DNA of 64,000 bases, taken from the NCBI RefSeq assembly GCF_000506985.1, contig NZ_KI650981.1, positions 171,122-235,121 of the forward strand, given 5' to 3'. The DNA is from Advenella kashmirensis W13003 (GTDB lineage: Bacteria; Pseudomonadota; Gammaproteobacteria; Burkholderiales; Burkholderiaceae_B). How positions within the stretch are numbered: position 1 is the first letter of the stretch; each line of letters starts with the position of its first letter. The translations under genes and the position numbers were made by a program. Of the stretch, positions 1 through 64,000 are shown piece after piece. Under the pieces are notes generated by a model that searched no databases, had not been told where the DNA came from, and saw only the letters and a program-made list of their open reading frames with translations.

Positions 1-1275
1 ATCGAAATTGTGATCGGTGTATACGGCTTTAAGATGTCCTGGAATATCGCGATTGCGGATGTTGACGTCGATACCGACACGCTTAAGCGATTGGCGGATA
101 AATTCCGCATTGTTTTTGAACGCTTCGTGAAAATTCTGATATTCCTGATTCAGCGTAAACCTTACGCCGTTCTCTTTGCGAGGATAGCCCGCAGCATCGA
201 GCAATTGCTCCGCCCGCTTGGGGTCGAACGCATACTGGGGCACATCTTTTGTCGTATAAAATGTTTTCAGGCTGGATGGCACCGGTCCGGTGGCCGGCTT
301 GCCCAGTCCATACCAAACGACGTCCACGAGCGCCTTGCGGTCAATTGCATGGGCGATCGCGCGACGCACGTCGGGATTCTGCAAGATCGGGGTGCGCAAA
401 TTGAATTCCAGGAAGACGTAAGCCGATTGCCATGCGTAGCCATCCAGGCTGACGGCAAGGTTGGGATTAGATCGGATGCGTTGGATATCCGACAAAGGAA
501 CCGGATCGAACGGGGCGTAATCCGCCTCACCTGTTTCCAGCGCCGCTGCACGAGAGCCTGCATCCGGAATGAATCGAAAAACGAGTTTATCCAGATAGGG
601 CTTGCCGGTATCCCAATAGTTGGGGTTACGATCCAGCACGATATATTGACCTTTCTTCCACTCCTTGAAAACAAAGGGGCCGGTTCCGACGGGTTTCAGA
701 TTATAGGGATTGGTGAGAATATCGGTTCCTGCATATAGATGCTTTGGAAGCACTTGTCCTTCGATGGCATTAAGAGAGCTGAATACAACCAGAGAGGGGT
801 GACTCAAATGAAATACGACGGTGTGCTCATCAGGTGTATCGACCGATTCAATCGCTGCAAAGGTATTGCGGCTGCGGGGATGGGTTTTTTTCCAGACCTC
901 CATGGCGCTAAATTGCACATCAGCCGATGTGAACGGCTTGCCGTCGTGCCACTTGACGCCCTTGCGAAGTTTGAAGGTAATGGTTTTGCCATCTTCGGCG
1001 ACTTTCCAGGAGGTAGCCAACGAAGGCTGCAACTGCTGTTTTTCATCAAAGCTGAGCAAGCCTTCCAGAACATTGCTGGCGACCACACCGATCGAAAAAC
1101 TTGTATTGAATGCATTGGTCAACACATTGGGCTCAGGCTGTGCGATAGCGGTCAATGTTCCGCCTCGTACAGGTGTTTCCTGTGCGTTGAGGGCAGGGGA
1201 TCCGAGCAGGCCGAACGCTAGCGCGATGCCAGTCACCAAACGCAAAGTTAAATGTTTATTCTCAATTTGCTTCAT
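1..1275 (-). CDS. ABC transporter substrate-binding protein, SBP_bac_5 family (partial, C-terminus cut)
   Basis: Periplasmic binding protein of an oligopeptide/dipeptide/nickel-type ABC importer. 425 codons lie in the window and the frame runs off the left edge without a stop, so the last part of a protein usually near 500-540 residues is missing. The start is the ATG at 1275, giving a Sec signal peptide with hydrophobic core LRLVTGIALAFGLLG and cleavage near NAQE. After it come the family's opening RGGTLT and later KWHDGKPFTSADV, the SBP_bac_5 signature region; near the edge YTDHNFD is typical of the C-terminal lobe. It is divergent from the LacI regulator at 1556, and the double ATPase follows that regulator. 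Permease genes are not in the window and may lie to the left. The substrate cannot be told from sequence. Confidence 0.9.
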   Translation of the reverse strand, partial: MKQIENKHLTLRLVTGIALAFGLLGSPALNAQETPVRGGTLTAIAQPEPNVLTNAFNTSFSIGVVASNVLEGLLSFDEKQQLQPSLATSWKVAEDGKTITFKLRKGVKWHDGKPFTSADVQFSAMEVWKKTHPRSRNTFAAIESVDTPDEHTVVFHLSHPSLVVFSSLNAIEGQVLPKHLYAGTDILTNPYNLKPVGTGPFVFKEWKKGQYIVLDRNPNYWDTGKPYLDKLVFRFIPDAGSRAAALETGEADYAPFDPVPLSDIQRIRSNPNLAVSLDGYAWQSAYVFLEFNLRTPILQNPDVRRAIAHAIDRKALVDVVWYGLGKPATGPVPSSLKTFYTTKDVPQYAFDPKRAEQLLDAAGYPRKENGVRFTLNQEYQNFHEAFKNNAEFIRQSLKRVGIDVNIRNRDIPGHLKAVYTDHNFD

Positions 1276-1521
1276 TCCGGTTTATCCAAAAAAAATCACT
1301 AATGTGATATTCGAGTGAACTCATGATAACGATTCATTTGTTATGCAAAAAATACAAATTAAGAATTTATTTATGTGATTCGGTGAGGGTAGCGGCCTGG
1401 GACGCCCGTCGTGTCTGTGTTTCCGTACTGCGCCAACCCATGCGGCGCACACTTAGTTTTCTTTTGATATTTGATAATAAGAAAGCTGTCTTTTGATCGG
1501 TTGACGACCTGTGCCAATATG

Positions 1522-1533
1522 TGAACCGATTCA
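1522..1533. promoter_or_regulatory. Candidate LacI-family operator in the divergent promoter
   Basis: TGAACCGATTCA is a near-perfect inverted repeat (10 of 12 positions) around a central CG, the usual form of LacI-family operators. It sits 22 bases before the LacI start at 1556. A second copy of the core, ACGATTCATT within TGATAACGATTCAT (1324-1337), lies closer to the binding-protein gene. That spacing would let one regulator control both directions. The remainder of 1276-1555 is AT-rich and shows no gene. Confidence 0.45.
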
Positions 1534-1555
1534 TTCTCGGTAGAAATTTTTTCGT

Positions 1556-2629
1556 ATGTCTGTGACGAGTTCCGCAAAAAACAAGGTCAGTCGTACGACT
1601 GTGCGAGATGTGGCCAGGTTGGCAGGCGTGTCGGTCGGAACCGTGTCGCGTGTCGTCAATCGCGTAGACAACGTGACGCCTTTGATTCGTTCACGAGTCG
1701 AAGCAGCGATGATTTCTCTGAACTGGAAACCAAGCATGCTAGCCCAAAACATGCGAGACCAGTCCTCCCGCATGGTCGGATTTATCTTTTCCGATCTGGA
1801 TAATCCGCTGTTTGCTTCCATGGTCAAGGGAGCAGAGAGCGTGCTGACCAAAGCCGGTTACCAGTTGATTGTTGGCAGCAGCAATGATTCAGCCGAACAC
1901 GAGCGCAGTCTGATTGAGCTTTTCGGACAAAGACAGGCAGATGGGTTGATCTTCACCATGACGGACGAAGGGAATCCCGATGTGCTGGCAAGCCTCTCGC
2001 GTGCGAGTTTTCCTGTTGTCATGATAGAACGCGAAGTGACGATTCCTAGCTCAGGAAAAGTCGTGGCGGATCACTATGAAGGCACCTTGCAGGCGACGCG
2101 TTATCTGATCGGCCTTGGGCACAGGCGGATCGCGCTGATCACCGGCGGACAAAACAATTTTGTCGGACGTGCGCGAATGCGGGGCTTTATGCAGGCCCAT
2201 CGAGAACACGGGTTGGAGCCTGTGCTGCGATTGATCCGCTCCGATGATCGCATTGCCGATGCAGCCTTTGGCTACCGTGAAACCCAGTTGCTGCTTTCGA
2301 TGAACGGCAGGCCAACTGCCATCCTTGCATTGGGACGGAAATTGCTGCGGGGCGTATTGGCGGCCTGCCGCGCTACCTGCACCCGGATTCCCGAGGATAT
2401 ATCGCTGATCGCCACGAACGACAGTGAACTGGCAGAACTGGTGCAGCCCGCCGTCACTGTCGTACGCTACTCTGCATTTGATCTGGGCAGTGAGGCAGCC
2501 CACTTGCTGCTGCATCGTCTTGGCGCCGGGAACGACTGGAGTCCGAGCACCATCGTGGTGCCTACCGAGATCGTGATCCGGGGATCCTGCGCCGGTCCCG
2601 GACAAGGGTCAAAAGGGAGCGCCCTATGA
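1556..2629 (+). CDS. LacI family transcriptional regulator
   Basis: DNA-binding repressor of 357 residues, the usual LacI/PurR size. The N-terminal helix-turn-helix at about residues 15-40 carries VRDVARLAGVSVGTVSRVVN, followed by the hinge region (LAQNMRDQSS) and a periplasmic-binding-protein-like effector domain opening with MVGFIFSDLDNPLF. It lies between a divergent SBP_bac_5 binding protein and the ABC ATPase 21 bases downstream, so it probably controls this uptake system, with the effector being the transported compound or a derivative. The ATG at 1556 leaves a 14-residue tail before the HTH and has no strong Shine-Dalgarno; no other in-frame ATG fits better. Confidence 0.9.
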   Translation: MSVTSSAKNKVSRTTVRDVARLAGVSVGTVSRVVNRVDNVTPLIRSRVEAAMISLNWKPSMLAQNMRDQSSRMVGFIFSDLDNPLFASMVKGAESVLTKAGYQLIVGSSNDSAEHERSLIELFGQRQADGLIFTMTDEGNPDVLASLSRASFPVVMIEREVTIPSSGKVVADHYEGTLQATRYLIGLGHRRIALITGGQNNFVGRARMRGFMQAHREHGLEPVLRLIRSDDRIADAAFGYRETQLLLSMNGRPTAILALGRKLLRGVLAACRATCTRIPEDISLIATNDSELAELVQPAVTVVRYSAFDLGSEAAHLLLHRLGAGNDWSPSTIVVPTEIVIRGSCAGPGQGSKGSAL

Positions 2630-2650
2630 AGTATACCTGTCAGGAATATT

Positions 2651-4345
2651 ATGAGTGAACCATTGTTAAAGATAGAACGATTGGATATACGCTTTGGCGA
2701 TAAGCAGGTTGTGCACGGGGCGACGTTCGACATATCGGCGGGAGAAAAGGTCGCGCTGGTCGGCGAATCGGGATCCGGCAAAAGCGTCATTGCACTGAGC
2801 ATACTGAAATTGATCGCAGGTGCTACGATCACAGGCAAAGTCGAATTGGACGGGGAAGACCTTGTTCTTTTGCCTGAACGCGACCTGACGGCGGTGCGAG
2901 GCCGGGATTTTGCTGTCATATTCCAGGAACCGATGACTGCCCTCAACCCGCTGTATAGCGTAGGGGAGCAGATCGCCGAAATATATCGTGTGAAGCATGG
3001 CCTGGACGCCAGGCAGGCCTGGAACAAGGCGGTAGATCGACTGGTCGAAACCGAGATTTCTGACGCCGCGCGGCGGGCACGGGCATATCCGCATCAGCTG
3101 TCAGGCGGACAGCGGCAGCGCGCCATGATTGCGATGGCACTGGCATGTGAACCCAGGGTATTGCTTGCTGATGAGCCGACCACGGCGCTGGATGTGACCT
3201 TGCGCGTGCAAATTCTGACGCTGCTGGAACGGCTTCAGCGAAAGCGCAATATGGCTGTATTGCTGATCACGCACGATCTGAATCTGGTGCGCCGGTTCGC
3301 AGATCGTATCATCGTCCTGCAAGCGGGGAACATTGTTGAAGCGGGAACGGTAAACGAGGTATTTGCGGCACCGCGCCACGCCTACACCCGCAAATTGCTG
3401 GATAGTACGCCGGTCAGGAATGTCATCGAGGTCGACGCTGACGGAGCGTTGTCTGACACAATTCTGCGCACGCGCGACGCGGGCGTGGATTACCGCATTG
3501 CGGCGCGTTCATTGAGCGAAATGTTCCATCGTAATCTTTTCCATGCCGTGCAGGATATTTCTTTCGACCTGGGTCGTGGTCGAACATTGGGCATCATCGG
3601 CGAATCGGGCTCGGGCAAATCGACACTGGCGCAGGCTGTGTTGGGACTTTTGCCTTTCCGGGGAAATATCGAGATAGGCGACGTCTCGTGGCGAGATGCG
3701 ACAAATCAGGGGTTTGACGCCCGGAAACGATGGCGGCGCCGGATCCAAATGGTTTTCCAGGATCCTTACTCCTCGCTGAGTCCGAGAATGACGGTGCTGC
3801 AGATCGTCGGAGAGGCGTTATCATTTCACGAACCTGCCCTGTCAACCAAGGTTATCCGGTCGCGAGTGCAGGTGATGCTCGAAAGCGTCGGGCTCGCCGA
3901 GTCCCGGTTTCCGAACCTGTTGGCGCGGTATCCGCATGAGTTTTCGGGGGGACAGCGCCAACGCATTGCCATTGCCCGGGCCCTGATTACCCATCCCGAT
4001 ATTCTGGTGCTGGATGAGCCGACCAGCGCGCTGGATGTCACCATTCAGAGACAAGTGCTCAGTTTGTTGCAGTCGCTTCAGAAACGGCTCGGACTCAGCT
4101 ATTTGCTGATTACCCACGATATGGACGTGATCCACGCCATGGCGCACGACGTCATCGTAATGAAGGACGGCAGGGCAGTGGAGTATGGCGGTGTGCACGA
4201 TATCTTGCGATCTCCGCAGCATGACTATACACGCAAGCTGATCCAGTCGAGCAATACCATTTCCAGAGACGACGAGAAGAAGCCGTTGACAAGAAGCGTC
4301 AGCACGGTGCCGCATTCCATAGAAATGGCGTTCACGCATGCTTGA
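2651..4345 (+). CDS. Double ATP-binding ABC protein (DppD-DppF-like fusion), peptide/nickel type
   Basis: Cytoplasmic ATPase of a peptide-type ABC importer, with two complete nucleotide-binding domains in one chain of 564 residues (GsiA/YejF layout). Domain 1 (about 5-260) has Walker A GESGSGKS, signature LSGGQRQR and Walker B VLLADEPTTALD. Domain 2 (about 290-540) has Walker A GESGSGKS, signature FSGGQRQR and Walker B ILVLDEPTSALD. Both carry the C-terminal extension typical of oligopeptide ATPases (HAYTRKLLDSTP; HDYTRKLIQSS). AGGA at 2642 precedes the ATG at 2651. It should pair with the binding protein at the left edge; the two permeases are not in the window. Confidence 0.93.
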   Translation: MSEPLLKIERLDIRFGDKQVVHGATFDISAGEKVALVGESGSGKSVIALSILKLIAGATITGKVELDGEDLVLLPERDLTAVRGRDFAVIFQEPMTALNPLYSVGEQIAEIYRVKHGLDARQAWNKAVDRLVETEISDAARRARAYPHQLSGGQRQRAMIAMALACEPRVLLADEPTTALDVTLRVQILTLLERLQRKRNMAVLLITHDLNLVRRFADRIIVLQAGNIVEAGTVNEVFAAPRHAYTRKLLDSTPVRNVIEVDADGALSDTILRTRDAGVDYRIAARSLSEMFHRNLFHAVQDISFDLGRGRTLGIIGESGSGKSTLAQAVLGLLPFRGNIEIGDVSWRDATNQGFDARKRWRRRIQMVFQDPYSSLSPRMTVLQIVGEALSFHEPALSTKVIRSRVQVMLESVGLAESRFPNLLARYPHEFSGGQRQRIAIARALITHPDILVLDEPTSALDVTIQRQVLSLLQSLQKRLGLSYLLITHDMDVIHAMAHDVIVMKDGRAVEYGGVHDILRSPQHDYTRKLIQSSNTISRDDEKKPLTRSVSTVPHSIEMAFTHA

Positions 4346-4394
4346 CTGCGATGTGACTTGATTTGACGTTGACTGTCTTGATGGCACTTGACAT

Positions 4395-5354
4395 TTAAGT
4401 ACGGGCGTGCTGCTCGGCCAGCGAGTTGGTCCTTGCCGCCTTTTCAAGGCACGAAACAAACAGGGCCAGCGCCGGAGGCTGTGTCCGGCTTTTGTTCCAG
4501 ATGATGCCTAGCGGTCTCATCATCCTCGGGAAATTGAAATGAAGCAGCGCCAGTTGGTTTCGTTGACGATAATAGTCGGCAATGTCCCGTGTCGTGGTAG
4601 CGATCGAATCGGTCAGTTGCAGGTAAGCAATCACAAACTGTATTGACAGCGCCTCGACAAAGTCAGAAGGCATCGGCAGTCCTTGCTGTTCGAAGGTTCG
4701 CTCCAGCGGCTCGTGCAACAAGCCTTCGGAGGATGGCAGGACCCAAGGGTATTGCATGATGTCCGCCCAATCCAGTCTTTCGTGTTGCAATAGCGGATGG
4801 CCGGGACGGGTGACCAGCACGATCGGTTCCTGCGCAAGCACTTTGGATTCCAGATCGGGCAGGGAGTGCTTTTCCGCCAGGCGGCCGACGATAATATCGA
4901 TGTCTCCTTGCAGCATCTGCGGAAGCAACCGTTCCATTGTGCCTTCACGCAATAGCACATTTGTTTCGGGAGACTGGCGTTTTAACAGGGCTACGCTAAG
5001 CGGCAGCAATGCAGATACGACATTCGACAACACCCCAACTTTCAGCCGGCTTTTTCCTCCCGCCATCAAGTCCTTCAGGTCGTCACGGGCGTCGTTGTAT
5101 CCCTTTAGAAGATGCCGCGCATGCTTGATCAGGCTTTCGCCGTAAACCGTCGGCGTGACTCCTTTTGGCGTGCGATCGAACAGTTTCAGTCCCAATTCCT
5201 TTTCCATTTCCGACAGCATTTTTGACACGGCCGGCTGGGTCACATTGACATGTGACGCGACCTTGCCCACATGGCGCAGATCATCAAGCGCGACCAGTAA
5301 ACGCAAATGGCGCGTCTTGAGTTCATTACGGATAAACCAGTCTAGCGAAGTCAT
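4395..5354 (-). CDS. LysR family transcriptional regulator
   Basis: 319-residue LysR-type regulator. The N-terminal winged HTH (about residues 15-75) reads LRLLVALDDLRHVGKVASH then VTQPAVSKMLSEMEKELG, and the effector domain begins near KSRLKVGVLSNV. It resembles the GbpR/Cbl side of the family (TRHLRLLVALDD opening). The ATG at 5354 is preferred; a TTG three codons upstream is possible and neither has a strong ribosome-binding site. It is divergent from the long CoA-ester operon starting at 5713 and is the natural candidate for its activator, with a LysR-type box between them at 5435-5451. Confidence 0.9.
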   Translation of the reverse strand: MTSLDWFIRNELKTRHLRLLVALDDLRHVGKVASHVNVTQPAVSKMLSEMEKELGLKLFDRTPKGVTPTVYGESLIKHARHLLKGYNDARDDLKDLMAGGKSRLKVGVLSNVVSALLPLSVALLKRQSPETNVLLREGTMERLLPQMLQGDIDIIVGRLAEKHSLPDLESKVLAQEPIVLVTRPGHPLLQHERLDWADIMQYPWVLPSSEGLLHEPLERTFEQQGLPMPSDFVEALSIQFVIAYLQLTDSIATTTRDIADYYRQRNQLALLHFNFPRMMRPLGIIWNKSRTQPPALALFVSCLEKAARTNSLAEQHART

Positions 5355-5712
5355 AAATGCCAATCAATTGCGCGTTTTTTTGACGCTCTCGCTACGGCAG
5401 AAATACCGATAGGCGTCTTTTAACGCAGCAGAAAATTGCGAACAAAGCAATCATAACGCATGGCGGGTTCGTGCTGAACGGCATAGGAGAAGGGGCCGCA
5501 ATTTAAACGGGCAGAGCGTGTGCGAGGCATGAGAAGCCTCTCCTATGCCAGCCATGCTTATTGCGATGCATCATGAGTGTCCGGTAATGATAGTGCCCCT
5601 AAACTTCATTGGACGCGTCCAACAGACAAACGCATAATACGTTCGCCGGTGGACATGCCGGCGGCGGCAAACCTGCAGCAAGCGCCGATCAAAATTTGCC
5701 AGGGAGACAACA
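5355..5712. other. Divergent regulatory region, no gene
   Basis: 358 bases between the LysR gene and the Bug gene. I see no convincing coding sequence. It holds the LysR-type inverted repeat listed separately and a small hairpin GAGGC/GCCTC at 5524-5540. The ribosome-binding site GGGAGACAACA stands just before the ATG at 5713. Confidence 0.6.
5435..5451. promoter_or_regulatory. Candidate LysR-type box (T-N11-A)
   Basis: ATTGC-GAACAAA-GCAAT is a perfect 5-base inverted repeat with a 7-base spacer and contains the T-N11-A core known for LysR recognition sites. It sits 81 bases upstream of the LysR start and 262 bases before the Bug gene, which favours autoregulation plus divergent activation. 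Seen directly as a palindrome; binding is inferred. Confidence 0.5.
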
Positions 5713-6756
5713 ATGACTCGTACAAAAAAATCAATCGCCCCCAATACTGTTTTAGTCCGAAGACGATATCGCCCCGAATCCAGGAGTGTCATTCACTTGC
5801 TGGCCTGTGCAATGCTGGTATTCGGCACTTTACTGAATTCGGTGGCCGCTAGTGCCGACAGCTCATATCCTCATCAAGCTATCCGCATGGTTGTACCATT
5901 CGCAGCAGGTGGGGCTGCGGACGCAATAGGTCGCTCTGTAGCCGATGAGTTGCAAAAGGAACTTGGGCAACCGCTAGTCGTTGTTAATCGTGGCGGTGCA
6001 GGAACTGTCATCGGTGTGAATTATGTTGCAAAGGCGCCAGCGGATGGGTACACCCTGCTCTTGAGTGGCGATGCCGCCACTATCAACACTGCGAGTGGCC
6101 GCGCCCTGCCATACGATCTCATGAAAGAGTTGGTACCCATTTCCACACTGTTTTCCGGCGCACAGTTTGTGCTTGTGAACAAGAACAGTCAGTTCAGGAC
6201 GCTGGACGATCTCGTCAAGCGCGCGAAAGCCCATCCGGGTGAACTGAAATACGGCAGTTCAGGCATCGGGACCTCCATTCATCTTGCTGAAGAATCGTTT
6301 AATAAAGCCGCCGGCATCAAGGCAACGCATGTGCCTTATCGCGGTGTTGCGCCGGCGATCAATGATCTGATGGCGGGTCTGGTCGATTATGTCATTGCAG
6401 GATCGTCCGTAGCAACACCCGCTGTCCAGGGTGGCAGCCTGCGTGCGCTGGCGATTAATGACGCAAAAAGATCGGCGCAGTTGCCCGAGGTTCCTACTGC
6501 CATGGAACAGGGCGTTAATGTGCAGACCAAAGGCTGGTATGGACTGTGGGCGCCGTCGGGCACGCCCCCTGACGTGATTGACAAGTTGAATAGTGCGACG
6601 CAGGCGGTCCTTAAGTCCGAGGCGCTGTCGTCAAAATTTGAAGCACTGGGAGGAGAGGCCAAGGGCGCCTCTCTGGCCGATACCAGAAAATTTGTTGCGA
6701 ATGAATTGGAAAGCTTTCGCAAGCTTATTCGTGACGCGCATTTGAAACTCGATTAA
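5713..6756 (+). CDS. Bug/TctC family tripartite tricarboxylate transporter-type binding protein
   Basis: Periplasmic solute-binding protein of 347 residues. It has a long charged N-terminus (about 25 residues) before the hydrophobic signal core HLLACAMLVFGTLL and likely cleavage near ASADS. The mature part opens with the Bug signature YPHQAIRMVVPFAAGGAADA, then has PDGYTLLLS, HVPYRGVAPAINDLMAG and a closing helix. Bug proteins bind carboxylates and similar small molecules; no TctA or TctB gene is nearby. It is the first gene of the operon running to 15763, so its ligand is probably the acid degraded by the enzymes downstream. The ATG at 5713 follows GGGAGACAACA. Confidence 0.92.
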   Translation: MTRTKKSIAPNTVLVRRRYRPESRSVIHLLACAMLVFGTLLNSVAASADSSYPHQAIRMVVPFAAGGAADAIGRSVADELQKELGQPLVVVNRGGAGTVIGVNYVAKAPADGYTLLLSGDAATINTASGRALPYDLMKELVPISTLFSGAQFVLVNKNSQFRTLDDLVKRAKAHPGELKYGSSGIGTSIHLAEESFNKAAGIKATHVPYRGVAPAINDLMAGLVDYVIAGSSVATPAVQGGSLRALAINDAKRSAQLPEVPTAMEQGVNVQTKGWYGLWAPSGTPPDVIDKLNSATQAVLKSEALSSKFEALGGEAKGASLADTRKFVANELESFRKLIRDAHLKLD

Positions 6757-6774
6757 AAACGACCAGGAATGACT

Positions 6775-7563
6775 ATGCCTAATCATCAATTGAACGATTC
6801 CAGACCTGTACTCGTGAACTGTGCCGACGGCGTTGCCCATCTATCGTTGAACAGACCGGATTCGCGTAATGCCTTGAATCAGGAGATGCGCGATGCGTTG
6901 AAAGACGCGTTGCTGACGGCTGAGGCAGACGATCGGATACGAGCGATTCTTGTGACGGGAGAGGGTGCGAATTTCTGTGCCGGCGCGGATATACGCCAGC
7001 TTGAGGCACGCTCGACGTTAAGTTCAAGCTGGGCGCCGGAGCGGCTTGACACCGTTGTCGAGTCACTGAGCAAACCCGTCGTCGGGGCATTGCACGGGTA
7101 TGTCCTGGGCGGCGGCATGGAGCTGTCGCTCACGTTTACGATACGGCTGATCGCGGACAATTTTCAGGGCGGATTTCCTGAGGTCAAACTGGGTGTGTTT
7201 CCTGCATTGGGCGGAACGCAACGTCTTCCGCGTCTGATCGGCGAGGCGCGCACGCTGGACCTGATGCTAACCGGAAGAGTGTTCGACGCAAACGAAGCGC
7301 TTGCACTTGGTATCGCTGCCGAGGTGGTCGCCGCGGATCAGTTGCTTGAGCGCGGGCTGGCGCTGACCAGGAAACTCGCGCTTGGTCCTCCCGTTGCCAT
7401 GCGCGCGATCGTCGAGTGCGTGCGTCGGGCAAGCGACCTGAGCCTGAGGGACGGGCTGGACTATGAGCGCAGGCTGTTCGGCATTGTTTGCGGCACGGAC
7501 GATAAAAACGAGGGCATCCGTGCGTGGCTGGAAAAACGCAAGCCGACATTTACAGGGAAGTGA
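6775..7563 (+). CDS. Enoyl-CoA hydratase/isomerase family protein
   Basis: Crotonase-fold enzyme of 262 residues, probably hydrating an enoyl-CoA. The oxyanion-hole segment is GANFCAGADI. The two acidic catalytic positions appear in the GGGMELSL and FPEVKLG segments, and ALGGTQRLPRLIG follows as in true hydratases. The ATG at 6775 is preferred over 6769 because AGGA (6765-6768) is then six bases away instead of touching the start. It begins 18 bases after the Bug gene and belongs to the same operon; with the acyl-CoA dehydrogenase and thiolase-like protein downstream it supplies a beta-oxidation-like step. Confidence 0.88.
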   Translation: MPNHQLNDSRPVLVNCADGVAHLSLNRPDSRNALNQEMRDALKDALLTAEADDRIRAILVTGEGANFCAGADIRQLEARSTLSSSWAPERLDTVVESLSKPVVGALHGYVLGGGMELSLTFTIRLIADNFQGGFPEVKLGVFPALGGTQRLPRLIGEARTLDLMLTGRVFDANEALALGIAAEVVAADQLLERGLALTRKLALGPPVAMRAIVECVRRASDLSLRDGLDYERRLFGIVCGTDDKNEGIRAWLEKRKPTFTGK

Positions 7564-7629
7564 CCGACACGTGATTTCCTCAAGCGAAAAATATCATACG
7601 CCAAGCTGGCCTGGCAGGAGCGGTACATT

Positions 7630-9456
7630 ATGAATTTGAAAGGTCTGTTGTGCCCGGAGTCTGTCGCCATTGTCGGCGCATCCGGCGATACGAAAAAACT
7701 GTCAGGGATGATTCTGGATTTCCTGGCCAAAAGCGGCTACGAAGGTGCCGTATATCCGGTCAACCCGAAATATGACCATATCGGAGACCTGGAGTGCTAT
7801 GCGTCGGTCCAGGCGCTGCCGTGTACTGTCGATCTCCTGGTGTGCGTGATCCCCGTGTCTTTTGCTATGGAGGCGATTGAAGCTGCGGCGCTGCGTGGCG
7901 TGCGGTATTGCCTGCTCATGACCGGTGGATTCGGGGAAGGGCGCAGCGGCGACGAGGGGCTGGCCAGGCTGGCCAGGTTACAGCAGTTGTGCGAAGAGAC
8001 GGGTATGCTTGTTGTCGGTCCGAATACGGTCGGCATGGTCAATTTCCGGAAACATTTGCCCCTGACGTTTGCGGATTGGTACAGCCGGGATACCGGGCAG
8101 AGAGGCGGGGTCGCGATTGTGACACACAGCGGCAGCGTGGGCGGACTGATTTTTTCGGCTCTTCAGTTGAACCGCATAGGCGTGGACTATTGGTTCGGCC
8201 TGGGTAACGAAGCGACACTGGATACTGCAGACTTTATCGATCACTTCGCTGATGATGCCGACGTCCATACTGTGGTCTGTTATATGGAAGGGGTACGCGA
8301 CGGGCGCAAATTCATTGCGGCATGCGAAAAAGCGCGCGCCCTCAACACACGTGTTGTCGTCCTGAAGTCGGGCCAGTACCCTGAAACAGTAAGATCCACT
8401 GCGGCGCATACCGGCAAGCGGCCGTCTTCGAGCGACGTCTACGCTGGCGTGTTCAAGCAATTTGGCGTGATCCAGGTCGTGTCGCTGTCGGAACTTACCT
8501 ATGTCATGATGCTCCTGAGCAGTCTGGGAGACCGGCTTGGCAGCCGTGTCGGCATTCTTTCGGCGTCGGGTGGAGCCTGTTCGGTGATTGCCGATCATGT
8601 TATTCAGGCCGGACTGATGCTGCCGGAGCTGCCCGAGTCGTTGCAAACGATGCTCAATAGTGGTATTCCCGTTTATGGTTCTTCGTCAAATCCAGTGGAC
8701 CTCTCCGCCGACGTGGTGGCGCGCGGCGACATTCTGGATGCCACGTTGGAAACGCTTAAAGAAGACGACTGTGTCAATGTCTGGATGGTGTTCGGAAGAC
8801 CGGTTATCGATCGCTATCACCAGAAATTGGCTGATTTCGTACACACCACCGGCAAGGCCTTGATCGCATGTTCCGGCGTCCCGTTAACGGCGGAAGTATC
8901 CGGCGCGCTGCGTGAAGGCGGTATTGCTGCGCTTGCCGACCCAGAACTGTGCATGCGGGCCATTGCACGGATCGCCGCGGTCAGGGAAGAGGACAGTCAG
9001 GAATCGGCGCTGACGATGGTCAGCGGTACGGGAGTGCCCGATCTCGGCACGATCGACCCGAAGCCGACGCCGGCGTTGTGGCAGCGACTGGCCATGCAGA
9101 CCTCGTCGACGGCTCGTCCGCTGCTGCGTGTCGAGGTCAAGTTCGATTGCGATTTCGGGATGGTATTGGCCACTAGTTGGCTGCCTCTTCTGGCGGCCGG
9201 GCGATCCAGGGTCGTCAGGGCCTTGCCGATACAGGGGCAGGATCTGTCTTCTATGGTCGCCGACCTGGCTGCCCAGGGTTCTCATTGTCCATTGAATCCG
9301 GTTCAGTCGTACGACGCGATGCAAATGATGCTCAGACTGCACGGCGACAGCCGCAATGAGAACGAGAGCGAAGGATCGGGTTCTTCCGTTGAATTCGGGA
9401 GTGAAAACGGTGAACTGGTGGTTTGCCTGGCCGAACCGCGAGTGGAGGCAATATGA
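7630..9456 (+). CDS. NDP-forming acyl-CoA synthetase-like protein with degenerate ATP-grasp part
   Basis: 608-residue relative of the acetyl-/acyl-CoA synthetase (ADP-forming) family. The first 130 residues form the CoA-binding fold (VAIVGASGD, YPVNPKY, LMTGGFGEG). Residues about 145-460 match the two succinyl-CoA-ligase-alpha-like domains (VTHSGSVGG; LSASGGACSV; NPVDLSAD). A phospho-His equivalent may be the His in AAHTGKRP. The C-terminus is odd. Full-length relatives carry an ATP-grasp domain of about 220 residues, but only about 135 follow here, and only a weak echo of its second half is visible (CDFGMVLATSWLPLL resembling the usual FGPLVMFGLGG). It may have lost ligase activity or rely on a partner chain. 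It overlaps the next gene by ATGA. Confidence 0.75.
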   Translation: MNLKGLLCPESVAIVGASGDTKKLSGMILDFLAKSGYEGAVYPVNPKYDHIGDLECYASVQALPCTVDLLVCVIPVSFAMEAIEAAALRGVRYCLLMTGGFGEGRSGDEGLARLARLQQLCEETGMLVVGPNTVGMVNFRKHLPLTFADWYSRDTGQRGGVAIVTHSGSVGGLIFSALQLNRIGVDYWFGLGNEATLDTADFIDHFADDADVHTVVCYMEGVRDGRKFIAACEKARALNTRVVVLKSGQYPETVRSTAAHTGKRPSSSDVYAGVFKQFGVIQVVSLSELTYVMMLLSSLGDRLGSRVGILSASGGACSVIADHVIQAGLMLPELPESLQTMLNSGIPVYGSSSNPVDLSADVVARGDILDATLETLKEDDCVNVWMVFGRPVIDRYHQKLADFVHTTGKALIACSGVPLTAEVSGALREGGIAALADPELCMRAIARIAAVREEDSQESALTMVSGTGVPDLGTIDPKPTPALWQRLAMQTSSTARPLLRVEVKFDCDFGMVLATSWLPLLAAGRSRVVRALPIQGQDLSSMVADLAAQGSHCPLNPVQSYDAMQMMLRLHGDSRNENESEGSGSSVEFGSENGELVVCLAEPRVEAI

Positions 9457-10601
9457 GCGCAGGTATCTACATCAGCGGAGTGGGTGAACTCGCGCAGGGC
9501 CGTTCGGATTTGCCCAACACCATGAGCCTGCATGCGGCGTTGTGCCGGCTGGCGCTGGCTGACGCCGGACTCGATTGGAGCGATATCGATGCTGTGCTCA
9601 CCGTGTCGCCGCGTTCGGATCCGTATCTGATCCACGCTACGGCATTGAGCGAGTATCTGGATATTCATCCGGACATTACGTGGACGGTCGAGGCGGGCGG
9701 CGCGGCGCCCGCTGCCATGCTGGAGATGTCCCGTGGCTTGATCGGCACAGGGACGTGTTCCAACGTGCTTATCGTGGCCGCCGATATGCCCCTGGGAGGC
9801 GTGTCCCGGCAGGCTTACGTGAAGAACTTGTCTGAGATCGGACCGGTCCACCCCGAATACGAAGTCCCCTATGGTCCGAGCGTGCCGTCCCTGTTCGGTC
9901 TGGTTGCGCGAAGCTATGGAAACCGCTGGGGGAATCTGGAGCAGGGGCTGGCGGCGGTGGCATTGCAGAATCGCGCGGCAGCGTGTCGCCACGAGAATGC
10001 GCATTTTCGGGAAATGTTCGATGAGACGGACTACAGCAACAGCCGTTATATTTCCGCACCTCTCAAGCTGCTCGACTGCGCGCCCGTTTCAGATGGCGGT
10101 GGCGCCCTGGTCGTTACCGGAATACCGGGAACCCGTAGCATACCGGTAACTGGTCTGGGATTCAGCTACAACCATATGCATTTGTCGGCGGCCAGCGATG
10201 TCAGTTCCTTTAACGCGGGCAAGGCGCTCGATAGCGCGTTGAGGCAGGCCGGCGCAAACCGGAACGACCTGGACCTTGCCCTGATCTACGATTGCTTTAC
10301 CATCGCCATGCTGGTCAATCTTGAAGACATGGGATTGGCAAGCCGCGGCCGGGCAGGAACCGATTTTGCCGAAGGCCGTTTTTCTTCTGAGGGCGAGCTG
10401 CCCGTCAATACGCATGGGGGGCTGTTGTCGCATGGTCATCCTGCGCGCGCCGGTGGTATCGGCAATATTGTCGAAGGTGTAACCCAGTTGCGGGGCGAAG
10501 CCGGCGCACGCCAGATAGCAGGGGCAAAACTGGCGCTCGCCCATGGCATGGGCGGCGTCTTTGCCACGCACGGCGTGGCGCTTTTGGGAGTTTCGTCATG
10601 A
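9453..10601 (+). CDS. Thiolase-like protein (SCP2/lipid-transfer type), catalytic Cys absent
   Basis: 382-residue thiolase-fold protein. The N-half shows the family pattern (GVGELAQG; LALADAGLDWSDIDAVLT). Where degradative thiolases have the nucleophilic Cys, this protein has VEAGGAAPAAMLEM, so alanine or glycine replaces it (about residue 84). The C-terminal GGLLSHGHPARAGG keeps the His. Such SCP2-type thiolases are commonly encoded next to DUF35 OB-fold proteins and act as complexes on acyl-CoA esters, often retro-aldol or thiolytic. The start is the ATG at 9453, inside the ATGA overlap with the upstream gene and with GGAGG at 9444; the longer frame from 9423 would only extend into that gene. 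The DUF35 partner follows with another ATGA overlap. Confidence 0.82.
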   Translation: MSAGIYISGVGELAQGRSDLPNTMSLHAALCRLALADAGLDWSDIDAVLTVSPRSDPYLIHATALSEYLDIHPDITWTVEAGGAAPAAMLEMSRGLIGTGTCSNVLIVAADMPLGGVSRQAYVKNLSEIGPVHPEYEVPYGPSVPSLFGLVARSYGNRWGNLEQGLAAVALQNRAAACRHENAHFREMFDETDYSNSRYISAPLKLLDCAPVSDGGGALVVTGIPGTRSIPVTGLGFSYNHMHLSAASDVSSFNAGKALDSALRQAGANRNDLDLALIYDCFTIAMLVNLEDMGLASRGRAGTDFAEGRFSSEGELPVNTHGGLLSHGHPARAGGIGNIVEGVTQLRGEAGARQIAGAKLALAHGMGGVFATHGVALLGVSS

Positions 10602-11005
10602 GTCGCACCGATTTTGCGCATCCGTTGACGGCCGGTTTCTGGGAAGGCGCCGGCGCCGGGCGTCTGATGATTCCCCATTGCAATGGCTGCCGGCAGTGGC
10701 AATGGCCCGTGAAGTATCGATGTACCCGATGCGGCGGCGAACTGGCCTGGAAGCAGGCGACCGGACGCGGCGTGTTGCTGTCCTGGAGCACTGTCTTGCG
10801 GGCGCCCCGGCCAGAATTGCAACCCCTGGTGCCTTATATCATTGCCTTCGTGCGACTGGATGAAGGCGTGGTTCTTATGACACATATCAAGGACGCTTCA
10901 GGCCAGGGACTGGCAGCGGACAAGCCCGTCGTGTGTTCGTTCGAGTTGATGCCGGGCGAGAGCGGCGCAGCCCGGCTACCGGTATTTTCTATAGTTGAAG
11001 GTTGA
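10598..11005 (+). CDS. DUF35 OB-fold protein with zinc ribbon, thiolase partner
   Basis: 135 residues. An N-terminal helix is followed by a rubredoxin-like zinc ribbon with two Cys pairs (CNGC and CTRC, about residues 28-48) and an OB-fold (GRGVLLSWSTVLRAP, later PVVCSFELMPGE). Proteins of this family bind acyl-CoA and form complexes with SCP2-type thiolases, as in steroid side-chain degradation. Here it overlaps the thiolase-like gene by ATGA, which supports translational coupling and a joint complex. The full Cys set suggests zinc is still bound. Confidence 0.87.
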   Translation: MSRTDFAHPLTAGFWEGAGAGRLMIPHCNGCRQWQWPVKYRCTRCGGELAWKQATGRGVLLSWSTVLRAPRPELQPLVPYIIAFVRLDEGVVLMTHIKDASGQGLAADKPVVCSFELMPGESGAARLPVFSIVEG

Positions 11006-11006
11006 T

Positions 11007-12161
11007 ATGAATTATGCGATTCCTGAAGAGTTTGTTCAACTTGCAGAGTTGACCAGACAGTTTGTCCAGAAAGAGTTGTGGCCGCAAGAGGCGGTCGTCG
11101 AACGGCTTGATGAAATTCCAGCGGATATCCGCCAGGCGCTGCGCGCGAAAGCGCGTGAGCTGGGCCTGTTTGCATTCAATATGCCCGAGTCGGCAGGCGG
11201 ACCTGGTCTGCCTTACTTTGCACAGGTGCTGATACGCGAGCAACTGGGCCAGGCAGGGGTAGCGCTGGCCAACCTGGTCGGCAGGCCTCCAAAGGCACTC
11301 ATGGCTTGTTCGGCGCAACAGCGCAAGCAGTTTCTGGAGCCCGCCGTTCAGGGAGAAAAGATCTGGGCGTTTGCGTTGAGCGAGCCCGGCGCGGGGTCAG
11401 ACGCGATGGCCCTGAGCAGCAGGGCCATTCGTGACGGAAATGGATGGCGGCTGAACGGGACCAAGCATTTTATCTCGCACGGCAATGAAGCCGATTTCGT
11501 TCTTGTTATCGCCAATGTGCAGACGCCGGAGGGGCAGGAGCCTACCGCGTTCATCGTTGGCCAGGGCCAGCCGGGGTTTATAGTCGGGCGGGTTCAGCAG
11601 AAGATGGGATGGCGCGGTTATCCGATCTGCGAATTGTTCTTTGACGATGTTTTCGTACCTGATGAGAACAGGCTTGGAGACGTGGGGCAGGGTATCAAGT
11701 TGGGCTTATCCAATATCCAGGATTCCCGTATCGGCGTTGCCGCGCATTGTCTGGGCATCGCCCAGCGGGCCTATGATTATGCGGTAAACCATCTGCGCAT
11801 CCGGAAACAGTTCGGCAGGCCGCTGGGCAGTTTCCAGGGATTGCAATGGAAAGTCGCCGACATGGCGCTGGATCTGGAACAGGCGCGCGCGCTTGTCTAT
11901 GCCGCCGCAAGAGAAATGGATCTGAACGCCGATGCCAGACAGTCCGTTTCCATGGCCAAGCTGTCGGCCACGGAGATGGCGGGTCGGGTAGTCGATCAGG
12001 CATTGCAATTATTGGGAGGCATGGGCTATACCACCGACGTTCCGCTGGAAATGCTATACCGTGATGTCCGCGCGTTCCGGATCGGGGAAGGGACAAGCGA
12101 AATTCAGAAAAATCAGATCGCCCGCGCCTGCCTGGGCAAGGAGGTATATTCATGCCAGTAA
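11007..12161 (+). CDS. Acyl-CoA dehydrogenase
   Basis: FAD-dependent acyl-CoA dehydrogenase of 384 residues, normal length for the short/medium-chain family. Signature segments are ALSEPGAGSDAMAL (about residue 130), the GWRGYPICELFFDDVFVP region, RKQFGRPLGSFQGLQWKVADM, and near the C-terminus LLGGMGYTTDVPLEMLYRDV with IGEGTSEIQKNQIAR. The Glu of the EGT motif sits at the catalytic-base position. The ATG at 11007 has GAAGG five bases upstream, directly after the DUF35 stop; a TTG at 10995 is less likely. It would introduce the double bond that the enoyl-CoA hydratase upstream acts on. Confidence 0.92.
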   Translation: MNYAIPEEFVQLAELTRQFVQKELWPQEAVVERLDEIPADIRQALRAKARELGLFAFNMPESAGGPGLPYFAQVLIREQLGQAGVALANLVGRPPKALMACSAQQRKQFLEPAVQGEKIWAFALSEPGAGSDAMALSSRAIRDGNGWRLNGTKHFISHGNEADFVLVIANVQTPEGQEPTAFIVGQGQPGFIVGRVQQKMGWRGYPICELFFDDVFVPDENRLGDVGQGIKLGLSNIQDSRIGVAAHCLGIAQRAYDYAVNHLRIRKQFGRPLGSFQGLQWKVADMALDLEQARALVYAAAREMDLNADARQSVSMAKLSATEMAGRVVDQALQLLGGMGYTTDVPLEMLYRDVRAFRIGEGTSEIQKNQIARACLGKEVYSCQ

Positions 12162-13840
12162 GCGCATTGAGCGGTCATGAACTGGCAGCGGAAGGGTGGA
12201 GCCTCGGCCGATTTATCGATGAAATAGGCGATCGCTACGCAGCATACGAGGCGATTGTCGCCAGCGACCAGATGGCGGGTGACACGCCGCGACGGTGGCG
12301 CTATCGGGAACTGGCCGCTGATGTCAGGGCATTGCAGTGGGCGTTGATGCGCGAAGGCATCCGGGCGGGCGACCGGGTTGGCGTCATGATTTCAAGTTTC
12401 CCCGAGTGGATCCTGTTTCTGTTTGCAATCACCCGGCTCGGTGCAACGTTCATCCCCATCAATCCCCGATTCAAAAGCCGGGAATTGCGATATGTCATGC
12501 AGCACTCGGGCGCGGTCGCCATGGTCGGGATGGGACAATACCTGGGGACCGATTATCCGGCATTGATTGCCGACGCCGTTGGCGAACCGTTGGCACATGG
12601 GTATAGTCAATTGACGTCGTTGAGAAAAATAATCGGCGTGCATGACATGGCGATGCCAGGTGCTGTGGATGTGCGGGAAATGCTGGCGTGGGGGACGCAG
12701 CACGCGGCCAGCCATGGGAAACCGCCGCGCGAGGACGATGATCATCAGGTCGCCATATTGTTCTATACCTCCGGCACCACTTCTTTTCCCAAGGGCGTGC
12801 CGTTGACATCGGCCAATATCCTGCCTCATTCCGTCCAGGCAGGATCACTTATCGAACTGGGTCCTGGCGAACGGGTATTGACGCTTTATCCTTTTTTCGG
12901 CATCTCCGGCGGCGCCAATAAAGTGTTATCCACATTCGGCGCTGGAGCCTGCCTGGTCTTTCTGGATACCTTCCGTCCCGCCCAGGCGTGCGAACTTATG
13001 CATGCAGAAAATTGCAGTGTCATTCATGGGGTGGATGTACATATCCGTGAGCTGATACAGGCGAATGCCTCCCACGGAAATCATGAAAAGCAGGTGAGAC
13101 GGGGAACCGTGGCCTTCACGGCCGGCGTCGACGAAAAACTGGCCCGCGACATGGGACCGGCGCTCGGCCTGTATCGGTTTATCCATCCGTATGGCATGAC
13201 CGAAACCAATCCCATGATTCTGCGAAACCATCTGGACGACCCTTTTGATATTGCGGTCAAGGCGGGAGGCCGACCGGCGCCCGGCGTCGAGATCCGCATC
13301 GCGGACCCGGAAAATGGAGAAGACATGGCGCCTGATCAGGAGGGCGAAATTCTGGTCCGGGGCCCGACCGTCGCGGGCGGTTATCTGAACGATCCCGAAG
13401 TCTCGGCAGTCGCATTTGCTGATGGCTGGTTTCATACCGGGGACCGTGGCATCCGCACCGGGGAAGGTTTTGTCTTTTATACGGGACGCTTAAAGGACAT
13501 GCTGAAAGTGGGTGGGTTCAACGTTGCTCCGCAAGAGATCGAGAGCGCGCTCAAGTCGCATGACATGATAGAGGACGCTGCGGTGACGTCGCGTCCGGAT
13601 GAGCGGCTGGGGGAAGTGCCGGTTGCCTTCGTCAAACTGCGAGCAGGGGCGCTGGCAAGTTCTGCTTCGCTGGGCGACTGGTGCCGGTCGAGTATGGCCA
13701 ATTTCAAGACTCCGCGTGAAATATATATCGTGGAGGATTTGCCGTATCAAACGGCGGCCCACGGCGCAAAACTGCAACGCCATATATTGCGCGAATGGGT
13801 TCGTCGATTTGACAAAGAACATCAACCCGATAGGAAATGA
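12152..13840 (+). CDS. AMP-forming acyl-CoA synthetase/ligase (ANL superfamily)
   Basis: 562-residue adenylate-forming enzyme that activates a carboxylic acid to its CoA thioester. Motifs include the P-loop FYTSGTTSFPKGVPLT, YGMTETNPM, GGYLNDPEVSAVAF followed by GWFHTGDRG, the hinge GRLKDMLKVGGFNV, and a C-terminal Lys in HGAKLQR at the position of the catalytic Lys. AAGGAGG (12138-12144) gives a strong ribosome-binding site for the ATG at 12152, which overlaps the dehydrogenase by ten bases. It is the most likely entry step of the pathway, loading the acid taken up through one of the two Bug proteins. The acyl group cannot be read from sequence. Confidence 0.92.
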   Translation: MPVSALSGHELAAEGWSLGRFIDEIGDRYAAYEAIVASDQMAGDTPRRWRYRELAADVRALQWALMREGIRAGDRVGVMISSFPEWILFLFAITRLGATFIPINPRFKSRELRYVMQHSGAVAMVGMGQYLGTDYPALIADAVGEPLAHGYSQLTSLRKIIGVHDMAMPGAVDVREMLAWGTQHAASHGKPPREDDDHQVAILFYTSGTTSFPKGVPLTSANILPHSVQAGSLIELGPGERVLTLYPFFGISGGANKVLSTFGAGACLVFLDTFRPAQACELMHAENCSVIHGVDVHIRELIQANASHGNHEKQVRRGTVAFTAGVDEKLARDMGPALGLYRFIHPYGMTETNPMILRNHLDDPFDIAVKAGGRPAPGVEIRIADPENGEDMAPDQEGEILVRGPTVAGGYLNDPEVSAVAFADGWFHTGDRGIRTGEGFVFYTGRLKDMLKVGGFNVAPQEIESALKSHDMIEDAAVTSRPDERLGEVPVAFVKLRAGALASSASLGDWCRSSMANFKTPREIYIVEDLPYQTAAHGAKLQRHILREWVRRFDKEHQPDRK

Positions 13841-13842
13841 TT

Positions 13843-14673
13843 ATGCGTATCTGGCATCAAAGCTTCACAGTCCTGCAGGATTTGCCTGCGTACGAACTGG
13901 GACTTAAAAAACGAATCGACGAAGTCATCCGTCCGGACACCGACGTTGTTCTGCATGGCCAAATACCGGGCACCTATACCAACGATTACCCGGGATCTGA
14001 TCTGGCTTACGGGGTCCTTTACTGGATGCACGGACTACAGTGGATCGCAGCTGCCCGCGAAGCAGAAAAACAGGGGTTCGATGCCATGGTGCTGGCAAGT
14101 ATCGCGGGTCCAATGGCCAGGGAGATACGCACCATTGTCGATATTCCTGTCGTCGGCTATGGCGAAGCGGCGTTCAACCTGGCGGGTCTCTATGGCCGTC
14201 GTGCAGGCATGCTTTTTTTTATCAAGGAGCGCCTGGATTTCTGGCCTGAACAGCTTCGGCACTGGGGCCTGACGGAACGCTTTGCCGGCATCGAGCATGC
14301 CGGTGTCCGGTTCAATGATGTGCTGGCGGCGCATATGGATGACGCGCGCATGGGCGAGGTGGTGGACAAAATCGTCGAGCAGGGCGAAAAGCTTGTCAGG
14401 GAGACGGGTGCAGATGTGATCGTGCCCGGCGAAATGCCGATGAATCTGCTGCTTTCAAAAGCCGGGGTGACAGAAATCGCAGGGGCAACGGTCATTGACG
14501 GCATCGCTGCTTCATTCAAAATGGCCGAGTTGCTGGTGGACCTGAAGCGCGTCAGCGGCATGCGACCATCCAATCATGGGTATTTCCATCAGGCGCCGGA
14601 CCGCGGTCGCTTCGAACAGGTGCTGGCATTTTATGGATTGGACGATCTGGGTAGCCGCATTCCATCTTCATGA
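13843..14673 (+). CDS. Asp/Glu/hydantoin racemase-like protein lacking both catalytic Cys
   Basis: 276-residue protein with the fold pattern of hydantoin and aspartate/glutamate racemases (opening MRIWHQSFT, VPVVGYGEAA-like IPVVGYGEAAFNLAG, and VIDGIAASFKMAELL). Active members use two cysteines. Here the first position reads VLASIAGP (Ser near residue 86) and the second VIVPGEMPM (Glu near 197), and the protein seems to have no Cys at all. It is therefore unlikely to racemise by the usual two-Cys route; a lyase, decarboxylase or isomerase role is possible. The ATG at 13843 is preferred because AGGA then lies at a normal distance. It follows the acyl-CoA ligase within the operon. Confidence 0.75.
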   Translation: MRIWHQSFTVLQDLPAYELGLKKRIDEVIRPDTDVVLHGQIPGTYTNDYPGSDLAYGVLYWMHGLQWIAAAREAEKQGFDAMVLASIAGPMAREIRTIVDIPVVGYGEAAFNLAGLYGRRAGMLFFIKERLDFWPEQLRHWGLTERFAGIEHAGVRFNDVLAAHMDDARMGEVVDKIVEQGEKLVRETGADVIVPGEMPMNLLLSKAGVTEIAGATVIDGIAASFKMAELLVDLKRVSGMRPSNHGYFHQAPDRGRFEQVLAFYGLDDLGSRIPSS

Positions 14674-14758
14674 CCGACTGTCGTAAGGCGAAAGAAATAA
14701 ATGGGCCTGTATTCAGCGCCCGGTGATAACAAGAGTGAATTTAGGGTAAGTGGTGACA

Positions 14759-15763
14759 ATGATGAATTTTTTTTCGAATTTTTCCAGCAAATGTTTTCTA
14801 ACGTGCGCCAAGGTCCTGACGCTGGCGTATTCCTGCGGCTTGCTTGTCAATCCGGCGGCGGCTGCCAGTTATCCGGAACGGCCCATTACCGTCATCAATC
14901 CGTGGACTGCCGGGGGGCCGGCCGATACCGTGGCCCGGCCGGTTCTGGAGCAACTGTCGGCCCGGCTGGGTCAGCCGGTTGTTCTCGAGAACCGGGCCGG
15001 AGCAAACGGGACCATCGGCAGCGCCTATGTCGCGCGGGCCAAACCCGATGGATATACTTTGTTGTTCTCGCATGTCGGTCCTATCACGATCAGCCCGGCC
15101 GTGCAAAAAAACATGCCTTATGACTCGACCAAAGACCTGGCGCCCATTACCCAGATTGTATCGGCGCCCAATGTGCTGGTGGTGCGGCCGGACCTGCCTA
15201 TCCATAGTCTGGGGGAGTTTGTCGCGTATGCGCGGTCCCACCCTGGCGAACTTTCCTACGGCTCGGTCGGTCCGGGAAGCACAACGCATCTGGCAGGCGA
15301 GATCCTGTCTCACCAGGCGGGTATCGAACTGCTGCATGTCCCCTATAAAGGTGCCGCGCCGGTGATCACCGGACTGATGGGCAAAGAGATCGATGTAGCC
15401 TTTTTGAATGCCGCAGGCGTTAAAACGTATATTGAATCCGGCAAGCTGCGGGGCTTGGCAGTGACGACGCTGAAGCGCTCCACGATGCTGCCCGAGCTGC
15501 CTGCGATTGCAGAGGTCTATCCGGGGTTCGAAGTAAATTCCTGGTATGGCCTGATGGCCCCGGCGGGAACGCCTGCGCCTGTCATCGATCTGCTGCAGAA
15601 AAATGTGGCGCAGATCCTGAAAACGCCGGAGATGGTGACGTTCTTCGAACAGCGCGGGCTGGCGCCTGAAGGCACAACGCCGCAAGAATACGCTGCCCAA
15701 ATCCGGAAAGACCTGCAGCGCTGGCAGGAGGGAGTGCAGCAGGCGGGGCTGGAGCCTCAATAA
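14759..15763 (+). CDS. Bug/TctC family binding protein, second of the operon
   Basis: 334-residue periplasmic binding protein. The signal peptide has core CFLTCAKVLTLAYSCGLLV with cleavage after NPAAAA, and the mature part opens YPERPITVINPWTAGGPADT, followed by KPDGYTLLFSHVG, YGSVGPGSTTHLAGE and HVPYKGAAPVITGLMG. The ATG at 14759 or 14762 is likely; the upstream GTG codons at 14750 and 14753 have no better ribosome-binding site. An 85-base gap separates it from the racemase-like gene. Its 3' end overlaps the end of the convergent aldolase gene by seven bases. Two different Bug proteins at the ends of one operon suggest two related ligands. Confidence 0.9.
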   Translation: MMNFFSNFSSKCFLTCAKVLTLAYSCGLLVNPAAAASYPERPITVINPWTAGGPADTVARPVLEQLSARLGQPVVLENRAGANGTIGSAYVARAKPDGYTLLFSHVGPITISPAVQKNMPYDSTKDLAPITQIVSAPNVLVVRPDLPIHSLGEFVAYARSHPGELSYGSVGPGSTTHLAGEILSHQAGIELLHVPYKGAAPVITGLMGKEIDVAFLNAAGVKTYIESGKLRGLAVTTLKRSTMLPELPAIAEVYPGFEVNSWYGLMAPAGTPAPVIDLLQKNVAQILKTPEMVTFFEQRGLAPEGTTPQEYAAQIRKDLQRWQEGVQQAGLEPQ

Positions 15764-16542
15764 CGCAAGGCGGCTTCTTGTCCCGGATTGGCCGCAATCT
15801 TGAGCGCACGGGTGATGATCGCCGTGCTCACATTGGCAAAATAGCGGGCACCCAATGCGGCGTATTTCTCTTCATCTTCTGGCGTGAGCGCAATGATGCC
15901 TGGACACTTGCCGGCGCGCGCAATGGCAGCGAGTCCATCACGGATGGCTTGCTGTACCGGCGCCGCGTTCCAGTCGCTGCCATGACCCATGGCATGGGCC
16001 AGGTCATTCGGACCGATGAAAACCGCATCGACTCCGTCCACATTTGCAATATCGTAGGCGCGGCTGATGGCCAGTGGCGTTTCAATCATGACAATCAGGC
16101 TGACGCCGTCGTTGCTGCGCTGGGTGTGGCCTGCGCCACCGAAAGCACCGTAGCCGGCTGCGCGTGTACTGAACGCGCTGCCGCGCAGGCCCCTGGGCGG
16201 ATAGAACACCCGCGCTGCCAGTTCCTGCGCTTGCTCGGCAGATTCGACCATCGGAATCTGCACTGCGCTGGCGCCCATGTCCAGTATGCGGGGCAGGTCA
16301 TGCGCGAGGCAACGCACGACAGGAATAATGCCGCTGGCGCGCGCCGCGCGCAGCATGTTTTCCGTCACGCCCAGATCTGCACTACCGTGTTCGTTGTCGA
16401 TAATAATGAAGTCGAAACCGGCGTAGCCGCACATCTCGACAATGGCCGGGCTGGGCAACCCGTTAAATACGCCGCGTACGCGGCCGGCTCCGCGTAGCAG
16501 GTCCGGCAGCCGATTGTCCAGTGGATGATGAAGTTCTGTCAT
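15757..16542 (-). CDS. HpcH/HpaI family aldolase
   Basis: 261-residue class II pyruvate aldolase-type protein (2,4-dihydroxyhept-2-ene-1,7-dioate aldolase family). Motifs: FIIIDNEHGSADL, VRCLAHDLPRILDMGA, the family mark YPPRGLRGSAFSTRAAGYG, LIVMIETPLA with the metal-binding Glu, and VFIGPNDLAHAMG with the second metal ligand. Cleavage of a 2-keto-3-deoxy acid to pyruvate and an aldehyde is expected. The start is ATG at 16542 with AAGGA upstream; a longer frame to 16608 has no ribosome-binding site. It is last in a minus-strand operon after HisD-like, SDR, LacI and Bug genes. Confidence 0.9.
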   Translation of the reverse strand: MTELHHPLDNRLPDLLRGAGRVRGVFNGLPSPAIVEMCGYAGFDFIIIDNEHGSADLGVTENMLRAARASGIIPVVRCLAHDLPRILDMGASAVQIPMVESAEQAQELAARVFYPPRGLRGSAFSTRAAGYGAFGGAGHTQRSNDGVSLIVMIETPLAISRAYDIANVDGVDAVFIGPNDLAHAMGHGSDWNAAPVQQAIRDGLAAIARAGKCPGIIALTPEDEEKYAALGARYFANVSTAIITRALKIAANPGQEAALRY

Positions 16543-16565
16543 GGCAATGTCCTTTGAATGTATTG

Positions 16566-17552
16566 TTAGTTGGCCTTTATCCCGGCTTCTTGAACGACTT
16601 TGCGCCATTTTTCGACTTCGGCTTTCTGAAAAGCGGCAAATTCCTTGCTGCCGCGGCCGTCGGGTTCGACACCCAGCTGGCGCAGCTTGGCGGCAAACTC
16701 CGGCATTTTGACGGCAACGGCTACTTCATGCGCCAGTTTGTCCACAACAGGTTGTGGTGTGCCTGCGGGAGCAAACACACCTTGCCATGACTGCATTTCA
16801 AAATTCGGTACGCCAAGCTCGGCCAGCGGTTTTACACCCGGCAAATCAGCCAGTTCAGTCGAGGACGTGACACCGAGCACTTTGACGCGTTTTGAATCGA
16901 TCATGGGGCGCGCGGCAGCCACGGTTTCGAATATCAGATCGATCTGGCCGCCGATCAGATCGACCATTGCCTGCGATCCGCCTTTATATGAAATCTGCTG
17001 CAGGGTCGTTTTGGTGATGGACTGGAATAGCTGGCCCGACAGGTGCTGCGATGTACCTGGTCCCGCTGTGCCGTAATTCAGTGCACCGGGCTTGGCTCGG
17101 GCTGCGTCGATCACATCCTGTACCGTATTGAAGGGGCTATCCGCGCGCACAACAAGGGCGTTGCTCACCATGCCGACCAGTGCGACGGGTGTAAAGTCCT
17201 TGACTGGATCGTAGCTGAGCGACTTCACAAAAAAGGGATTGACTGCATGCGTGGTGATGGTGCCGCCCATGATTGTGTAGCCATCGGCCGGGGATCTTGC
17301 CACGGTCTGGGTGCCCAGGATGCCGGATACTCCCGGCTTGTTTTCAATAATCATGCTTTGCCCGAGCTGTTTGGATAACTGCTCGGCGAGCAATCGCGCG
17401 ACGCCGTCCGATACGCCGCCGGGCGAGAACGGCACAATGTACCTTACGGGTTTTTCTGGCCACTTCGTTGCATCCTGTGCGTGAGTGACCGGGCTGAGCG
17501 CCAGCAGCGCTGCGGCGCAGAATGCGCCCGTAAACAGATTAAGTTTCTTCAT
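16566..17552 (-). CDS. Bug/TctC family binding protein
   Basis: 328-residue periplasmic binding protein. The signal peptide MKKLNLFTGAFCAAALLAL ends near THAQD, followed by WPEKPVRYIVPFSPGGVSDG, SPADGYTIMGGT, YGTAGPGTSQHLSGQLFQ and QISYKGGSQAMVDLIGG. It lies between a LacI gene and the HpcH aldolase gene, 23 bases before the latter. It is probably the uptake component for the compound handled by the HisD-like and SDR dehydrogenases of the same operon. Confidence 0.92.
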   Translation of the reverse strand: MKKLNLFTGAFCAAALLALSPVTHAQDATKWPEKPVRYIVPFSPGGVSDGVARLLAEQLSKQLGQSMIIENKPGVSGILGTQTVARSPADGYTIMGGTITTHAVNPFFVKSLSYDPVKDFTPVALVGMVSNALVVRADSPFNTVQDVIDAARAKPGALNYGTAGPGTSQHLSGQLFQSITKTTLQQISYKGGSQAMVDLIGGQIDLIFETVAAARPMIDSKRVKVLGVTSSTELADLPGVKPLAELGVPNFEMQSWQGVFAPAGTPQPVVDKLAHEVAVAVKMPEFAAKLRQLGVEPDGRGSKEFAAFQKAEVEKWRKVVQEAGIKAN

Positions 17553-17621
17553 TTTGGAGACTCCATTTCTACTGCTAGCGGAACGCTCGCGTCCGCAGTT
17601 TCAAATTTCAATAAAATGTGG

Positions 17622-18638
17622 TTATGTCGCGGCTCGGACTGTCTTTCGCTCTATCAGCGTGCAGGGCACAACGATTTCCCGTGCATGCACTTCTCCACAC
17701 ATTTGCTCTAGCAGGAGTGCGACCGTTGCATCCACCATGGGTTGCACGCGTTGCGAAACCGTGGTTAGCTGATAAGCGCCCCAGGCCGCTTGCGGGACAT
17801 CGTCAAAGCCGATGATGCCTACCTCGTCCGGTACCTGCAGCCCCAGTTCCAGGCGCAAGACATCCATGGCGGCAATCGCCATATGATCATTTGCGACAAA
17901 CAGGGCATCGGGTCGATCGGCACGATCAAACAGCCGCCTTACGGCGTCTTGCGCACACTGGAAACTGTAATGGCCGGTGTCACGGTACGCCAGGTCACTG
18001 CCGAGATCGGCCAGTGCTTCAGTGAAGCCGCGTTCCCGTTCCAGGCTGGTGGACGAGTCCTCCAGCCCGGCCAGAAAAGCAATGCGTTCATAGCCGCGGG
18101 CCACGAATAACTCGGCCGCCAGCCGGCCGCCGACTGCATTATCGGAGGTCACCGAACTGGTTGCGTAGCGCGTCAACCCGGCCAGGTCCGAAATGCGGTT
18201 GAACTGGACCACCGGCACGCCCAGATCCGAGCAGCTTTTTGCCAGCGTGGGTGACAGCATGGTCGATGCTAGGACAATCCCATCCACCTGATATTGCAGA
18301 ATGTCGGCCAGCACGCCGTCTGCACCTTCGTCGATATCGGCGATAAACATCAGCACGTGATAGCCTTCTTTTTGCAGCTTTTGCGACAGCTTCTCAATCA
18401 CCAGCGGATAAAACTGGTTTTCCAGATAGCTCATGACCAGGGCCACGATGCGACTCTGACGCGTGATCAGGCTGCGTGCCAGCGCATTGGGCCGGTAGCC
18501 CAGGCGCTGAGCGGCTGCCAGCACTTTGCTGCGCATCTCCTCGGATACGCTGGCGCCGGGCGTGAAGGTGCGGCTGACGGCCGATTGCGATACTTGCGCA
18601 AGATCGGCCACGTCCTGCGCGCGAGGGGCGGATTTCAT
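17622..18638 (-). CDS. LacI family transcriptional regulator
   Basis: 338-residue LacI-type repressor. The HTH is at about residues 6-28 (AQDVADLAQVSQSAVSRTF), the hinge near NALARSLITRQS, and the effector domain ends with the usual TLIERKTVRAA. The ATG at 18638 overlaps the stop of the SDR gene by ATGA; a longer upstream frame would lie inside the SDR gene. Because it is inside the operon it regulates, the palindromes ahead of the HisD-like gene (20759-20810) are the likely targets and would give autorepression with induction by the substrate. Confidence 0.9.
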   Translation of the reverse strand: MKSAPRAQDVADLAQVSQSAVSRTFTPGASVSEEMRSKVLAAAQRLGYRPNALARSLITRQSRIVALVMSYLENQFYPLVIEKLSQKLQKEGYHVLMFIADIDEGADGVLADILQYQVDGIVLASTMLSPTLAKSCSDLGVPVVQFNRISDLAGLTRYATSSVTSDNAVGGRLAAELFVARGYERIAFLAGLEDSSTSLERERGFTEALADLGSDLAYRDTGHYSFQCAQDAVRRLFDRADRPDALFVANDHMAIAAMDVLRLELGLQVPDEVGIIGFDDVPQAAWGAYQLTTVSQRVQPMVDATVALLLEQMCGEVHAREIVVPCTLIERKTVRAAT

Positions 18639-19402
18639 GCTGCGGTCCAGCCTCCATCGAGCATCAGGGCGCTGCCTGTCATCAGGCTGGAGGCATCGCT
18701 GGCCAGAAAGACCACCGCGCCCATCACTTCGTCGATACGACCGACCCGGCCCAGGGCGATCCGTTCGCATACCCATTGACGGAAACCCGGTTTGTCGAAC
18801 ATCGGCCGTGTCAGCGGCGTATCAATAAAGGTGGGGCAGATTGAATTGACGCGGATGCCATTGGCGCCCAGTTCCCAGGCCAGGGCCTTTGTCATGCCTT
18901 CCATGGCATGCTTGCTGGCGCAATATAGTGCTCTGCGCGGGCTGCCGACGTGTCCCATTTGCGAGGACATATTGATGATAGAGCCGGGCAGCTCCTCGCT
19001 CAGCAAGCGGCGCGCTACCGCGCGGCTGGTGTAAAACGCGGCCTTGACGTTCAGATCGAATACCGCATCGATATCCTCGTCGGTCTGTTCGATCATTGGG
19101 ACCGGCCGGTTCATGCCCGCGTTGTTCACCAGAATGCGATAGGGCGGCGCATCCGCCACGACAGCATCCACATCAGCCGATTGTGTCACGTCCAGCACGA
19201 CAAAATCACACGATAGCTGTTCGGCGCGCAGGGCCGAACAGGCTGCTTCCAGCTCGGTGCGCCGGCGTGCCGCGAGCGTGACATGGGCGCCGGCGCGGCC
19301 AAGAGCGACCGCGGCGGCCAGTCCGATGCCGCTGCTGCCGCCGGTGACCAGGGCGCGTTGTCCATCCAGCCGGAAGTTTGGGCTTTGCGGTAATTCGATC
19401 AT
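18635..19402 (-). CDS. Short-chain dehydrogenase/reductase (SDR)
   Basis: 255-residue classical SDR. The nucleotide-binding motif is [25 protein letters not shown] matches the NNAG motif, the catalytic Ser is in INMSSQMG and the Tyr-Lys pair in YCASK. The C-terminal [15 protein letters not shown] is typical of glucose/3-oxoacyl-type SDRs. ATGA overlaps at both ends couple it to the HisD-like gene upstream and the LacI gene downstream. It probably oxidises or reduces an alcohol/keto pair in the same pathway as the HisD-like enzyme. The start at 19402 replaces a longer frame that would enter the HisD-like gene. Confidence 0.9.
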
Positions 19403-20718
19403 GCTTGTTCCGCGACGGGTTCGTACCAGGGCAGATCGGGACGGTTGCCATAACGGCGCACGCGGATATTGGCCTGCTCGCCATGGCCCGCGAAGTTCTC
19501 CATATGGCACAGGCGTGAACAGTATTCGCCCATGGTTGCGCTGGCTTCGTCTGTCAGCACGCGCTGGTAGGTGCAGGTTTTCAGGAATTTGCCGACCCAC
19601 AGCCCGCCGGTATAGCGTGCGTTACGGTTGGTAGGCAGCGTGTGATTGGTGCCGATGACCTTGTCGCCGAAACTGACGTTGGTGCGCGGTCCCAGAAACA
19701 GCGCGCCATAATTCGTCATGTTGTTCAAGAAGTAGTCGACGTCCTCTGTCATAACCTGGACATGTTCAAAGGCCAGGTCATCGGCCACTTGCAGCATTTC
19801 CTCTTTGGTATCGCACACAATGATTTCGCCGCAGTCTGCCCAGCTTTGCCGGGCGATGGCCGCCGTCGGCAGGATTGTCAGCTGGCGTTCGACTTCGGCA
19901 AGCGTATCGCGTGCGAGTTTTTCGCTATTGGTCAGCAATACTGCAGGGGAGGTCGGACCATGTTCGGCCTGGCCCAGCAGATCAACGGCGCATAATTGGC
20001 CGTCAACGCTATCGTCCGCAATCACCAGCGTTTCTGTCGGGCCCGCAAACAGGTCGATGCCTACGCGTCCGTATAATTGGCGCTTGGCTTCGGCAACAAA
20101 CATATTGCCGGGACCGACCAGCATATCTACCGGGGCGACACTGGGCGTTCCAACGGCCATGGCAACCACCGCCTGTACGCCGCCCAGCACCAGGATCTCA
20201 TCGGCGCCGGCCATATCCATCGCAGTCACAATGGCTGGATGCGGCTTGCCCTGATAGGGCGGGGCAGTGGACACGACACGCTTGACGCCGGCAACCTTTG
20301 CGGTCAGTACACTCATATGGGCTGATGCCAGAAGGGGGTATTTGCCGCCCGGAATATAGCAACCCACCGCATTCATGGGAATGTGTTTATGTCCCAACAC
20401 CACACCAGGATAGGTCTCGACTTCGACATCTTTCATGGAATCGCGCTGGATCTGCGCAAAATTGCGGACTTGTTTCTGGGCAAACGCGATGTCTTCGATT
20501 TCGCGCGCGGACAGTTGCTTGTGCGCCGCCGCAATGTCGTCGCGCGACAGGCGAAAATCGGTCGGGTCCCAGTTGTCGAATTTCCTGCTGTATTCACGGA
20601 CGGCATCGTCGCCATCCTTTTCGATATGGCGAATAATGTCTTCGACAGTGGCCCGCACTTTGGCATCATCGTCGGATTTGACTTCGGCCGTCCGGCCGCG
20701 TTTCAGGTATTGGATCAT
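19399..20718 (-). CDS. Histidinol dehydrogenase-family dehydrogenase (catabolic, HpsN-like)
   Basis: 439-residue NAD-dependent enzyme of the HisD family. Motifs: [60 protein letters not shown] and [24 protein letters not shown]. No histidine biosynthesis genes are near, and the neighbours are an SDR, LacI, a Bug protein and an aldolase, so oxidation of a non-histidine alcohol is more likely, as in sulfopropanediol 3-dehydrogenase HpsN. That specific substrate is not proven. The ATG at 20718 is chosen over a TTG at 20739. It is the first gene of a five-gene minus-strand operon. Confidence 0.85.
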
Positions 20719-20758
20719 GGTAAAGGGCTCAAGCGTCAACGGTTAAAAAAACAGAAAG

Positions 20759-20810
20759 TACGGGTATGGTCAAGTCCTTGCATAGGTATGCAAATAGGGG
20801 TATACCCGTA
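20759..20810 (-). promoter_or_regulatory. Nested palindromes, candidate operator of the HisD-like operon
   Basis: Three nested symmetric elements lie 41-92 bases upstream of the HisD-like start. TTGCATAGGTATGCAA (20778-20793) has 7-base perfect arms around GG. GGGTATACCC (20798-20807) is a perfect 10-base palindrome. The outer pair TACGGGTAT (20759-20767) and ATACCCGTA (20802-20810) is a perfect 9-base inverted repeat. The LacI protein of the operon is the most likely ligand; the neighbouring GntR is an alternative. Confidence 0.5.
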
Positions 20811-20949
20811 ATTACGCGGTCCTGACACCGCTGTCATCTTGCTGATTCTTTCTGGCCCGGCACCATAAACCATGGTTGGATCGGTTAGCTCCGGGCACCG
20901 GGCGATGGCTTATCAGGCCGCGCGATGCGACGCTGTATGCCCCCGGTTG

Positions 20950-21669
20950 TTATTGATTTGCTTCCGAGCGGGCGTACTGCAGATCGATATACTTTCCTGC
21001 TTCCGTGATATCCAGCCTGATGCTGTCAGAGACACGCGCTGCCTCTCGCGATTTAAGAAAATTGAGCGCCGCCTGATGATAATCCTGCTGCTTCAGATTC
21101 GGGACATAGTCGGGCAGCACCGCGTTGAGCGCCGGGCCGCAACGCAGCCAGAGTATTTCCGTTATATCCAGCACAACGTCCATCCGAGCGTGCTCGTACA
21201 GCGAAAAATGGAAACTCCGGTGCAGGTCAAGATATTTGCTTTTGCTGTCGCTATCAATGCAGCGGCTCATTTGCCGGACAATATGTTCGAGCTTGTCGAT
21301 GTCCTTGTCATTGATATGGGCGACGGCTGCGTAGGCCAGTTTCGATTCGAGCTCCGCTCGCAAAAACATTAACTGCCTGATCTGGTCGCGACTGAGCACG
21401 GGGACCGATGCCCCCCCTTTTTGTCCACCCGGGCCACGGTCCAGAACCCGTTCGGCGATCAGATGATTGATTGCGTCCCTGACTGGCGTGAGACTGATCC
21501 CGAGCTTGCCTGCCACGTCCCTCAGGATGAGCCGCTCGCCTGGTTTGAAATCGCCCGAGAGCAGGGCATTTTTCATGGCGAGATAGGCAAGATCGGACAG
21601 GTTGTTTTTTTCAAGCGGGGACAGCGGAGCGAACATAGCGGCGGAAAATGATTGAAATGTTGCCGCCAT
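20950..21669 (-). CDS. GntR family regulator, FCD (FadR) type
   Basis: 239-residue regulator. The winged HTH (about residues 22-85) contains LILRDVAGKLGISLTPVRDA, and the all-helical FCD effector domain has FLRAELESKLAYAA, LDLHRSFHFSLYEHA with metal-site-type residues, and a C-terminal helix. It is divergent from the Bug/enolase-family operon at 21789, and the intervening DNA holds a perfect palindrome of FadR-subfamily type (21711-21726). It probably represses that operon until a carboxylate or sugar-acid intermediate binds. No strong ribosome-binding site supports the ATG at 21669. Confidence 0.9.
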   Translation of the reverse strand: MAATFQSFSAAMFAPLSPLEKNNLSDLAYLAMKNALLSGDFKPGERLILRDVAGKLGISLTPVRDAINHLIAERVLDRGPGGQKGGASVPVLSRDQIRQLMFLRAELESKLAYAAVAHINDKDIDKLEHIVRQMSRCIDSDSKSKYLDLHRSFHFSLYEHARMDVVLDITEILWLRCGPALNAVLPDYVPNLKQQDYHQAALNFLKSREAARVSDSIRLDITEAGKYIDLQYARSEANQ

Positions 21670-21710
21670 AGTAACCGATTTGCGGGCGGCATCAAATTAA
21701 TTTATTTGTT

Positions 21711-21726
21711 GTTTGTTATAACAAAC
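21711..21726. promoter_or_regulatory. Perfect palindrome, candidate GntR operator
   Basis: GTTTGTTATAACAAAC is a perfect 16-base palindrome in the 119-base gap between the GntR gene and the Bug gene at 21789. FadR-subfamily GntR proteins recognise short palindromes with TTGT/ACAA arms, so position and form both fit binding by the adjacent regulator. It lies where it could block both divergent promoters. Confidence 0.65.
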
Positions 21727-21788
21727 TTCGTTAGAATGCGGAAATGTGGAAACGGTACGACAACAAACCACCTTTCTGGAGACATGCT

Positions 21789-22769
21789 ATGAAACGAATG
21801 CACTTTGCGGCCTGGGCAATGACGGCCATGCTCGCCGGCCACCTTCCTTCTGCCGTCGCACAATTCCCTGAAAAAGACATTCAGTTCGTCATTCCTTGGA
21901 ATGCGGGCGGGTCCAATGATATTGCCGCCAGGCAATTGCAAAAAATCGTTGCGGATCAATCCGGCGTCACGTTGATTGTGGAGAATGTACCCGGCGCGAC
22001 GGGTTCCATCGGCATGACCAAAGTTGCCAGAGCCAAACCCGACGGCTATATGGTCGGTATGGGAACCAGTTCGACATTGGCGCAGATTTCCCAAAAACTC
22101 ACGCCGCTGACCAACGATCAGTTTGTGCCCATCGCCAGAGTATCTGTGGACCCGTTGATGCTGCTCGTACCGGCTGACAGCGGACCGCAGGACTTGAAAA
22201 GCTTCCTGCAACACATAAAAGATAATCCAGGCAAAGTGTCAATCGGCACGCCGGGTTCTCAAAATCTGAATCATATATTTGCCACGATGACGGCGCGCGC
22301 AGCGCAAGCCTCTTATATCAATGTTCCTTATACGGGCGGCGCCAAGGTGATTGCCGACCTTGCCGGTAAACAGATTGCGGCGGCCGTGCTCAAGCCGTCG
22401 GAAAGCAAGTCGCAAATTGACGCGGGAAAAGTCAAGCCTATCGGTTTGTTTGCCACGGAAAGACTGGCCATCATGCCCGACGTGCCGACTTTCAAAGAGC
22501 TGGGCTATGACGTATTTCCATATGGACCGCTGGTGCAGATGGCCTATATCGTTGCGCCCGCAAAAACGCCGGAATCCGTCCGTGAAAAGCTGATCGAACT
22601 GTTTTCCAGTGCGATCGAAAGCGCGCAGTTCAAATCGTTTGCCGATAGCAATGGCGTGATTGTCAGTCCGCTTAAAGGAGACGACCTCACACGTGAAATC
22701 AATGCAGTCCAGAAAACCCTGGACAGCGCCAGTGCCAAAGTATTCAACAAAGCGGAAGAAAAGAAATGA
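21789..22769 (+). CDS. Bug/TctC family binding protein
   Basis: 326-residue periplasmic binding protein. The signal peptide MKRMHFAAWAMTAMLAGHL ends near AVAQF, then FPEKDIQFVIPWNAGGSNDI, KPDGYMVGMGTSS, GTPGSQNLNHIFATM and VPYTGGAKVIADLAG. The ATG at 21789 has TGGAG upstream; a longer frame from 21744 would add residues ahead of a good signal peptide. It is first in a GntR-controlled operon with two enolase-superfamily enzymes and overlaps the first of them by ATGA. Confidence 0.92.
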   Translation: MKRMHFAAWAMTAMLAGHLPSAVAQFPEKDIQFVIPWNAGGSNDIAARQLQKIVADQSGVTLIVENVPGATGSIGMTKVARAKPDGYMVGMGTSSTLAQISQKLTPLTNDQFVPIARVSVDPLMLLVPADSGPQDLKSFLQHIKDNPGKVSIGTPGSQNLNHIFATMTARAAQASYINVPYTGGAKVIADLAGKQIAAAVLKPSESKSQIDAGKVKPIGLFATERLAIMPDVPTFKELGYDVFPYGPLVQMAYIVAPAKTPESVREKLIELFSSAIESAQFKSFADSNGVIVSPLKGDDLTREINAVQKTLDSASAKVFNKAEEKK

Positions 22770-23905
22770 GTGTCATCAAGAAAGTTACCTGCCATGTCGT
22801 GAGCACCCCCATAGAACGTCCCTTTACATCATCGCGGGGCTGGCTGTATAAGACGCGAGGCTCATGCATTGTGGAAATAGAAACGCAAGACGGTACGGTG
22901 GGATGGGGCGAATGTTACGGTCCCTCTCACGTTGCCCGCAGTTTTATCGATACGCAATTTGCCCAACGCATTATTGGCCGCGACCCGTTTGATGTCGAGG
23001 TCATATGGGAGGATCTCTATAACCGGATCAAGGACTATGGCGCCAAAGGCATGGCCATTGCTGCAATGAGCGGAATTGATATTGCGCTCTGGGACATTAT
23101 TGGCAAAAGCACCGGCAAGCCGGTGCACAAGCTGATCGGCGGCGCGTTCAGGGATACGGTGACAGCCTACGCGACCGGCTTGTATTTTATTGATATGGAC
23201 CGGTTGATCGAAGAAGCAGTCGAAGAAGCCCAGGCGTATGCGCAAGACGGTTTCTCCGCCATCAAAATGAAGATCGGCCTGGGTTCGCCGAAACTGGACC
23301 TGGCGCGGGTGGAGGCCGTGCGCAAGGCGATCGGCGACGATATTCGCCTCATGGTGGATGCTAATCATTGCTTCACCGTGCCTGCCGCAATCCGCCTGGG
23401 ACGCGAGCTGGAAAAGCTGGATGTCGAATGGTTCGAAGAACCCATCTCTCCCGAGGATATCGATGGCTACGTGCAGGTGACGCAGGCCCTGGATATGGCG
23501 GTGGCCGGAGGAGAAAACGAGTATACCCGGTGGGGATTCAGGGATATTGTCAGCCGTAAGGCCATGGATATTATCCAGCCCGATCTGTGCGCGGCCGGTG
23601 GGTTCAGCGAGTGCAAAAAAATCGCCGCGATGGCCACCGCACATGGCGTGGAGTGTGTTCCCCACGCCTGGGGTTCTGTGATCGGCGTTGCCGCGACCCT
23701 GCATTTTATTGCGGCCTTGCCCGACCAGCCGCCAAGTTTCAGGCCCATGCCTGCGCTGTTTGAATTCGAGCAATGCGAGAACCCGTTCAGGGATCATCTG
23801 GCGACCGAACCCATACTGCTGGTGAACGGCGCGGTACGGATTCCGACCAAGCCCGGACTGGGCATCGATATCGATCGAAGCGTCCTGAAAAAGTACGCTG
23901 TGTGA
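22766..23905 (+). CDS. Mandelate racemase-subgroup enolase-superfamily enzyme
   Basis: 379-residue enolase-superfamily protein with an N-terminal capping domain and TIM barrel. Barrel motifs are complete for the mandelate racemase subgroup: KxK in AIKMKIGL, metal ligands in MVDANHCF, WFEEPIS and GGENEYT, and a His in VPHAWGSVIG. Members abstract the proton alpha to a carboxylate, and many are acid-sugar dehydratases. It is in an operon with an FAH-family enzyme and a D-2-hydroxyacid dehydrogenase, which fits dehydration of a sugar acid to a 2-keto-3-deoxy acid. The precise substrate is not evident. Confidence 0.9.
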   Translation: MSVIKKVTCHVVSTPIERPFTSSRGWLYKTRGSCIVEIETQDGTVGWGECYGPSHVARSFIDTQFAQRIIGRDPFDVEVIWEDLYNRIKDYGAKGMAIAAMSGIDIALWDIIGKSTGKPVHKLIGGAFRDTVTAYATGLYFIDMDRLIEEAVEEAQAYAQDGFSAIKMKIGLGSPKLDLARVEAVRKAIGDDIRLMVDANHCFTVPAAIRLGRELEKLDVEWFEEPISPEDIDGYVQVTQALDMAVAGGENEYTRWGFRDIVSRKAMDIIQPDLCAAGGFSECKKIAAMATAHGVECVPHAWGSVIGVAATLHFIAALPDQPPSFRPMPALFEFEQCENPFRDHLATEPILLVNGAVRIPTKPGLGIDIDRSVLKKYAV

Positions 23906-23912
23906 ACCCGCC

Positions 23913-24818
23913 ATGCGTTTTGTCACATTTGAACATGATGGAGTCGCACGGGCAGGCGTGATTGCAAAGGCAGGACGCAGGAGGCCCGGCGACTATGTTA
24001 TCGATGGCGCGCATCCGCTCAGGCCTGCGCCTCTGCGGGATCTGAAACCGACCATGCAAGACTGGATCGGATATGGACTGCAGGCGCTGTCCGTGGCGCT
24101 GCGTGCGGAGCCGCCAGCTGATTCGTGTCTGTTGCCGCTTGCGGATGTGAAGCTGTTGGCGCCCTTGCCCGATCCAGGAAAAATTGTCGGCGCCGCTTTC
24201 AATTACCGGGACGGGCTGGCACAAATCAACCGCGCTCCTTCGCCGCAGCCGGTTATTTTTATTAAATCGGCCAGCACGATTATCGGTCCGGCAGACGTCA
24301 TCAAAATCGACCCGGACAACCGGATAACCTACGAGGCCGAGCTCGCCGTGATCATCGGTAAACAGGCTTTAAAAATCAGCAGGCAGGACGTCGCGGATTA
24401 TGTTTGCGGCTATGCGATTTTCAACGATGTCAGCGTCACCAATTATGTGAAGCAGGATGGCGGATTCGTACGCGGCAAGAATCAAAGGACCTCGGGACCG
24501 CTTGGTCCCTGGATCGTGTCGGTCGATGACATATCCGATCCCCATGATCTGGCCGTCACGCTGGATGCCGACGGAATCCGCCTGCAAGACTCGAACACAA
24601 GCCAGATGCTGTTTCGTATTGACGAACTGATCGAATATATATCTGCGCAAATGCCGCTGGAACCGGGAGATATCATTGCCACAGGCACGCCGGCAGGTGT
24701 GGCCGCCACGCACGAGCCGCCGGCCTGGCTTGCGCCGGGAATGTCGCTTTCGATCTGTATCGACCATTTGGGCGAACTGCGCAACCAAGTAGAAAAGGAG
24801 TGCCCGCATGACCGATAG
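23913..24818 (+). CDS. Fumarylacetoacetate hydrolase (FAH) family protein
   Basis: 301-residue FAH-fold enzyme acting on a 2-keto acid or acylpyruvate. Metal-site and family motifs: ITYEAELAVIIGK, CGYAIFNDVSVTNYVK, RGKNQRTSGPLGPWIV and LEPGDIIATGTPAGV. The N-terminal 90 residues are the usual small domain. The family includes hydrolases, dehydratases and decarboxylases of 2-keto-3-deoxy acids. It begins seven bases after the first enolase-family gene and overlaps the dehydrogenase gene by 11 bases. The ATG at 23913 has no obvious ribosome-binding site, so translational coupling is likely. Confidence 0.9.
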   Translation: MRFVTFEHDGVARAGVIAKAGRRRPGDYVIDGAHPLRPAPLRDLKPTMQDWIGYGLQALSVALRAEPPADSCLLPLADVKLLAPLPDPGKIVGAAFNYRDGLAQINRAPSPQPVIFIKSASTIIGPADVIKIDPDNRITYEAELAVIIGKQALKISRQDVADYVCGYAIFNDVSVTNYVKQDGGFVRGKNQRTSGPLGPWIVSVDDISDPHDLAVTLDADGIRLQDSNTSQMLFRIDELIEYISAQMPLEPGDIIATGTPAGVAATHEPPAWLAPGMSLSICIDHLGELRNQVEKECPHDR

Positions 24819-25767
24819 CAAACCGACCGTGCTGTTGACAAACGATATCCTGGCCGATGAAGCCGCCCGTCTTCAATTGCATGCGAACGTGATTGTCGCA
24901 CCTGCGACGGATCCGGACACCTTGCGTCGTTTGATTGTCGATGCCGATGCGCTGATCGTCCGGGCCCGGCTTCCCGATGATATTTTCAATGACGCGCGCA
25001 GGCTGAAGGGCGTGGTCAGGCACGGCGTGGGACTGGATATGATACCCATGGCAAGCGCGACGTCCAGAAAAATACCGGTGGCGAATATTCCCGGGTGCAA
25101 CACCGCTTCGGTAGTGGAATATTGCGTGGCGGCGATGTTGCTGGTCCGGCGCCAGCTCGACCGGCAATGCATTGATCACGGTGGATCGGACTGGCCGGAA
25201 AAGCGGCAGCTGGCTGATCAGATGAGCGAGCTTGGCGGCCAGACGCTGGGCATTGTCGGGGTCGGGGCCATCGGCAGTGCGCTCGCCCGTGTCGCCACCG
25301 CCCTGGGCATGAGGGTGATCGGTCTGTCCAGGCGTCGGGAAGGACTGCCTGTCGAAGTCACGTACGCAGATAAAAAGACGCTTTTTTCAGAGGCCGATGT
25401 GATTGTGTTGTCATGTCCCTTGAATGCGGATACGACCGGTTTGGTGGGGCAGCCTGAATTCGACAGCATGAAAGCATCCAGCATACTCATCAATGTCTCG
25501 CGCGGGCCGGTGATTCAAACGGCCGCCATGCTGGATGCGCTGCGCCATGAAAAAATCGCAGCTGCCATACTGGATGTCCATGATATCCAGCCGGTCCCGG
25601 CCGGCATGTATCCGCCAAGTTTGCGAAACCTGTATCTGACGCCGCATATCGCCGGTATCACCACGGACAGCATGAGGCGCATGAGCCGGGGGGCTGTCGA
25701 TGAAGTCCTGCGGCTCTTGCAGGGAAAACGGTTCGCCAATGTCGTCAATCCTGAAATCTACAACTAA
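24808..25767 (+). CDS. D-isomer-specific 2-hydroxyacid dehydrogenase
   Basis: 319-residue NAD(P)-dependent dehydrogenase. The Rossmann motif is LGIVGVGAIGSALARVATALG, substrate and catalytic segments include VVRHGVGLDMIP, NVSRGPVIQTAAM with the catalytic Arg, LDVHDIQPVPA with the Glu position and YLTPHIAGITTDSM with the His. In the LDVHDIQP segment the usual Glu of the family (LDVFEQEP) is replaced by Asp. AAAAGGAG at 24793-24800 gives a strong ribosome-binding site. It probably interconverts a 2-keto and D-2-hydroxy acid next to the FAH-type and enolase-type enzymes. Confidence 0.9.
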   Translation: MTDSKPTVLLTNDILADEAARLQLHANVIVAPATDPDTLRRLIVDADALIVRARLPDDIFNDARRLKGVVRHGVGLDMIPMASATSRKIPVANIPGCNTASVVEYCVAAMLLVRRQLDRQCIDHGGSDWPEKRQLADQMSELGGQTLGIVGVGAIGSALARVATALGMRVIGLSRRREGLPVEVTYADKKTLFSEADVIVLSCPLNADTTGLVGQPEFDSMKASSILINVSRGPVIQTAAMLDALRHEKIAAAILDVHDIQPVPAGMYPPSLRNLYLTPHIAGITTDSMRRMSRGAVDEVLRLLQGKRFANVVNPEIYN

Positions 25768-25788
25768 TCCATTCGCTAAAGGTTCAAT

Positions 25789-26931
25789 ATGAAAATTTCC
25801 AGTATTCAGGCCCACCCCATTTCCTTTCCTGTTCCTGAAAACAAATCCGTACGTCTGGGTATCGGCAGAAGCGTCAAACGGGACGCGGTACTGGTGCGGG
25901 TGCAAACAGACGACGGGGCAGTCGGTTGGGGTGAGGCGCATCATGGTCGTTGTCCCGGGGCCATTGCCAGGTTGATCGATACCACGATGGCGGAGCTGGT
26001 GGTCGGCATGGATCCCATGGATGTGTCGGGCGTCTGGTCAAAAGTATATAAGATGCAAATATCGAGCCATGGAATGGGTGCAGCAGCGGCACTTGCGCTC
26101 AGCGGTCTTGATCTGGCCCTCTGGGACATTCGTTGCCAGATCGCCGGCTTGCCTTTGCATACGCTGATCGGCGGCAGGAAAAAGCCAGTCAGGGCATATG
26201 CCGGCGGCATATCGCTGGGCTGGCAGGCGCCCCAGGCGCTCGCCGAAGAGGCCGCAGGCTATGTTGCCCAGGGCTACCGCGCACTGAAACTTCGCGTGGG
26301 GGATAATATAGAACGGGATGTCGCGCGAGTGACCGCTGTCCGCAAAGCAGTGGGCGAGCATATTGATATCCTGGTGGATGCGAATACCAATTACACGCTG
26401 GAAGATGTGCGTCGGGTGCTACCTCATTATGACGACCTGAATGTGGGTTGGCTGGAAGAACCGTTTCCTGCACACGATCTCGGTCTGTACAAAAGGGCGG
26501 CGCAATCCGGGCGGACACCCCTGGCCGCCGGCGAAAACCACTATACCCGCTACGAGTTCGAACCGTTGCTTGAAGCCCAGGTGCTGGGCTTTGTACAACC
26601 CGATCTGTCCAAGGCCGGCGGGGTCACGGAATCATTGAAAATTGCGGCCATGGCCAGTTGTCACGGTCTTGGCGTCAATCCGCATACCTCTGCCACGGCG
26701 ATTAATATGGCCACGTCCATTAGTTTCATGTGCGCCATCGATAACCCCGGCTATTTTGAAGCGGATCTGACGGCATATAATCCTTTTCGCGACCAGTTGA
26801 CGAACACCTTGCCCTATGTGCTTGATGCCGACGGCTGCGTTACTGCCCTCGATGGCATTGGCATCGGGCTGGTCATTGACGAAAAATTTGTCGCGGCCCA
26901 TCCATTGATAGACGGTCCGTGCTATGTGTAG
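25789..26931 (+). CDS. Mandelate racemase/muconate lactonizing-type enzyme with KxR at the barrel Lys motif
   Basis: 380-residue second enolase-superfamily enzyme of the operon. Metal ligands appear in LVDANTNYT, WLEEPFPA and AAGENHYT, and the His motif in NPHTSATAINMA. The KxK motif at the end of the second barrel strand reads ALKLRVGDN, so the second, catalytic Lys is Arg. That points to a reaction using the His as the main base, such as a dehydration, or to changed stereochemistry. It is not a recent duplicate of the enzyme at 22766, because the capping domain and C-terminus differ clearly. AAAGG precedes the ATG; the operon ends here. Confidence 0.88.
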   Translation: MKISSIQAHPISFPVPENKSVRLGIGRSVKRDAVLVRVQTDDGAVGWGEAHHGRCPGAIARLIDTTMAELVVGMDPMDVSGVWSKVYKMQISSHGMGAAAALALSGLDLALWDIRCQIAGLPLHTLIGGRKKPVRAYAGGISLGWQAPQALAEEAAGYVAQGYRALKLRVGDNIERDVARVTAVRKAVGEHIDILVDANTNYTLEDVRRVLPHYDDLNVGWLEEPFPAHDLGLYKRAAQSGRTPLAAGENHYTRYEFEPLLEAQVLGFVQPDLSKAGGVTESLKIAAMASCHGLGVNPHTSATAINMATSISFMCAIDNPGYFEADLTAYNPFRDQLTNTLPYVLDADGCVTALDGIGIGLVIDEKFVAAHPLIDGPCYV

Positions 26932-26976
26932 ATTGCGAAGCGGGAGCGTCAGACTTGCCCTGTGTTGCAGTGCTGG

Positions 26977-28482
26977 TCACCACAATCCCAGCACCTTCCA
27001 CCACGCAACCCCCAGCGTTGCGTAGATTGCCAGCTCGATAACGCACATGACGAATCCTACCCGCCACCACAGGCCCAGCGTAACGTAGCCGCTGCCGAAA
27101 ATAATGGGCGAGGTGCCCGTGGCGTAGTGGGTCAATGTCATCATGATACTGGATCCGGCGACCATCATGAGTATGAACGGAACGACATACTCCGGTGGTA
27201 CCAATGTTACGCCGACACTCAGGAACGCCAGCATCATGGCGCTGATGTGGGCGGTCGTGCTGGCGAAAAAGTAATGTGAAAATACAAACAGCAGCACCAG
27301 CAGGGCGGCGGCCCATTCCCAGCCGAGACCCGCGGAGACGATGCCGTTTTGCAGCATGTCCGAGAACCACTTGATGACGCCTGTTTTGTTCAGCTGTTCG
27401 GCCATCATGACCAGTGCGCCGAACCAGACCAGCGTATCCCAGGCGCTTTTTTCCGAGAGAACATCGTCCCAGTCTATCGTGCCGGTGATAATCAGGATGA
27501 ACAGGCCTACAAAAGCGACAACGGTCGGGTCAAGTGTATAGGCGGGCCCCAGTATCATGGCCGGGACATTGGCCCAGAGCAGAAGCAAAATGCCGAATGT
27601 GCCGATCATGACCTTTTCGCCACCGGAAATCGCGCCCATGTTGTTAAGTTCGGTGCGGGCGAAGTCAATCGCGTGCGGGGTTGCCTTTATTTCGGGCGGC
27701 GCCAGCAGTGCGACCAGCAGCGGCATGAGTGCAAGGCAAATAAGGCCAGGCACCAGCATATACAACGTCCACGCAGTCCAGGATAAATGAAAGGTCTGGT
27801 TGGTCGCCCGCGCGACCAGGTCAACCACCAGCGGGTTGGGGGCAGTTGCCGTAATGAACATGCCAGAGGTGATTGGATTGGCATGCATGTTCACCAGGGA
27901 TAGATAGGTGCCGATCTTGCGTTCGGTGTTCGTGGCTGGATCGGAATCAAACGCGGCCGCGATGGATTTCATGATCGGGTGGACAATGCCTCCGCCGCGG
28001 GCCGTGTTGCTGGGGGTAAAAGGCGCCAGCACCAGTTCGCACACGGCCAGCCCGTAGCCGATGCCAACGGTGCGACGTCCCAGCAGGGAAATGAAAAGAA
28101 GGCCGATCCGCTTGCCAAGCCCGGTCTTTTTCAGGCCGCGCGAGACCAGAATTGCCACGACGATCAGCCAGATAAGCGGGTTGGCAAAGCTTGCAAGTGC
28201 ATCGGCGATCGCGCCTTTGGACGATGTGGAGGTGACTTCGGTCAGGGCGACGATGGTAATGGCCATCATCGCCATGACGCCGATCGGCATCACTTTGAGA
28301 ATAATCGCCAGGATAGTCGTCAGAAAAATCGCAACCAACGCCCAGGCTTTGGCTGTGAGGCCGTCCGGCGTGGGCAACAGCAGCATGACGGCAAGAAAGA
28401 GCGTGGTGACCAGTGCGGGGAAAAACCGGAAGGGCACATGTTTCTGGAAGTAGATCAATGCGGCTTTGAGTGAATTTATCAC
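26977..28482 (-). CDS. DASS/SLC13-family anion (di-/tricarboxylate) transporter
   Basis: 501-residue inner-membrane transporter with about 11-13 hydrophobic segments. Two Asn-Thr substrate-site motifs are visible, PSNTARGGGIVHP and ITATAPNPLVVDL, together with the paired helical hairpins of CitT/SdcS-type DASS proteins. The start is a GTG at 28482 with AAGGA seven bases upstream; the nearby ATG is out of frame. It converges on the GntR-controlled sugar-acid operon and probably supplies or exports a carboxylate of that pathway. An inverted repeat resembling the GntR palindrome lies upstream (28618-28634). Confidence 0.88.
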   Translation of the reverse strand: MINSLKAALIYFQKHVPFRFFPALVTTLFLAVMLLLPTPDGLTAKAWALVAIFLTTILAIILKVMPIGVMAMMAITIVALTEVTSTSSKGAIADALASFANPLIWLIVVAILVSRGLKKTGLGKRIGLLFISLLGRRTVGIGYGLAVCELVLAPFTPSNTARGGGIVHPIMKSIAAAFDSDPATNTERKIGTYLSLVNMHANPITSGMFITATAPNPLVVDLVARATNQTFHLSWTAWTLYMLVPGLICLALMPLLVALLAPPEIKATPHAIDFARTELNNMGAISGGEKVMIGTFGILLLLWANVPAMILGPAYTLDPTVVAFVGLFILIITGTIDWDDVLSEKSAWDTLVWFGALVMMAEQLNKTGVIKWFSDMLQNGIVSAGLGWEWAAALLVLLFVFSHYFFASTTAHISAMMLAFLSVGVTLVPPEYVVPFILMMVAGSSIMMTLTHYATGTSPIIFGSGYVTLGLWWRVGFVMCVIELAIYATLGVAWWKVLGLW

Positions 28483-28865
28483 GTTTCATTCCTTGCTACT
28501 TGAACAACGCTCCTGGCGATCGGGTCCGGCACGAGAGCGGTGCACTGCCTGTACCCTGAATATGCGTCGCGGGTCCGATTTGCGACGCTGTTCCCGTGTC
28601 TGACTGCAGTTTATCGCATTTGTGTGTGACAAATCCGTGACCAATTCTTGCTTCCACAAAGCATTGTCGAGTGCAAGGTCAAGTTATCGGCACGATGACA
28701 TTTGCTATTTTTTCAATCTCGCTGCTTTGACGGGCATGGTGTGATCCGGCAAGAGAGTGCTACACTTCATTCGGTGCTCGCGTATCGGCGATTGACCGCC
28801 CTAACGCACAGGCCGGAAATAGGGCAGTTACCGACGATCAAGTCTAACCACAACAAGAGATAACT
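28483..28865. other. Divergent intergenic region, no gene
   Basis: 383 bases between the DASS transporter and the KefB/C-like gene. I see no coding sequence here. It contains one clear inverted repeat, listed separately, and the weak ribosome-binding site AAGAGA before 28866. Confidence 0.5.
28618..28634. promoter_or_regulatory. Inverted repeat upstream of the DASS gene
   Basis: ATTTGT-GTGTG-ACAAAT has perfect 6-base arms with a 5-base spacer. The TTTGT/ACAAA arms are the same as in the palindrome at 21711-21726 (where the spacer is 4). It may therefore be a second, weaker site of the GntR regulator, but the one-base spacing difference argues for caution. Confidence 0.35.
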
Positions 28866-30701
28866 ATGAGTTCCGAAGCGCATTCGATCAGCCTGTTGTC
28901 CCCAGTCGTTTTGCTGGCTGCCGCAGTGATTGCCGTTCCGCTTTTCAAGCGCATCGGCCTGGGATCTGTACTGGGCTATCTGGTCGCAGGTCTGGCCATC
29001 GGGCCCTTCGGTCTGGCCTTTTTCTCAGATCCGGCTGCTATTTTGCAGATCGCCGAATTGGGTATTGTCATGTACCTGTTCGTCATCGGTCTGGAGATGC
29101 AACCGTCCCATTTATGGGGACTGCGTCGCGAAATATTCGGTCTGGGCACGCTGCAGATTGTCGCATGCGCCCTGGGGTTGATGGCGGTCGGGCTGCTTTT
29201 CGGCTTCACATGGCAGGTGGCCTTCGTTGCCGCAGCAGGGTTTGTGCTGACATCCACCGCCATTGTTATGCAACTACTGGGTGACCGCGGCGATATCTCC
29301 CAGCCCCGGGGGCAGAAAATCGTTGCGATACTGCTTTTTGAAGATTTGCTGATTGTGCCGTTGCTGGCGATCGTGGCGTTCATGGCGCCCAATCAGGTTA
29401 TCGAAACGACGTCGGCGCGTCTGGCGCATATCGGTACAGGATTATTCGCGATTGCGGCGCTGATCGCGGCGGGGCACTGGCTGCTCAATCCGCTGTTCCG
29501 GGTATTGGCAGCGGCAAAAGCCAGGGAAGTCATGACAGCGGCGGCACTGCTGGTCGTGCTGGGCGCAGCACTGCTGATGCAGGTCAGCGGCCTGTCTATG
29601 GCAATGGGCGCGTTCCTGGCGGGCGTGCTGTTGTCCGAATCAACGTTTCGCCATCAGATCGAGGCCGACATCGAACCGTTCCGGGGCGTTTTGCTGGGGT
29701 TGTTTTTCCTGGGCGTCGGCATGTCCCTTGACCTGGCGGTCGTCGCGCAACACTGGCCACTGATTGTCGGCGGCGTGCTGGCCCTCATGCTCGTCAAGGC
29801 GGTGATGGTCTATATTGTGGCGCGAATCACGAAAAGTTCCCACGGCGAGGCGCTGGACCGTGCCCTGCTGATGGCTCAGGGGGGTGAATTTGCCTTTGTG
29901 CTGTTTTCGGCTGCGGCCGGCGCGCAAGTGATCGACGACGCCATCAAATCAAACCTGACGGCCATCGTAGTGTTATCAATGGTGCTGACGCCGGTGGCCG
30001 GTATTCTGTTCAAGCGGTTTACCCAGTCCGGTCAGCAGGTGTCAATGGATGGCGTGGATGTGGCCGAGGGCCTGACCGGCAGCGTGCTGATGATCGGTTT
30101 CGGCCGGTTTGGCCAGGTGACCAGTCAATTGCTGCTGGCCCGCGGCGTGGATGTCACGATTATCGATACGGACACCGACATGATCCGTAATGCCCAAACC
30201 TTCGGCTTCAAGATCTATTATGGAGACGGCACACGCCTGGATATCCTCCATGCGTCCGGCGCCGATACCGCACAGGCCATCATTGTTTGCGTGGACGATA
30301 AGGAAACGACTAATCGCATTGTCGATCTGGTCTCCAATGAATTCCCCCTGGCCAAGCTGTTGGTCAGGACTTATGATCGCGAGCACGCGCTGCATCTTGT
30401 TAAAAAGAATGTCGACTATATGATCCGCGAAACCTTTGAGTCCGCGATGACGTTTGGCGGCGCGATTTTGCGAGAGCTGGGCGTTGATCCCGATGAAGTC
30501 GAGCAAATCAGCCGGGAAATCCGGGACCGCGATAACGAGCGTTTCGAGACGGAAGTCGCCGCCGACGATGTGTATGCCGGCGTGGATATGCAATATTCTC
30601 ATGCCCGTCCGCGTCCAACCTCGCCGCTGGTCCCGCCGCGGCAGACGGGACAGCTCATGAACGAATGCGACGGACTGGAGCCGGCGGCGAAGTCAGAATA
30701 G
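28866..30701 (+). CDS. KefB/KefC-type monovalent cation:proton antiporter (CPA2) with RCK domain
   Basis: 611-residue protein with about 12 membrane segments (1-390), then a cytoplasmic RCK-N/TrkA-N NAD-binding domain (SVLMIGFGRFGQVTSQLL, IDTDTDMIRNAQ, YYGDGTRLDILHASGA) and a hydrophilic tail. The transport part carries GYLVAGLAIGPFG, FVIGLEM and SMAMGAFLAGVLLSES, as in KefB/KefC. It is expected to export potassium in exchange for protons, and family members respond to glutathione adducts or NADH. No KefG/KefF-type ancillary gene is adjacent, so glutathione gating is uncertain. It is transcribed alone. Confidence 0.92.
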   Translation: MSSEAHSISLLSPVVLLAAAVIAVPLFKRIGLGSVLGYLVAGLAIGPFGLAFFSDPAAILQIAELGIVMYLFVIGLEMQPSHLWGLRREIFGLGTLQIVACALGLMAVGLLFGFTWQVAFVAAAGFVLTSTAIVMQLLGDRGDISQPRGQKIVAILLFEDLLIVPLLAIVAFMAPNQVIETTSARLAHIGTGLFAIAALIAAGHWLLNPLFRVLAAAKAREVMTAAALLVVLGAALLMQVSGLSMAMGAFLAGVLLSESTFRHQIEADIEPFRGVLLGLFFLGVGMSLDLAVVAQHWPLIVGGVLALMLVKAVMVYIVARITKSSHGEALDRALLMAQGGEFAFVLFSAAAGAQVIDDAIKSNLTAIVVLSMVLTPVAGILFKRFTQSGQQVSMDGVDVAEGLTGSVLMIGFGRFGQVTSQLLLARGVDVTIIDTDTDMIRNAQTFGFKIYYGDGTRLDILHASGADTAQAIIVCVDDKETTNRIVDLVSNEFPLAKLLVRTYDREHALHLVKKNVDYMIRETFESAMTFGGAILRELGVDPDEVEQISREIRDRDNERFETEVAADDVYAGVDMQYSHARPRPTSPLVPPRQTGQLMNECDGLEPAAKSE

Positions 30702-30713
30702 TGCAGTATGGCG

Positions 30714-30727
30714 CCGCCTTTTGGCGG
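30714..30727. terminator. Small GC hairpin between convergent genes, possible weak terminator
   Basis: CCGCC-TTTT-GGCGG forms a 5-bp stem in the 45-base gap between the antiporter stop and the stop of the convergent SMR gene. There is no T-run on either side, so it is at best a weak bidirectional terminator. Confidence 0.25.
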
Positions 30728-30746
30728 AGCGTCTCCAATGCACCCC

Positions 30747-31061
30747 TTATGACGAGAGTTTCATCAGGACCAGTCCGCCTATGATGAGGGCAGCGGCCAG
30801 AATGCGCATCGCGCTCATGGGTTCATGCAGGAAGACAATACCCACCACGAAAGCGCCCACTGCGCCGATGCCGGTCCAGACCGTGTACGCAGTACCCAGC
30901 GGTAGTGTTCGCATGGACCAGGACAACAGGCCGAAGCTCAAAATCATGGCCACCAGTGTGATAGAGGTCGCGCCAAGTTTCGTAAAACCTTCCGACTGCT
31001 TCATGGAGAACGCCCATACGATCTCCAGCAGACCCGCGATAAATAATAGAATCCAGGCCAT
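30747..31061 (-). CDS. gdx: Small multidrug resistance protein, guanidinium exporter (SugE/Gdx) type
   Basis: 104-residue protein with four membrane helices, the standard SMR size. The conserved Glu is in LLFIAGLLEIVWAFSMKQS at the position coupling proton exchange. The motif AYTVWTGIGAVGAF and the early WAFSMKQSEGFT are marks of the SugE/Gdx branch, whose members export guanidinium, rather than the EmrE branch. The start ATG at 31061 has AAGGAGG (31073 down to 31067). The gene is preceded by a guanidine-II riboswitch, which independently supports the guanidinium function. Confidence 0.93.
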   Translation of the reverse strand: MAWILLFIAGLLEIVWAFSMKQSEGFTKLGATSITLVAMILSFGLLSWSMRTLPLGTAYTVWTGIGAVGAFVVGIVFLHEPMSAMRILAAALIIGGLVLMKLSS

Positions 31062-31125
31062 TTGGGCCTCCTTTCATAAACGGGTCGTCCCGAACAAGGT
31101 TCCCAAATGGGCGGGGTCGTCCCCG
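31058..31125 (-). promoter_or_regulatory. Guanidine-II (mini-ykkC) riboswitch with expression platform
   Basis: On the minus strand two short GC hairpins with identical ACGA loops stand 19 bases apart: CGGGG-ACGA-CCCCG (31125-31112) and CGGG-ACGA-CCCG (31092-31081). Twin hairpins with ACGR loops directly ahead of a SugE/SMR gene define the mini-ykkC class that binds guanidinium. The linker explains control: its CCATTTGGG (31110-31102) is fully complementary to CCCAAATGG at the start codon (31066-31058), and its CCTT (31099-31096) to AAGG of the ribosome-binding site (31073-31070). Without ligand this duplex would hide the start; guanidinium-stabilised hairpins would free it. Confidence 0.9.
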
Positions 31126-31340
31126 GCGAAATTATAGCACTTGTATTAGTGCGATGCGGCATGGATTCGGCTGCTTTTGCAGGTGTCAGAGCCAGCCGAT
31201 ATATGAGGAGTAGTTATGAGGCAGTCGAGACGCCGGACAGGAAGGTAAAGGTCATTGTGTTGTTCTATAGTCCTATGTCATATATGATGTGGACGGTAAG
31301 AATAATACGCCTCTAATAACAGCCTATATCAGGAGATTAC

Positions 31341-32222
31341 ATGAATTTTTTCACCCGGACCTGCCTGCGGGTCCTCACATTATCCTTAACCGGTCTCACA
31401 CCATTAGCTGGCCAGGCGGCGGCCCCCCAGGGCAGACATATTGCTTTGCCAGGCGTCAATCTGTGGTATACGGACACAGGGGGCGATGGCGAACCGCTGG
31501 TGTTGCTGCATGCCAATACTGGCACCAGCGCAAGCTGGGAATACCAACAGGACGATTTTTCAAGGGCCGGATACCGGGTGATAGCCTTCGATCGCAGGGG
31601 GTCGGGCCAGAGCACCCCGGATTCCTCCAGCGGTGCCCAGCCGGGCACCGTGGCGGATGACCTGGACGCGCTGGTCAAACAACTGGGAATCGACCGGTTT
31701 CATTTGCTTGGCATAGCGGGCGGAGGCTTTATCGCCCTGGATTATGCCGCGTGGCATGGCGACAAGCTGCAAAGCCTGACAGTCGCCGCCAGTACCGGGT
31801 CGATTCAGGAAGACGAGATCCAGCAATTCATCAAGCGCATTGAAATTCCGGGCATACGCGAGCAATCGGCAACTTATCGCGAAGTAGGGGCATCTTACCG
31901 CGGCGCCAATCCCGAGGGCCTGAAAAAATGGCACGATATTGAAGAAGGTGCCCGGCAGGCGGGTGTCCCTTCGCAACCATTGCGGTCACCCAATACCTAC
32001 CAAAAAATTTCACAATTGAATATGCCCGTATCCGTGATCAGCGCTGGCGCTGATCTGCTGGCACCGCCCGCGTTAATGATGTTATGGGTTAAGCACCTTG
32101 CCCAACACGAATGGACGCTGATTCCGGATGCCGGCCATGCCGTCGCGTGGGAGCGTCCTGAGCAATTCAATAAAACGGTGCTTGCGTTTCTTGCGAAGCA
32201 TAGGGTGAAGCGCAGCGGGTGA
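31341..32222 (+). CDS. Secreted alpha/beta-hydrolase-fold protein with Ala at the nucleophile position
   Basis: 293 residues, starting with a Sec signal peptide (FFTRTCLRVLTLSLTGLTPL, cleavage near GQAAA). The alpha/beta-hydrolase pattern is clear: VVLLHANTG-like LVLLHANTG for the oxyanion loop, FDRRGSGQS, and late VISAGADLLAPP and PDAGHAVAWERPEQF for the acid and His. The nucleophile elbow, normally GxSxG, reads GIAGG, with Ala at about residue 126 (codon 31716-31718). Ordinary esterase chemistry is thus not expected; a cofactor-free oxygenase/lyase-like or binding role is possible. It stands alone, with AGGAG before the ATG. Confidence 0.85.
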   Translation: MNFFTRTCLRVLTLSLTGLTPLAGQAAAPQGRHIALPGVNLWYTDTGGDGEPLVLLHANTGTSASWEYQQDDFSRAGYRVIAFDRRGSGQSTPDSSSGAQPGTVADDLDALVKQLGIDRFHLLGIAGGGFIALDYAAWHGDKLQSLTVAASTGSIQEDEIQQFIKRIEIPGIREQSATYREVGASYRGANPEGLKKWHDIEEGARQAGVPSQPLRSPNTYQKISQLNMPVSVISAGADLLAPPALMMLWVKHLAQHEWTLIPDAGHAVAWERPEQFNKTVLAFLAKHRVKRSG

Positions 32223-32412
32223 AAAGCCAGTGCTACCCACCGTCCGTCGTTACTGTTTGCCTTTGCAGCGACGGATGACGGAAACCGTTTGAAAGTGCTT
32301 ATTTTCGTTTCTGCGTTTCTCTGCAAGCAATTGAAAAACTTAGCTGCCTGCGCCGCTATCTGAATATCAACCGGGATATTACACTTGGGGTAATTCAATT
32401 GTGGAGCAAGTG

Positions 32413-32706
32413 ATGAAAAGCATATTGACGTTGCTGCTTGCCAGCTTAATGGCACTTCCGGCCAGTGTGTTTGCGCATGACGATGATGATGACGACGATT
32501 ATCGTGATTATTATCATCACCGGGAGTATAAGGAAAAATTCCGCGACGGCCCATGTAAAGTAGAACGCAAGTACAAGCGCAACGGTGACTACGAAGAGAA
32601 AAGAAAATGCCGGGGCGATGACTATCGCGATGATTATTATTCCGGTCCGCCCCAGCAGCCGCTTGGAGACCTGGGCGGGATCGTCAGGCTGCTGGATAAT
32701 CTGTAA
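32413..32706 (+). CDS. Small secreted Asp/Tyr/Arg-rich protein of unknown function
   Basis: 97 residues from the ATG at 32413, which has GGAG six bases upstream; a GTG at 32401 is the alternative. A signal peptide (SILTLLLASLMALPASVFA) is followed by a run of seven Asp after His, then alternating basic and acidic residues with two Cys (GPCKVERKY and EKRKCRGDD), which could form one disulfide in the periplasm. The charge pattern suggests binding of metal or a charged surface. I do not recognise a family with certainty. A strong terminator follows at once. Confidence 0.75.
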   Translation: MKSILTLLLASLMALPASVFAHDDDDDDDYRDYYHHREYKEKFRDGPCKVERKYKRNGDYEEKRKCRGDDYRDDYYSGPPQQPLGDLGGIVRLLDNL

Positions 32707-32712
32707 ATACAG

Positions 32713-32734
32713 AAAACCCGCCGTAGCGGGTTTT
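32713..32734. terminator. Bidirectional intrinsic terminator
   Basis: AAAACCCGC-CGTA-GCGGGTTTT is a perfect 9-bp stem with a four-base loop and A/T runs on both sides, placed between the convergent genes ending at 32706 (plus) and 32761 (minus). It can serve both. Confidence 0.9.
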
Positions 32735-32760
32735 CCTTTGTTATGTTGACAGGCGGGCGA

Positions 32761-32928
32761 TCAGCAGTTGCCTTTTTTGGCCTGTCCGGGAGGACAGAAG
32801 CGACCGTGCCCGTGTCCATTGGATTTTTTACCGTGATAGCCATCGCGGTAGCCGTGATGCCTGTCGTGTACAACACAGCCAGACATGAACAGTGTCAGTA
32901 AGCTTGCGACAATAATCATTTTTTTCAT
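32761..32928 (-). CDS. Small His/Gly-rich lipoprotein
   Basis: 55 residues. The N-terminal signal MKKMIIVASLLTLFMSGC ends in a lipobox (MSGC), so the mature protein would be lipid-anchored at Cys 18. The remainder is rich in His, Gly, Asp and Lys (VVHDRHHGYRDGYHGKK, GHGHGRFCPPGQ), with two more Cys near the end. GGGGA precedes the ATG at 32928. Metal binding is plausible from composition but not shown. It faces the Asp-rich secreted protein across a shared terminator. Confidence 0.7.
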   Translation of the reverse strand: MKKMIIVASLLTLFMSGCVVHDRHHGYRDGYHGKKSNGHGHGRFCPPGQAKKGNC

Positions 32929-33093
32929 ACATTTCCCCATCTGGTTCCAGTCATTCACGAATCTTAATCACAAACGTGATCAAAGTCCATTGCCTCATGT
33001 AAATCGGATTTCAATAGACTACACCGGCTTCAGATGGGTAGCCCGGTTGCGAGACTGGGCATCCTGTGGGATATGGGCATAACCACAGCCTGC

Positions 33094-33975
33094 TCAGGCC
33101 GCCTGTGTGTACAGATTTTCGATCCAATGACCGCTTTGCAGTTCATTCGGTCGTTGTGCGGCACACACAATTGCGTTGTCGGGCCAGAACTCTCGCATCA
33201 CACGCGTGCCTGCAAATATCCCATAGCCGGCACCACAACGAATTTCATCCGCGGCAATAATACTTTCGCCGGCCATGATCGATCCGGTCGCCACGATCGT
33301 GCTGTCTGCCTGAATACCCCAGTCGGCTTTGATATGCATGCCGCTTTTGATTTCACCTCTGGCAATAATGCCTTCCCCTACAGTCAAATTGCCATCGACG
33401 GAAATATTGCCGCCCGCGCGCACGCTTTTACCGCAACGCAGCGTTTCGGCGCAGACAATTTCTTCGCCTGCGACAATGGCGCCGCCAACGTCCATGCCCG
33501 TGGCGCAGGTCAGTGACCAGCCGGCGCGAACATCGCCCTCGCACTGGAAGCAGCCTTGCACGTCGATGCCCCAGCCTGCTTTGATCGACCCTTCGACAAC
33601 GACCTTGCCGCTGCAGCTCAGGTTTCCGTCCACAAACAGATCGCCTTCGATATGAATATCGCCACCGACCCGCACGCTTCCCTGAACATGCAGATCGCCC
33701 GCTACGCGCAGTACGGAGTCACTATGCAGGTTCCCGCCGATGGTCAGGCTGGCTGCGGCTACGACCGCTTCGCTGTCCAGGCTGTCAATGGATTGTCCGT
33801 CCTTGACCGGACCAAACTGATCAACGAGCCAGCAGGCATCGGTGACCCGGCCCTCGGCAAGCAGGGTGTCGATGAGGTACTGATAATCGGCCCCGTCCGG
33901 GGTGTTTTTCAAAAACCAGCGGAAACCGCTGGAGCAGGGCTGTTTTGAGCGTATTGTTTTTTTACTGAGGTCCAT
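33094..33975 (-). CDS. Bactofilin-like repeat protein (polymer-forming, predicted beta-helix)
   Basis: 293 residues. The first 75 are a mixed globular region (FLKNTPDGADYQYLIDTLL). Residues about 75-260 consist of many short strands repeating a pattern such as G-D-I-x-V-x-G-x-L (GGDIHIEGDLFVDGNL, SGKVVVEGSIKAG, GGNISVDGNLTVGEG), the right-handed beta-helix pattern of bactofilins. A Cys-containing subset of strands (QGCFQCEGDV, VCAETLRCGKSV) is unusual. There is no signal peptide, so it is cytoplasmic. Its length and N-domain differ from typical 130-180-residue bactofilins. GAGAG precedes the ATG. It is not obviously operon-linked. Confidence 0.75.
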   Translation of the reverse strand: MDLSKKTIRSKQPCSSGFRWFLKNTPDGADYQYLIDTLLAEGRVTDACWLVDQFGPVKDGQSIDSLDSEAVVAAASLTIGGNLHSDSVLRVAGDLHVQGSVRVGGDIHIEGDLFVDGNLSCSGKVVVEGSIKAGWGIDVQGCFQCEGDVRAGWSLTCATGMDVGGAIVAGEEIVCAETLRCGKSVRAGGNISVDGNLTVGEGIIARGEIKSGMHIKADWGIQADSTIVATGSIMAGESIIAADEIRCGAGYGIFAGTRVMREFWPDNAIVCAAQRPNELQSGHWIENLYTQAA

Positions 33976-34018
33976 TTTTTACTCTCGTCAATATAAGGGG
34001 CGGCATTGGCATTGCGGC

Positions 34019-34543
34019 TCACGAAGCACACAATTGCAGGCGGACATCCAGATCATGAAACCGTTTGTCCCGTTCTGAAATCGGTAGCGGCTCGATGGCT
34101 TCCGGGCTGATTCTGACAATGTTGAATCTCATGCGTCGCCCAAGCGATTTCCAAAGAGCATAGGCCGCAAGTGACTGGCGGGCGCCACTGACCAGAACAA
34201 AGCCGTCGGACAGCACTTTGGTGTACAAGGCGGTGGCAATGCCGCGTCCCTGATAGTTTGTTGCGTAGCGCGAGTGGACACTGCGTACCGTTCCATGCAG
34301 CTTGCGTGATCCTTCGGGAAGAATATCGAAAACGGAATACCCAACCAGACGCTGGCAGCGCGTGTCGATGGCGTAAACACGCTGCTCGCGTGCGATCTTG
34401 CGGACGCGAAACTCGATATCCGGAAACCGCATATCCAGAACGGGCAGCTTCATCAGCGCATGGCGGCCATGGGCCATTCTCGCCTGCAGGGTGGCCAGTT
34501 CCTGGTCGATTTGTTCATTCGCGATGCGAACGTCGAATCTCAT
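34019..34543 (-). CDS. GNAT family N-acetyltransferase
   Basis: 174 residues with the acetyl-CoA-binding motif YQGRGIATALYTKVL near residue 105 and preceding strands RLVGYSVFDIL. This identifies the GNAT fold but not the acceptor. The ATG at 34543 has GGGAGG upstream and overlaps the stop of a small upstream frame by ATGA. An acyl-homoserine lactone synthase was considered, but its invariant Arg/Phe/Trp pattern is not seen. Confidence 0.8.
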   Translation of the reverse strand: MRFDVRIANEQIDQELATLQARMAHGRHALMKLPVLDMRFPDIEFRVRKIAREQRVYAIDTRCQRLVGYSVFDILPEGSRKLHGTVRSVHSRYATNYQGRGIATALYTKVLSDGFVLVSGARQSLAAYALWKSLGRRMRFNIVRISPEAIEPLPISERDKRFHDLDVRLQLCAS

Positions 34544-34716
34544 TGTGAACCTCCCGACGCTCGGTGCTGCTGCATAGAAGCGTGGTTCATTTCGCGGGGC
34601 AAGGTGGATGCATCCGGCAGCACAATGGCGCAGCAAGGCCTGCGACGCAACAAAAGCGCGTCTGTTGTACGTGGCGTTTGTGGTATCAAGCGCAAGAGGT
34701 AATTATTCAGTTCCAT
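34540..34716 (-). CDS. Possible small leader gene before the GNAT gene
   Basis: A 58-codon frame from ATG 34716 (MELNNYLLRLIPQ..., GGAAG five bases upstream) ends in a TGA that overlaps the GNAT ATG. The peptide is basic, with LLLRRRPCC in the middle, and resembles no family I know. The ATGA junction suggests translational coupling; absence of any homology evidence keeps this tentative. Confidence 0.3.
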   Translation of the reverse strand: MELNNYLLRLIPQTPRTTDALLLRRRPCCAIVLPDASTLPREMNHASMQQHRASGGSQ

Positions 34717-35235
34717 TTTCACTTCCATGGCGAGGCATCCGCATGCGATTGCGGTGCGTTTGCCGGACAGTTGTGTACCAGGGAACCCGGACCAGAGAAA
34801 TGTGCTTAAGGGCGCATGCAACGGGCAGGCGCTATAGAATGATCTGGTGGGGGACGTTCTGGGCAGTTAGGCCGTTACGCCGTGCGAAAGGAAGTCGGAC
34901 TGAGGATCAGTTGCCGTGTCGTTCCTGACGCACGGCCAAGAAAAGTACGGCGAACCACCTCAGGAACTGGGGAGCCAGGCGGGCAGTGGGACGAACGGCT
35001 GCGAGTACGCGAGACAGCACAACCCCTCGGGCAGAATCCCGATAGCGATCGTGTCGTGCGAATGCAGAAGCGTTCATGAAAAAGAATGATATTGAAGATG
35101 CCGCCCATTGTATCACAAATGTGCTATTTTTCCAGCGTATTCAATGAGATACGGAAAATGGCAGCATGCAAATGAGCTGCGGTGCCCGTCAACGGTGCCT
35201 GCGGGTTCGCCTGCTCGTCCACTTGGGCCCGCGCT
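34717..35235. other. Gene-free stretch with strong potential RNA structure
   Basis: 519 bases with no convincing protein gene. At 34879-34936 GCCGTGCG pairs with CGCACGGC, inside it AGGAA pairs with TTCCT, and at the centre ACTGA-GGA-TCAGT forms a perfect hairpin. A second hairpin TCGGG/CCCGA lies near 35027-35043. TATAGAAT at about 34834 (plus) and GATACAAT near 35106 (minus) resemble -10 boxes. It could encode a structured RNA on one strand or be a decayed element. It does not match RNase P, tmRNA or 6S RNA hallmarks. Confidence 0.4.
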
Positions 35236-35877
35236 TTAGTTTGGCCGCAGGCCGTTAAAGATCAGTTTAAGACCAAAGCATGTCAGTACAACACCCACCA
35301 GTTGCTCCAGGCTGGACTGCACGCGCATGAAACCACGCCGCACCAACGGACGGGAGAACGCAAGCGCAACGATGGATCGCCACAAGAGCGACGTTAGGAA
35401 AATGCCAAGCCAGATGGCCAGTTTTGTAGAAGAGGGCGTATCGGGTGTAATGGTGACAGAGAAAATGCTCACGAAAAACAACACGGTCTGGGCATTGGCC
35501 AGGTCGGTGATCATGCCCCGACGAAAATGTGCTTTGGTATAAGGCGCAGCAGAAGGGGGCGACGCTGTACCCAGGACGGCTTTGGTCCGGCCCCTGGCCT
35601 GGCGAAATAGTGTCAGACCATACCAGATCAGATAGGCGCCCCCCAGTATCTGAATGGCAGAGAACACCGTGTGGCTGGTGGAAATTACGGTGGCCATGCC
35701 CAACAGGCCGAGGGCGGCGTAAATGGCGTCACCGGTCGCAACACCGGCACCCGCAGCCAGCCCCGCCGCCTTGCCCTGCGACAGGCTGGTCTGGACAATC
35801 AGAAACAGATTGGGGCCCGGGCTCAGAAAAGTCAGCGCAAAAAGGCCGATGGCGGCAGCAACAGCATGGTATGACAT
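35236..35877 (-). CDS. LysE/RhtB family exporter
   Basis: 213-residue inner-membrane protein with about six hydrophobic segments. The opening IGLFALTFLSPGPNLFLIVQTSLSQG with the Pro-Gly-Pro motif and GVATGDAIYAALGLLG are the RhtB/LysE signatures of amino-acid exporters. The middle loop (QARGRTKAVLGTASPP) and LANAQTVLFFVSIF also fit. The substrate, probably an amino acid or derivative, is not evident. It lies alone, before a convergent-free gap. Confidence 0.9.
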   Translation of the reverse strand: MSYHAVAAAIGLFALTFLSPGPNLFLIVQTSLSQGKAAGLAAGAGVATGDAIYAALGLLGMATVISTSHTVFSAIQILGGAYLIWYGLTLFRQARGRTKAVLGTASPPSAAPYTKAHFRRGMITDLANAQTVLFFVSIFSVTITPDTPSSTKLAIWLGIFLTSLLWRSIVALAFSRPLVRRGFMRVQSSLEQLVGVVLTCFGLKLIFNGLRPN

Positions 35878-35967
35878 TTGAATAATCCGGAAAAAGAGTT
35901 TGCAACGCTTGTGCTGTTTACTATAACGCGGGATTGGCTGCCGACGCCGGTGTCAGCGCCGATCTGC

Positions 35968-36813
35968 TCACGATTGTTCCTGCGTCACGGCCTCGGTCAG
36001 CCCGCAGCGGATCAGAAACGTCTGGATGCTGTTCAGGGTGCGCTGTTCGTCTTCCCGGTAGGGGACATGACCAATCCCACTCAGAATATCGGCGGTACCG
36101 GTGTTGCCGGCAATCACCCGGGCGTGTTCCGTTGAACCGTAGGGGTCGCTATCGCCATGAATGGCCAGTATCGGACACTGCACGCCTGGCAACTGGTCGC
36201 GGGCATGCCAGGTGGAGAAGGCCTGGGAAAGCCAGGTGTCGGTCCAGGCGTCGACTACCCAGCGGCTTTTCTGACCGTGGTATTTATCGAGTCGGGACAG
36301 GTTTTCCGGGTCGGCGAAGTCTATTTTCGCCTGTCGGATGCCATTGAGCGTGTGCTCTTCGACGAATACCTGTGCGCCCATGGTGATCAGCGCCTTGCAG
36401 CGGTCCGCATAGCGGGCTGCGGCCTCGACTGCCATCGCGCCGCCCACGCTGTGCCCGCAAGCGATGAAATCACCGATTTGCAATGCGTCGAGTACCTGCG
36501 GAAATATCTGTTCAATTTCCTGGGCAATAAAATCGGCCGACAATACGCCGGGATGTGGGTCCGAGCGGCCGAAGCCCAGACGGTCATAGGCAATCACGGG
36601 CTGCCCGGTGAGGCGCAGCAGGTTCTCTGGAAACTGGCGCCACAGCGGCACGCAGCCAAGCGAGTCATGTATCAGGATGATGGGAACGCGAGCAGGACCG
36701 ACTGATGGTTCCCAGTCCCAGGATTGCGCAAACAGGCGTCCCTGTTCGGTGGATATTTCATGCGTGGTTATTGTTGTTTGTGTCGCTTGTGTCTCGTTCA
36801 TGGCCTGCGTCAT
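35968..36813 (-). CDS. Alpha/beta-hydrolase fold protein
   Basis: 281 residues without signal peptide. A complete triad is visible: Ser in the elbow CGHSVGGAMAVEAA, an acid in LAIHGDSDPYGS and His in LSGIGHVPYREDE. Opening segments IILIHDSLGCVPLWRQ and YDRLGFGRSDPHPG place it with haloperoxidase/ester-hydrolase-type enzymes. The start may be Met 1 or Met 5 (36801), neither with a good ribosome-binding site. Substrate unknown. It contrasts with the hydrolase-like protein at 31341, which lacks the Ser. Confidence 0.88.
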   Translation of the reverse strand: MTQAMNETQATQTTITTHEISTEQGRLFAQSWDWEPSVGPARVPIILIHDSLGCVPLWRQFPENLLRLTGQPVIAYDRLGFGRSDPHPGVLSADFIAQEIEQIFPQVLDALQIGDFIACGHSVGGAMAVEAAARYADRCKALITMGAQVFVEEHTLNGIRQAKIDFADPENLSRLDKYHGQKSRWVVDAWTDTWLSQAFSTWHARDQLPGVQCPILAIHGDSDPYGSTEHARVIAGNTGTADILSGIGHVPYREDEQRTLNSIQTFLIRCGLTEAVTQEQS

Positions 36814-37098
36814 TGCTATCAGTTAAGAGGGGGCTCATACGGATTCCGGCACCCCGTTTGTCTCTGATTATTATAGGGGGTTCACGTCATTTTGCCCCTG
36901 AATTCACTCTGGGTGCTTAATTATGCCGGCCGGGGCAGTGTGGCGTCGTGTGAAACCGGGAATCCATTTGCCGCTAATTTTTATAGATAAAACAAAAAAT
37001 AATTTTGCTTTCATTCGTCCTTTTCTCTGCATACTGGTCGCTTCGCAAGCCGGCAGGGCAGGGGCTTGCGAGCTCATATAATAACGGGAGACACGATT

Positions 37099-38103
37099 AT
37101 GTTTCAGAAGCAATTTTCTTCTCGCACGACTGCCGCACTTTGCTGCTTGCTCTTAGGCAGTGTCCTGACTATTTCCCCCTTTGCAGACGCGCGCGCCGAT
37201 CCCTATCCAGACAAGCCGATCCGCCTGATCATACCCTATCCTCCGGGCGGTGCCACAGATGTGATTGGCCGTATTGTCGGGAAAAACCTGAGTGAGCAGA
37301 TAGGCGGCCAGGTTGTCATTGAAAACCGAGGCGGGGCGGGTGGCAATATCGGTGCCGCCGAGGTCGCCAAAGCCCGCCCCGATGGTTACACCCTGCTGAT
37401 GGGCGCATTGACATCACACTCGGTCATGTCCATTCTGGAAAAAGGCAGTCTGACCTACGATTTGCAGAAAGACCTGACACCGGCAGGCATTGTCGGTTCC
37501 GTCCCGTTGGTCGCTGTGGTCAACCCATCGCTGAAAGTTTCTACCCTGAAAGAGCTCGCCGACAATGCGAGCAAGAACCCCGGCAAACTCAATTTTGCCT
37601 CTTCGGGGGCAGGTGCGCCGCAACGCATGGCGATGGAACTGTTCAAGCAAATTGCAGATGTGAATATTGTTCATGTCGCGTATCGCGGCAGCGGCCCGGC
37701 CATGACCGACCTGGTCGGCGGGCAGGTTCAGGTCATGACCGAAACCGTGCCGGCCGCGATCAGTTTTATCAAGTCAGGTCAGTTGCGACCGCTGGCCGTA
37801 CTGACACCGGAGCGTATTTCCATGTTGCCTGATATTCCGACAGCCAAAGAGCAGGGTTATGACAATTACAATGTCAGTTCGCTGTTCGGTGTGATGGCGC
37901 CAACGGGAACGCCGCAAGAGGTGCTGAACAAACTGAATGCTGCATTGACCGAGGGGCTGAACAAGGATGACGTGAAAAAACAATTGCTGGAGCAGGGGGT
38001 CTATGCCGCTCCGCTGACCATTGATGCGTCCCGGGACCGCCTGGCTGCCGAGATCGAGCTGTGGGAAAAGGTCATCAAGGCAGGCAACATTACCACCCGT
38101 TAA
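37099..38103 (+). CDS. Bug/TctC family binding protein
   Basis: 334-residue periplasmic binding protein. The signal core TAALCCLLLGSVLTI ends near ADARAD, followed by YPDKPIRLIIPYPPGGATDV, RPDGYTLLMGALTS, FASSGAGAPQRMAMELF and HVAYRGSGPAMTDLVGG. The ATG at 37099 has GGGAG nine bases upstream; a frame from 37066 lacks one. An IlvD/Edd dehydratase gene follows 21 bases later, so the ligand is probably the sugar acid or dihydroxy acid that enzyme dehydrates. Confidence 0.92.
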   Translation: MFQKQFSSRTTAALCCLLLGSVLTISPFADARADPYPDKPIRLIIPYPPGGATDVIGRIVGKNLSEQIGGQVVIENRGGAGGNIGAAEVAKARPDGYTLLMGALTSHSVMSILEKGSLTYDLQKDLTPAGIVGSVPLVAVVNPSLKVSTLKELADNASKNPGKLNFASSGAGAPQRMAMELFKQIADVNIVHVAYRGSGPAMTDLVGGQVQVMTETVPAAISFIKSGQLRPLAVLTPERISMLPDIPTAKEQGYDNYNVSSLFGVMAPTGTPQEVLNKLNAALTEGLNKDDVKKQLLEQGVYAAPLTIDASRDRLAAEIELWEKVIKAGNITTR

Positions 38104-38124
38104 TCACAAATGAGGTAGAGCAAT

Positions 38125-39870
38125 ATGTCAAAACCCAATCGGCCGGATGACAAGGCAGAAGCGACAGGATTGAAAAAAGGCCTGACCAGCTATGGAGATA
38201 ATGAGTTTTCACTGTTTTTGAGAAAGGCGTTCATCAAGGGAGCAGGCTATTCCGATGCGGCGCTGACCCGTCCCGTGATCGGCATTGCCAATACCGGCAG
38301 CGCCTACAACCCTTGTCACGGCAATATGCCGCAACTGCTGGAAGCGGTCAAGCGCGGCATTATGCTGGCCGGCGGGTTGCCGCTGGACTTTCCCACTATT
38401 TCCATTCACGAAAGTTTCGCTTATCCGACGAGCATGTATTTGCGCAATCTGATGTCAATGGATACCGAGGAAATGATCCGAGCCCAGCCCATGGATGCCA
38501 TTGTCCTGATTGGTGGTTGCGACAAAACGGTGCCTGCCCAGCTGATGGGCGCCGCTTCTGCCAATATCCCGACGATCCAGTTGGTGACCGGCTCCATGTT
38601 GACGGGTTCCCACCGCTCCGAACGCGTGGGCGCCTGTACGGATTGTCGTCGGTACTGGGGAAAATTTCGCGCCGAAGAAATCGACAGCAAGGAAGTGGCC
38701 GATGTGAATAATCAGCTGGTGGCCAGTGTCGGTACCTGCTCGGTAATGGGAACGGCCAGCACCATGGCATGTCTGACCGAAGCCCTGGGTATGAGCCTGC
38801 CAGGTGCGGCCACGCCGCCTGCAGTGACATCGGATCGCATGCGCATCGCGGAGCTGACCGGTGCCCAGGCGGTACAAATGGCGCATGACCGGCTCACCAT
38901 TGACCGGATTCTGACTCCTGATGCCTTCGAAAATGCCATGCGGGTGTTGCTGGCGATCGGCGGCTCAACCAATGGCATCGTGCATTTGGCCGCGATTGCA
39001 GGGCGTGTCGGATTGAATATCGACTTGCAGTCACTCGATCGTATGGGTCGCGACACCCCCGTACTACTGGATCTGAAACCCTCGGGCCAACACTATATGG
39101 AGGACTTTCACAAGGCAGGGGGCATGGCTACGCTGCTGCGCGAATTAAAGCCATTACTCAGGCTGGATGCGATGACGGTCACCGGTCGCACGCTGGGCGA
39201 AGAGATCGAGCTTGCGGGACCGGGATTTGCCCAGAGCGTGGTCAGAAGCGCAGACGATCCGATTTATCCGCAAGGCGGGATCGCGGTCTTGCAAGGCAAT
39301 CTGGCGCCCGGCGGTGCCATTATCAAACAGTCCTCGGCGGATGCCTCGCTCATGGAGCACGAAGGGCGGGCCGTGGTGTTTGAAAACGCAGCCGATCTGG
39401 CGCAGCGCATTGATGCGGATGACTTGGATGTCAAGGCCGATGATATTCTGGTTTTGAAAAATATCGGACCCAAAGGCGCGCCGGGCATGCCCGAGGCGGG
39501 ATATATTCCCATCCCCAGAAAGCTCGCCGTGCAGGGCGTCAAAGATATTGTGCGCATTTCTGATGGCCGCATGAGCGGAACTGCCTTCGGCACGATTGTG
39601 TTGCACGTCACGCCCGAATCGGCTATTGGCGGGCCGCTGGCGTATGTGGAGAATGGCGATCGAATCCGGCTCAGTGTGAGCAAGCGCGAGATTGCCCTGC
39701 TTGTATCCGAAGCGGAACTGGCACAACGACGAGCGGCCGCACCCATGGTGGCGCCGACCGCCGAACGCGGTTACCAGAAACTGTTTCTGGATACGGTCAC
39801 ACAGGCCGATCAGGGCGTGGACTTTGACTTTTTGCGGGCAACGCAGACCCGTGGGACCATACCGCGCTAG
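38125..39870 (+). CDS. IlvD/Edd family dehydratase
   Basis: 581-residue iron-sulfur dehydratase. Cluster-associated cysteines are in IGGCDKTVPAQ, GACTDCRRYWG and GTCSVMGTASTMAC. Family motifs GSTNGIVHLAAIAGR, GHTG-like MSGTAFGTIVLHVTPES, and the C-terminal ISDGRMSGT are present. The family covers dihydroxy-acid dehydratase (branched-chain synthesis) and aldonate dehydratases. The partner Bug protein and absence of branched-chain genes favour an aldonate or similar dihydroxy acid as substrate, yielding a 2-keto-3-deoxy acid. GAGGTAGAG stands before the ATG. Confidence 0.88.
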   Translation: MSKPNRPDDKAEATGLKKGLTSYGDNEFSLFLRKAFIKGAGYSDAALTRPVIGIANTGSAYNPCHGNMPQLLEAVKRGIMLAGGLPLDFPTISIHESFAYPTSMYLRNLMSMDTEEMIRAQPMDAIVLIGGCDKTVPAQLMGAASANIPTIQLVTGSMLTGSHRSERVGACTDCRRYWGKFRAEEIDSKEVADVNNQLVASVGTCSVMGTASTMACLTEALGMSLPGAATPPAVTSDRMRIAELTGAQAVQMAHDRLTIDRILTPDAFENAMRVLLAIGGSTNGIVHLAAIAGRVGLNIDLQSLDRMGRDTPVLLDLKPSGQHYMEDFHKAGGMATLLRELKPLLRLDAMTVTGRTLGEEIELAGPGFAQSVVRSADDPIYPQGGIAVLQGNLAPGGAIIKQSSADASLMEHEGRAVVFENAADLAQRIDADDLDVKADDILVLKNIGPKGAPGMPEAGYIPIPRKLAVQGVKDIVRISDGRMSGTAFGTIVLHVTPESAIGGPLAYVENGDRIRLSVSKREIALLVSEAELAQRRAAAPMVAPTAERGYQKLFLDTVTQADQGVDFDFLRATQTRGTIPR

Positions 39871-39971
39871 CGCCGTCCGCTGGTCACTGACAGCATGACC
39901 GGATGCTGGTGTGGCTCAGCCATCGCAGCAGACGCCGCAGGTCACGGCAGGCATCGGCTCGGGTCTGCGCC

Positions 39972-40847
39972 TTATGGCGGCGTTTCGAATACCGCGCGGG
40001 CCTGCTCGTAGATACAGGCAGCCAGGGTTGCATGGTGGCCGTGTTGATTCCAGATCAAGCCGTTGCGGCGCACCGGCGCTCTTTCGGGCAGGGGTATTTG
40101 GACGATATTGAGCGACTGCCACATGGCGGACCAGTCCGGCAGCAGCGACACGCCCAGTCCTTCATGCACCAGGACTGCAATCGAGGCCAGGCTGTTGATT
40201 TCCAGGCGCTGTCTGGGGTGCAGTCCCTGGTCGCGCAGATAGCGGTCGGCCAGCTGCCCACCATAAACGCTGCGGTCATAACGGATAAAGGGTTCGCTGA
40301 GCAGGATCTCGTGTGCTTCTCGGCCCTTTAAATGCGCCGGCGCGATCACCAGCAGGGGTTCCTCCATGAATTTTTGCCAGATGCAGTGCTTGGCCACGGC
40401 AAATTGCGGTTCGACCACGATGGCCGCATCCAGGTCACCCGTCGCTACCTTTCGGCACAGTTCGATGGAGGCATCGGGCGTGACAAACAACGACGCGTCC
40501 GGGTGCAGACGATAGACGCGTTTGAGAATAGGCGGCAGGACATTGGTCAGGGCCGAGGCAAAACAGCCCAGGCGAAACTCGCCCTGACTATTGCTGTCAA
40601 TCGCCGTGGCGCGCATGTCCCGAACCTGCCTGACGACCGAGCGTGTACTGTCCAGTATTCGCATGCCGCTTTCAGTCGGTTTGACTGATCGGCCCGAACG
40701 TTTGACCAGTGCCACACCCATATCGTCTTCCAGCGCCTTGATGCGCGCCGCGACGGCAGCGGAAGTCAGATCCAGCCGCCTGGCGGCCTCGGCGAAAGAG
40801 CCGGCCTCTACAACCGTAATGAAACTGTGCAGATAGTTGATGTCCAT
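39972..40847 (-). CDS. LysR family transcriptional regulator
   Basis: 291-residue LysR-type regulator with HTH MDINYLHSFITVVEAGSF, FAEAARRLDLTSAAVAARIKALE and an effector domain from FRLGCFASALTNVLPP. GGAGGAAAG lies seven bases before the ATG at 40847, and that ATG shares one base with the stop of the PfpI-like gene. The two are therefore one minus-strand unit. Its C-terminus faces the end of the IlvD/Edd gene, so it could also control that operon, although it is not divergent from it. Confidence 0.9.
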   Translation of the reverse strand: MDINYLHSFITVVEAGSFAEAARRLDLTSAAVAARIKALEDDMGVALVKRSGRSVKPTESGMRILDSTRSVVRQVRDMRATAIDSNSQGEFRLGCFASALTNVLPPILKRVYRLHPDASLFVTPDASIELCRKVATGDLDAAIVVEPQFAVAKHCIWQKFMEEPLLVIAPAHLKGREAHEILLSEPFIRYDRSVYGGQLADRYLRDQGLHPRQRLEINSLASIAVLVHEGLGVSLLPDWSAMWQSLNIVQIPLPERAPVRRNGLIWNQHGHHATLAACIYEQARAVFETPP

Positions 40848-41995
40848 CAGCGTGCTTTCCTCCAGGGGTATTCCAGTTGCATGGCCACGACTTGTGCTGT
40901 CGGCGCGCCGTAACGGGCAGCGATCGCCTCAAGTGTCTGCTTCAATGTGTCTGCCGGATGCGTCATATCCACGGACGGCAGGGCGCCATTGTTATCCTGC
41001 TGGTCACCGGTCTGATCGGCAAGCAACGGCATGCCGTTGCCGGACACGACCGGGTTGCCGTTGATGCTGCGGGTGGTCACGCGGGAGAGGTACGTGCGTG
41101 ACCAGGCGTCGGCGACCAGGGCCAGTGCCGCTTCGTTCACGCCGGGTTGCAGTTGCAGGGTAAATTGTTCCTTGCGCCAGAAGGACATCGTATTTTTCAT
41201 GACGGTCAGCGCAAAGGGGCGGGTCAGTTGAAATGCCTGGCTGTCGTGTCCGGCATGCCACTGCGCGACCCCCAGGCTTTCACCCGCTTGTTGCGCTTTA
41301 TCGCGGCCAGCAATGGCTTCGATCAGCGTGAGCATCATGGGAATAGATGCGGTAATGCCCGTTGTGGTGGCAACGCCGTCATCGACGACCCACCGCCTGT
41401 CGGGCACATAGCGGATGTTTTTGTAATCGCGCAACAAGGTTTTCAGATAGTACCAGTGGGTAGTGGCGCGTCTGTTCTCCAGCAGGCCGGCGCCGGCCAG
41501 TACTTTTGCGCCCGCGCAGATCCCGATGATGATGGCTCCTTTTTCTCTCTGGCTTCGCAGCCAGGCAAGGACAGTGGGATCATCATCCCGGCTCATGGCG
41601 GGTACGATGACGTAGTCCGCTCCTTGTGGGTTGCGCTGGTCAAACTGCGCCACCGTTGCCTGCGCCCGTACCGTGAGCGCCGGATACAGCCGAACCGGTC
41701 CGTCTCCGGTGGACAGTGTGACGACATCGGCGACATCGGCGTTTCTGAGTACACCGTAAGGCACGAGGTAGTCTGTGGTCTCGGTGGCATCGTTAATACC
41801 GACAATCGCAATCAGCGGACGTTTTCGCTTCGGTGGTTTCAGCGCGTGGAGCACGGATGTATACTCGCCGTCCGCGACGGGCACCGGACCGGTGCGATGG
41901 GTGGGCGAGGGCAGGGACAGGAACCAGATCACGCCTGCGAGCAGTGCCAGGGCACCAATACCCGTAAGGGCGAGCAAAAGAATACGGCATGTCAT
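40847..41995 (-). CDS. Membrane-anchored DJ-1/PfpI-type protein
   Basis: 382 residues. One N-terminal membrane helix (ILLLALTGIGALALLAGVIWFLSL) is followed by a DJ-1/PfpI domain: LIAIVGINDATETTDYLVPYGVL, YVIVPAMSRDD and the nucleophile elbow IIIGICAGAKVLAGAGLL with Cys, then RRATTHWYYL. The C-terminal part (PADTLKQTLEAIAARYGAP) is not an AraC HTH, unlike GlxA regulators. GAGGTGAT stands seven bases before the ATG at 41995. It is cotranscribed with the LysR gene. A periplasm-facing amidase or glyoxalase-like activity is possible but not shown. Confidence 0.8.
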   Translation of the reverse strand: MTCRILLLALTGIGALALLAGVIWFLSLPSPTHRTGPVPVADGEYTSVLHALKPPKRKRPLIAIVGINDATETTDYLVPYGVLRNADVADVVTLSTGDGPVRLYPALTVRAQATVAQFDQRNPQGADYVIVPAMSRDDDPTVLAWLRSQREKGAIIIGICAGAKVLAGAGLLENRRATTHWYYLKTLLRDYKNIRYVPDRRWVVDDGVATTTGITASIPMMLTLIEAIAGRDKAQQAGESLGVAQWHAGHDSQAFQLTRPFALTVMKNTMSFWRKEQFTLQLQPGVNEAALALVADAWSRTYLSRVTTRSINGNPVVSGNGMPLLADQTGDQQDNNGALPSVDMTHPADTLKQTLEAIAARYGAPTAQVVAMQLEYPWRKAR

Positions 41996-42247
41996 GAAAA
42001 TCACCTCTCTTCGGAAGCGTGCTGCCTGAGTCAAAACACGGATAAATGTAGTTAATATCGCCAGCCAGGAGGGCGACTTCATTTTTTTTGCATTAATTGG
42101 GTTTTTATTGCAAAAAATTAATATACATCAATGCAATCGTGTTGGCTCTGGTCTACTATTTGTCTCGGCCTTTAATCTCCGGTCAGACGCAGATCCCATA
42201 CGCAGCAAGCACGTCTGGCCACACGGGGGTTAAAGGCTCTTTTTTAT

Positions 42248-42721
42248 TTAGTCAAACTCTATCACGGCTTCGCGTGTCTCCTGCAGATAGCGCACGCTTA
42301 CGGTATTGCCCTTTTGTATCTGTACCATATGATAAATCGGTACAATCTGACTGGCGATTGTTTCGAATGCCGGGCCGAAGGTCGGGGTGATGCGCAGCCC
42401 GACATTCAATACGAAATGATCGTTGATCCGCGTTCCGGAATCTGCCACGGATAGGACTACCGCATTGCCCTGCTCGCCGGTTTGTCGAACAGTGTCATTT
42501 CTCCGGGTTCTGGCCGACAGTGAAAACAAAATCAACACAATGCCGCCAATCATCATGCTCAGCGACAAAACCAGACAGACCACGGAGACGGGCGGCAGCC
42601 ATTCCTCTACGGGATAAAGCACATAAGAAAAAATGCCGATAAACGGAATCCAGGATAAAGCGAAAAGTCGCCAGCCCAGGTCAGCTGCTTTGTCCCGGGT
42701 CAGCGTGAGAGGGCTTTGCAT
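42248..42721 (-). CDS. Two-helix membrane protein with small beta domain (unknown)
   Basis: 157 residues. Two membrane helices (WRLFALSWIPFIGIFSYVLY and VVCLVLSLSMMIGGIVLIL) precede a short cytoplasmic or periplasmic domain of strands (GNAVVLSVADSGTRINDHFV, LNVGLRITPTFG, GNTVSVRYLQETREAVIEFD). The layout resembles DUF3592-type proteins. A protein of the same build lies at 50647-51204 on the other side of the VgrG island, so it may belong to that island. Function unknown. Confidence 0.7.
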   Translation of the reverse strand: MQSPLTLTRDKAADLGWRLFALSWIPFIGIFSYVLYPVEEWLPPVSVVCLVLSLSMMIGGIVLILFSLSARTRRNDTVRQTGEQGNAVVLSVADSGTRINDHFVLNVGLRITPTFGPAFETIASQIVPIYHMVQIQKGNTVSVRYLQETREAVIEFD

Positions 42722-43169
42722 GGCGATGTCGTTATGCGACCAGTACGATTTTCGTTGAACATGGTTTTCATATTACGTTGATCATATGACAGAAATAATA
42801 TATGAAACGTGTCGTGCCTGACTCCCGCAGCAACGGTGCAGTATCGTATGGCGGAGCGATCTCTGATATTAGAGTCGGTTGTTGAGCTGTATTCATGGTG
42901 GCACACCGGTAACCAGACATTCAATGACTGAGGCTTTCACGCATCACTCTGATGTAAATATATATTTCATATGTAAAAAAACAATTGACATCGGTCTGGC
43001 TGATCGCCCCAGAACACCTTATACCGTCATTTGCCGCCACTGTCTCAGTGTGAGTGTTGTTGCGAATTTATTCAGGTCATTAACCTGACATATAGCATGA
43101 CTATGATTTTTTCAACTGTGATAGATCAGACAAAGCTCGATGACAACGCGCCTGCCGCGAGAGATGACC
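42722..43169. other. AT-rich promoter region before vgrG
   Basis: 448 bases, clearly richer in A and T than the neighbours (for example 42955-42985 and 43085-43130), with no credible gene. TTGACA near 42986 and TATAGC near 43093 resemble promoter boxes but are too far apart to form one. Low GC ahead of vgrG fits a horizontally acquired or silenced island border. Confidence 0.45.
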
Positions 43170-45590
43170 ATGGATATCCCCCAGCTACAGAACCGTCCCG
43201 TTATTGCCCATACACCCATGCCCGAGGTCTTGCTCTTCAAAAGCATGACCGGCCATGCCGGGTTGTCCGAACTGTTTGAGTTCAGTGTGGAACTGGTTGC
43301 CAATACCTACATGCTGGATGTTCGTGATTTGTTGGGCAAACCGCTTACCCTGCAGGTGGAAACAGCCGGTGGCGCACCTCATTTTATCAATGGTCAAATT
43401 ATTAAATTTGAACTGGCGGGGCGGGAACTCAACAATTCGCAGTATTACACCTATCGCGCGACGGTAAGGCCCTGGCTCTGGTATCTGACCCAATCGCGGG
43501 ACAACCGGATTTTCCAGAACAAAACCGTGGTGGATATATTGAAGGAAGTGCTGGGCAACTATAGTTTTCCGGTGGAATATAAACTCATCGAATCCTACCG
43601 GAATTGGGAATATTGTGTCCAGTATCAGGAGTCTGATTTCGATTTCGTCAGCCGATTGATGGAGCATGAAGGCATTTACTACTGGTTCCGTCACGAGAAC
43701 GGGCAGCATACCCTGGTGCTGACAGACGACGTGTCGACCCATGAGCCTGCCCCGGGCTACGATACCTATACGTATTACGATGAGCAGCGTCACATGCTTG
43801 CGCACGAGGAATTCGTGTCGGACTGGCATGTGCAGGCGCAGATTACCTCCGGGGGATACGCGACAGTAGATTACGATTTTCGCAAACCCGGTGCGCGTTT
43901 GAATTCCATGAGTAAAAACGCCCAGGCTGCCAACACGGACAAACTGGAAGTCTACGAGTGGCAGGGTGGTTATCAGGAAGTGGACCATGGCGAAAAATAT
44001 GCCCGTATCCGGTTGCAGGAGATTCAGGGCGCGCGCGAGCAGGTGCGGGGCATTTGCAACATCCGGGCGGTCGAGCCTGGGCGCACGTTCACGTTGCGCA
44101 ATCATCCGCGACGGGTCGAAAATCGCGAGTACCTGTGCGTGTCCGCCACCTACAGCATGAGCGTGGCGGGTTATTCAACCGGCACCGATCAGAAAGATCG
44201 CTTTGAAGTGATTTTCAATGCGTTGCCTGCCGACATTCAATTTCGCGCGCCAAGAGTAACACCGCAACCCAAGACCAGCGGGCCGCAAACGGCCCGCGTC
44301 GTGGGACCGGCGGGTGAAGAACTCTGGACGGACCAGTACGGTCGCATCAAGGTGATGTTTCACTGGGACCGTCAGGCCAAGGGGGACGAAAACAGTTCCT
44401 GCTGGATTCGCGTGTCCAGTCCCTGGGCGGGCGGCGGCTTCGGTGGCCTGCAATTGCCGCGTATTAATGACGAAGTCGTGGTCGATTTCATCGGCGGTAA
44501 TCCGGATCGGCCGGTGATTCTGGGGCGCGTCTATAACGCCCAGAATATGCCGCCCGTGTCGCTTCCGGCCAATGCGACGCAAAGCGGCTTCCGCAGCCAG
44601 TCGGTCTTTGGCGATCCGAGCATGCGCAACCAGATGATCTTCGAAGACAAGCTGGGACAGGAACTCGTGGACATGCGGGCGCAACTGGATATGCTGCTGA
44701 CTGTCGTGCAGAATATGACAGTGAACATAGGTTCAAACCTGAAGACGACAGTGGGCGAAACGGAAACGCGTGATGTGACCGGAACCCGTACCACGCACAT
44801 TATCGGGCATGAAAAAGAAACGTTCGATGCGGGTGTTCATCGCGAAATCACCAGTGGCGGCCTGGTCGATAATATAAAAGGTGGTGCAACCACAAAGATA
44901 CTGACGGGAAACAATGTTTTCCGGGTTGAAGCAGGCACCAACACCGTTTATGTCAAGTCGAATGAGACGCATACCATCGACGGCACCTTGCACCAGGATG
45001 TGAAGGAAGCAGCAACGCTGCACTATAAAAACAAGCTCACGCGCACGGTCGCGCAGACCGAGGATGTTACGGTAACGGGCGCAGCCACGCATAATTATGA
45101 AAGTACATTTACTTCCAATCATGGGGGAAAGGTGCTTTTTGATGCAACGGGCCAGGACTTTGAGATCCTGTGTAAAAAGTATTCGATTACCGCGTCCAGC
45201 GGCGAGATAAAGAACGTGACCTCGCACGCGATCAATAACTACAAGGCCGGCAGGGACACCACCGTGACCGGCGTCGATACCAAAGTGGTTTCGGTGCTTG
45301 GGATAGACGTGATGCCGCTCAAAATGTCGATAACCGGGGCGGTGAATTTTTCGTATTCGACCATTGCGTATCAAATACAGCCGCTACGGCTCGCGCTCCG
45401 GGGGATCGCCATGCAGGTGGATGGTTTGAATCTGGCCGCAACGGGGCTCAAGTTCAGCAATCAGGCGGTTAAGGTCGATATCAGCGGGGCGAGTTGGAAA
45501 GCGGACGGAATCGATCTGCAGACCCGCGGCGCGCAGACCAAATTACAGGCCCTGGGCGTGACCCTTGCCGGTTTGAAACTATTTGCTTGA
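43170..45590 (+). CDS. vgrG: VgrG spike protein of type VI secretion, extended C-terminal needle
   Basis: About 806 residues. Residues 1-380 are the gp27-like part (LFEFSVELVANTYML, QESDFDFVSRLMEHEGIYYW), about 400-500 the gp5-like OB domain (ELWTDQYGRIKVMFHWD, SSCWIRVSSPWAGG, PVILGRVYNAQNMPP), and 540-720 the beta-helical needle of TxT-type repeats. The final 90 residues form another repetitive strand region (LNLAATGLKFSNQAV, VDISGASWKADGI) rather than an enzymatic domain. It is expected to form the trimeric tip that carries effectors. The ATG at 43170 follows GAGAG; starts at 43140 and 43164 are possible. No secretion core genes are nearby. Confidence 0.9.
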   Translation: MDIPQLQNRPVIAHTPMPEVLLFKSMTGHAGLSELFEFSVELVANTYMLDVRDLLGKPLTLQVETAGGAPHFINGQIIKFELAGRELNNSQYYTYRATVRPWLWYLTQSRDNRIFQNKTVVDILKEVLGNYSFPVEYKLIESYRNWEYCVQYQESDFDFVSRLMEHEGIYYWFRHENGQHTLVLTDDVSTHEPAPGYDTYTYYDEQRHMLAHEEFVSDWHVQAQITSGGYATVDYDFRKPGARLNSMSKNAQAANTDKLEVYEWQGGYQEVDHGEKYARIRLQEIQGAREQVRGICNIRAVEPGRTFTLRNHPRRVENREYLCVSATYSMSVAGYSTGTDQKDRFEVIFNALPADIQFRAPRVTPQPKTSGPQTARVVGPAGEELWTDQYGRIKVMFHWDRQAKGDENSSCWIRVSSPWAGGGFGGLQLPRINDEVVVDFIGGNPDRPVILGRVYNAQNMPPVSLPANATQSGFRSQSVFGDPSMRNQMIFEDKLGQELVDMRAQLDMLLTVVQNMTVNIGSNLKTTVGETETRDVTGTRTTHIIGHEKETFDAGVHREITSGGLVDNIKGGATTKILTGNNVFRVEAGTNTVYVKSNETHTIDGTLHQDVKEAATLHYKNKLTRTVAQTEDVTVTGAATHNYESTFTSNHGGKVLFDATGQDFEILCKKYSITASSGEIKNVTSHAINNYKAGRDTTVTGVDTKVVSVLGIDVMPLKMSITGAVNFSYSTIAYQIQPLRLALRGIAMQVDGLNLAATGLKFSNQAVKVDISGASWKADGIDLQTRGAQTKLQALGVTLAGLKLFA

Positions 45591-45604
45591 CGGAGAAGAA
45601 TCAA

Positions 45605-45979
45605 ATGCCAATTTTGCAAGGCCGAATCGGATCAAGTGTGACGCTGGTCGATGTGATGATACTGGGGCCTCGCCCCAATTTTGGTCCTAAAATCACCATG
45701 ATCCCCAATCCGCTTTCCCGGGTGTTTACGCCCGGCCTGGATCTGGAGTGCTGCCCCATGCCTACGATGATAACCTGGGCCAATGAAACCGGGATATTGG
45801 GTGTGCTGGTGCCCGTGGTCAAATGCTTTGCGACCAAATTCATCAATGTCAGCTTCCGGGTTTTTTCCGGTGCCTTGCCGGTTTGTCGCTGGATATCCAT
45901 GGGATTAAGCAATATTATCAATGGTCTTTTATCCACCAATCTGATCCCATCGCCTAACCGGATTTTTGTTTTTGCCTGA
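45605..45979 (+). CDS. Unknown protein cotranscribed with vgrG (possible PAAR-like tip protein)
   Basis: 124 residues, starting 14 bases after the vgrG stop with GGAGAAG upstream. It is rich in Gly, Pro and hydrophobic residues (MPILQGRIGSSVTLVDVMIL, FGPKITMIPNP, LECCPMPTMITWANETGILG) and ends NLIPSPNRIFVFA. Position and composition suit a PAAR-like cap or a small tip accessory, but I do not see the PAAR motif and cannot assign a family. A membrane-active toxin is an alternative, since residues 55-110 are quite hydrophobic. Confidence 0.7.
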   Translation: MPILQGRIGSSVTLVDVMILGPRPNFGPKITMIPNPLSRVFTPGLDLECCPMPTMITWANETGILGVLVPVVKCFATKFINVSFRVFSGALPVCRWISMGLSNIINGLLSTNLIPSPNRIFVFA

Positions 45980-46060
45980 GTAAAGTCCGTGCCGGCCCCT
46001 GTTGTGCGAGCCCTGCCGTGAGGCGTTGCGTTATGGTGCTCTGACGATCACCGGGTGATT

Positions 46061-47131
46061 TCACCGGGACCTTGCCTGCTGCGTCCAGAGTTCGGCCTCA
46101 TGCAGGTAGTCGCGCTGCGGTAGAGCGCCAGGTTTGCGCAGCAATGCGCCGTCGGAAACCAGAGCTCGATGAAACAGCGTGTCATGCAGTGTGACTGATT
46201 CAAACTGAGTATGGCGTAGATTGGCTCGGGAAAAATCGGCCCGGGTCAGATCCGAGCGATTCCACCGGGCATGTTCACAATCGGCCTCATGCAAGATGCT
46301 TTCTGTCATATCACAGTCTGTGAAGCGTGCGTCGGTGGCCACGGCCTGTATCCACATGCTTTGCGACAACTGGGTGTCCGAAAACCGGACGGACAGCGCG
46401 TCGGACTCGATGAATATGGCATTGGTGCAATCGCATGCGCTGAATATGGCGTTGTTCAGCCGGCTTTCCTGGAAATTGCATCCGGCAAGGTAACAGTCCT
46501 GGAACATGGCCTGCTTCAAATCGCTCTTGACGAAAGGGCATTGCTGAAACGTCAGTCCGGTGAAACGCTGCCCGCAGAGCTGAGTTTCGTTCATCACGGT
46601 TTTTTCGAAATAGCAATCGTCGAACCGCGTCTGTCTCAGGTCGTTGCGGAAAAAAACGCTGATTTCAAACGTACTGCCGACAAAATCGGTCTGCGCCAGA
46701 TCGGTTTCGAAAAATGACGTTTTTGTGCATTGCGTTTGCGACAGAATGGCGCCGCTCAGGTTCGTCTGGCCGAAGGTGCAGCTATCCAGCGTTGCCTGTG
46801 AAAAAATCGCCTTTGCCAGGTGGCTTTCGATAATGGAGCATTCCCTTAGCGAGGCATCGGAGAAGCGGCTTGCGGTTAACTCACATCCGGAAAACAGGCA
46901 ACGCTGCAAGTCTGCGCGTTCAAAAACGCTGCTGTCAAAGCGGCAGTTGGTGAAAACGATGTTATCCAGGCGCGATCCGCTAAAGTCGGTTCCGGTGAAA
47001 TCGACCTTTTCGAAAACGCGACCCGACAGCGCTGTATTTCCAAGGGATAGACCGGCAAAGTTTTTTTCTTGTATCGGCTCGTAACTATCGAGGCAGTCAA
47101 AGAACTGTTGGCGGGTTGAGGGCGACATCAT
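46061..47131 (-). CDS. Pentapeptide-repeat protein of the VgrG island
   Basis: 356 residues, almost all built from A(D/N)LxX-type pentapeptides (TALSGRVFEKVDFTGTDFSG, ADLQRCLFSGCELTASRFSD, SDLTRADFSRANLRHTQFES), which fold as a right-handed quadrilateral beta-helix. No signal peptide or enzymatic domain. The start overlaps the stop of the DUF2169-pentapeptide gene by ATGA. It is last in a minus-strand trio with DUF3540 and DUF2169 genes that converge on vgrG; such trios are recurrent next to vgrG genes. A structural or adaptor role in effector loading is inferred. Confidence 0.88.
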   Translation of the reverse strand: MMSPSTRQQFFDCLDSYEPIQEKNFAGLSLGNTALSGRVFEKVDFTGTDFSGSRLDNIVFTNCRFDSSVFERADLQRCLFSGCELTASRFSDASLRECSIIESHLAKAIFSQATLDSCTFGQTNLSGAILSQTQCTKTSFFETDLAQTDFVGSTFEISVFFRNDLRQTRFDDCYFEKTVMNETQLCGQRFTGLTFQQCPFVKSDLKQAMFQDCYLAGCNFQESRLNNAIFSACDCTNAIFIESDALSVRFSDTQLSQSMWIQAVATDARFTDCDMTESILHEADCEHARWNRSDLTRADFSRANLRHTQFESVTLHDTLFHRALVSDGALLRKPGALPQRDYLHEAELWTQQARSR

Positions 47132-49887
47132 GGGCGTACGGCATCCTGTTGCGGGAATGATTCCCGGTATAGCGGATAGCGCTTGGTATGCTCGGTGTAG
47201 ATATTTTGGATCAAGGTTGTGTTATCCATGCGTACTTCGGAAATGTCGGCTGTACAAAAGTTCGCATAACGCAGATCCGCGCCGCGCAAATCCGCCTTGG
47301 TCAAAATAGCGGAGGTGAAGTCGGCCTGATTAAAAAGACTATCGCGAAGATCGGCCGATTTGAGCACGCAATGATGCATATCTGCGCCGGTAAAGTCGGC
47401 GTTGCGCAGATCGGCCAGTGTCAGGTCGCAGTACTGGAGACGGGCCTTCTGAGCCTGGATGCCGTGCAGGACGGTCCCCTTGAAGCTGCATCCTTTTAGT
47501 CTGGTTTCCCGAAATGCACAGTGGCGAATGTTCAGCTTGTATATGAACGACACGCCATCAAGCCGCGCCTGCGAAAAGTTAATGGTGTCCATATCGCAGG
47601 CAACAAAACCGGCGCTTTTTTGTTGCGATTGTTCAAAATTCACATTGACCAGTGTCGTTTGCTGGAAGATGGTCTGCGAGAATTTGGCCTGGTAAAAGCT
47701 GCTATTTTCAAAGTGGCACTGCACGAAAACGGTTTTGTCGGCGCTGGATGCATCAAAGCGACATGCCGAGAATCGTGCATGCGTATTGTTCAAGACATCC
47801 TGCCACTGGGTTTGCCGGAAATCGCAACGGGAAAATTCGGTTTTGTGCAGAATGACTTTTTTCAGTCTGGAGCCCGAGAAATTGCTTCTTTCAACTTGGG
47901 TCTCCCCCAGGTTGGTGCCATTCAATTCGCAATCTGTAAAGCTTGCGTCCTGGATAGAGGCTCTGCTGAGGATGACATCTGTCAGATTGCAACGCCGAAA
48001 GACAGCACCGTTCAGATTGGCGCCGGATAAGTCCGAACCCGAAATGTCCGCATCGACAAATGCCAGGCTTGACAGATCTGCGCCGGCAAGATCCATGTCC
48101 TGAATGGACTGTCCGTCAGCATAACGTCGTTGCGCTTCGAACCTTTTTTTGTCGGCAACATGGCTGTCGACAATGATTTTTCCGCCGATCAGATGCGCCG
48201 AATACAGATTGATTTTCCCCAGTTGCTTGCGTGCCTGCTCACGCTGCTGCGTCATATTTTCCAGTTTTGCCGTCGTATTATCCGGGTCACCGTGTTGCTG
48301 TGACCATTTTTCCCATTCGGCTTCGAGCTTTTCCTGCTGTTTCGCCAATTCACCGAAGGCATCGCGCAATTTTTGACGATCTGCCGGGGCGGGTGAATCA
48401 ATGTGCCTGCCTATTTCTTCAATCTGCGCGGCGTCCAGTGCAGGCGCTGCACCTTCGGTGTCCGTCGATCCGGCGTGTTGCGGGTCGACGGCATTCAGTT
48501 CCGACAATTGTTGGCGCGTGCTTTGTTTTTGAGCTTCCAATTGCTCCATCGCATCGGCCTTGAGTTTTTGCATCCGTTCGTGCAATTCGGGCATATGCTC
48601 CGGATCCGCGGGAAAGGGCGGACCTACAAATTCGGGGACCAGGGCATTGAGCTCATTGCGTTCGCTGTCCGGAAGGTTCGTGCCATGTTTATCCAGAAAC
48701 GCACGGATCTGCGCTCTTTTGCGCTGCTCGAATTTATGCGCGTTGTCCAGGAAAGGGCTTTGCAACTGGGGCTTTGTATCCAGCCAGTCTCCCATGATGG
48801 ACTTGGGAACCAGGTCGCGATCACGCAAGGTATAAAGGGCGCCTGTTTCCATGTCATTGCGCTGGTCAAAAACCTTGCGGTAATAGGACTGGTTTTTTGG
48901 CTGGTCCGGCAGCTCCATGGCTGGCAAGATGGCAAGCGCGTCTTCCGCGTAGGACTGTGCAACGGGCAACGCGCCATGATACATCAGAATGGCGTGCCGG
49001 ATATTCGGCAAGAACCAGACTGTGGTCGGCCTCAGGTCGACCTCCAGGAATACTTCGTGTTCCGGTTCTCTGGCGCTGGCAATTTGCTGCAATACGAAGC
49101 ATCTTGCTTTCCAGTCAGGCAGGGTGCCGCTCCAGCAATGCTGTTCGGGATGCATATTCCATATGCGAAACGATGAGCCTAAAGGCAGGCTATCGCGCTC
49201 TGGCCAGCGCTGATCGGGCTCGGCTGCATTGAACAGCCGAGGGTCCATATCGTGGAAGAATGCGTTCATGTCGGTTTGCATCCATTCCTGGCTGAACGTA
49301 CCTACCTGCGAGTAACGACGCGGGCGAGTCAAAAGGACCGGACCGAAAGAGGCAGGAAGTATTGCCTGGTCCGGCCGCTGCATGGTGCTGGTGGGCACTT
49401 CCACATTGGGCAGGCGGCGCACCCAGCTGCCATTGATCCACTCGCGATCGCGCCCCTTGCCGCCCGGGTTTTCGGCAAAATCCGCACCCCCATATGCATG
49501 GTTCCAGCTAACAGGCATTTCATCGAATGTCTGCGGTGCGGTCATGGTACCGTCCAGCCAGTAGCGCTCGCCGGAAACCAGCAAACTTTTTTCCAGCTTG
49601 TCTACCTGTACCCGTACCGCGCAGCGCGTTTTGTCCTGCTGATGTGCGGTGTAGGCCTTGCCGCTGACCAGAAATTCCGGTACAGGTTTTGGCAGGACGA
49701 GATCCAGAATACCTTCGCAATCCATATCATGCAAAAGGTGGGTGGTCAGTTCGGCATCGGGCACGAGTTTCGGAGATTCGCCGTTGAAATCCACCAGCGC
49801 ATACACGACCACACCCAGGTAGCTTTTTTCTTGCAACCCGAATGGGCGGGTCAAGACACCCAGTCGCAGAGGTTTGACTGTTTTCAT
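47128..49887 (-). CDS. DUF2169 domain protein with coiled coil and C-terminal pentapeptide repeats
   Basis: 919 residues in three parts. Residues 1-320 are the DUF2169 domain (LGVLTRPFGLQEKSYLGVVV, MPVSWNHAYGGADFAENP, SFGPVLLTRPRRYSQVGTF). About 430-580 is charged and helical, a likely coiled coil (KLKADAMEQLEAQKQSTRQQ, LAKQQEKLEAEWEKWSQQH). About 600-900 are pentapeptide repeats (LAGADLSSLAFVDADISGSD, ADLRGADLRYANFCTADIS). DUF2169 proteins are known as adaptors that help load effectors onto VgrG in type VI systems. It follows the DUF3540 gene by 29 bases and overlaps the next gene. Confidence 0.9.
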   Translation of the reverse strand: MKTVKPLRLGVLTRPFGLQEKSYLGVVVYALVDFNGESPKLVPDAELTTHLLHDMDCEGILDLVLPKPVPEFLVSGKAYTAHQQDKTRCAVRVQVDKLEKSLLVSGERYWLDGTMTAPQTFDEMPVSWNHAYGGADFAENPGGKGRDREWINGSWVRRLPNVEVPTSTMQRPDQAILPASFGPVLLTRPRRYSQVGTFSQEWMQTDMNAFFHDMDPRLFNAAEPDQRWPERDSLPLGSSFRIWNMHPEQHCWSGTLPDWKARCFVLQQIASAREPEHEVFLEVDLRPTTVWFLPNIRHAILMYHGALPVAQSYAEDALAILPAMELPDQPKNQSYYRKVFDQRNDMETGALYTLRDRDLVPKSIMGDWLDTKPQLQSPFLDNAHKFEQRKRAQIRAFLDKHGTNLPDSERNELNALVPEFVGPPFPADPEHMPELHERMQKLKADAMEQLEAQKQSTRQQLSELNAVDPQHAGSTDTEGAAPALDAAQIEEIGRHIDSPAPADRQKLRDAFGELAKQQEKLEAEWEKWSQQHGDPDNTTAKLENMTQQREQARKQLGKINLYSAHLIGGKIIVDSHVADKKRFEAQRRYADGQSIQDMDLAGADLSSLAFVDADISGSDLSGANLNGAVFRRCNLTDVILSRASIQDASFTDCELNGTNLGETQVERSNFSGSRLKKVILHKTEFSRCDFRQTQWQDVLNNTHARFSACRFDASSADKTVFVQCHFENSSFYQAKFSQTIFQQTTLVNVNFEQSQQKSAGFVACDMDTINFSQARLDGVSFIYKLNIRHCAFRETRLKGCSFKGTVLHGIQAQKARLQYCDLTLADLRNADFTGADMHHCVLKSADLRDSLFNQADFTSAILTKADLRGADLRYANFCTADISEVRMDNTTLIQNIYTEHTKRYPLYRESFPQQDAVRP

Positions 49888-49916
49888 TATTGCTTATCGA
49901 ACCACGTACATGGGGA

Positions 49917-50567
49917 TCAACTCATGTGAATCTGATCGCCGTTGATTTTCATGACTTCCTGTGCGGTCAGGGTGGTATAGCCACCATGTACCCGGGTCAG
50001 TTTCTCTGCTTCGTAATCGATGGTTTGTGCCCTTACGTGATCGACTTCCTTGACATGTCGGAAACAAAGGCGTGCCACGCTTTTGAAGCTGTCCGACATC
50101 AGTCCGATCACATTCGAGAAAAAGTCTGTGCTACCGACGACGGCGTCGAGTTTCTTTCCCAGATAGCTCATCTGGCCGATCTTCATGATGGCCGAATCGT
50201 TTTCCTGCTCATGGCTTGGGGCTGTCAGCTTGACCGCCTGATTGCTGTGGATATGGGTCAGCCTGGCTGAATGCACGCTCACGGCGCCCGCTTCGCTGCG
50301 GATCGCCATATCTCCGGTGACCGAGAGCGTGACGGTCGTGTTTTCAGGGCGAGCGATGATGGCGAGCAGAAAAACGCGATCGCGATCCGGGCCGCTGATC
50401 AGGACTTCATCTCCGATTTGCGGCTCTACCAGACAACTCAGCGCCCGGGCGCAATGCCAGTTGGCACCGTCGCACTGTACCGTACAAATGCCGTTATCAA
50501 TACTGAGGACCTGGCCCACGAGCTGTATCGGATCATAGGCCGGTAGTTGGGGGCGGGTCACCAGCAT
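49917..50567 (-). CDS. DUF3540 domain protein
   Basis: 216 residues. The N-terminal OB-like segment (VGQVLSIDNGICTVQCDGANWHC-type start, then EPQIGDEVLISGPDRDRVFL) and repeated strands (VTLSVTGDMAIRSEAGAVSV) resemble a short spike-tip fold. The C-terminus LTAQEVMKINGDQIHMS is typical of DUF3540. Such genes are found beside DUF2169, pentapeptide and vgrG genes. It is the first gene of the minus-strand trio. A role in the VgrG tip complex is inferred from family context. Confidence 0.85.
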   Translation of the reverse strand: MLVTRPQLPAYDPIQLVGQVLSIDNGICTVQCDGANWHCARALSCLVEPQIGDEVLISGPDRDRVFLLAIIARPENTTVTLSVTGDMAIRSEAGAVSVHSARLTHIHSNQAVKLTAPSHEQENDSAIMKIGQMSYLGKKLDAVVGSTDFFSNVIGLMSDSFKSVARLCFRHVKEVDHVRAQTIDYEAEKLTRVHGGYTTLTAQEVMKINGDQIHMS

Positions 50568-50646
50568 TAATTGACTCCTGTTCGGGTAAATGGGTAATGC
50601 CGTCTATTGTCGCAAAGCATTACGACACCGATATGACAATTTGATT

Positions 50647-51204
50647 TCAACCTGCTTGTTGTTGTTCTTCACGAATGAATCGGGATAAAAAGCCCCAGTC
50701 CTGTTGCGAGGACTGCGGATCCAGTCCCAGTCGTAATTCGCGTCCGTCGTCCAGAAATAGCACCGGCACCGCCTTGCCCTCCTGCAGGTGACGCAATTGG
50801 ACCGCGGAAACGGGTTCGGTGATTTTGTATTGTCGATGCGGCGCTTGCGGGTCGGAAAAGATCAGGCGCAATACCGGCTTGCTGTTAATGACATGATGCG
50901 TGTCCTGTATGCTGACCAGCAGCAAGTTGCGCATTTCGCTATTTTTCAGTATCCGAGTGTTGCGCGCATTGTTCAGCTGCAGGGCGCGTTGCGATGCGCG
51001 CAATCCCAGACAAAACAAAAGCGCGGCCAGGACAAGCGGCGCGCACAGGAGCAGAATGGCCGCGTAAACGGATTCCCCCGGCTTGACAAGGACCGGATAC
51101 ATGCTTAACAGGGAAAAAGGGATCGCTGCGATACCCAGCCAGATCATCCTGCTGGCGCGGTGCTGTAAATATTCGATATGCGATTTTTCGTCTGTCATAT
51201 TCAT
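50647..51204 (-). CDS. Two-helix membrane protein, same build as the one at 42248
   Basis: 185 residues from the ATG at 51204; starts at 51198 or 51294 are possible and none has a strong ribosome-binding site. Two membrane helices (MIWLGIAAIPFSLLSMYPVL; VYAAILLLCAPLVLAALLFCLG) precede a strand-rich domain (SKPVLRLIFSDPQA, SAVQLRHLQEGKAVPVLFLDDGRELRLGL). The order of elements matches the protein at 42248-42721, including the GxxV-V-hydrophobic ending. Function unknown. It stands 79 bases downstream of the DUF3540 start on the other side, so it marks the island's right edge. Confidence 0.7.
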   Translation of the reverse strand: MNMTDEKSHIEYLQHRASRMIWLGIAAIPFSLLSMYPVLVKPGESVYAAILLLCAPLVLAALLFCLGLRASQRALQLNNARNTRILKNSEMRNLLLVSIQDTHHVINSKPVLRLIFSDPQAPHRQYKITEPVSAVQLRHLQEGKAVPVLFLDDGRELRLGLDPQSSQQDWGFLSRFIREEQQQAG

Positions 51205-51532
51205 TTGCGGGTCAGCCGATCCTCGGGTGAGGTCTCTTGCGTATGTAACGGCGCTGTTTTTCAGTGTAGAAATAACCCGCCAAAATGACATCATGAAGAC
51301 AATACCGATTTTTTACATTTTGCAAAATCTCAGGAGTCAGCTGGTCGGGGGACGACGTGTCCATGCATGACTCACGCCGGGTTATGACACCTGTACCACG
51401 GCATGCCGGACGCTATGACGTATTTTACCCCGGAACTTGACGTATCAACCTATACCGAATCCCGCGGTTTTTGTTCATACTATGCACGTAGACAGGCCGA
51501 GTCGGTCGATCACACTTTTACGGAGATTACAC

Positions 51533-51886
51533 ATGAAATATGTCGATGGTTTTGTGGCGGCGGTGCCGACTGCCAATCGTGAAGCGTACATCAAGCATGC
51601 GTCCGAGGCAGCGGTTATTTTCAAGGAACTGGGCGCACTCAGTGTGGTCGAGTGCTGGGGGGATGAAGTGCCGGAGGGTAAAGTGACCTCTTTTCCGATG
51701 GCCGTGCAGTGCAAGCCGGATGAGACGGTGGTGTTTGCCTGGATTACCTGGCCGTCCAAAGAAGTACATGATGAAGGCATGAAGAAAATGATGGAGGATC
51801 CGCGCATGCAGCCCGACGTCAATCCCATGCCCTTCGATGGAAAACGCATGATCTATGGCGGCTTTGTGCCGGTCGTCAACGAGTGA
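51533..51886 (+). CDS. DUF1428 family protein (YbaA-like)
   Basis: 117-residue cytoplasmic protein of the DUF1428 family with ferredoxin-like (dimeric alpha/beta barrel) fold. Typical segments are MKYVDGFVAAVPTANREAY, LGALSVVECWGDEVPEGK and the end DGKRMIYGGFVPVV. GGAG lies upstream of the ATG at 51533, so the longer frame from 51437 is rejected. The biochemical role of the family is not established. Confidence 0.9.
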   Translation: MKYVDGFVAAVPTANREAYIKHASEAAVIFKELGALSVVECWGDEVPEGKVTSFPMAVQCKPDETVVFAWITWPSKEVHDEGMKKMMEDPRMQPDVNPMPFDGKRMIYGGFVPVVNE

Positions 51887-51917
51887 TATCTGTATCGATC
51901 ATTTGTATCATTCATTT

Positions 51918-51957
51918 CGCGGGTCGTTGTCTCTCGGGCAGGCCCGCGTGATTTTTC
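51918..51957 (+). terminator. Likely intrinsic terminator after the DUF1428 gene
   Basis: CGCGGGTC (51918-51925) and GGCCCGCG (51941-51948) form an 8-bp stem with one G-T pair, followed by TGATTTTTC. It lies 32 bases after the stop. Confidence 0.6.
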
Positions 51958-52100
51958 TGCCTGCTGGCGGGCCCGTTATGTGACACGACAGTCGTCAGCC
52001 GATAAAATACCAGATACTTAATCCTTGCTCGCGCCTCCCGCAATGCTGTCACACGGCAGACATTGCAAAGCTTTCGGGCAATCTGTCTGGATATTGCATC

Positions 52101-52385
52101 ATGAGAAAATTACTGTTTATGCTGGTCGGTACAGGTGCGCTGCTGGCCGCTTGCGCGAAACCGCCAGTTGCGCCACCGCTCACCGAATCGCAATTGCAGG
52201 CCTTGAACTGCAAGCAGATCGGTCGTGAAACCGATAAATTGAATTTGCAGGTCAACCAATTGCGCGGCAACGATGCGTTGTTCGGGCCCGATGAGCGCGA
52301 TAAGCAGGCCGCCATTTCTGCAGCGGAGTTCCGCCTGCAGCAATTACGAACACAAAGCGTCAGAAAGCTTTGCGTGTTTGGCTGA
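52101..52385 (+). CDS. Small lipoprotein, unknown
   Basis: 94 residues with a signal MRKLLFMLVGTGALLAAC ending in a lipobox (LAAC), then a Pro-rich linker and a mostly helical region with two further Cys (QALNCKQIG and VRKLCVFG). The helices (LNLQVNQLRGND, AISAAEFRLQQLRTQS) could form a small coiled coil. Outer-membrane or periplasmic anchoring is expected. It is followed after 13 bases by a second small lipoprotein gene. Confidence 0.75.
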   Translation: MRKLLFMLVGTGALLAACAKPPVAPPLTESQLQALNCKQIGRETDKLNLQVNQLRGNDALFGPDERDKQAAISAAEFRLQQLRTQSVRKLCVFG

Positions 52386-52398
52386 AATAAGGACCAGG

Positions 52399-52626
52399 AT
52401 GATATATAAAACAGCAGGATATATGGTGTCGGCAGCGGCGCTTGTTTTGATGACGGCATGTTCCACCGGCACCGATCATTCAAAAAGCGCCGAATGTGGT
52501 CGTATCAATTCACGCGTCATGATGGCCCCGGCGCCCGGTGCAAACGATAATTTCCTGTCCCGTAACAGCGCCGATCAGCGCGCTGATGCGCAACGCGAAC
52601 GGGCGCGTCGCATGGGGTGTGACTGA
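52399..52626 (+). CDS. Small lipoprotein, unknown
   Basis: 75 residues from the ATG at 52399, with AAGGA five bases upstream. The signal VSAAALVLMTAC ends in lipobox MTAC. The mature part is short and polar, with a Cys near each end (SAECGRINSR and RRMGCD). It forms a two-gene unit with the lipoprotein upstream and ends two bases before the stop of convergent rnhA. Confidence 0.7.
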   Translation: MIYKTAGYMVSAAALVLMTACSTGTDHSKSAECGRINSRVMMAPAPGANDNFLSRNSADQRADAQRERARRMGCD

Positions 52627-52628
52627 CC

Positions 52629-53087
52629 CTAGACGGGTACCTTGTTCTTCCTGACCAGCTCGACGCCCTGATTGGCCAGCTGGTCTGCGCGCTCGTTACC
52701 CGGATCGCCTGAATGGCCCTTGACCCATTTCCAGTCGACATCGTGGCGGCCGATTTCTTCGTTCAGCAATAACCATAGGTCAACGTTTTTGACCGGTTTT
52801 TTATCGGCGGTCTTCCAGTTGCGTGCCTGCCATCCCCGCATCCATTCGCAGATGCCTTTCTGAACGTATTGTGAGTCTACATGCAGGGTTACCCGACAGC
52901 TGCGTTTGAGTGCGCGCAGTCCTTCAATGACGGCTGTCATTTCCATGCGATTGTTGGTGGTTTCGGGTTCGCCGCCGAAAAGCGTTTTTTCGTGCGGGCC
53001 CTGGCGCAGCAAAACACCCCAGCCACCGGGGCCGGGGTTGCCCTTGCAGGCGCCATCTGTCCAAATATTGACTTGCGGTTTATCCAT
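52629..53087 (-). CDS. rnhA: Ribonuclease HI
   Basis: 152-residue ribonuclease HI, which cuts the RNA of RNA-DNA hybrids. Catalytic carboxylates are in [18 protein letters not shown] (Asp), [12 protein letters not shown] (Glu), LHVDSQYV (Asp) and [15 protein letters not shown] (His and Asp). The basic protrusion is present ([19 protein letters not shown]). Full length. Its start overlaps the stop of the methyltransferase gene by eight bases; the methyltransferase-rnhA pair is conserved in many proteobacteria. Confidence 0.97.
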
Positions 53088-53868
53088 GAGGTTCTTTAAA
53101 AAGCTGACGTATATCGCGGCGGGAGACGGCTGCTTCGCCGCGAGCGAATTTTTTCTTCTTCTTGCCTTTCCACGATGGCCCGATCAGCGTCATGCCATGG
53201 GTGCGCTTGACTGCGGCAAGCAGATAGGCCGCCCCGGCAACGGGCCACCAGCGGTCGCCCGCGCGGTTCATGAAATCCCATCGTTTCAGCCATCGTTCTG
53301 TGCGGCAGGCGGGAGTGTAGCAGCCAAAGTATCCCCGGTCCACCTCGAATGACAGCAGTTTCATCCAGTCTTTCAGGCGGGTGACCGATACCTGACGCGT
53401 GGCGGCTACCGGCATCCACGAATGACCCCAGGGCATACGGGTGCGTAAGCCCCACAGACTCCACGGGTTGAACCCGGAGATAATCAGGCGGCCCTCGTGA
53501 ACCAGCACACGCTCGGCCTCACGCAAAACCACATGCGGGTTATCGGCGCATTCCAGGATATGGGGCAGGATCAGCAGATCAACCGAATTGGAGGCCAGGG
53601 GCAGGGCGTCAAATTGCGCCTGAACAAAATGGGTATTGGGGTAGTCCGTGCATTTTTTGAAGCTGTCATCGGTCAGAATGATTTTGGTACGCATTCTGTT
53701 ATGATGCAAAAAATTCCAGTCGGGCAAACCTACTTGGACGGCGTTAAAGCCAAACGAGTCGGCCACGATCTGATCAAATTTTGACGATTCCCATTGTATG
53801 ACGCGCTGGCCCGGGTCCGTATGGAACCAATCTGCCAGATTGATGATTCGCGAATGTATTTGTTTCAC
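53080..53868 (-). CDS. SAM-dependent methyltransferase, class I (YafS-like)
   Basis: 262 residues with a Methyltransf_11-type core: [40 protein letters not shown] and [18 protein letters not shown]. The N-terminus lacks a clear glycine-rich SAM loop, and the C-terminal tail is basic ([11 protein letters not shown]). The position next to rnhA and divergent from gloB matches E. coli yafS. The acceptor is not known. Confidence 0.85.
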
Positions 53869-53913
53869 TGATTCCTCGGTATAAATGCGGCGCCCAAGTA
53901 GAGAGACTATCTG

Positions 53914-54690
53914 ATGACAATTAAAATCTGGCCGATCAGCGCGTTCAGCGATAATTATATCTGGGCAATTGTACAGTCTGAGCAGGCAGTTGTCGTGGAC
54001 CCCGGTGACGCAAAACCGGTCCTGGCGTATTTACAAGAATACGGGTTAACCCTTAAAACAATCCTTCTGACCCATCACCACGCGGACCATGTTGGCGGCG
54101 TGGCTGAACTGGTGGAAAAAACCGGTGCCACTGTCTATGGGCCTGCTGGTCCGGCGATTCCCTGTCGCAATGTGACCCTTAAGGAAGGTGATCACGTCAA
54201 TCTGAATTCCCTTGGGCAGTTCTCTGTTCTGGAAGTGCCTGGCCACACACTCGATCATATTGCCTATTTCGGGCAGGTCGATGGCCGTAATGTGCTGTTC
54301 TGTGGCGATACGCTGTTTGCCACCGGCTGCGGCAGATTATTTGAAGGAAATTCTAGACAAATGCAACAAAGCCTTGATAAATTTAAAAAAATGCCCCACA
54401 ATACGTCCGTCTATTGTGCTCACGAATACACCTTGAGCAATATCCGCTGGGCACGTACCGTCGATCCGCACAACCCTGACCTTGAGCAATGGCAGCGCGA
54501 AGCAGAAACATTGCGCAACAACAATCAGGCGACTGTTCCAACATCGCTGGAACACGAACTCAAAACCAATCCGTTCATGCGAACGGATGAACCGGTTGTC
54601 ATTACCGCAGCCGAACAAAACGCCGGTCGTTCTCTGGCCCACCCCGAGAACGTACTTGAAGTATTACGTGAGTGGAAAAACCATTTCTGA
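53914..54690 (+). CDS. gloB: Hydroxyacylglutathione hydrolase (glyoxalase II)
   Basis: 258-residue metallo-beta-lactamase-fold enzyme that hydrolyses S-lactoylglutathione in methylglyoxal detoxification. The metal motif is THHHADHVGG, with further ligands in VPGHTLDHIAYF, FCGDTLFATGCGRLFEG and YCAHEYTLSN. The C-terminal substrate region FMRTDEPVV is normal. It is divergent from the methyltransferase gene by 45 bases and is followed ten bases later by mltD. Confidence 0.96.
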   Translation: MTIKIWPISAFSDNYIWAIVQSEQAVVVDPGDAKPVLAYLQEYGLTLKTILLTHHHADHVGGVAELVEKTGATVYGPAGPAIPCRNVTLKEGDHVNLNSLGQFSVLEVPGHTLDHIAYFGQVDGRNVLFCGDTLFATGCGRLFEGNSRQMQQSLDKFKKMPHNTSVYCAHEYTLSNIRWARTVDPHNPDLEQWQREAETLRNNNQATVPTSLEHELKTNPFMRTDEPVVITAAEQNAGRSLAHPENVLEVLREWKNHF

Positions 54691-54700
54691 GACAGACTAT

Positions 54701-56458
54701 ATGAAATTAGTACGATTTTTTCTACTGGGTTGTGTCGTCGCGCTGACCGGCTGCGCCTCTTCCGGCGGGGGCAAATATAGTGATAAGGTCAGTTACCACG
54801 GCCCCAACCGGGATGTCTGGGATCGCGTGCGCAAGGGCTTTGACATGCCGACCCTGCAGGATGAAAAAGTCGCCTATTGGACCAATTACTATGCCGCAAG
54901 GCCAAGTTCGGTCCAAACGATGGCCGCCCGCTCAGGCAAATACATCTATCACATTACCAAAGAGCTCGAAAAGCGCAATATGCCCACCGAACTGGCACTG
55001 CTGCCGTTCGTGGAAAGTGCATACAACGCCCAGGCGCTGTCGCGTTCCCGTGCCGCCGGGCTATGGCAGTTCATTCCCAGTACCGGTACCCATTACAAGC
55101 TGAAGCAGGACTGGTGGAAAGATGACCGCCGTGATCCGGTTGAATCAACCCGCGCCGCGCTCGATTACCTGTCTTATCTGTACACATTCCAGGGTAACGA
55201 TTGGCATCTGGCGCTGGCCTCCTATAACTGGGGCGAAGGCGCCGTGCAGCGCGCCCGTGCGCGTGCAGGCGGTGGTGGTTATCTGGACTTGAGAATGCCG
55301 TCCGAGACACGTAACTACGTGCCCAAGCTGATGGCCATTCGCAATATCGTGTCCAATCCCCAGAAATATGGCATTACCCTGCCTGCCATCCCGGACAAGC
55401 CTTATTTTGAGCAGATCAAGCGTAGCAAGGATATTGACGTCGCCGTCATGGCACGCCTGGCGGGCATTTCCGTGGCCGATTTCAAGGAGCTGAATCCTTC
55501 GTATAACCGGCCGACCCTGCTGGCCTCGCAGGACCCGAATATTCTGCTGCCGGTGTCAGCGGTAAAGACGTACAAAAAGAATCTGGCCAATTACAACGGG
55601 CCCCTGGCGACTTACAAAGGCTATGAGCCGTCCCCAGGCGAATCGCTGGCCGCGATTGCCCAGGCGCATGGCATCTCGCTTGCCAAGCTCAAATCCCTGA
55701 ACGGATACTCATCACGTCAAAGCGTCGCCTTGTCTTCGCGTGCACTCATGATTCCGGTACAGCGCGATTTCAATCCTGATTCCATCGTTCCTCGCGGCCT
55801 GCCGCCAACAGCACCGGATGGCAATCTGCGCGAATCCGACAGCATGCTGGCTGACAATACACCGCCTGCCGTGGCACCTGCCGCACCGACGCCTGTTGTC
55901 GAGCCGCGTGCTTATGCCGTCAACGCACCTACTTCCTCGTTACGTCAGACCTCCGGTCCCTCAGGTGGTGTCGTTCGTCAGGTCGCCAGCAACACACCTG
56001 CGCCGAGCAATACCGTACGACATGCCGTGGTCTGGGATACGGGCGGCAATCAGCCTGCACCACGTAGCGCTCCGCCGGCCAACGATGATCCACTTGCCGC
56101 CCTGGTGGCGGAAAACGAGATCCGCAATCCGCCGGTTAACCGTGGATCTGCACAATATGTTGCGCAGTCTGCCGGTTCTGCCAGCCAGGGGGCAGTCCGT
56201 CCGGCCAGCGTAACGGCACGAACCGCTGCTCTGGTTCCACCGGCTGCGCCGGCGGTGCGGGCGGCTGCTTACAGCCCGCGTAGCGGCACGGCAGGACGTC
56301 CACCCGAGCATTTTGTGTCACAGGGCGAAACCCTGTATTCACTGGCCAAACGCTATGGCACGACAGTGGAGGATCTGAAGGCGTTGAACAACATTGGTGC
56401 CGAAGGACTCAAGGCGGGACTGCGCCTGCGCCTGCCTGGAACGGGGTTGCGCGGCTGA
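54701..56458 (+). CDS. mltD: Membrane-bound lytic murein transglycosylase D
   Basis: 585-residue lipoprotein that cleaves peptidoglycan glycan strands. The signal ends in lipobox LTGC. The Slt domain (about 100-230) has the catalytic Glu in LLPFVESAYNAQALSRSRAAGLWQF-type context and NWHLALASYNWGEGAVQRA. A first LysM-like region lies near SPGESLAAIAQAHGISLAK, then a long Pro/Ala/Ser-rich linker (about 410-535), and a C-terminal LysM (QGETLYSLAKRYGTTVEDLK). The ATG at 54701 begins the signal; a longer frame overlapping gloB is rejected. Terminator at 56495. Confidence 0.95.
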   Translation: MKLVRFFLLGCVVALTGCASSGGGKYSDKVSYHGPNRDVWDRVRKGFDMPTLQDEKVAYWTNYYAARPSSVQTMAARSGKYIYHITKELEKRNMPTELALLPFVESAYNAQALSRSRAAGLWQFIPSTGTHYKLKQDWWKDDRRDPVESTRAALDYLSYLYTFQGNDWHLALASYNWGEGAVQRARARAGGGGYLDLRMPSETRNYVPKLMAIRNIVSNPQKYGITLPAIPDKPYFEQIKRSKDIDVAVMARLAGISVADFKELNPSYNRPTLLASQDPNILLPVSAVKTYKKNLANYNGPLATYKGYEPSPGESLAAIAQAHGISLAKLKSLNGYSSRQSVALSSRALMIPVQRDFNPDSIVPRGLPPTAPDGNLRESDSMLADNTPPAVAPAAPTPVVEPRAYAVNAPTSSLRQTSGPSGGVVRQVASNTPAPSNTVRHAVVWDTGGNQPAPRSAPPANDDPLAALVAENEIRNPPVNRGSAQYVAQSAGSASQGAVRPASVTARTAALVPPAAPAVRAAAYSPRSGTAGRPPEHFVSQGETLYSLAKRYGTTVEDLKALNNIGAEGLKAGLRLRLPGTGLRG

Positions 56459-56494
56459 CACATGGCGGCCGCCGCCTAATTATTCCCGAAACCC

Positions 56495-56526
56495 TGCGCA
56501 ATGCCTTTGCATTGCGCATTTTTTTT
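56495..56526 (+). terminator. Intrinsic terminator after mltD
   Basis: TGCGCAATGC-CTTT-GCATTGCGCA is a perfect 10-bp stem with a four-base loop followed by eight T residues. It ends 36 bases before the fabI start. Confidence 0.95.
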
Positions 56527-56562
56527 ATAATGTGCCACATTGAATAATAAATAGGACTGCAA

Positions 56563-57345
56563 ATGGGCTTTCTTGCAAATAAACGAATTCTGGTTACCGG
56601 CGTTATTTCGAACCGTTCTATTGCTTACGGTATTGCTGCTGCATGCCGGTCGCAGGGTGCAGAACTGGCTTTTACCTACGTGGGCGACCGTTTCAAGGAC
56701 CGTGTGACTGAATTTGCCGCCGATTTCGGCAGTTCCATTGTGATTCCCTGTGATGTGGCCGAAGATGCACAAATCGATGCCGCGTTCGAGACGTTGGGCC
56801 AGCACTGGGACGGGCTGGACGGGCTGGTGCATTCCATCGGCTTTGCGCCACGCGAAGCGATTGCCGGCAATTTCCTGGATGGCCTGTCGCGCGAAGGGTT
56901 TCGCATCGCCCACGATATTTCCGTCTACAGCTTTCCGGCCATGACCAAAGCCGCCTTGCCTTTGCTGAAGGCGCGCCAGGGTTCGGTGCTGACACTGACA
57001 TATCTGGGTGCAGAAAAAGTCGTTCCCAACTACAACACCATGGGACTGGCCAAGGCATCGCTTGAGGCCAGTGTCCGTTATTTGGCGACGGCACTGGGTG
57101 CCGAAGGCCTGCGCGCCAACGGTATTTCGGCAGGCCCCATCAAAACGCTGGCGGCCAGCGGAATCAAGGATTTTTCTGCAATCCTCAATTTCGTCTCGGC
57201 TCATGCGCCGCTCAAGCGCAATGTCACGATTGAAGACGTAGGCAATACAGCTGCGTTCCTGCTGTCGGACCTGGCGGCGGGTATCACGGGTGAAATCGTC
57301 CACGTTGATGCCGGTTTCTCCACCGTTGTACCAGGTATGTCTTAA
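56563..57345 (+). CDS. fabI: Enoyl-[acyl-carrier-protein] reductase (NADH)
   Basis: 260-residue enoyl-ACP reductase, last step of the fatty-acid elongation cycle. Motifs: [19 protein letters not shown] for NADH binding, [12 protein letters not shown], and the catalytic Tyr/Lys in [33 protein letters not shown] closes the substrate loop. The Gly in the HSIGFAP segment is the wild-type residue at the triclosan site. AGGA lies six bases before the ATG. dnaQ follows after 20 bases. Confidence 0.96.
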
Positions 57346-57365
57346 GTCATCAGGGTTGAATTCAT

Positions 57366-58085
57366 ATGCGACAGATTATTCTTGATACCGAAACCACGGG
57401 CTTTGACCCGGCCGAGGGTGACCGGATTGTTGAACTGGGTTGCGTCGAGCTGATCGATCGCCAGTTCACCGGCAATAATCTGCATATTTATTTCAATCCC
57501 GATCGTGACAGTTCGCCCGGCGCGCTGGAAGTTCACGGGCTGACCACCGAGTTTCTGTCACAGTTCAATCGTTTTGAAGACGAAGCGGCGCGCATTTTCG
57601 AGTATCTGAAAGGCACTGAAATTTATATTCACAATGCCGCGTTTGACGTGAAGTTTTTGAATGCGGAATTCGGGCGCCTCGGCATGCCGCAGATCGAGAC
57701 TGTTGCTGCCATTCATGACACACTGGCGATGGCGCGCGAGCAGTATCCGGGCAAGCGCAATAGTCTGGATATGTTGTGCGAACGCCTGGGTGTGTCCAAC
57801 GCTCATCGCACATTGCACGGCGCCTTGCTGGATGCCGAATTGCTGGCTGAGGTATGGCTGGCCATGACCCGTGGTCAGTTTGGCCTGGTCATGGAGCACC
57901 GCGATCAGCCGAGCCAGCGGGAAGGGCAGACCGAAGTCATCCGTTTTGACGCGTCTGTCTTGCGGGTTGAGGTGGCGAGCGAAACTGAGCTGGCCGAGCA
58001 CGCAGCCTATCTGGAGGCGCTGGACCAGGCAGCCGGCGGAGTCAGTCTGTGGCGAAAATTGACAGAGCCGGCGCCAGCCGCCTGA
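57366..58085 (+). CDS. dnaQ: DNA polymerase III epsilon subunit (proofreading exonuclease)
   Basis: 239-residue 3'-5' exonuclease of the replicative polymerase. Exo I is in ILDTETTGFDPAEGDRIVEL, Exo II in YIHNAAFDVKFLNAEF and Exo III in HRTLHGALLDAELLAEVW, so all DEDDh residues are present. The C-terminal tail that binds the alpha subunit is present. No convincing ribosome-binding site is seen just ahead of the ATG at 57366, so coupling to fabI may matter. Confidence 0.95.
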   Translation: MRQIILDTETTGFDPAEGDRIVELGCVELIDRQFTGNNLHIYFNPDRDSSPGALEVHGLTTEFLSQFNRFEDEAARIFEYLKGTEIYIHNAAFDVKFLNAEFGRLGMPQIETVAAIHDTLAMAREQYPGKRNSLDMLCERLGVSNAHRTLHGALLDAELLAEVWLAMTRGQFGLVMEHRDQPSQREGQTEVIRFDASVLRVEVASETELAEHAAYLEALDQAAGGVSLWRKLTEPAPAA

Positions 58086-58257
58086 TCTGATCGGGCATAC
58101 GCCTGCTGTACATTCTGAGCCGATTTGCCGCGATTGTGCTCATGACACGAAGCATAGCCACGCGCTTTTCCCTGCGGTCTGGGCTGCTCGCCGATTTCAC
58201 GCAAATTCCACACCCACCGTCGTATATTCTGGTTTTCATTTATATGATCAGACAGGC

Positions 58258-59409
58258 ATGACGACTGTGCACCTTAGTCCCGTAGCCGGGCCTCTCCATT
58301 CGCGTAATACTCATATTGACGATGCGTTTGCCGGCGGCGTCCTGGCTGCATCCGGGGCGCTTGCGGGGACCCGGCGCGACGCCCGTACTGCTTCGGTCAG
58401 TTGCGTGGTGCCGGCGCTGAATGAAGCGCGCAGTCTGCGCATTCTGCTGCCCATGCTGATTGTATTGCTGCGCGACGTATTCGCCCGTTGGGAGATCATT
58501 GTCGTCGATGACGGGAGTACAGACGATACGCCGGTTTTCATGAGCGAGTTCTGCCAGCGTGAAGAGCGCGTCCGCTATCTGCAACTGTCGCGCAATTTCG
58601 GCAAGGAGTCGGCCCTGACTGCCGGACTGGAATTGGCGCAGGGAGACGTCGTCATCACGCTGGACGCAGATCTGCAGCATCCGCCGGCACTGATTCCCCG
58701 TCTGATTGCACAATGGGAGCAGGGGGCGGATATGGTTTATGCCGTGCGCGAAGCACGCGATGATGAACGTCTGGTCAAGCGCATCGGCGCCCAGCTTTTT
58801 TATTTCATGATGAAAGGCACCGGCAAAGTCCGGATCGAGCCTGATGCCTGCGATTTTCGCCTGATGGATAGAAAAGTGGTGGATGCATTGTGTCAACTGC
58901 CCGAACGGACGCGTTTTATGAAGGGGCTGTATGCCTGGGTCGGTTTTCGCACAGAAGCGGTCCACTACCAGCCTCACGAACGGCGTTTCGGCAAGTCCAG
59001 CTTCAGTCTGTTGCGGCTGGTGACGCATGGTCTGGAAGGGCTGACTTCATTTACCACCTGGCCATTGCGTGTGGCGATGTTTGGCGGCGTGCTGCTGGCC
59101 AGCTTGGCGATCCTGTATGGCTTGTATGTCATCTTTGAATATATGATGATCGGCAATCCTGTGCGCGGCTATTCCACCCTGATTGTGGCGCAGGTTTTTC
59201 TTGCCGGCATTATTCTGATTGCGCTGGGCATGATTGGCGAGTATGTGGCGCATATTTATGAAGAAGTAAAGCAGCGACCGCTTTTTATTGTGAATCAGAC
59301 CTATGGAAACGGCCTCGCTCAGGCGGCATCGCCCGCTGATCAGGGGCATCCAGCCGACCTCTCACCCCGGGCCGTCCACGCCGCCCGGCATGTCGGAATG
59401 GGTAAATAG
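58258..59409 (+). CDS. Glycosyltransferase family 2, polyprenyl-phosphate type (GtrB/ArnC-like)
   Basis: 383 residues. An unusually long N-terminal extension of about 45 residues precedes the GT-A domain with VVPALNEARSLRILLPML, IIVVDDGSTDDTPVF and ITLDADLQHPPALIPRL. The catalytic region includes DACDFRLMDRKVVDAL. Two membrane helices near 275-345 (VAMFGGVLLASLAILYGLYV, VFLAGIILIALGMIGEYVAH) are the usual C-terminal anchor. Transfer of a sugar to a polyprenyl phosphate is expected, for lipid A or surface-glycan modification. The deacetylase gene follows. Confidence 0.9.
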   Translation: MTTVHLSPVAGPLHSRNTHIDDAFAGGVLAASGALAGTRRDARTASVSCVVPALNEARSLRILLPMLIVLLRDVFARWEIIVVDDGSTDDTPVFMSEFCQREERVRYLQLSRNFGKESALTAGLELAQGDVVITLDADLQHPPALIPRLIAQWEQGADMVYAVREARDDERLVKRIGAQLFYFMMKGTGKVRIEPDACDFRLMDRKVVDALCQLPERTRFMKGLYAWVGFRTEAVHYQPHERRFGKSSFSLLRLVTHGLEGLTSFTTWPLRVAMFGGVLLASLAILYGLYVIFEYMMIGNPVRGYSTLIVAQVFLAGIILIALGMIGEYVAHIYEEVKQRPLFIVNQTYGNGLAQAASPADQGHPADLSPRAVHAARHVGMGK

Positions 59410-59493
59410 TTTTGATGATCGCCGCACTGTCTGTTACGATGCGCCTGTGGGCATGAACCTGTGGGATATGACCCTGGGCAACAGGACGCATTG

Positions 59494-60306
59494 ATGGGAC
59501 GCAGAAAAAAACATATCGTCATGTGCGCCGATGATTTCGGCATGAATGAGCACGTCAATCGCGCTGTACTGGAACTGGCCACGGTGCGCCGGCTCAGCGC
59601 AACCAGTTGCCTGACCCAGGGCGCCGCCTGGCCGTCCGGGGCAGGCCGTTTGCGCGCGCTTGATATCGACGTGGGCCTGCATATCAACTTCACCGAAGCG
59701 CTCGATTCGGACAATCATTTTCACCGCCCCCTTTCGCGTCTTATGCTCAAGGCATGGTTGCGCCAGCTTGATGTCGCCATGCTTGTGCGCGAAATCGAAC
59801 GACAGTGCGATGCGTTCGAGCAGCATATGTTGCGTGAACCTGATTTTTTCGATGGCCATCAGCATGTGCATCAGTTCCCGCAAATTCGCGATGCATTGAT
59901 CGAGGTGCTGGTGCGTCGCTATGACTGTGATGATGTCTGGGTTCGATCGACGGCCATGCGGCACGCGTCTTTGAAAGGCGGTCTGCAATTGAAGGGACAT
60001 CTGATCGCGTTGCTGGGCAGCGCTGCCCTGTGCAGACGGTTACGGCGCGAAGGAGTTCCCTTCAATGCGGATTTTGCGGGCGTCTACGATTTCACGGGAG
60101 GCGCTGCGCGTTTTGCCCGGAATATGGATGGATGGCTCGCTGCCGTGGAAGATGGTGCGCTCATCATGTGCCATCCCGCACAAACCGGCGACCCGAATGA
60201 CACACTCGGGGAACAGCGCGTGGCCGAATACGGCTTTCTGAAAGGCGAGGCATTCGGTGCGCTGCTGCAGCGCCATGATTGTCGCGTGACCCGCATGCAA
60301 ACCTGA
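59494..60306 (+). CDS. ChbG/HpnK (YdjC-like) family deacetylase
   Basis: 270 residues with the metal-binding motifs IVMCADDFGMNEHVN, VGLHINFTEALDSD and FDGHQHVHQFPQIRDAL, the hallmarks of ChbG/HpnK carbohydrate deacetylases. A C-terminal LIMCHPAQTGDPND supplies the usual late His. The ATG at 59494 with AGGA upstream is preferred to 59461. Its position behind the GtrB-like glycosyltransferase suggests deacetylation of a lipid-linked amino sugar or the related HpnK step; the substrate is not proven. Confidence 0.9.
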   Translation: MGRRKKHIVMCADDFGMNEHVNRAVLELATVRRLSATSCLTQGAAWPSGAGRLRALDIDVGLHINFTEALDSDNHFHRPLSRLMLKAWLRQLDVAMLVREIERQCDAFEQHMLREPDFFDGHQHVHQFPQIRDALIEVLVRRYDCDDVWVRSTAMRHASLKGGLQLKGHLIALLGSAALCRRLRREGVPFNADFAGVYDFTGGAARFARNMDGWLAAVEDGALIMCHPAQTGDPNDTLGEQRVAEYGFLKGEAFGALLQRHDCRVTRMQT

Positions 60307-60322
60307 GCCAGAGCAAAGGCAA

Positions 60323-60883
60323 TCAGTGTGCGTCGGCGCCGATTGGCTCGACGGAATCGGGCGGGGTGAGGCTGCCGCTGGATAAGGCACGCTGCATCAG
60401 GACGGTATCGACCCATTGACCATGCTTGAAACCGGTAGCAGGCAGCGTGCCGATCATATCAAAGCCGGCCTTGCGGTGCACCCCGATAGAGGCCAGATTG
60501 CCGCTATTGCCGATCACGGCAATCATCTGCCGCCAGGGCCCCGCCTCGCACAGGCGGATCAGCTCGGCGAGCAGCAGCGACCCGGTTCCCCTGCGCCCCA
60601 GATCCTGGCGCAGATAAATGGCATTTTCCACGGTATAGCGATAGGCGACGCGAGGGCGATAGGCAGATACATACGCGTACCCCAGTATCTCGCCTTGTTG
60701 TTCAGCGACAATATAGGGATAACCCTGTGTCGTGATGTCATGAAACCGTGCGTGCATCTGTGCACAGTCGGGTACGGTTTCTTCAAAGGTTGCGATGCCA
60801 TGCAACACATGCCAGGCATAGATTTGCTGGATGGCGTCAATATCCCGCTCAGTGGCAGGCCGAATATGGCAGGGTTCAGTCAT
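60323..60883 (-). CDS. GNAT acetyltransferase, phosphinothricin N-acetyltransferase-like
   Basis: 186 residues. The opening IRPATERDIDAIQQIYAWHV, then GIATFEETVPD, GYAYVSAYRPRVAYRYTVEN and the acetyl-CoA loop QDLGRRGTGSLLLAELI match the PAT/Bar-like GNAT branch, followed by IAVIGNSGNLASIGVHRKAGF. These enzymes acetylate phosphinothricin, methionine sulfoximine or amino acids; which is not evident. It converges on the ChbG-like gene. Confidence 0.92.
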   Translation of the reverse strand: MTEPCHIRPATERDIDAIQQIYAWHVLHGIATFEETVPDCAQMHARFHDITTQGYPYIVAEQQGEILGYAYVSAYRPRVAYRYTVENAIYLRQDLGRRGTGSLLLAELIRLCEAGPWRQMIAVIGNSGNLASIGVHRKAGFDMIGTLPATGFKHGQWVDTVLMQRALSSGSLTPPDSVEPIGADAH

Positions 60884-61160
60884 TTACTGTTTTAAATCAG
60901 ATCGTGGTGGAATTACTGATGCTATTTTATAGAGAGTAGGGTAAATTTGTGGCAGATACCGCGTTAAACTGGCATAAAATAATTTTGGGCCATCACGCTG
61001 CGGCCCGTCTGGCCGTTTCATATATAAAGTAACGGTGACAGCAGGCGGACGGCGGTGCTGGCAATCATCAATCATGGTGCCCCGGGCATCGAACGGTCGC
61101 AGCAGTTTTTCGTTTGCCGTGCGTGAGCACGGACTGCTGGACGGCCTTCAGAGAGGATCT

Positions 61161-61514
61161 ATGTCAACACCCATTACTCCGTTAAGCGATACCCTGGCGG
61201 TTGCGCCCCAACTGGGGCCTGAAGACATGGCCGCGCTCAAGGCGGCCGGTTATCGGAGTGTTATTATCAACCGTCCCGACTACGAAGGCGGTGAGTCGCA
61301 GCCAACGTCGGCCGACGTCATCAAGGCGGGCGAACAGCTTGGTCTGACTGTTGTCTATCAGCCCGTCGTCAGCGGTGCAATGACACCTGAAGACGTCCGG
61401 ACCTTTCGTGAACATCTAGACACACTGCCTTCGCCGGTTCTGGCTTATTGCCGCTCCGGCACTCGTTGCACGCATCTGTACAATGCGGCCAAACAGGAAT
61501 CATCCAAGTCTTAA
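61161..61514 (+). CDS. DUF442 phosphatase-like protein (TIGR01244/Blh-type)
   Basis: 117 residues. N-terminal ITPLSDTLAVAPQLGPEDMA and GYRSVIINRPDYEGG, then a Cys loop in VLAYCRSGTRCTHLYNAA at the active-site position of dual-specificity-phosphatase-like DUF442 proteins, often fused to beta-lactamase-like hydrolases in sulfide metabolism. The loop is preceded by Tyr rather than the usual His. AGAGAGGA lies before the ATG at 61161. The UspA gene follows after 11 bases, so they form one unit. Confidence 0.85.
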   Translation: MSTPITPLSDTLAVAPQLGPEDMAALKAAGYRSVIINRPDYEGGESQPTSADVIKAGEQLGLTVVYQPVVSGAMTPEDVRTFREHLDTLPSPVLAYCRSGTRCTHLYNAAKQESSKS

Positions 61515-61525
61515 GGAGTCCCACC

Positions 61526-61993
61526 ATGTTCAATAAAATTCTTCTTCCAATCGACGGTTCGGACATTTCTGCACGTGCGGCCAATTCGGGTATTTGCTTT
61601 GCACGCCAGAACAGCGCCGAAGTGATTGCGATCAACGTCACGCAGCCATTTTCCACGCTGATCGGATTTGATGGCATGGCCGCGTCCTACGCGATCTCTG
61701 ACGGGGATTATGAGGATGCCGCGCGCAAGGAAGCCGAATCTTATCTGAAACCGGTGCTGGATCGTGCCCAGACGGCCAATGTGAAAGCCACCTCGCTGGT
61801 TATCTCCAACTACAGCGTGGCGGATGGCATCGTCGAGGCCGCCAAGGAAAACGGCTGCGACCTGATTTACATTGCCAGCCATGGCCGTAGCGGTTTGTCC
61901 CGGCTGCTGCTGGGCAGCGTGACAACCAAAGTGCTGTCTCTGGCGTCCACGTCGGTGCTGGTGTATCGTCTGAAAGATCAGACCGCCACTTAA
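61526..61993 (+). CDS. Universal stress protein UspA family
   Basis: 155 residues with the USP fold: FNKILLPIDGSDISARAANS at the start, and the ATP-binding-type GHRSGLS-like motif IASHGRSGLSRLLLGSVTTK near the end (G-2x-G-9x-G(S/T)). AAGGAG is well placed before the ATG at 61526. It is cotranscribed with the DUF442 gene. Nucleotide-binding stress roles are known for this family. Confidence 0.93.
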   Translation: MFNKILLPIDGSDISARAANSGICFARQNSAEVIAINVTQPFSTLIGFDGMAASYAISDGDYEDAARKEAESYLKPVLDRAQTANVKATSLVISNYSVADGIVEAAKENGCDLIYIASHGRSGLSRLLLGSVTTKVLSLASTSVLVYRLKDQTAT

Positions 61994-62090
61994 AATCGCG
62001 TTCGACAACTGGTCGGGAATTGTTCGGGCGCGGCTGGAAACTGCAGCGCAAATATATCGCCGGCGCTGCAGATGCGTCGGCGCAGTGCCG

Positions 62091-63410
62091 TCAGGCCACC
62101 TGCAGGATGAACCGTGTCATTGATGCGCCAGGCTGGGTGGATGACTCGACCTCTATGCGCCAGTGCTCCAGTTCGCAAATGTGCTTAACAATCGCCAGAC
62201 CCAGCCCGCGCCTTTTCAATGGCACGTTCGACGGTAGCTGCATAGACCCCTGTGTATCCCGTGTATGGCTGCTGTAATAGCGTTCGAAAATCCGCGGCAG
62301 GTCGGCCTGCGGAATCCCTTTGCCATTATCTTCGAAATATAGCCGTTGCCCCGACGAGTAGACCGTCAGGATGGTGGCGCCCGCATGCTCCATGGTATTG
62401 CGGATCAGATTACGCATAATCATTTGCATGGCATAACGATTGACAACCAGCACCTCGCCGGGCAATAACTGGTTGACCAGTTGCAGGCTCATGCCTGCGT
62501 CGTCGTTGGTGCTGGTCTCCCAGGCATTTTCCAGACACTCCCGCAAATTCACCGGCTCCGGTTCCTGGCGTGCTTCTGTTTTCAGATGCACTGTGCTTTC
62601 CAGGGTGTCGGTAATCAGGTCGACATTGCTGATGGTGCGTTTAAGCCGCATGGTGGTGTCGGGGTGCAATGAGGCGTCCTCCAGTGCCAGTTCGGCGTCG
62701 GTGCGAATCGTGGTCAGTGGCGTGCGGATTTCATGGTTCAGATTGGCGGAAAATTCCTTTTCCTGGGCAATGGATTTTTCCACCTGGCTCTGCATTCGGT
62801 TGAACGCTTCAATCAGTCGGCCGACCTCGTCATTGCGGCTGGCAGACAAATTGGATGCACCTGGCGCCCAGCTCGAGAGCGTCTGGGTCAGGCTTTGTAC
62901 AGGGTCGGTAATGCGCCGGGATACACTGCGCGCCAGCAGCCAGGACAGACCGATGCACAACAGGCCGGCCATGATGACGATCAGGGCAAAGTCGTGTACG
63001 CGCTGTTCATTGACTGTGGCGTCGTACAGCAGGATGGTTTTGGTCGCACCGCGTTCAAAGACCAGAATATGCCAGGTTTCATTGCCGGGGTGCATGAAAT
63101 AGGCACCTTCACTCAGATTGCGCAATTGCCGGGGCAACATGTTTTCGTCGGCGGGGCTGGCAACGTTCCAGCGCCTGATCGGCTGATTCAGACTCTCCTG
63201 GATGTCTACGCCGGTGCGATTTGCGGCGCGGGTATCCAGCGCGATAATGCGGTCTTTTTCAGCCAGCAGGGTGGTGTCCACCAGATTGTCTTCCATGCTG
63301 TCGAAGGCCCACAGCGACAGCACGCACAGCACGATCACAAACAGGGTGACTGCGCCTGTCAGCGCCAGTGACATCCGTTGGGCCAGTGACAGGTAGCCAC
63401 TGTTATTCAT
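62091..63410 (-). CDS. Sensor histidine kinase (QseC-like)
   Basis: 439 residues. Membrane helices at about 15-37 (LALTGAVTLFVIVLCVLSLW) and 140-160 flank a periplasmic sensing domain; then a HAMP region (VSRRITDPVQSLTQTL), the phospho-acceptor His in NLNHEIRTPLTTIRTDAELA, the N-box (MIMRNLIRNTMEHAG) and a G-box (YFEDNGKGIPQADLPRIFER), with GLGLAIVKHICE. The ATG at 63410 overlaps the response-regulator stop by ATGA. The signal is not known. Confidence 0.93.
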   Translation of the reverse strand: MNNSGYLSLAQRMSLALTGAVTLFVIVLCVLSLWAFDSMEDNLVDTTLLAEKDRIIALDTRAANRTGVDIQESLNQPIRRWNVASPADENMLPRQLRNLSEGAYFMHPGNETWHILVFERGATKTILLYDATVNEQRVHDFALIVIMAGLLCIGLSWLLARSVSRRITDPVQSLTQTLSSWAPGASNLSASRNDEVGRLIEAFNRMQSQVEKSIAQEKEFSANLNHEIRTPLTTIRTDAELALEDASLHPDTTMRLKRTISNVDLITDTLESTVHLKTEARQEPEPVNLRECLENAWETSTNDDAGMSLQLVNQLLPGEVLVVNRYAMQMIMRNLIRNTMEHAGATILTVYSSGQRLYFEDNGKGIPQADLPRIFERYYSSHTRDTQGSMQLPSNVPLKRRGLGLAIVKHICELEHWRIEVESSTQPGASMTRFILQVA

Positions 63411-64000
63411 GATTGTTCGTCCGTCCTGCCCAGTCGCCATCCGGTGCCATGCACCGTTTCGATGACATCGCATTGATGCTCCGAAAGCGCCTTGCGCAGC
63501 AGATGGATCTGGCTGCGCAGCGCATCCGATGATTTGGGGTCATCGGCCCATAACAGGCTTTCAAAACGCTCCTTGGAAATGACTTCGCCGGGATATTGCA
63601 TGAACGTGCTCAGAATGTCATAGGACTTGCGTGTCAGGTGAACAGGCACGCCCTTGATCGACACAATATGTGAGCGCGTATTGATTTCGATATCGCCCCA
63701 GCGCCTGACCGGGTTGGCGACACTGCCGGTGGCGCGCTTGATCAGAGCGTTCAGCCGGGCGTCCAGTTCGCTCAGAGAAAACGGTTTGGTCAGATAATCA
63801 TCGGTGCCCAGGGAAAAACCCGTGAGCTTGTCCTGCAGGCCGTCGCGGGCGGTCAGGATGACAACAGGGGTGCTGAGCATGGCTACATCACGGATGTGTT
63901 GCAGGACATCGAAGCCGCTTTTGCCGGGCAGGCCCAGGTCCAGAATGATTGCATCGAAAGCGTACTGATCAAGCAGGGAAATCGCAGCGTGGCCATCGTA
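63407..64000 (-). CDS. Response regulator, OmpR family (partial, N-terminus cut)
   Basis: The frame continues to the right edge, so the first residues are missing. The visible part starts YDGHAAISLLDQYAFDAIIL, with the phosphorylated Asp in ILDLGLPGKSG, then TPVVILTARDGLQDKLTGF and the Lys of YLTKPFSLSE. The C-terminal winged helix (RSHIVSIKGVPVHLTRKSYD to the end TGWRLGRTDEQ) binds DNA. QseB/PhoP-like. It forms an operon with the sensor kinase. Confidence 0.95.
   Translation of the reverse strand, partial: YDGHAAISLLDQYAFDAIILDLGLPGKSGFDVLQHIRDVAMLSTPVVILTARDGLQDKLTGFSLGTDDYLTKPFSLSELDARLNALIKRATGSVANPVRRWGDIEINTRSHIVSIKGVPVHLTRKSYDILSTFMQYPGEVISKERFESLLWADDPKSSDALRSQIHLLRKALSEHQCDVIETVHGTGWRLGRTDEQS

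Follow-up and report, generated by a model that had tools for sequence, protein, structure and literature searches.

Structural work on guanidine-II riboswitches, the closest described relatives of the leader analyzed here, has revealed kissing loops, pockets for guanidinium (Gdm+) and a stretched linker, which has to reach across the two stems and adopts a well extended form upon loop pairing; linkers of at least 13 nt are found in the great majority of class members (PMC5486947). Masking of the Shine-Dalgarno sequence by the linker goes back to Reiss and Strobel 2017, as cited in PMC9094411, and is drawn in the same way in PMC9300104 and PMC7544219. The term 'start codon' is absent from the texts of these three papers, figures apart; in that of PMC9561414 it occurs once, in a figure legend. 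The latter study, on P. aeruginosa, tested mutants of a P0 helix and reported ligand-dependent initiation, and according to its authors direct biochemical evidence for sequestration had been lacking before their own assay (PMC9561414). For G. violaceus, a stem-loop has been suggested that overlaps both P2 and the ribosome site (PMC5486947).

We analyzed a 64,000-nt stretch of the Advenella kashmirensis W13003 genome, referred to as the window, which carries a guanidine-II (mini-ykkC) motif, RF01068, on the minus strand at 31081-31125, 5' of an SMR/SugE gene. When the whole window is scanned with Rfam cmscan, the single match at or above the gathering threshold is RF01068 (Guanidine-II, 31128-31080, minus strand), with a score of 35.7 bits against a cut-off of 32 and an E value of 0.0018. 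The same genome holds seven RF01068 matches with E ≤10, among which that of the window alone passes the cut-off, and no guanidine-I match with E ≤0.001. On the minus strand, the leader is composed of hairpin P1 (CGGGG-ACGA-CCCCG, 31112-31125, tetraloop 31117-31120), a 19-nt linker with the sequence CCCATTTGGGAACCTTGTT (31093-31111) and hairpin P2 (CGGG-ACGA-CCCG, 31081-31092, tetraloop 31085-31088). Both hairpins have G+C stems, ACGR-type loops and G-C closing pairs, and the linker length lies within the range of at least 13 nt known for the class. Read from 31125 to 31044 of the minus strand, P1, linker and P2 are followed by TTTATGAAAGGAGGCCCAA and then by the start of a 104-codon gene. The spacer after P2 contains AAAGGAGG on the same strand; a Shine-Dalgarno sequence, AAGGAGG, assigned by sequence and by its position before AUG, is located at 31067-31073, and the ATG at 31061 lies 19 nt from P2. 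The leader is thus, by its sequence, a guanidine-II riboswitch of the plain tetraloop type, with ligand binding and switching predicted, in agreement with the original prediction of a mini-ykkC element made of two ACGA hairpins ahead of a SugE/Gdx gene.

A -10-like TATAAT box preceded by TG, as in an extended -10 element, was noticed by eye on the minus strand at 31131-31136, 5 nt 5' of P1, and, also by eye, such a box precedes P1 in five other close Advenella leaders; a scan for -35/-10 promoter pairs returned none at the leader, and the box is known by eye alone. Abutting it upstream is an inverted repeat, GCACTAATACAAGTGC (31137-31152, minus strand), a possible operator; the leaders of the five other close Advenella do not show it.

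The gene downstream (30747-31061, minus strand) encodes a 104-residue SMR transporter of the SugE/Gdx type. Its product matches PF00893, the Pfam SMR family, at 102.2 bits and the NCBIfam SugE model NF008512 at 119.5 bits, just below the cut-off of 126, the next model scoring 71.3 bits. The closest solved structures are the SMR chains 8vxu and 6wk5, and the protein is 95% identical to SugE of A. incenata. Judged by these matches, the motif lies upstream of a gene of the guanidine export/metabolism kind, with guanidinium export as the putative function. Upstream of the leader and divergent from it, an α/β hydrolase gene with uncertain substrate occupies 31341-32222; further away, on the minus strand at 33094-33975, a 293-residue protein has weak bactofilin, FapA and MinC-like matches below the Pfam cut-offs.

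The linker and the start region of the gene are complementary. The 9/9 match claimed between the 19-base linker and the start region is exact by sequence, CCATTTGGG (31110-31102) facing CCCAAATGG (31066-31058). In the minimum free energy fold computed with RNAfold, the linker segment CCAUUUGGG pairs with CCCAAAUGG and CCUU pairs with GAGG, while both P1 and P2 are kept. One arm of the predicted duplex is CCAUUUGGG-AA-CCUU (31096-31110, minus strand), which is both anti-start and anti-Shine-Dalgarno; the other, AAGGAGGCCCAAAUGG (31058-31073, minus strand), runs from the Shine-Dalgarno sequence to codon 2. The energy of P1 and P2 together, -13.4 kcal/mol, decreases to -25.4 when the start helix is added and to -29.4 or -30.1 with the Shine-Dalgarno pairs. 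The pairing of CCTT with AAGG of the ribosome site put forward earlier (31073-31070) corresponds to the total of -30.1 kcal/mol and is near-degenerate with the GAGG register (31070-31067), which gives -29.4. Over the RNAfold ensemble, which covers secondary structure without kissing or ligand, the linker covers 0.87 of positions -12 to +3, 0.99 of the AUG and 0.77 of positions -12 to -5, placing the linker on the Shine-Dalgarno sequence in the predicted ligand-free fold; pairing of the Shine-Dalgarno sequence and the AUG with the spacer amounts to 0.00.

Two alternative structures compete with this duplex. The linker can form a mini-hairpin abutting P1, termed PL (CCC-AUUU-GGG, 31102-31111, minus strand), which brings P1 and P2 from -13.4 to -17.2 kcal/mol, and the start region can form a hairpin of its own once the linker is released (AGGCC-CAAAU-GGCCU, 31055-31069, minus strand), which a terminator scan also picks up as a stem-loop. 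The fold with P1, P2, PL and the start hairpin reaches -25.1 kcal/mol against -30.1 for the OFF fold, a gap of about 5 kcal/mol that could be repaid by the ligand. The OFF duplex is predicted to exclude PL and the start hairpin, both P1 and P2 surviving. The duplex proposed in the original prediction is therefore recovered by RNAfold, but its opposition of the duplex (off) to the twin hairpins (on) does not hold in that form: since both hairpins persist in the OFF fold, the switch is better described as an exchange between a linker paired with the start region and a linker that is free or paired with itself while the loops kiss.

We assign a probability of about two in three to the reading that the window holds a guanidine-II switch turning on the translation of a guanidinium exporter, in which a linker-start OFF helix would stand in place of P3, a helix at the end of P2 that is formed in many sugE leaders of the GCN-TGG gene type. 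Without guanidinium, P1 and P2 would be folded and the linker would pair with the Shine-Dalgarno sequence and the start codon, through 9 bp over CCCAAAUGG and 4 bp over GAGG or AAGG. The OFF state would then be one long rod with P2 at its tip and P1 at its foot, the loops pointing apart and the ribosome excluded; the geometry of such a rod-shaped fold would also preclude P1-P2 kissing. Guanidinium bound to both ACGA loops would promote kissing of P1 and P2, which needs a stretched or self-paired linker, and kissing would free the start region, allowing the exporter to be made. Guanidinium binding and kissing are taken from the guanidine-II literature (PMC5486947), and we infer the direction of switching and the takeover of the P3 role by the linker helix.

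The extent of the predicted masking is unusual. The value of 0.87 over positions -12 to +3 is the highest among 85 non-redundant SugE leaders and is reached by none of 1000 mononucleotide-shuffled linkers and by none of the 84 linkers swapped in from relatives; in a larger set of 99 leaders, the window again ranks first by masking of the Shine-Dalgarno sequence and AUG. When the linker is shuffled with its dinucleotides preserved, 244 of 20,000 versions (1.2%) can form a perfect 9-bp helix with positions -19 to +9; taken by itself, the 9/9 match is moderately surprising at most. The energy of the whole fold is ordinary (z -1.11; 30 of 200 shuffles equally good). The net OFF-minus-ON energy was discarded as a test because it is uninformative, 298 of 1000 shuffled linkers being as good and the window ranking 56th of 85. 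The 85 leaders derive from 150, of which 21 have no detectable hairpin pair; removal of these, of two artefacts and of one duplicate of the window left 126, reduced to 85 at 0.85 similarity. The larger set comprises 160 leaders, 99 of them non-redundant, and part of the swap tests described below, among them those on 65 GCN-TGG and 30 other leaders, draw on the 95 with at least 16 nt after P2. Swaps preserve composition and correct only partly for relatedness.

The linker-start helix is predicted to be kept in all six of the ten searched Advenella genomes that hold a close SugE (at least 89% identity) with a leader; these six are close kin, and the conservation is in effect the evidence of one lineage. 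Variable columns number 2 of 15 in the linker arm and 2 of 16 in the start arm, against 6 of 7 in the spacer after P2 and 79 of 104 among third codon positions. In leader L249, the start arm reads CCCGAAUGG, with pairing maintained by a G.U pair, and the linker carries CCUC instead of CCUU, a strengthening change that gives a full match to GAGG. The other two variable arm columns (a bulge; AAGG/CAGG) lend no support to pairing. A more distant congener (G045, 73% SugE identity) has a tetraloop leader, L181, with a different linker.

Beyond Advenella, the comparison gives another picture. The linker masks at least half of positions -12 to +3 in 5 of the 85 non-redundant leaders, the window included, and masking of this region is weakly above that of swapped pairs (432 of 5000 swaps as high for the 85 leaders, 119 of 5000 for 60 GCN-TGG leaders). 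When the pairing between linker and start is scored by itself, swaps are as good in 545 of 3000 cases for the 85 leaders, 488 of 3000 for the 60, and 795 of 2000 for 65 GCN-TGG leaders. With 5000 swaps, 1962 are as good at n=65 and 2341 at n=27; a mild signal is confined to the two smallest subsets, n=7 (148) and n=6 (403). Given this lack of excess over swaps in the larger sets, start masking as a class-wide feature was rejected, and the linker-start complementarity, sought across relatives as the original prediction proposed, is retained within the six Advenella but does not extend to the class. In E. coli K-12 gdx (L243:2812-2896), a member of the class that has been studied, the linker pairs with positions -12 to +3 at 0.00 in RNAfold. 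Its minimum free energy fold pairs the P2 5' arm with GUCCU, from the G of AUG onward, unlike the usual linker drawing.

Linker and Shine-Dalgarno sequence, on the other hand, match better than swapped pairs in GCN-TGG leaders, with 5 of 2000 swaps as good for the 65 leaders and 13 of 5000 at n=27; Shine-Dalgarno and start jointly also exceed swaps in 60 GCN-TGG leaders (28 of 3000). This excess is in line with the published anti-Shine-Dalgarno model (PMC9094411, PMC9300104, PMC7544219, in the parts available) and could suggest that the window is an ordinary switch of this type, where the functional contact would be that of CCUU with AAGG or GAGG, the start pairing being incidental. We consider this improbable for the window, where most of the energy gained over P1 and P2 comes from the 9-bp start helix, as given above. 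Moreover, the linker/Shine-Dalgarno signal is gone in the smallest subsets (of 5000 swaps, 639 are as good at n=7 and 3958 at n=6), and 30 non-GCN-TGG leaders show no excess (1701 of 2000).

The strongest co-evolving pairing in GCN-TGG leaders is P3, defined here as the last 3 nt of P2 with the next 6 nt, paired against positions -10 to +3. None of 2000 swaps is as good for the 65 leaders and none of 5000 at n=27, in a swap test in which many pairings were tried; in the small subsets, 23 of 5000 are as good at n=7 and 381 of 5000 at n=6. In the 30 non-GCN-TGG leaders, neither the linker nor the P3 pairing is above swaps. P3 helices of at least 5 bp are found in 19 of 22 leaders with a six-base P1 loop (hexaloop; mean of 7.9 after shuffling, the count being reached in 0 of 300 shuffles) and in 25 of 40 tetraloop GCN-TGG leaders, among them the window (16.5, 0 of 300). 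They are also present in 4 of 6 leaders with a five-base loop (pentaloop; 2.6, 64 of 300) and, among the other tetraloop leaders, in 10 of 30 (7.8, 69 of 300). P3 looks like a platform for expression that is common among GCN-TGG sugE leaders. The window could in principle use it as many relatives may, with the last bases of P2 and those after it pairing to the region before AUG; the stem-loop suggested for G. violaceus is a precedent, and a 5-bp CGUUU:AAAUG helix can still form. P3 is weak here, at -2.0 kcal/mol, and reaches -4.6 in leader L067 (UUCUUU:AAGGAG), compared with -13.0 to -16.0 in five of six further leaders and -7.0 in the sixth, L135. With this energy and the null pairing of the window's spacer with its Shine-Dalgarno sequence and AUG, a P3-type platform appears very improbable for the window.

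A further explanation concerns PL. A PL-like helix, taken as 3 bp with at least two G-C pairs where the linker borders P1, is found in 21 of 22 hexaloop leaders (9.4 in shuffled linkers) and in all six pentaloop leaders (1.0), counts attained in 0 of 300 shuffles each. It also occurs in 19 of 40 tetraloop GCN-TGG leaders (5.9; 0 of 300 as many); of the 31 other tetraloop leaders, 7 have it (3.8; 12 of 300). The versions seen are CCC/GGG, CTC/GAG, CCA/TGG and CAC/GTG. The CCC...GGG of the linker is thus a widespread self-hairpin, which gives part of the linker-start complementarity a second source. It could have been kept for PL only, the match then arising from the CCCAA of the spacer before AUGG, with regulation achieved by other pairings or steric effects; the lack of excess in the linker/start swaps of the 65 leaders would fit such a by-product. 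We regard this explanation as unlikely, although it is the most plausible of the three rivals. None of the 84 other linkers, many of which have CCC...GGG, masks the start of the window equally, and PL requires neither the UUU:AAA center nor the CCUU/CCUC pairs, which nevertheless remain paired in all six Advenella. The support for PL is also uneven: besides the low count in other tetraloop leaders, additional inner pairs are more frequent than expected among hexaloop leaders (14 versus 6.9; 30 of 2000), an excess that the tetraloop GCN-TGG leaders lack (1063 of 2000), and a looser test on tetraloop leaders gives 36 of 62 versus 29.3, with up to 39 in 300 shuffles.

The comparison of leaders also brought out variants of the P1 loop. 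A six-base loop, CCACGH, replaces ACGR in many sugE leaders (L067:1933-1946, L068:1933-1946, L069:1931-1944 and at least 30 further loci), carried by the five other close Advenella and by many alphaproteobacteria. In these Advenella, P1 reads GAGG- or GGGG-CCACGA-CCTC/CCCC, while the window has the loop ACGA and does not belong to the hexaloop type. Among the best 80 of 547 SugE loci, 32 have a two-base insert, 10 a one-base insert, 17 a tetraloop and 19 none, and 2 are artefacts. The two artefact rows (L075 and L093, '3-nt insert') turned out on re-reading to be hexaloops, and L072, L290, L292, L293 and L298 carry CCACGT but are classed as 'none' in the tree set, so the hexaloop counts are low. 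In L072, L292 and L293, the closing pairs around CCACGT differ while the hexamer stays, which suggests that the hexamer is the conserved unit. A five-base loop, AACGA or AACGG, is present in L088, L089, L095, L099, L118, L120, L123, L132, L137, L145, L301 and L302, with hosts including Stenotrophomonas, Acinetobacter, Phenylobacterium and Afipia.

The P2 of hexaloop leaders is near-invariant, CCGGG-ACGG-CCCGG, with an exception in L246 (ACGA), which lies outside the non-redundant set. A CCGGG stem is found in 22 of 22 hexaloop leaders versus 14 of 71 tetraloop leaders, and an ACGG loop in 21 of 22 versus 37 of 71. The Rfam model scores the hexaloop leader L069 at 24.6 bits and does not list L067 and L068 at E ≤10. 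A model built on hexaloop leaders gave 21 matches at E ≤0.0001 in a 398-genome sample of the phylum, consisting of 12 hexaloops, 2 pentaloops and 7 tetraloops. The Rfam model found 84 genomes of the same sample at E ≤0.001, and all 12 hexaloop genomes are absent from them, both searches having used Infernal's stricter filters, which lose weak matches. Where the downstream frame of a hexaloop match is correctly read, it starts a SugE-like protein, a few rows having another frame or none. Rfam therefore largely misses hexaloop leaders, and guanidine-II-like leaders may be undercounted in alphaproteobacteria.

No loop-insert guanidine-II subtype was found among the literature titles searched, a partial coverage. 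An updated consensus based on 1977 bacterial examples is mentioned in PMC12335538 (Nat Commun 2025), and the available part of that paper proposes that vertebrate variant hairpins might pair with a consensus hairpin to give a single pocket; by analogy, the hexaloop P1 and its strict P2 could be a one-pocket design. Among sugE-associated candidate motifs, GGAM-5 is known from Alpha- and Betaproteobacteria and GGAM-3 from Betaproteobacteria, and guanidine binding by GGAM-2 to -6 was absent in first experiments (PMC7736828, in part). Compared by description only, the hexaloop subtype could overlap GGAM-3 or GGAM-5, and GGAM-5 could be the same as the hexaloop; GGAM-5 precedes a variety of genes (PMC7736828), however, while readable hexaloop matches precede SugE-like ones, which counts against identity.

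In a tree of 153 SugE-related rows (106 columns, with 79 of 150 inner branches open), the window lies inside a six-row Advenella set with five hexaloops and one tetraloop (SH-aLRT 95), itself nested in a weaker set (84) of mostly alphaproteobacterial rows. A broader reading, which we hold tentatively and at less than even odds, would join these observations. The guanidine-II leaders of GCN-TGG sugE genes would include an unrecognized CCACGH-P1 subtype with a near-invariant P2, and P3, more than the linker, would be their usual platform. Advenella would have taken over such a leader, in which P3 decayed and was replaced by the linker-start helix, and the window would represent a natural change from hexaloop to tetraloop that kept the linker/start helix, both loop types doing the same job. 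The Advenella set, with both loop types in front of one gene, lends itself naturally to their comparison.

The window is known in kind, masking of the ribosome site by the linker being already published. It shares with the RF01068 class the two GC hairpins with ACGA loops, the 19-nt linker and the SMR/SugE gene downstream, and differs in the nearly complete masking of the start codon predicted for its linker, at least half masking being limited to 5 of 85 leaders. Compared with GGAM-5 and GGAM-3, it is a plain tetraloop guanidine-II leader. With the device suggested for G. violaceus, as described in the part of the source available, it has in common a helix exclusive with the folded riboswitch that hides the ribosome site; the G. 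violaceus helix is similar to P3, a weak pairing in the window, while many relatives with the GCN-TGG gene type may use such a P2-end helix instead. The anti-Shine-Dalgarno models, based on the linker or on the P0 helix (PMC9561414, in part), agree with the reading of the window in placing linker or flanks on the ribosome site in the OFF state, from which ligand-driven kissing frees it. The guanidine-II OFF state is usually drawn with the linker against the Shine-Dalgarno sequence; the Advenella lineage provides an unusually clear predicted linker-start helix, with 9 of the 13 pairs in the window falling on the start codon and its neighbors.
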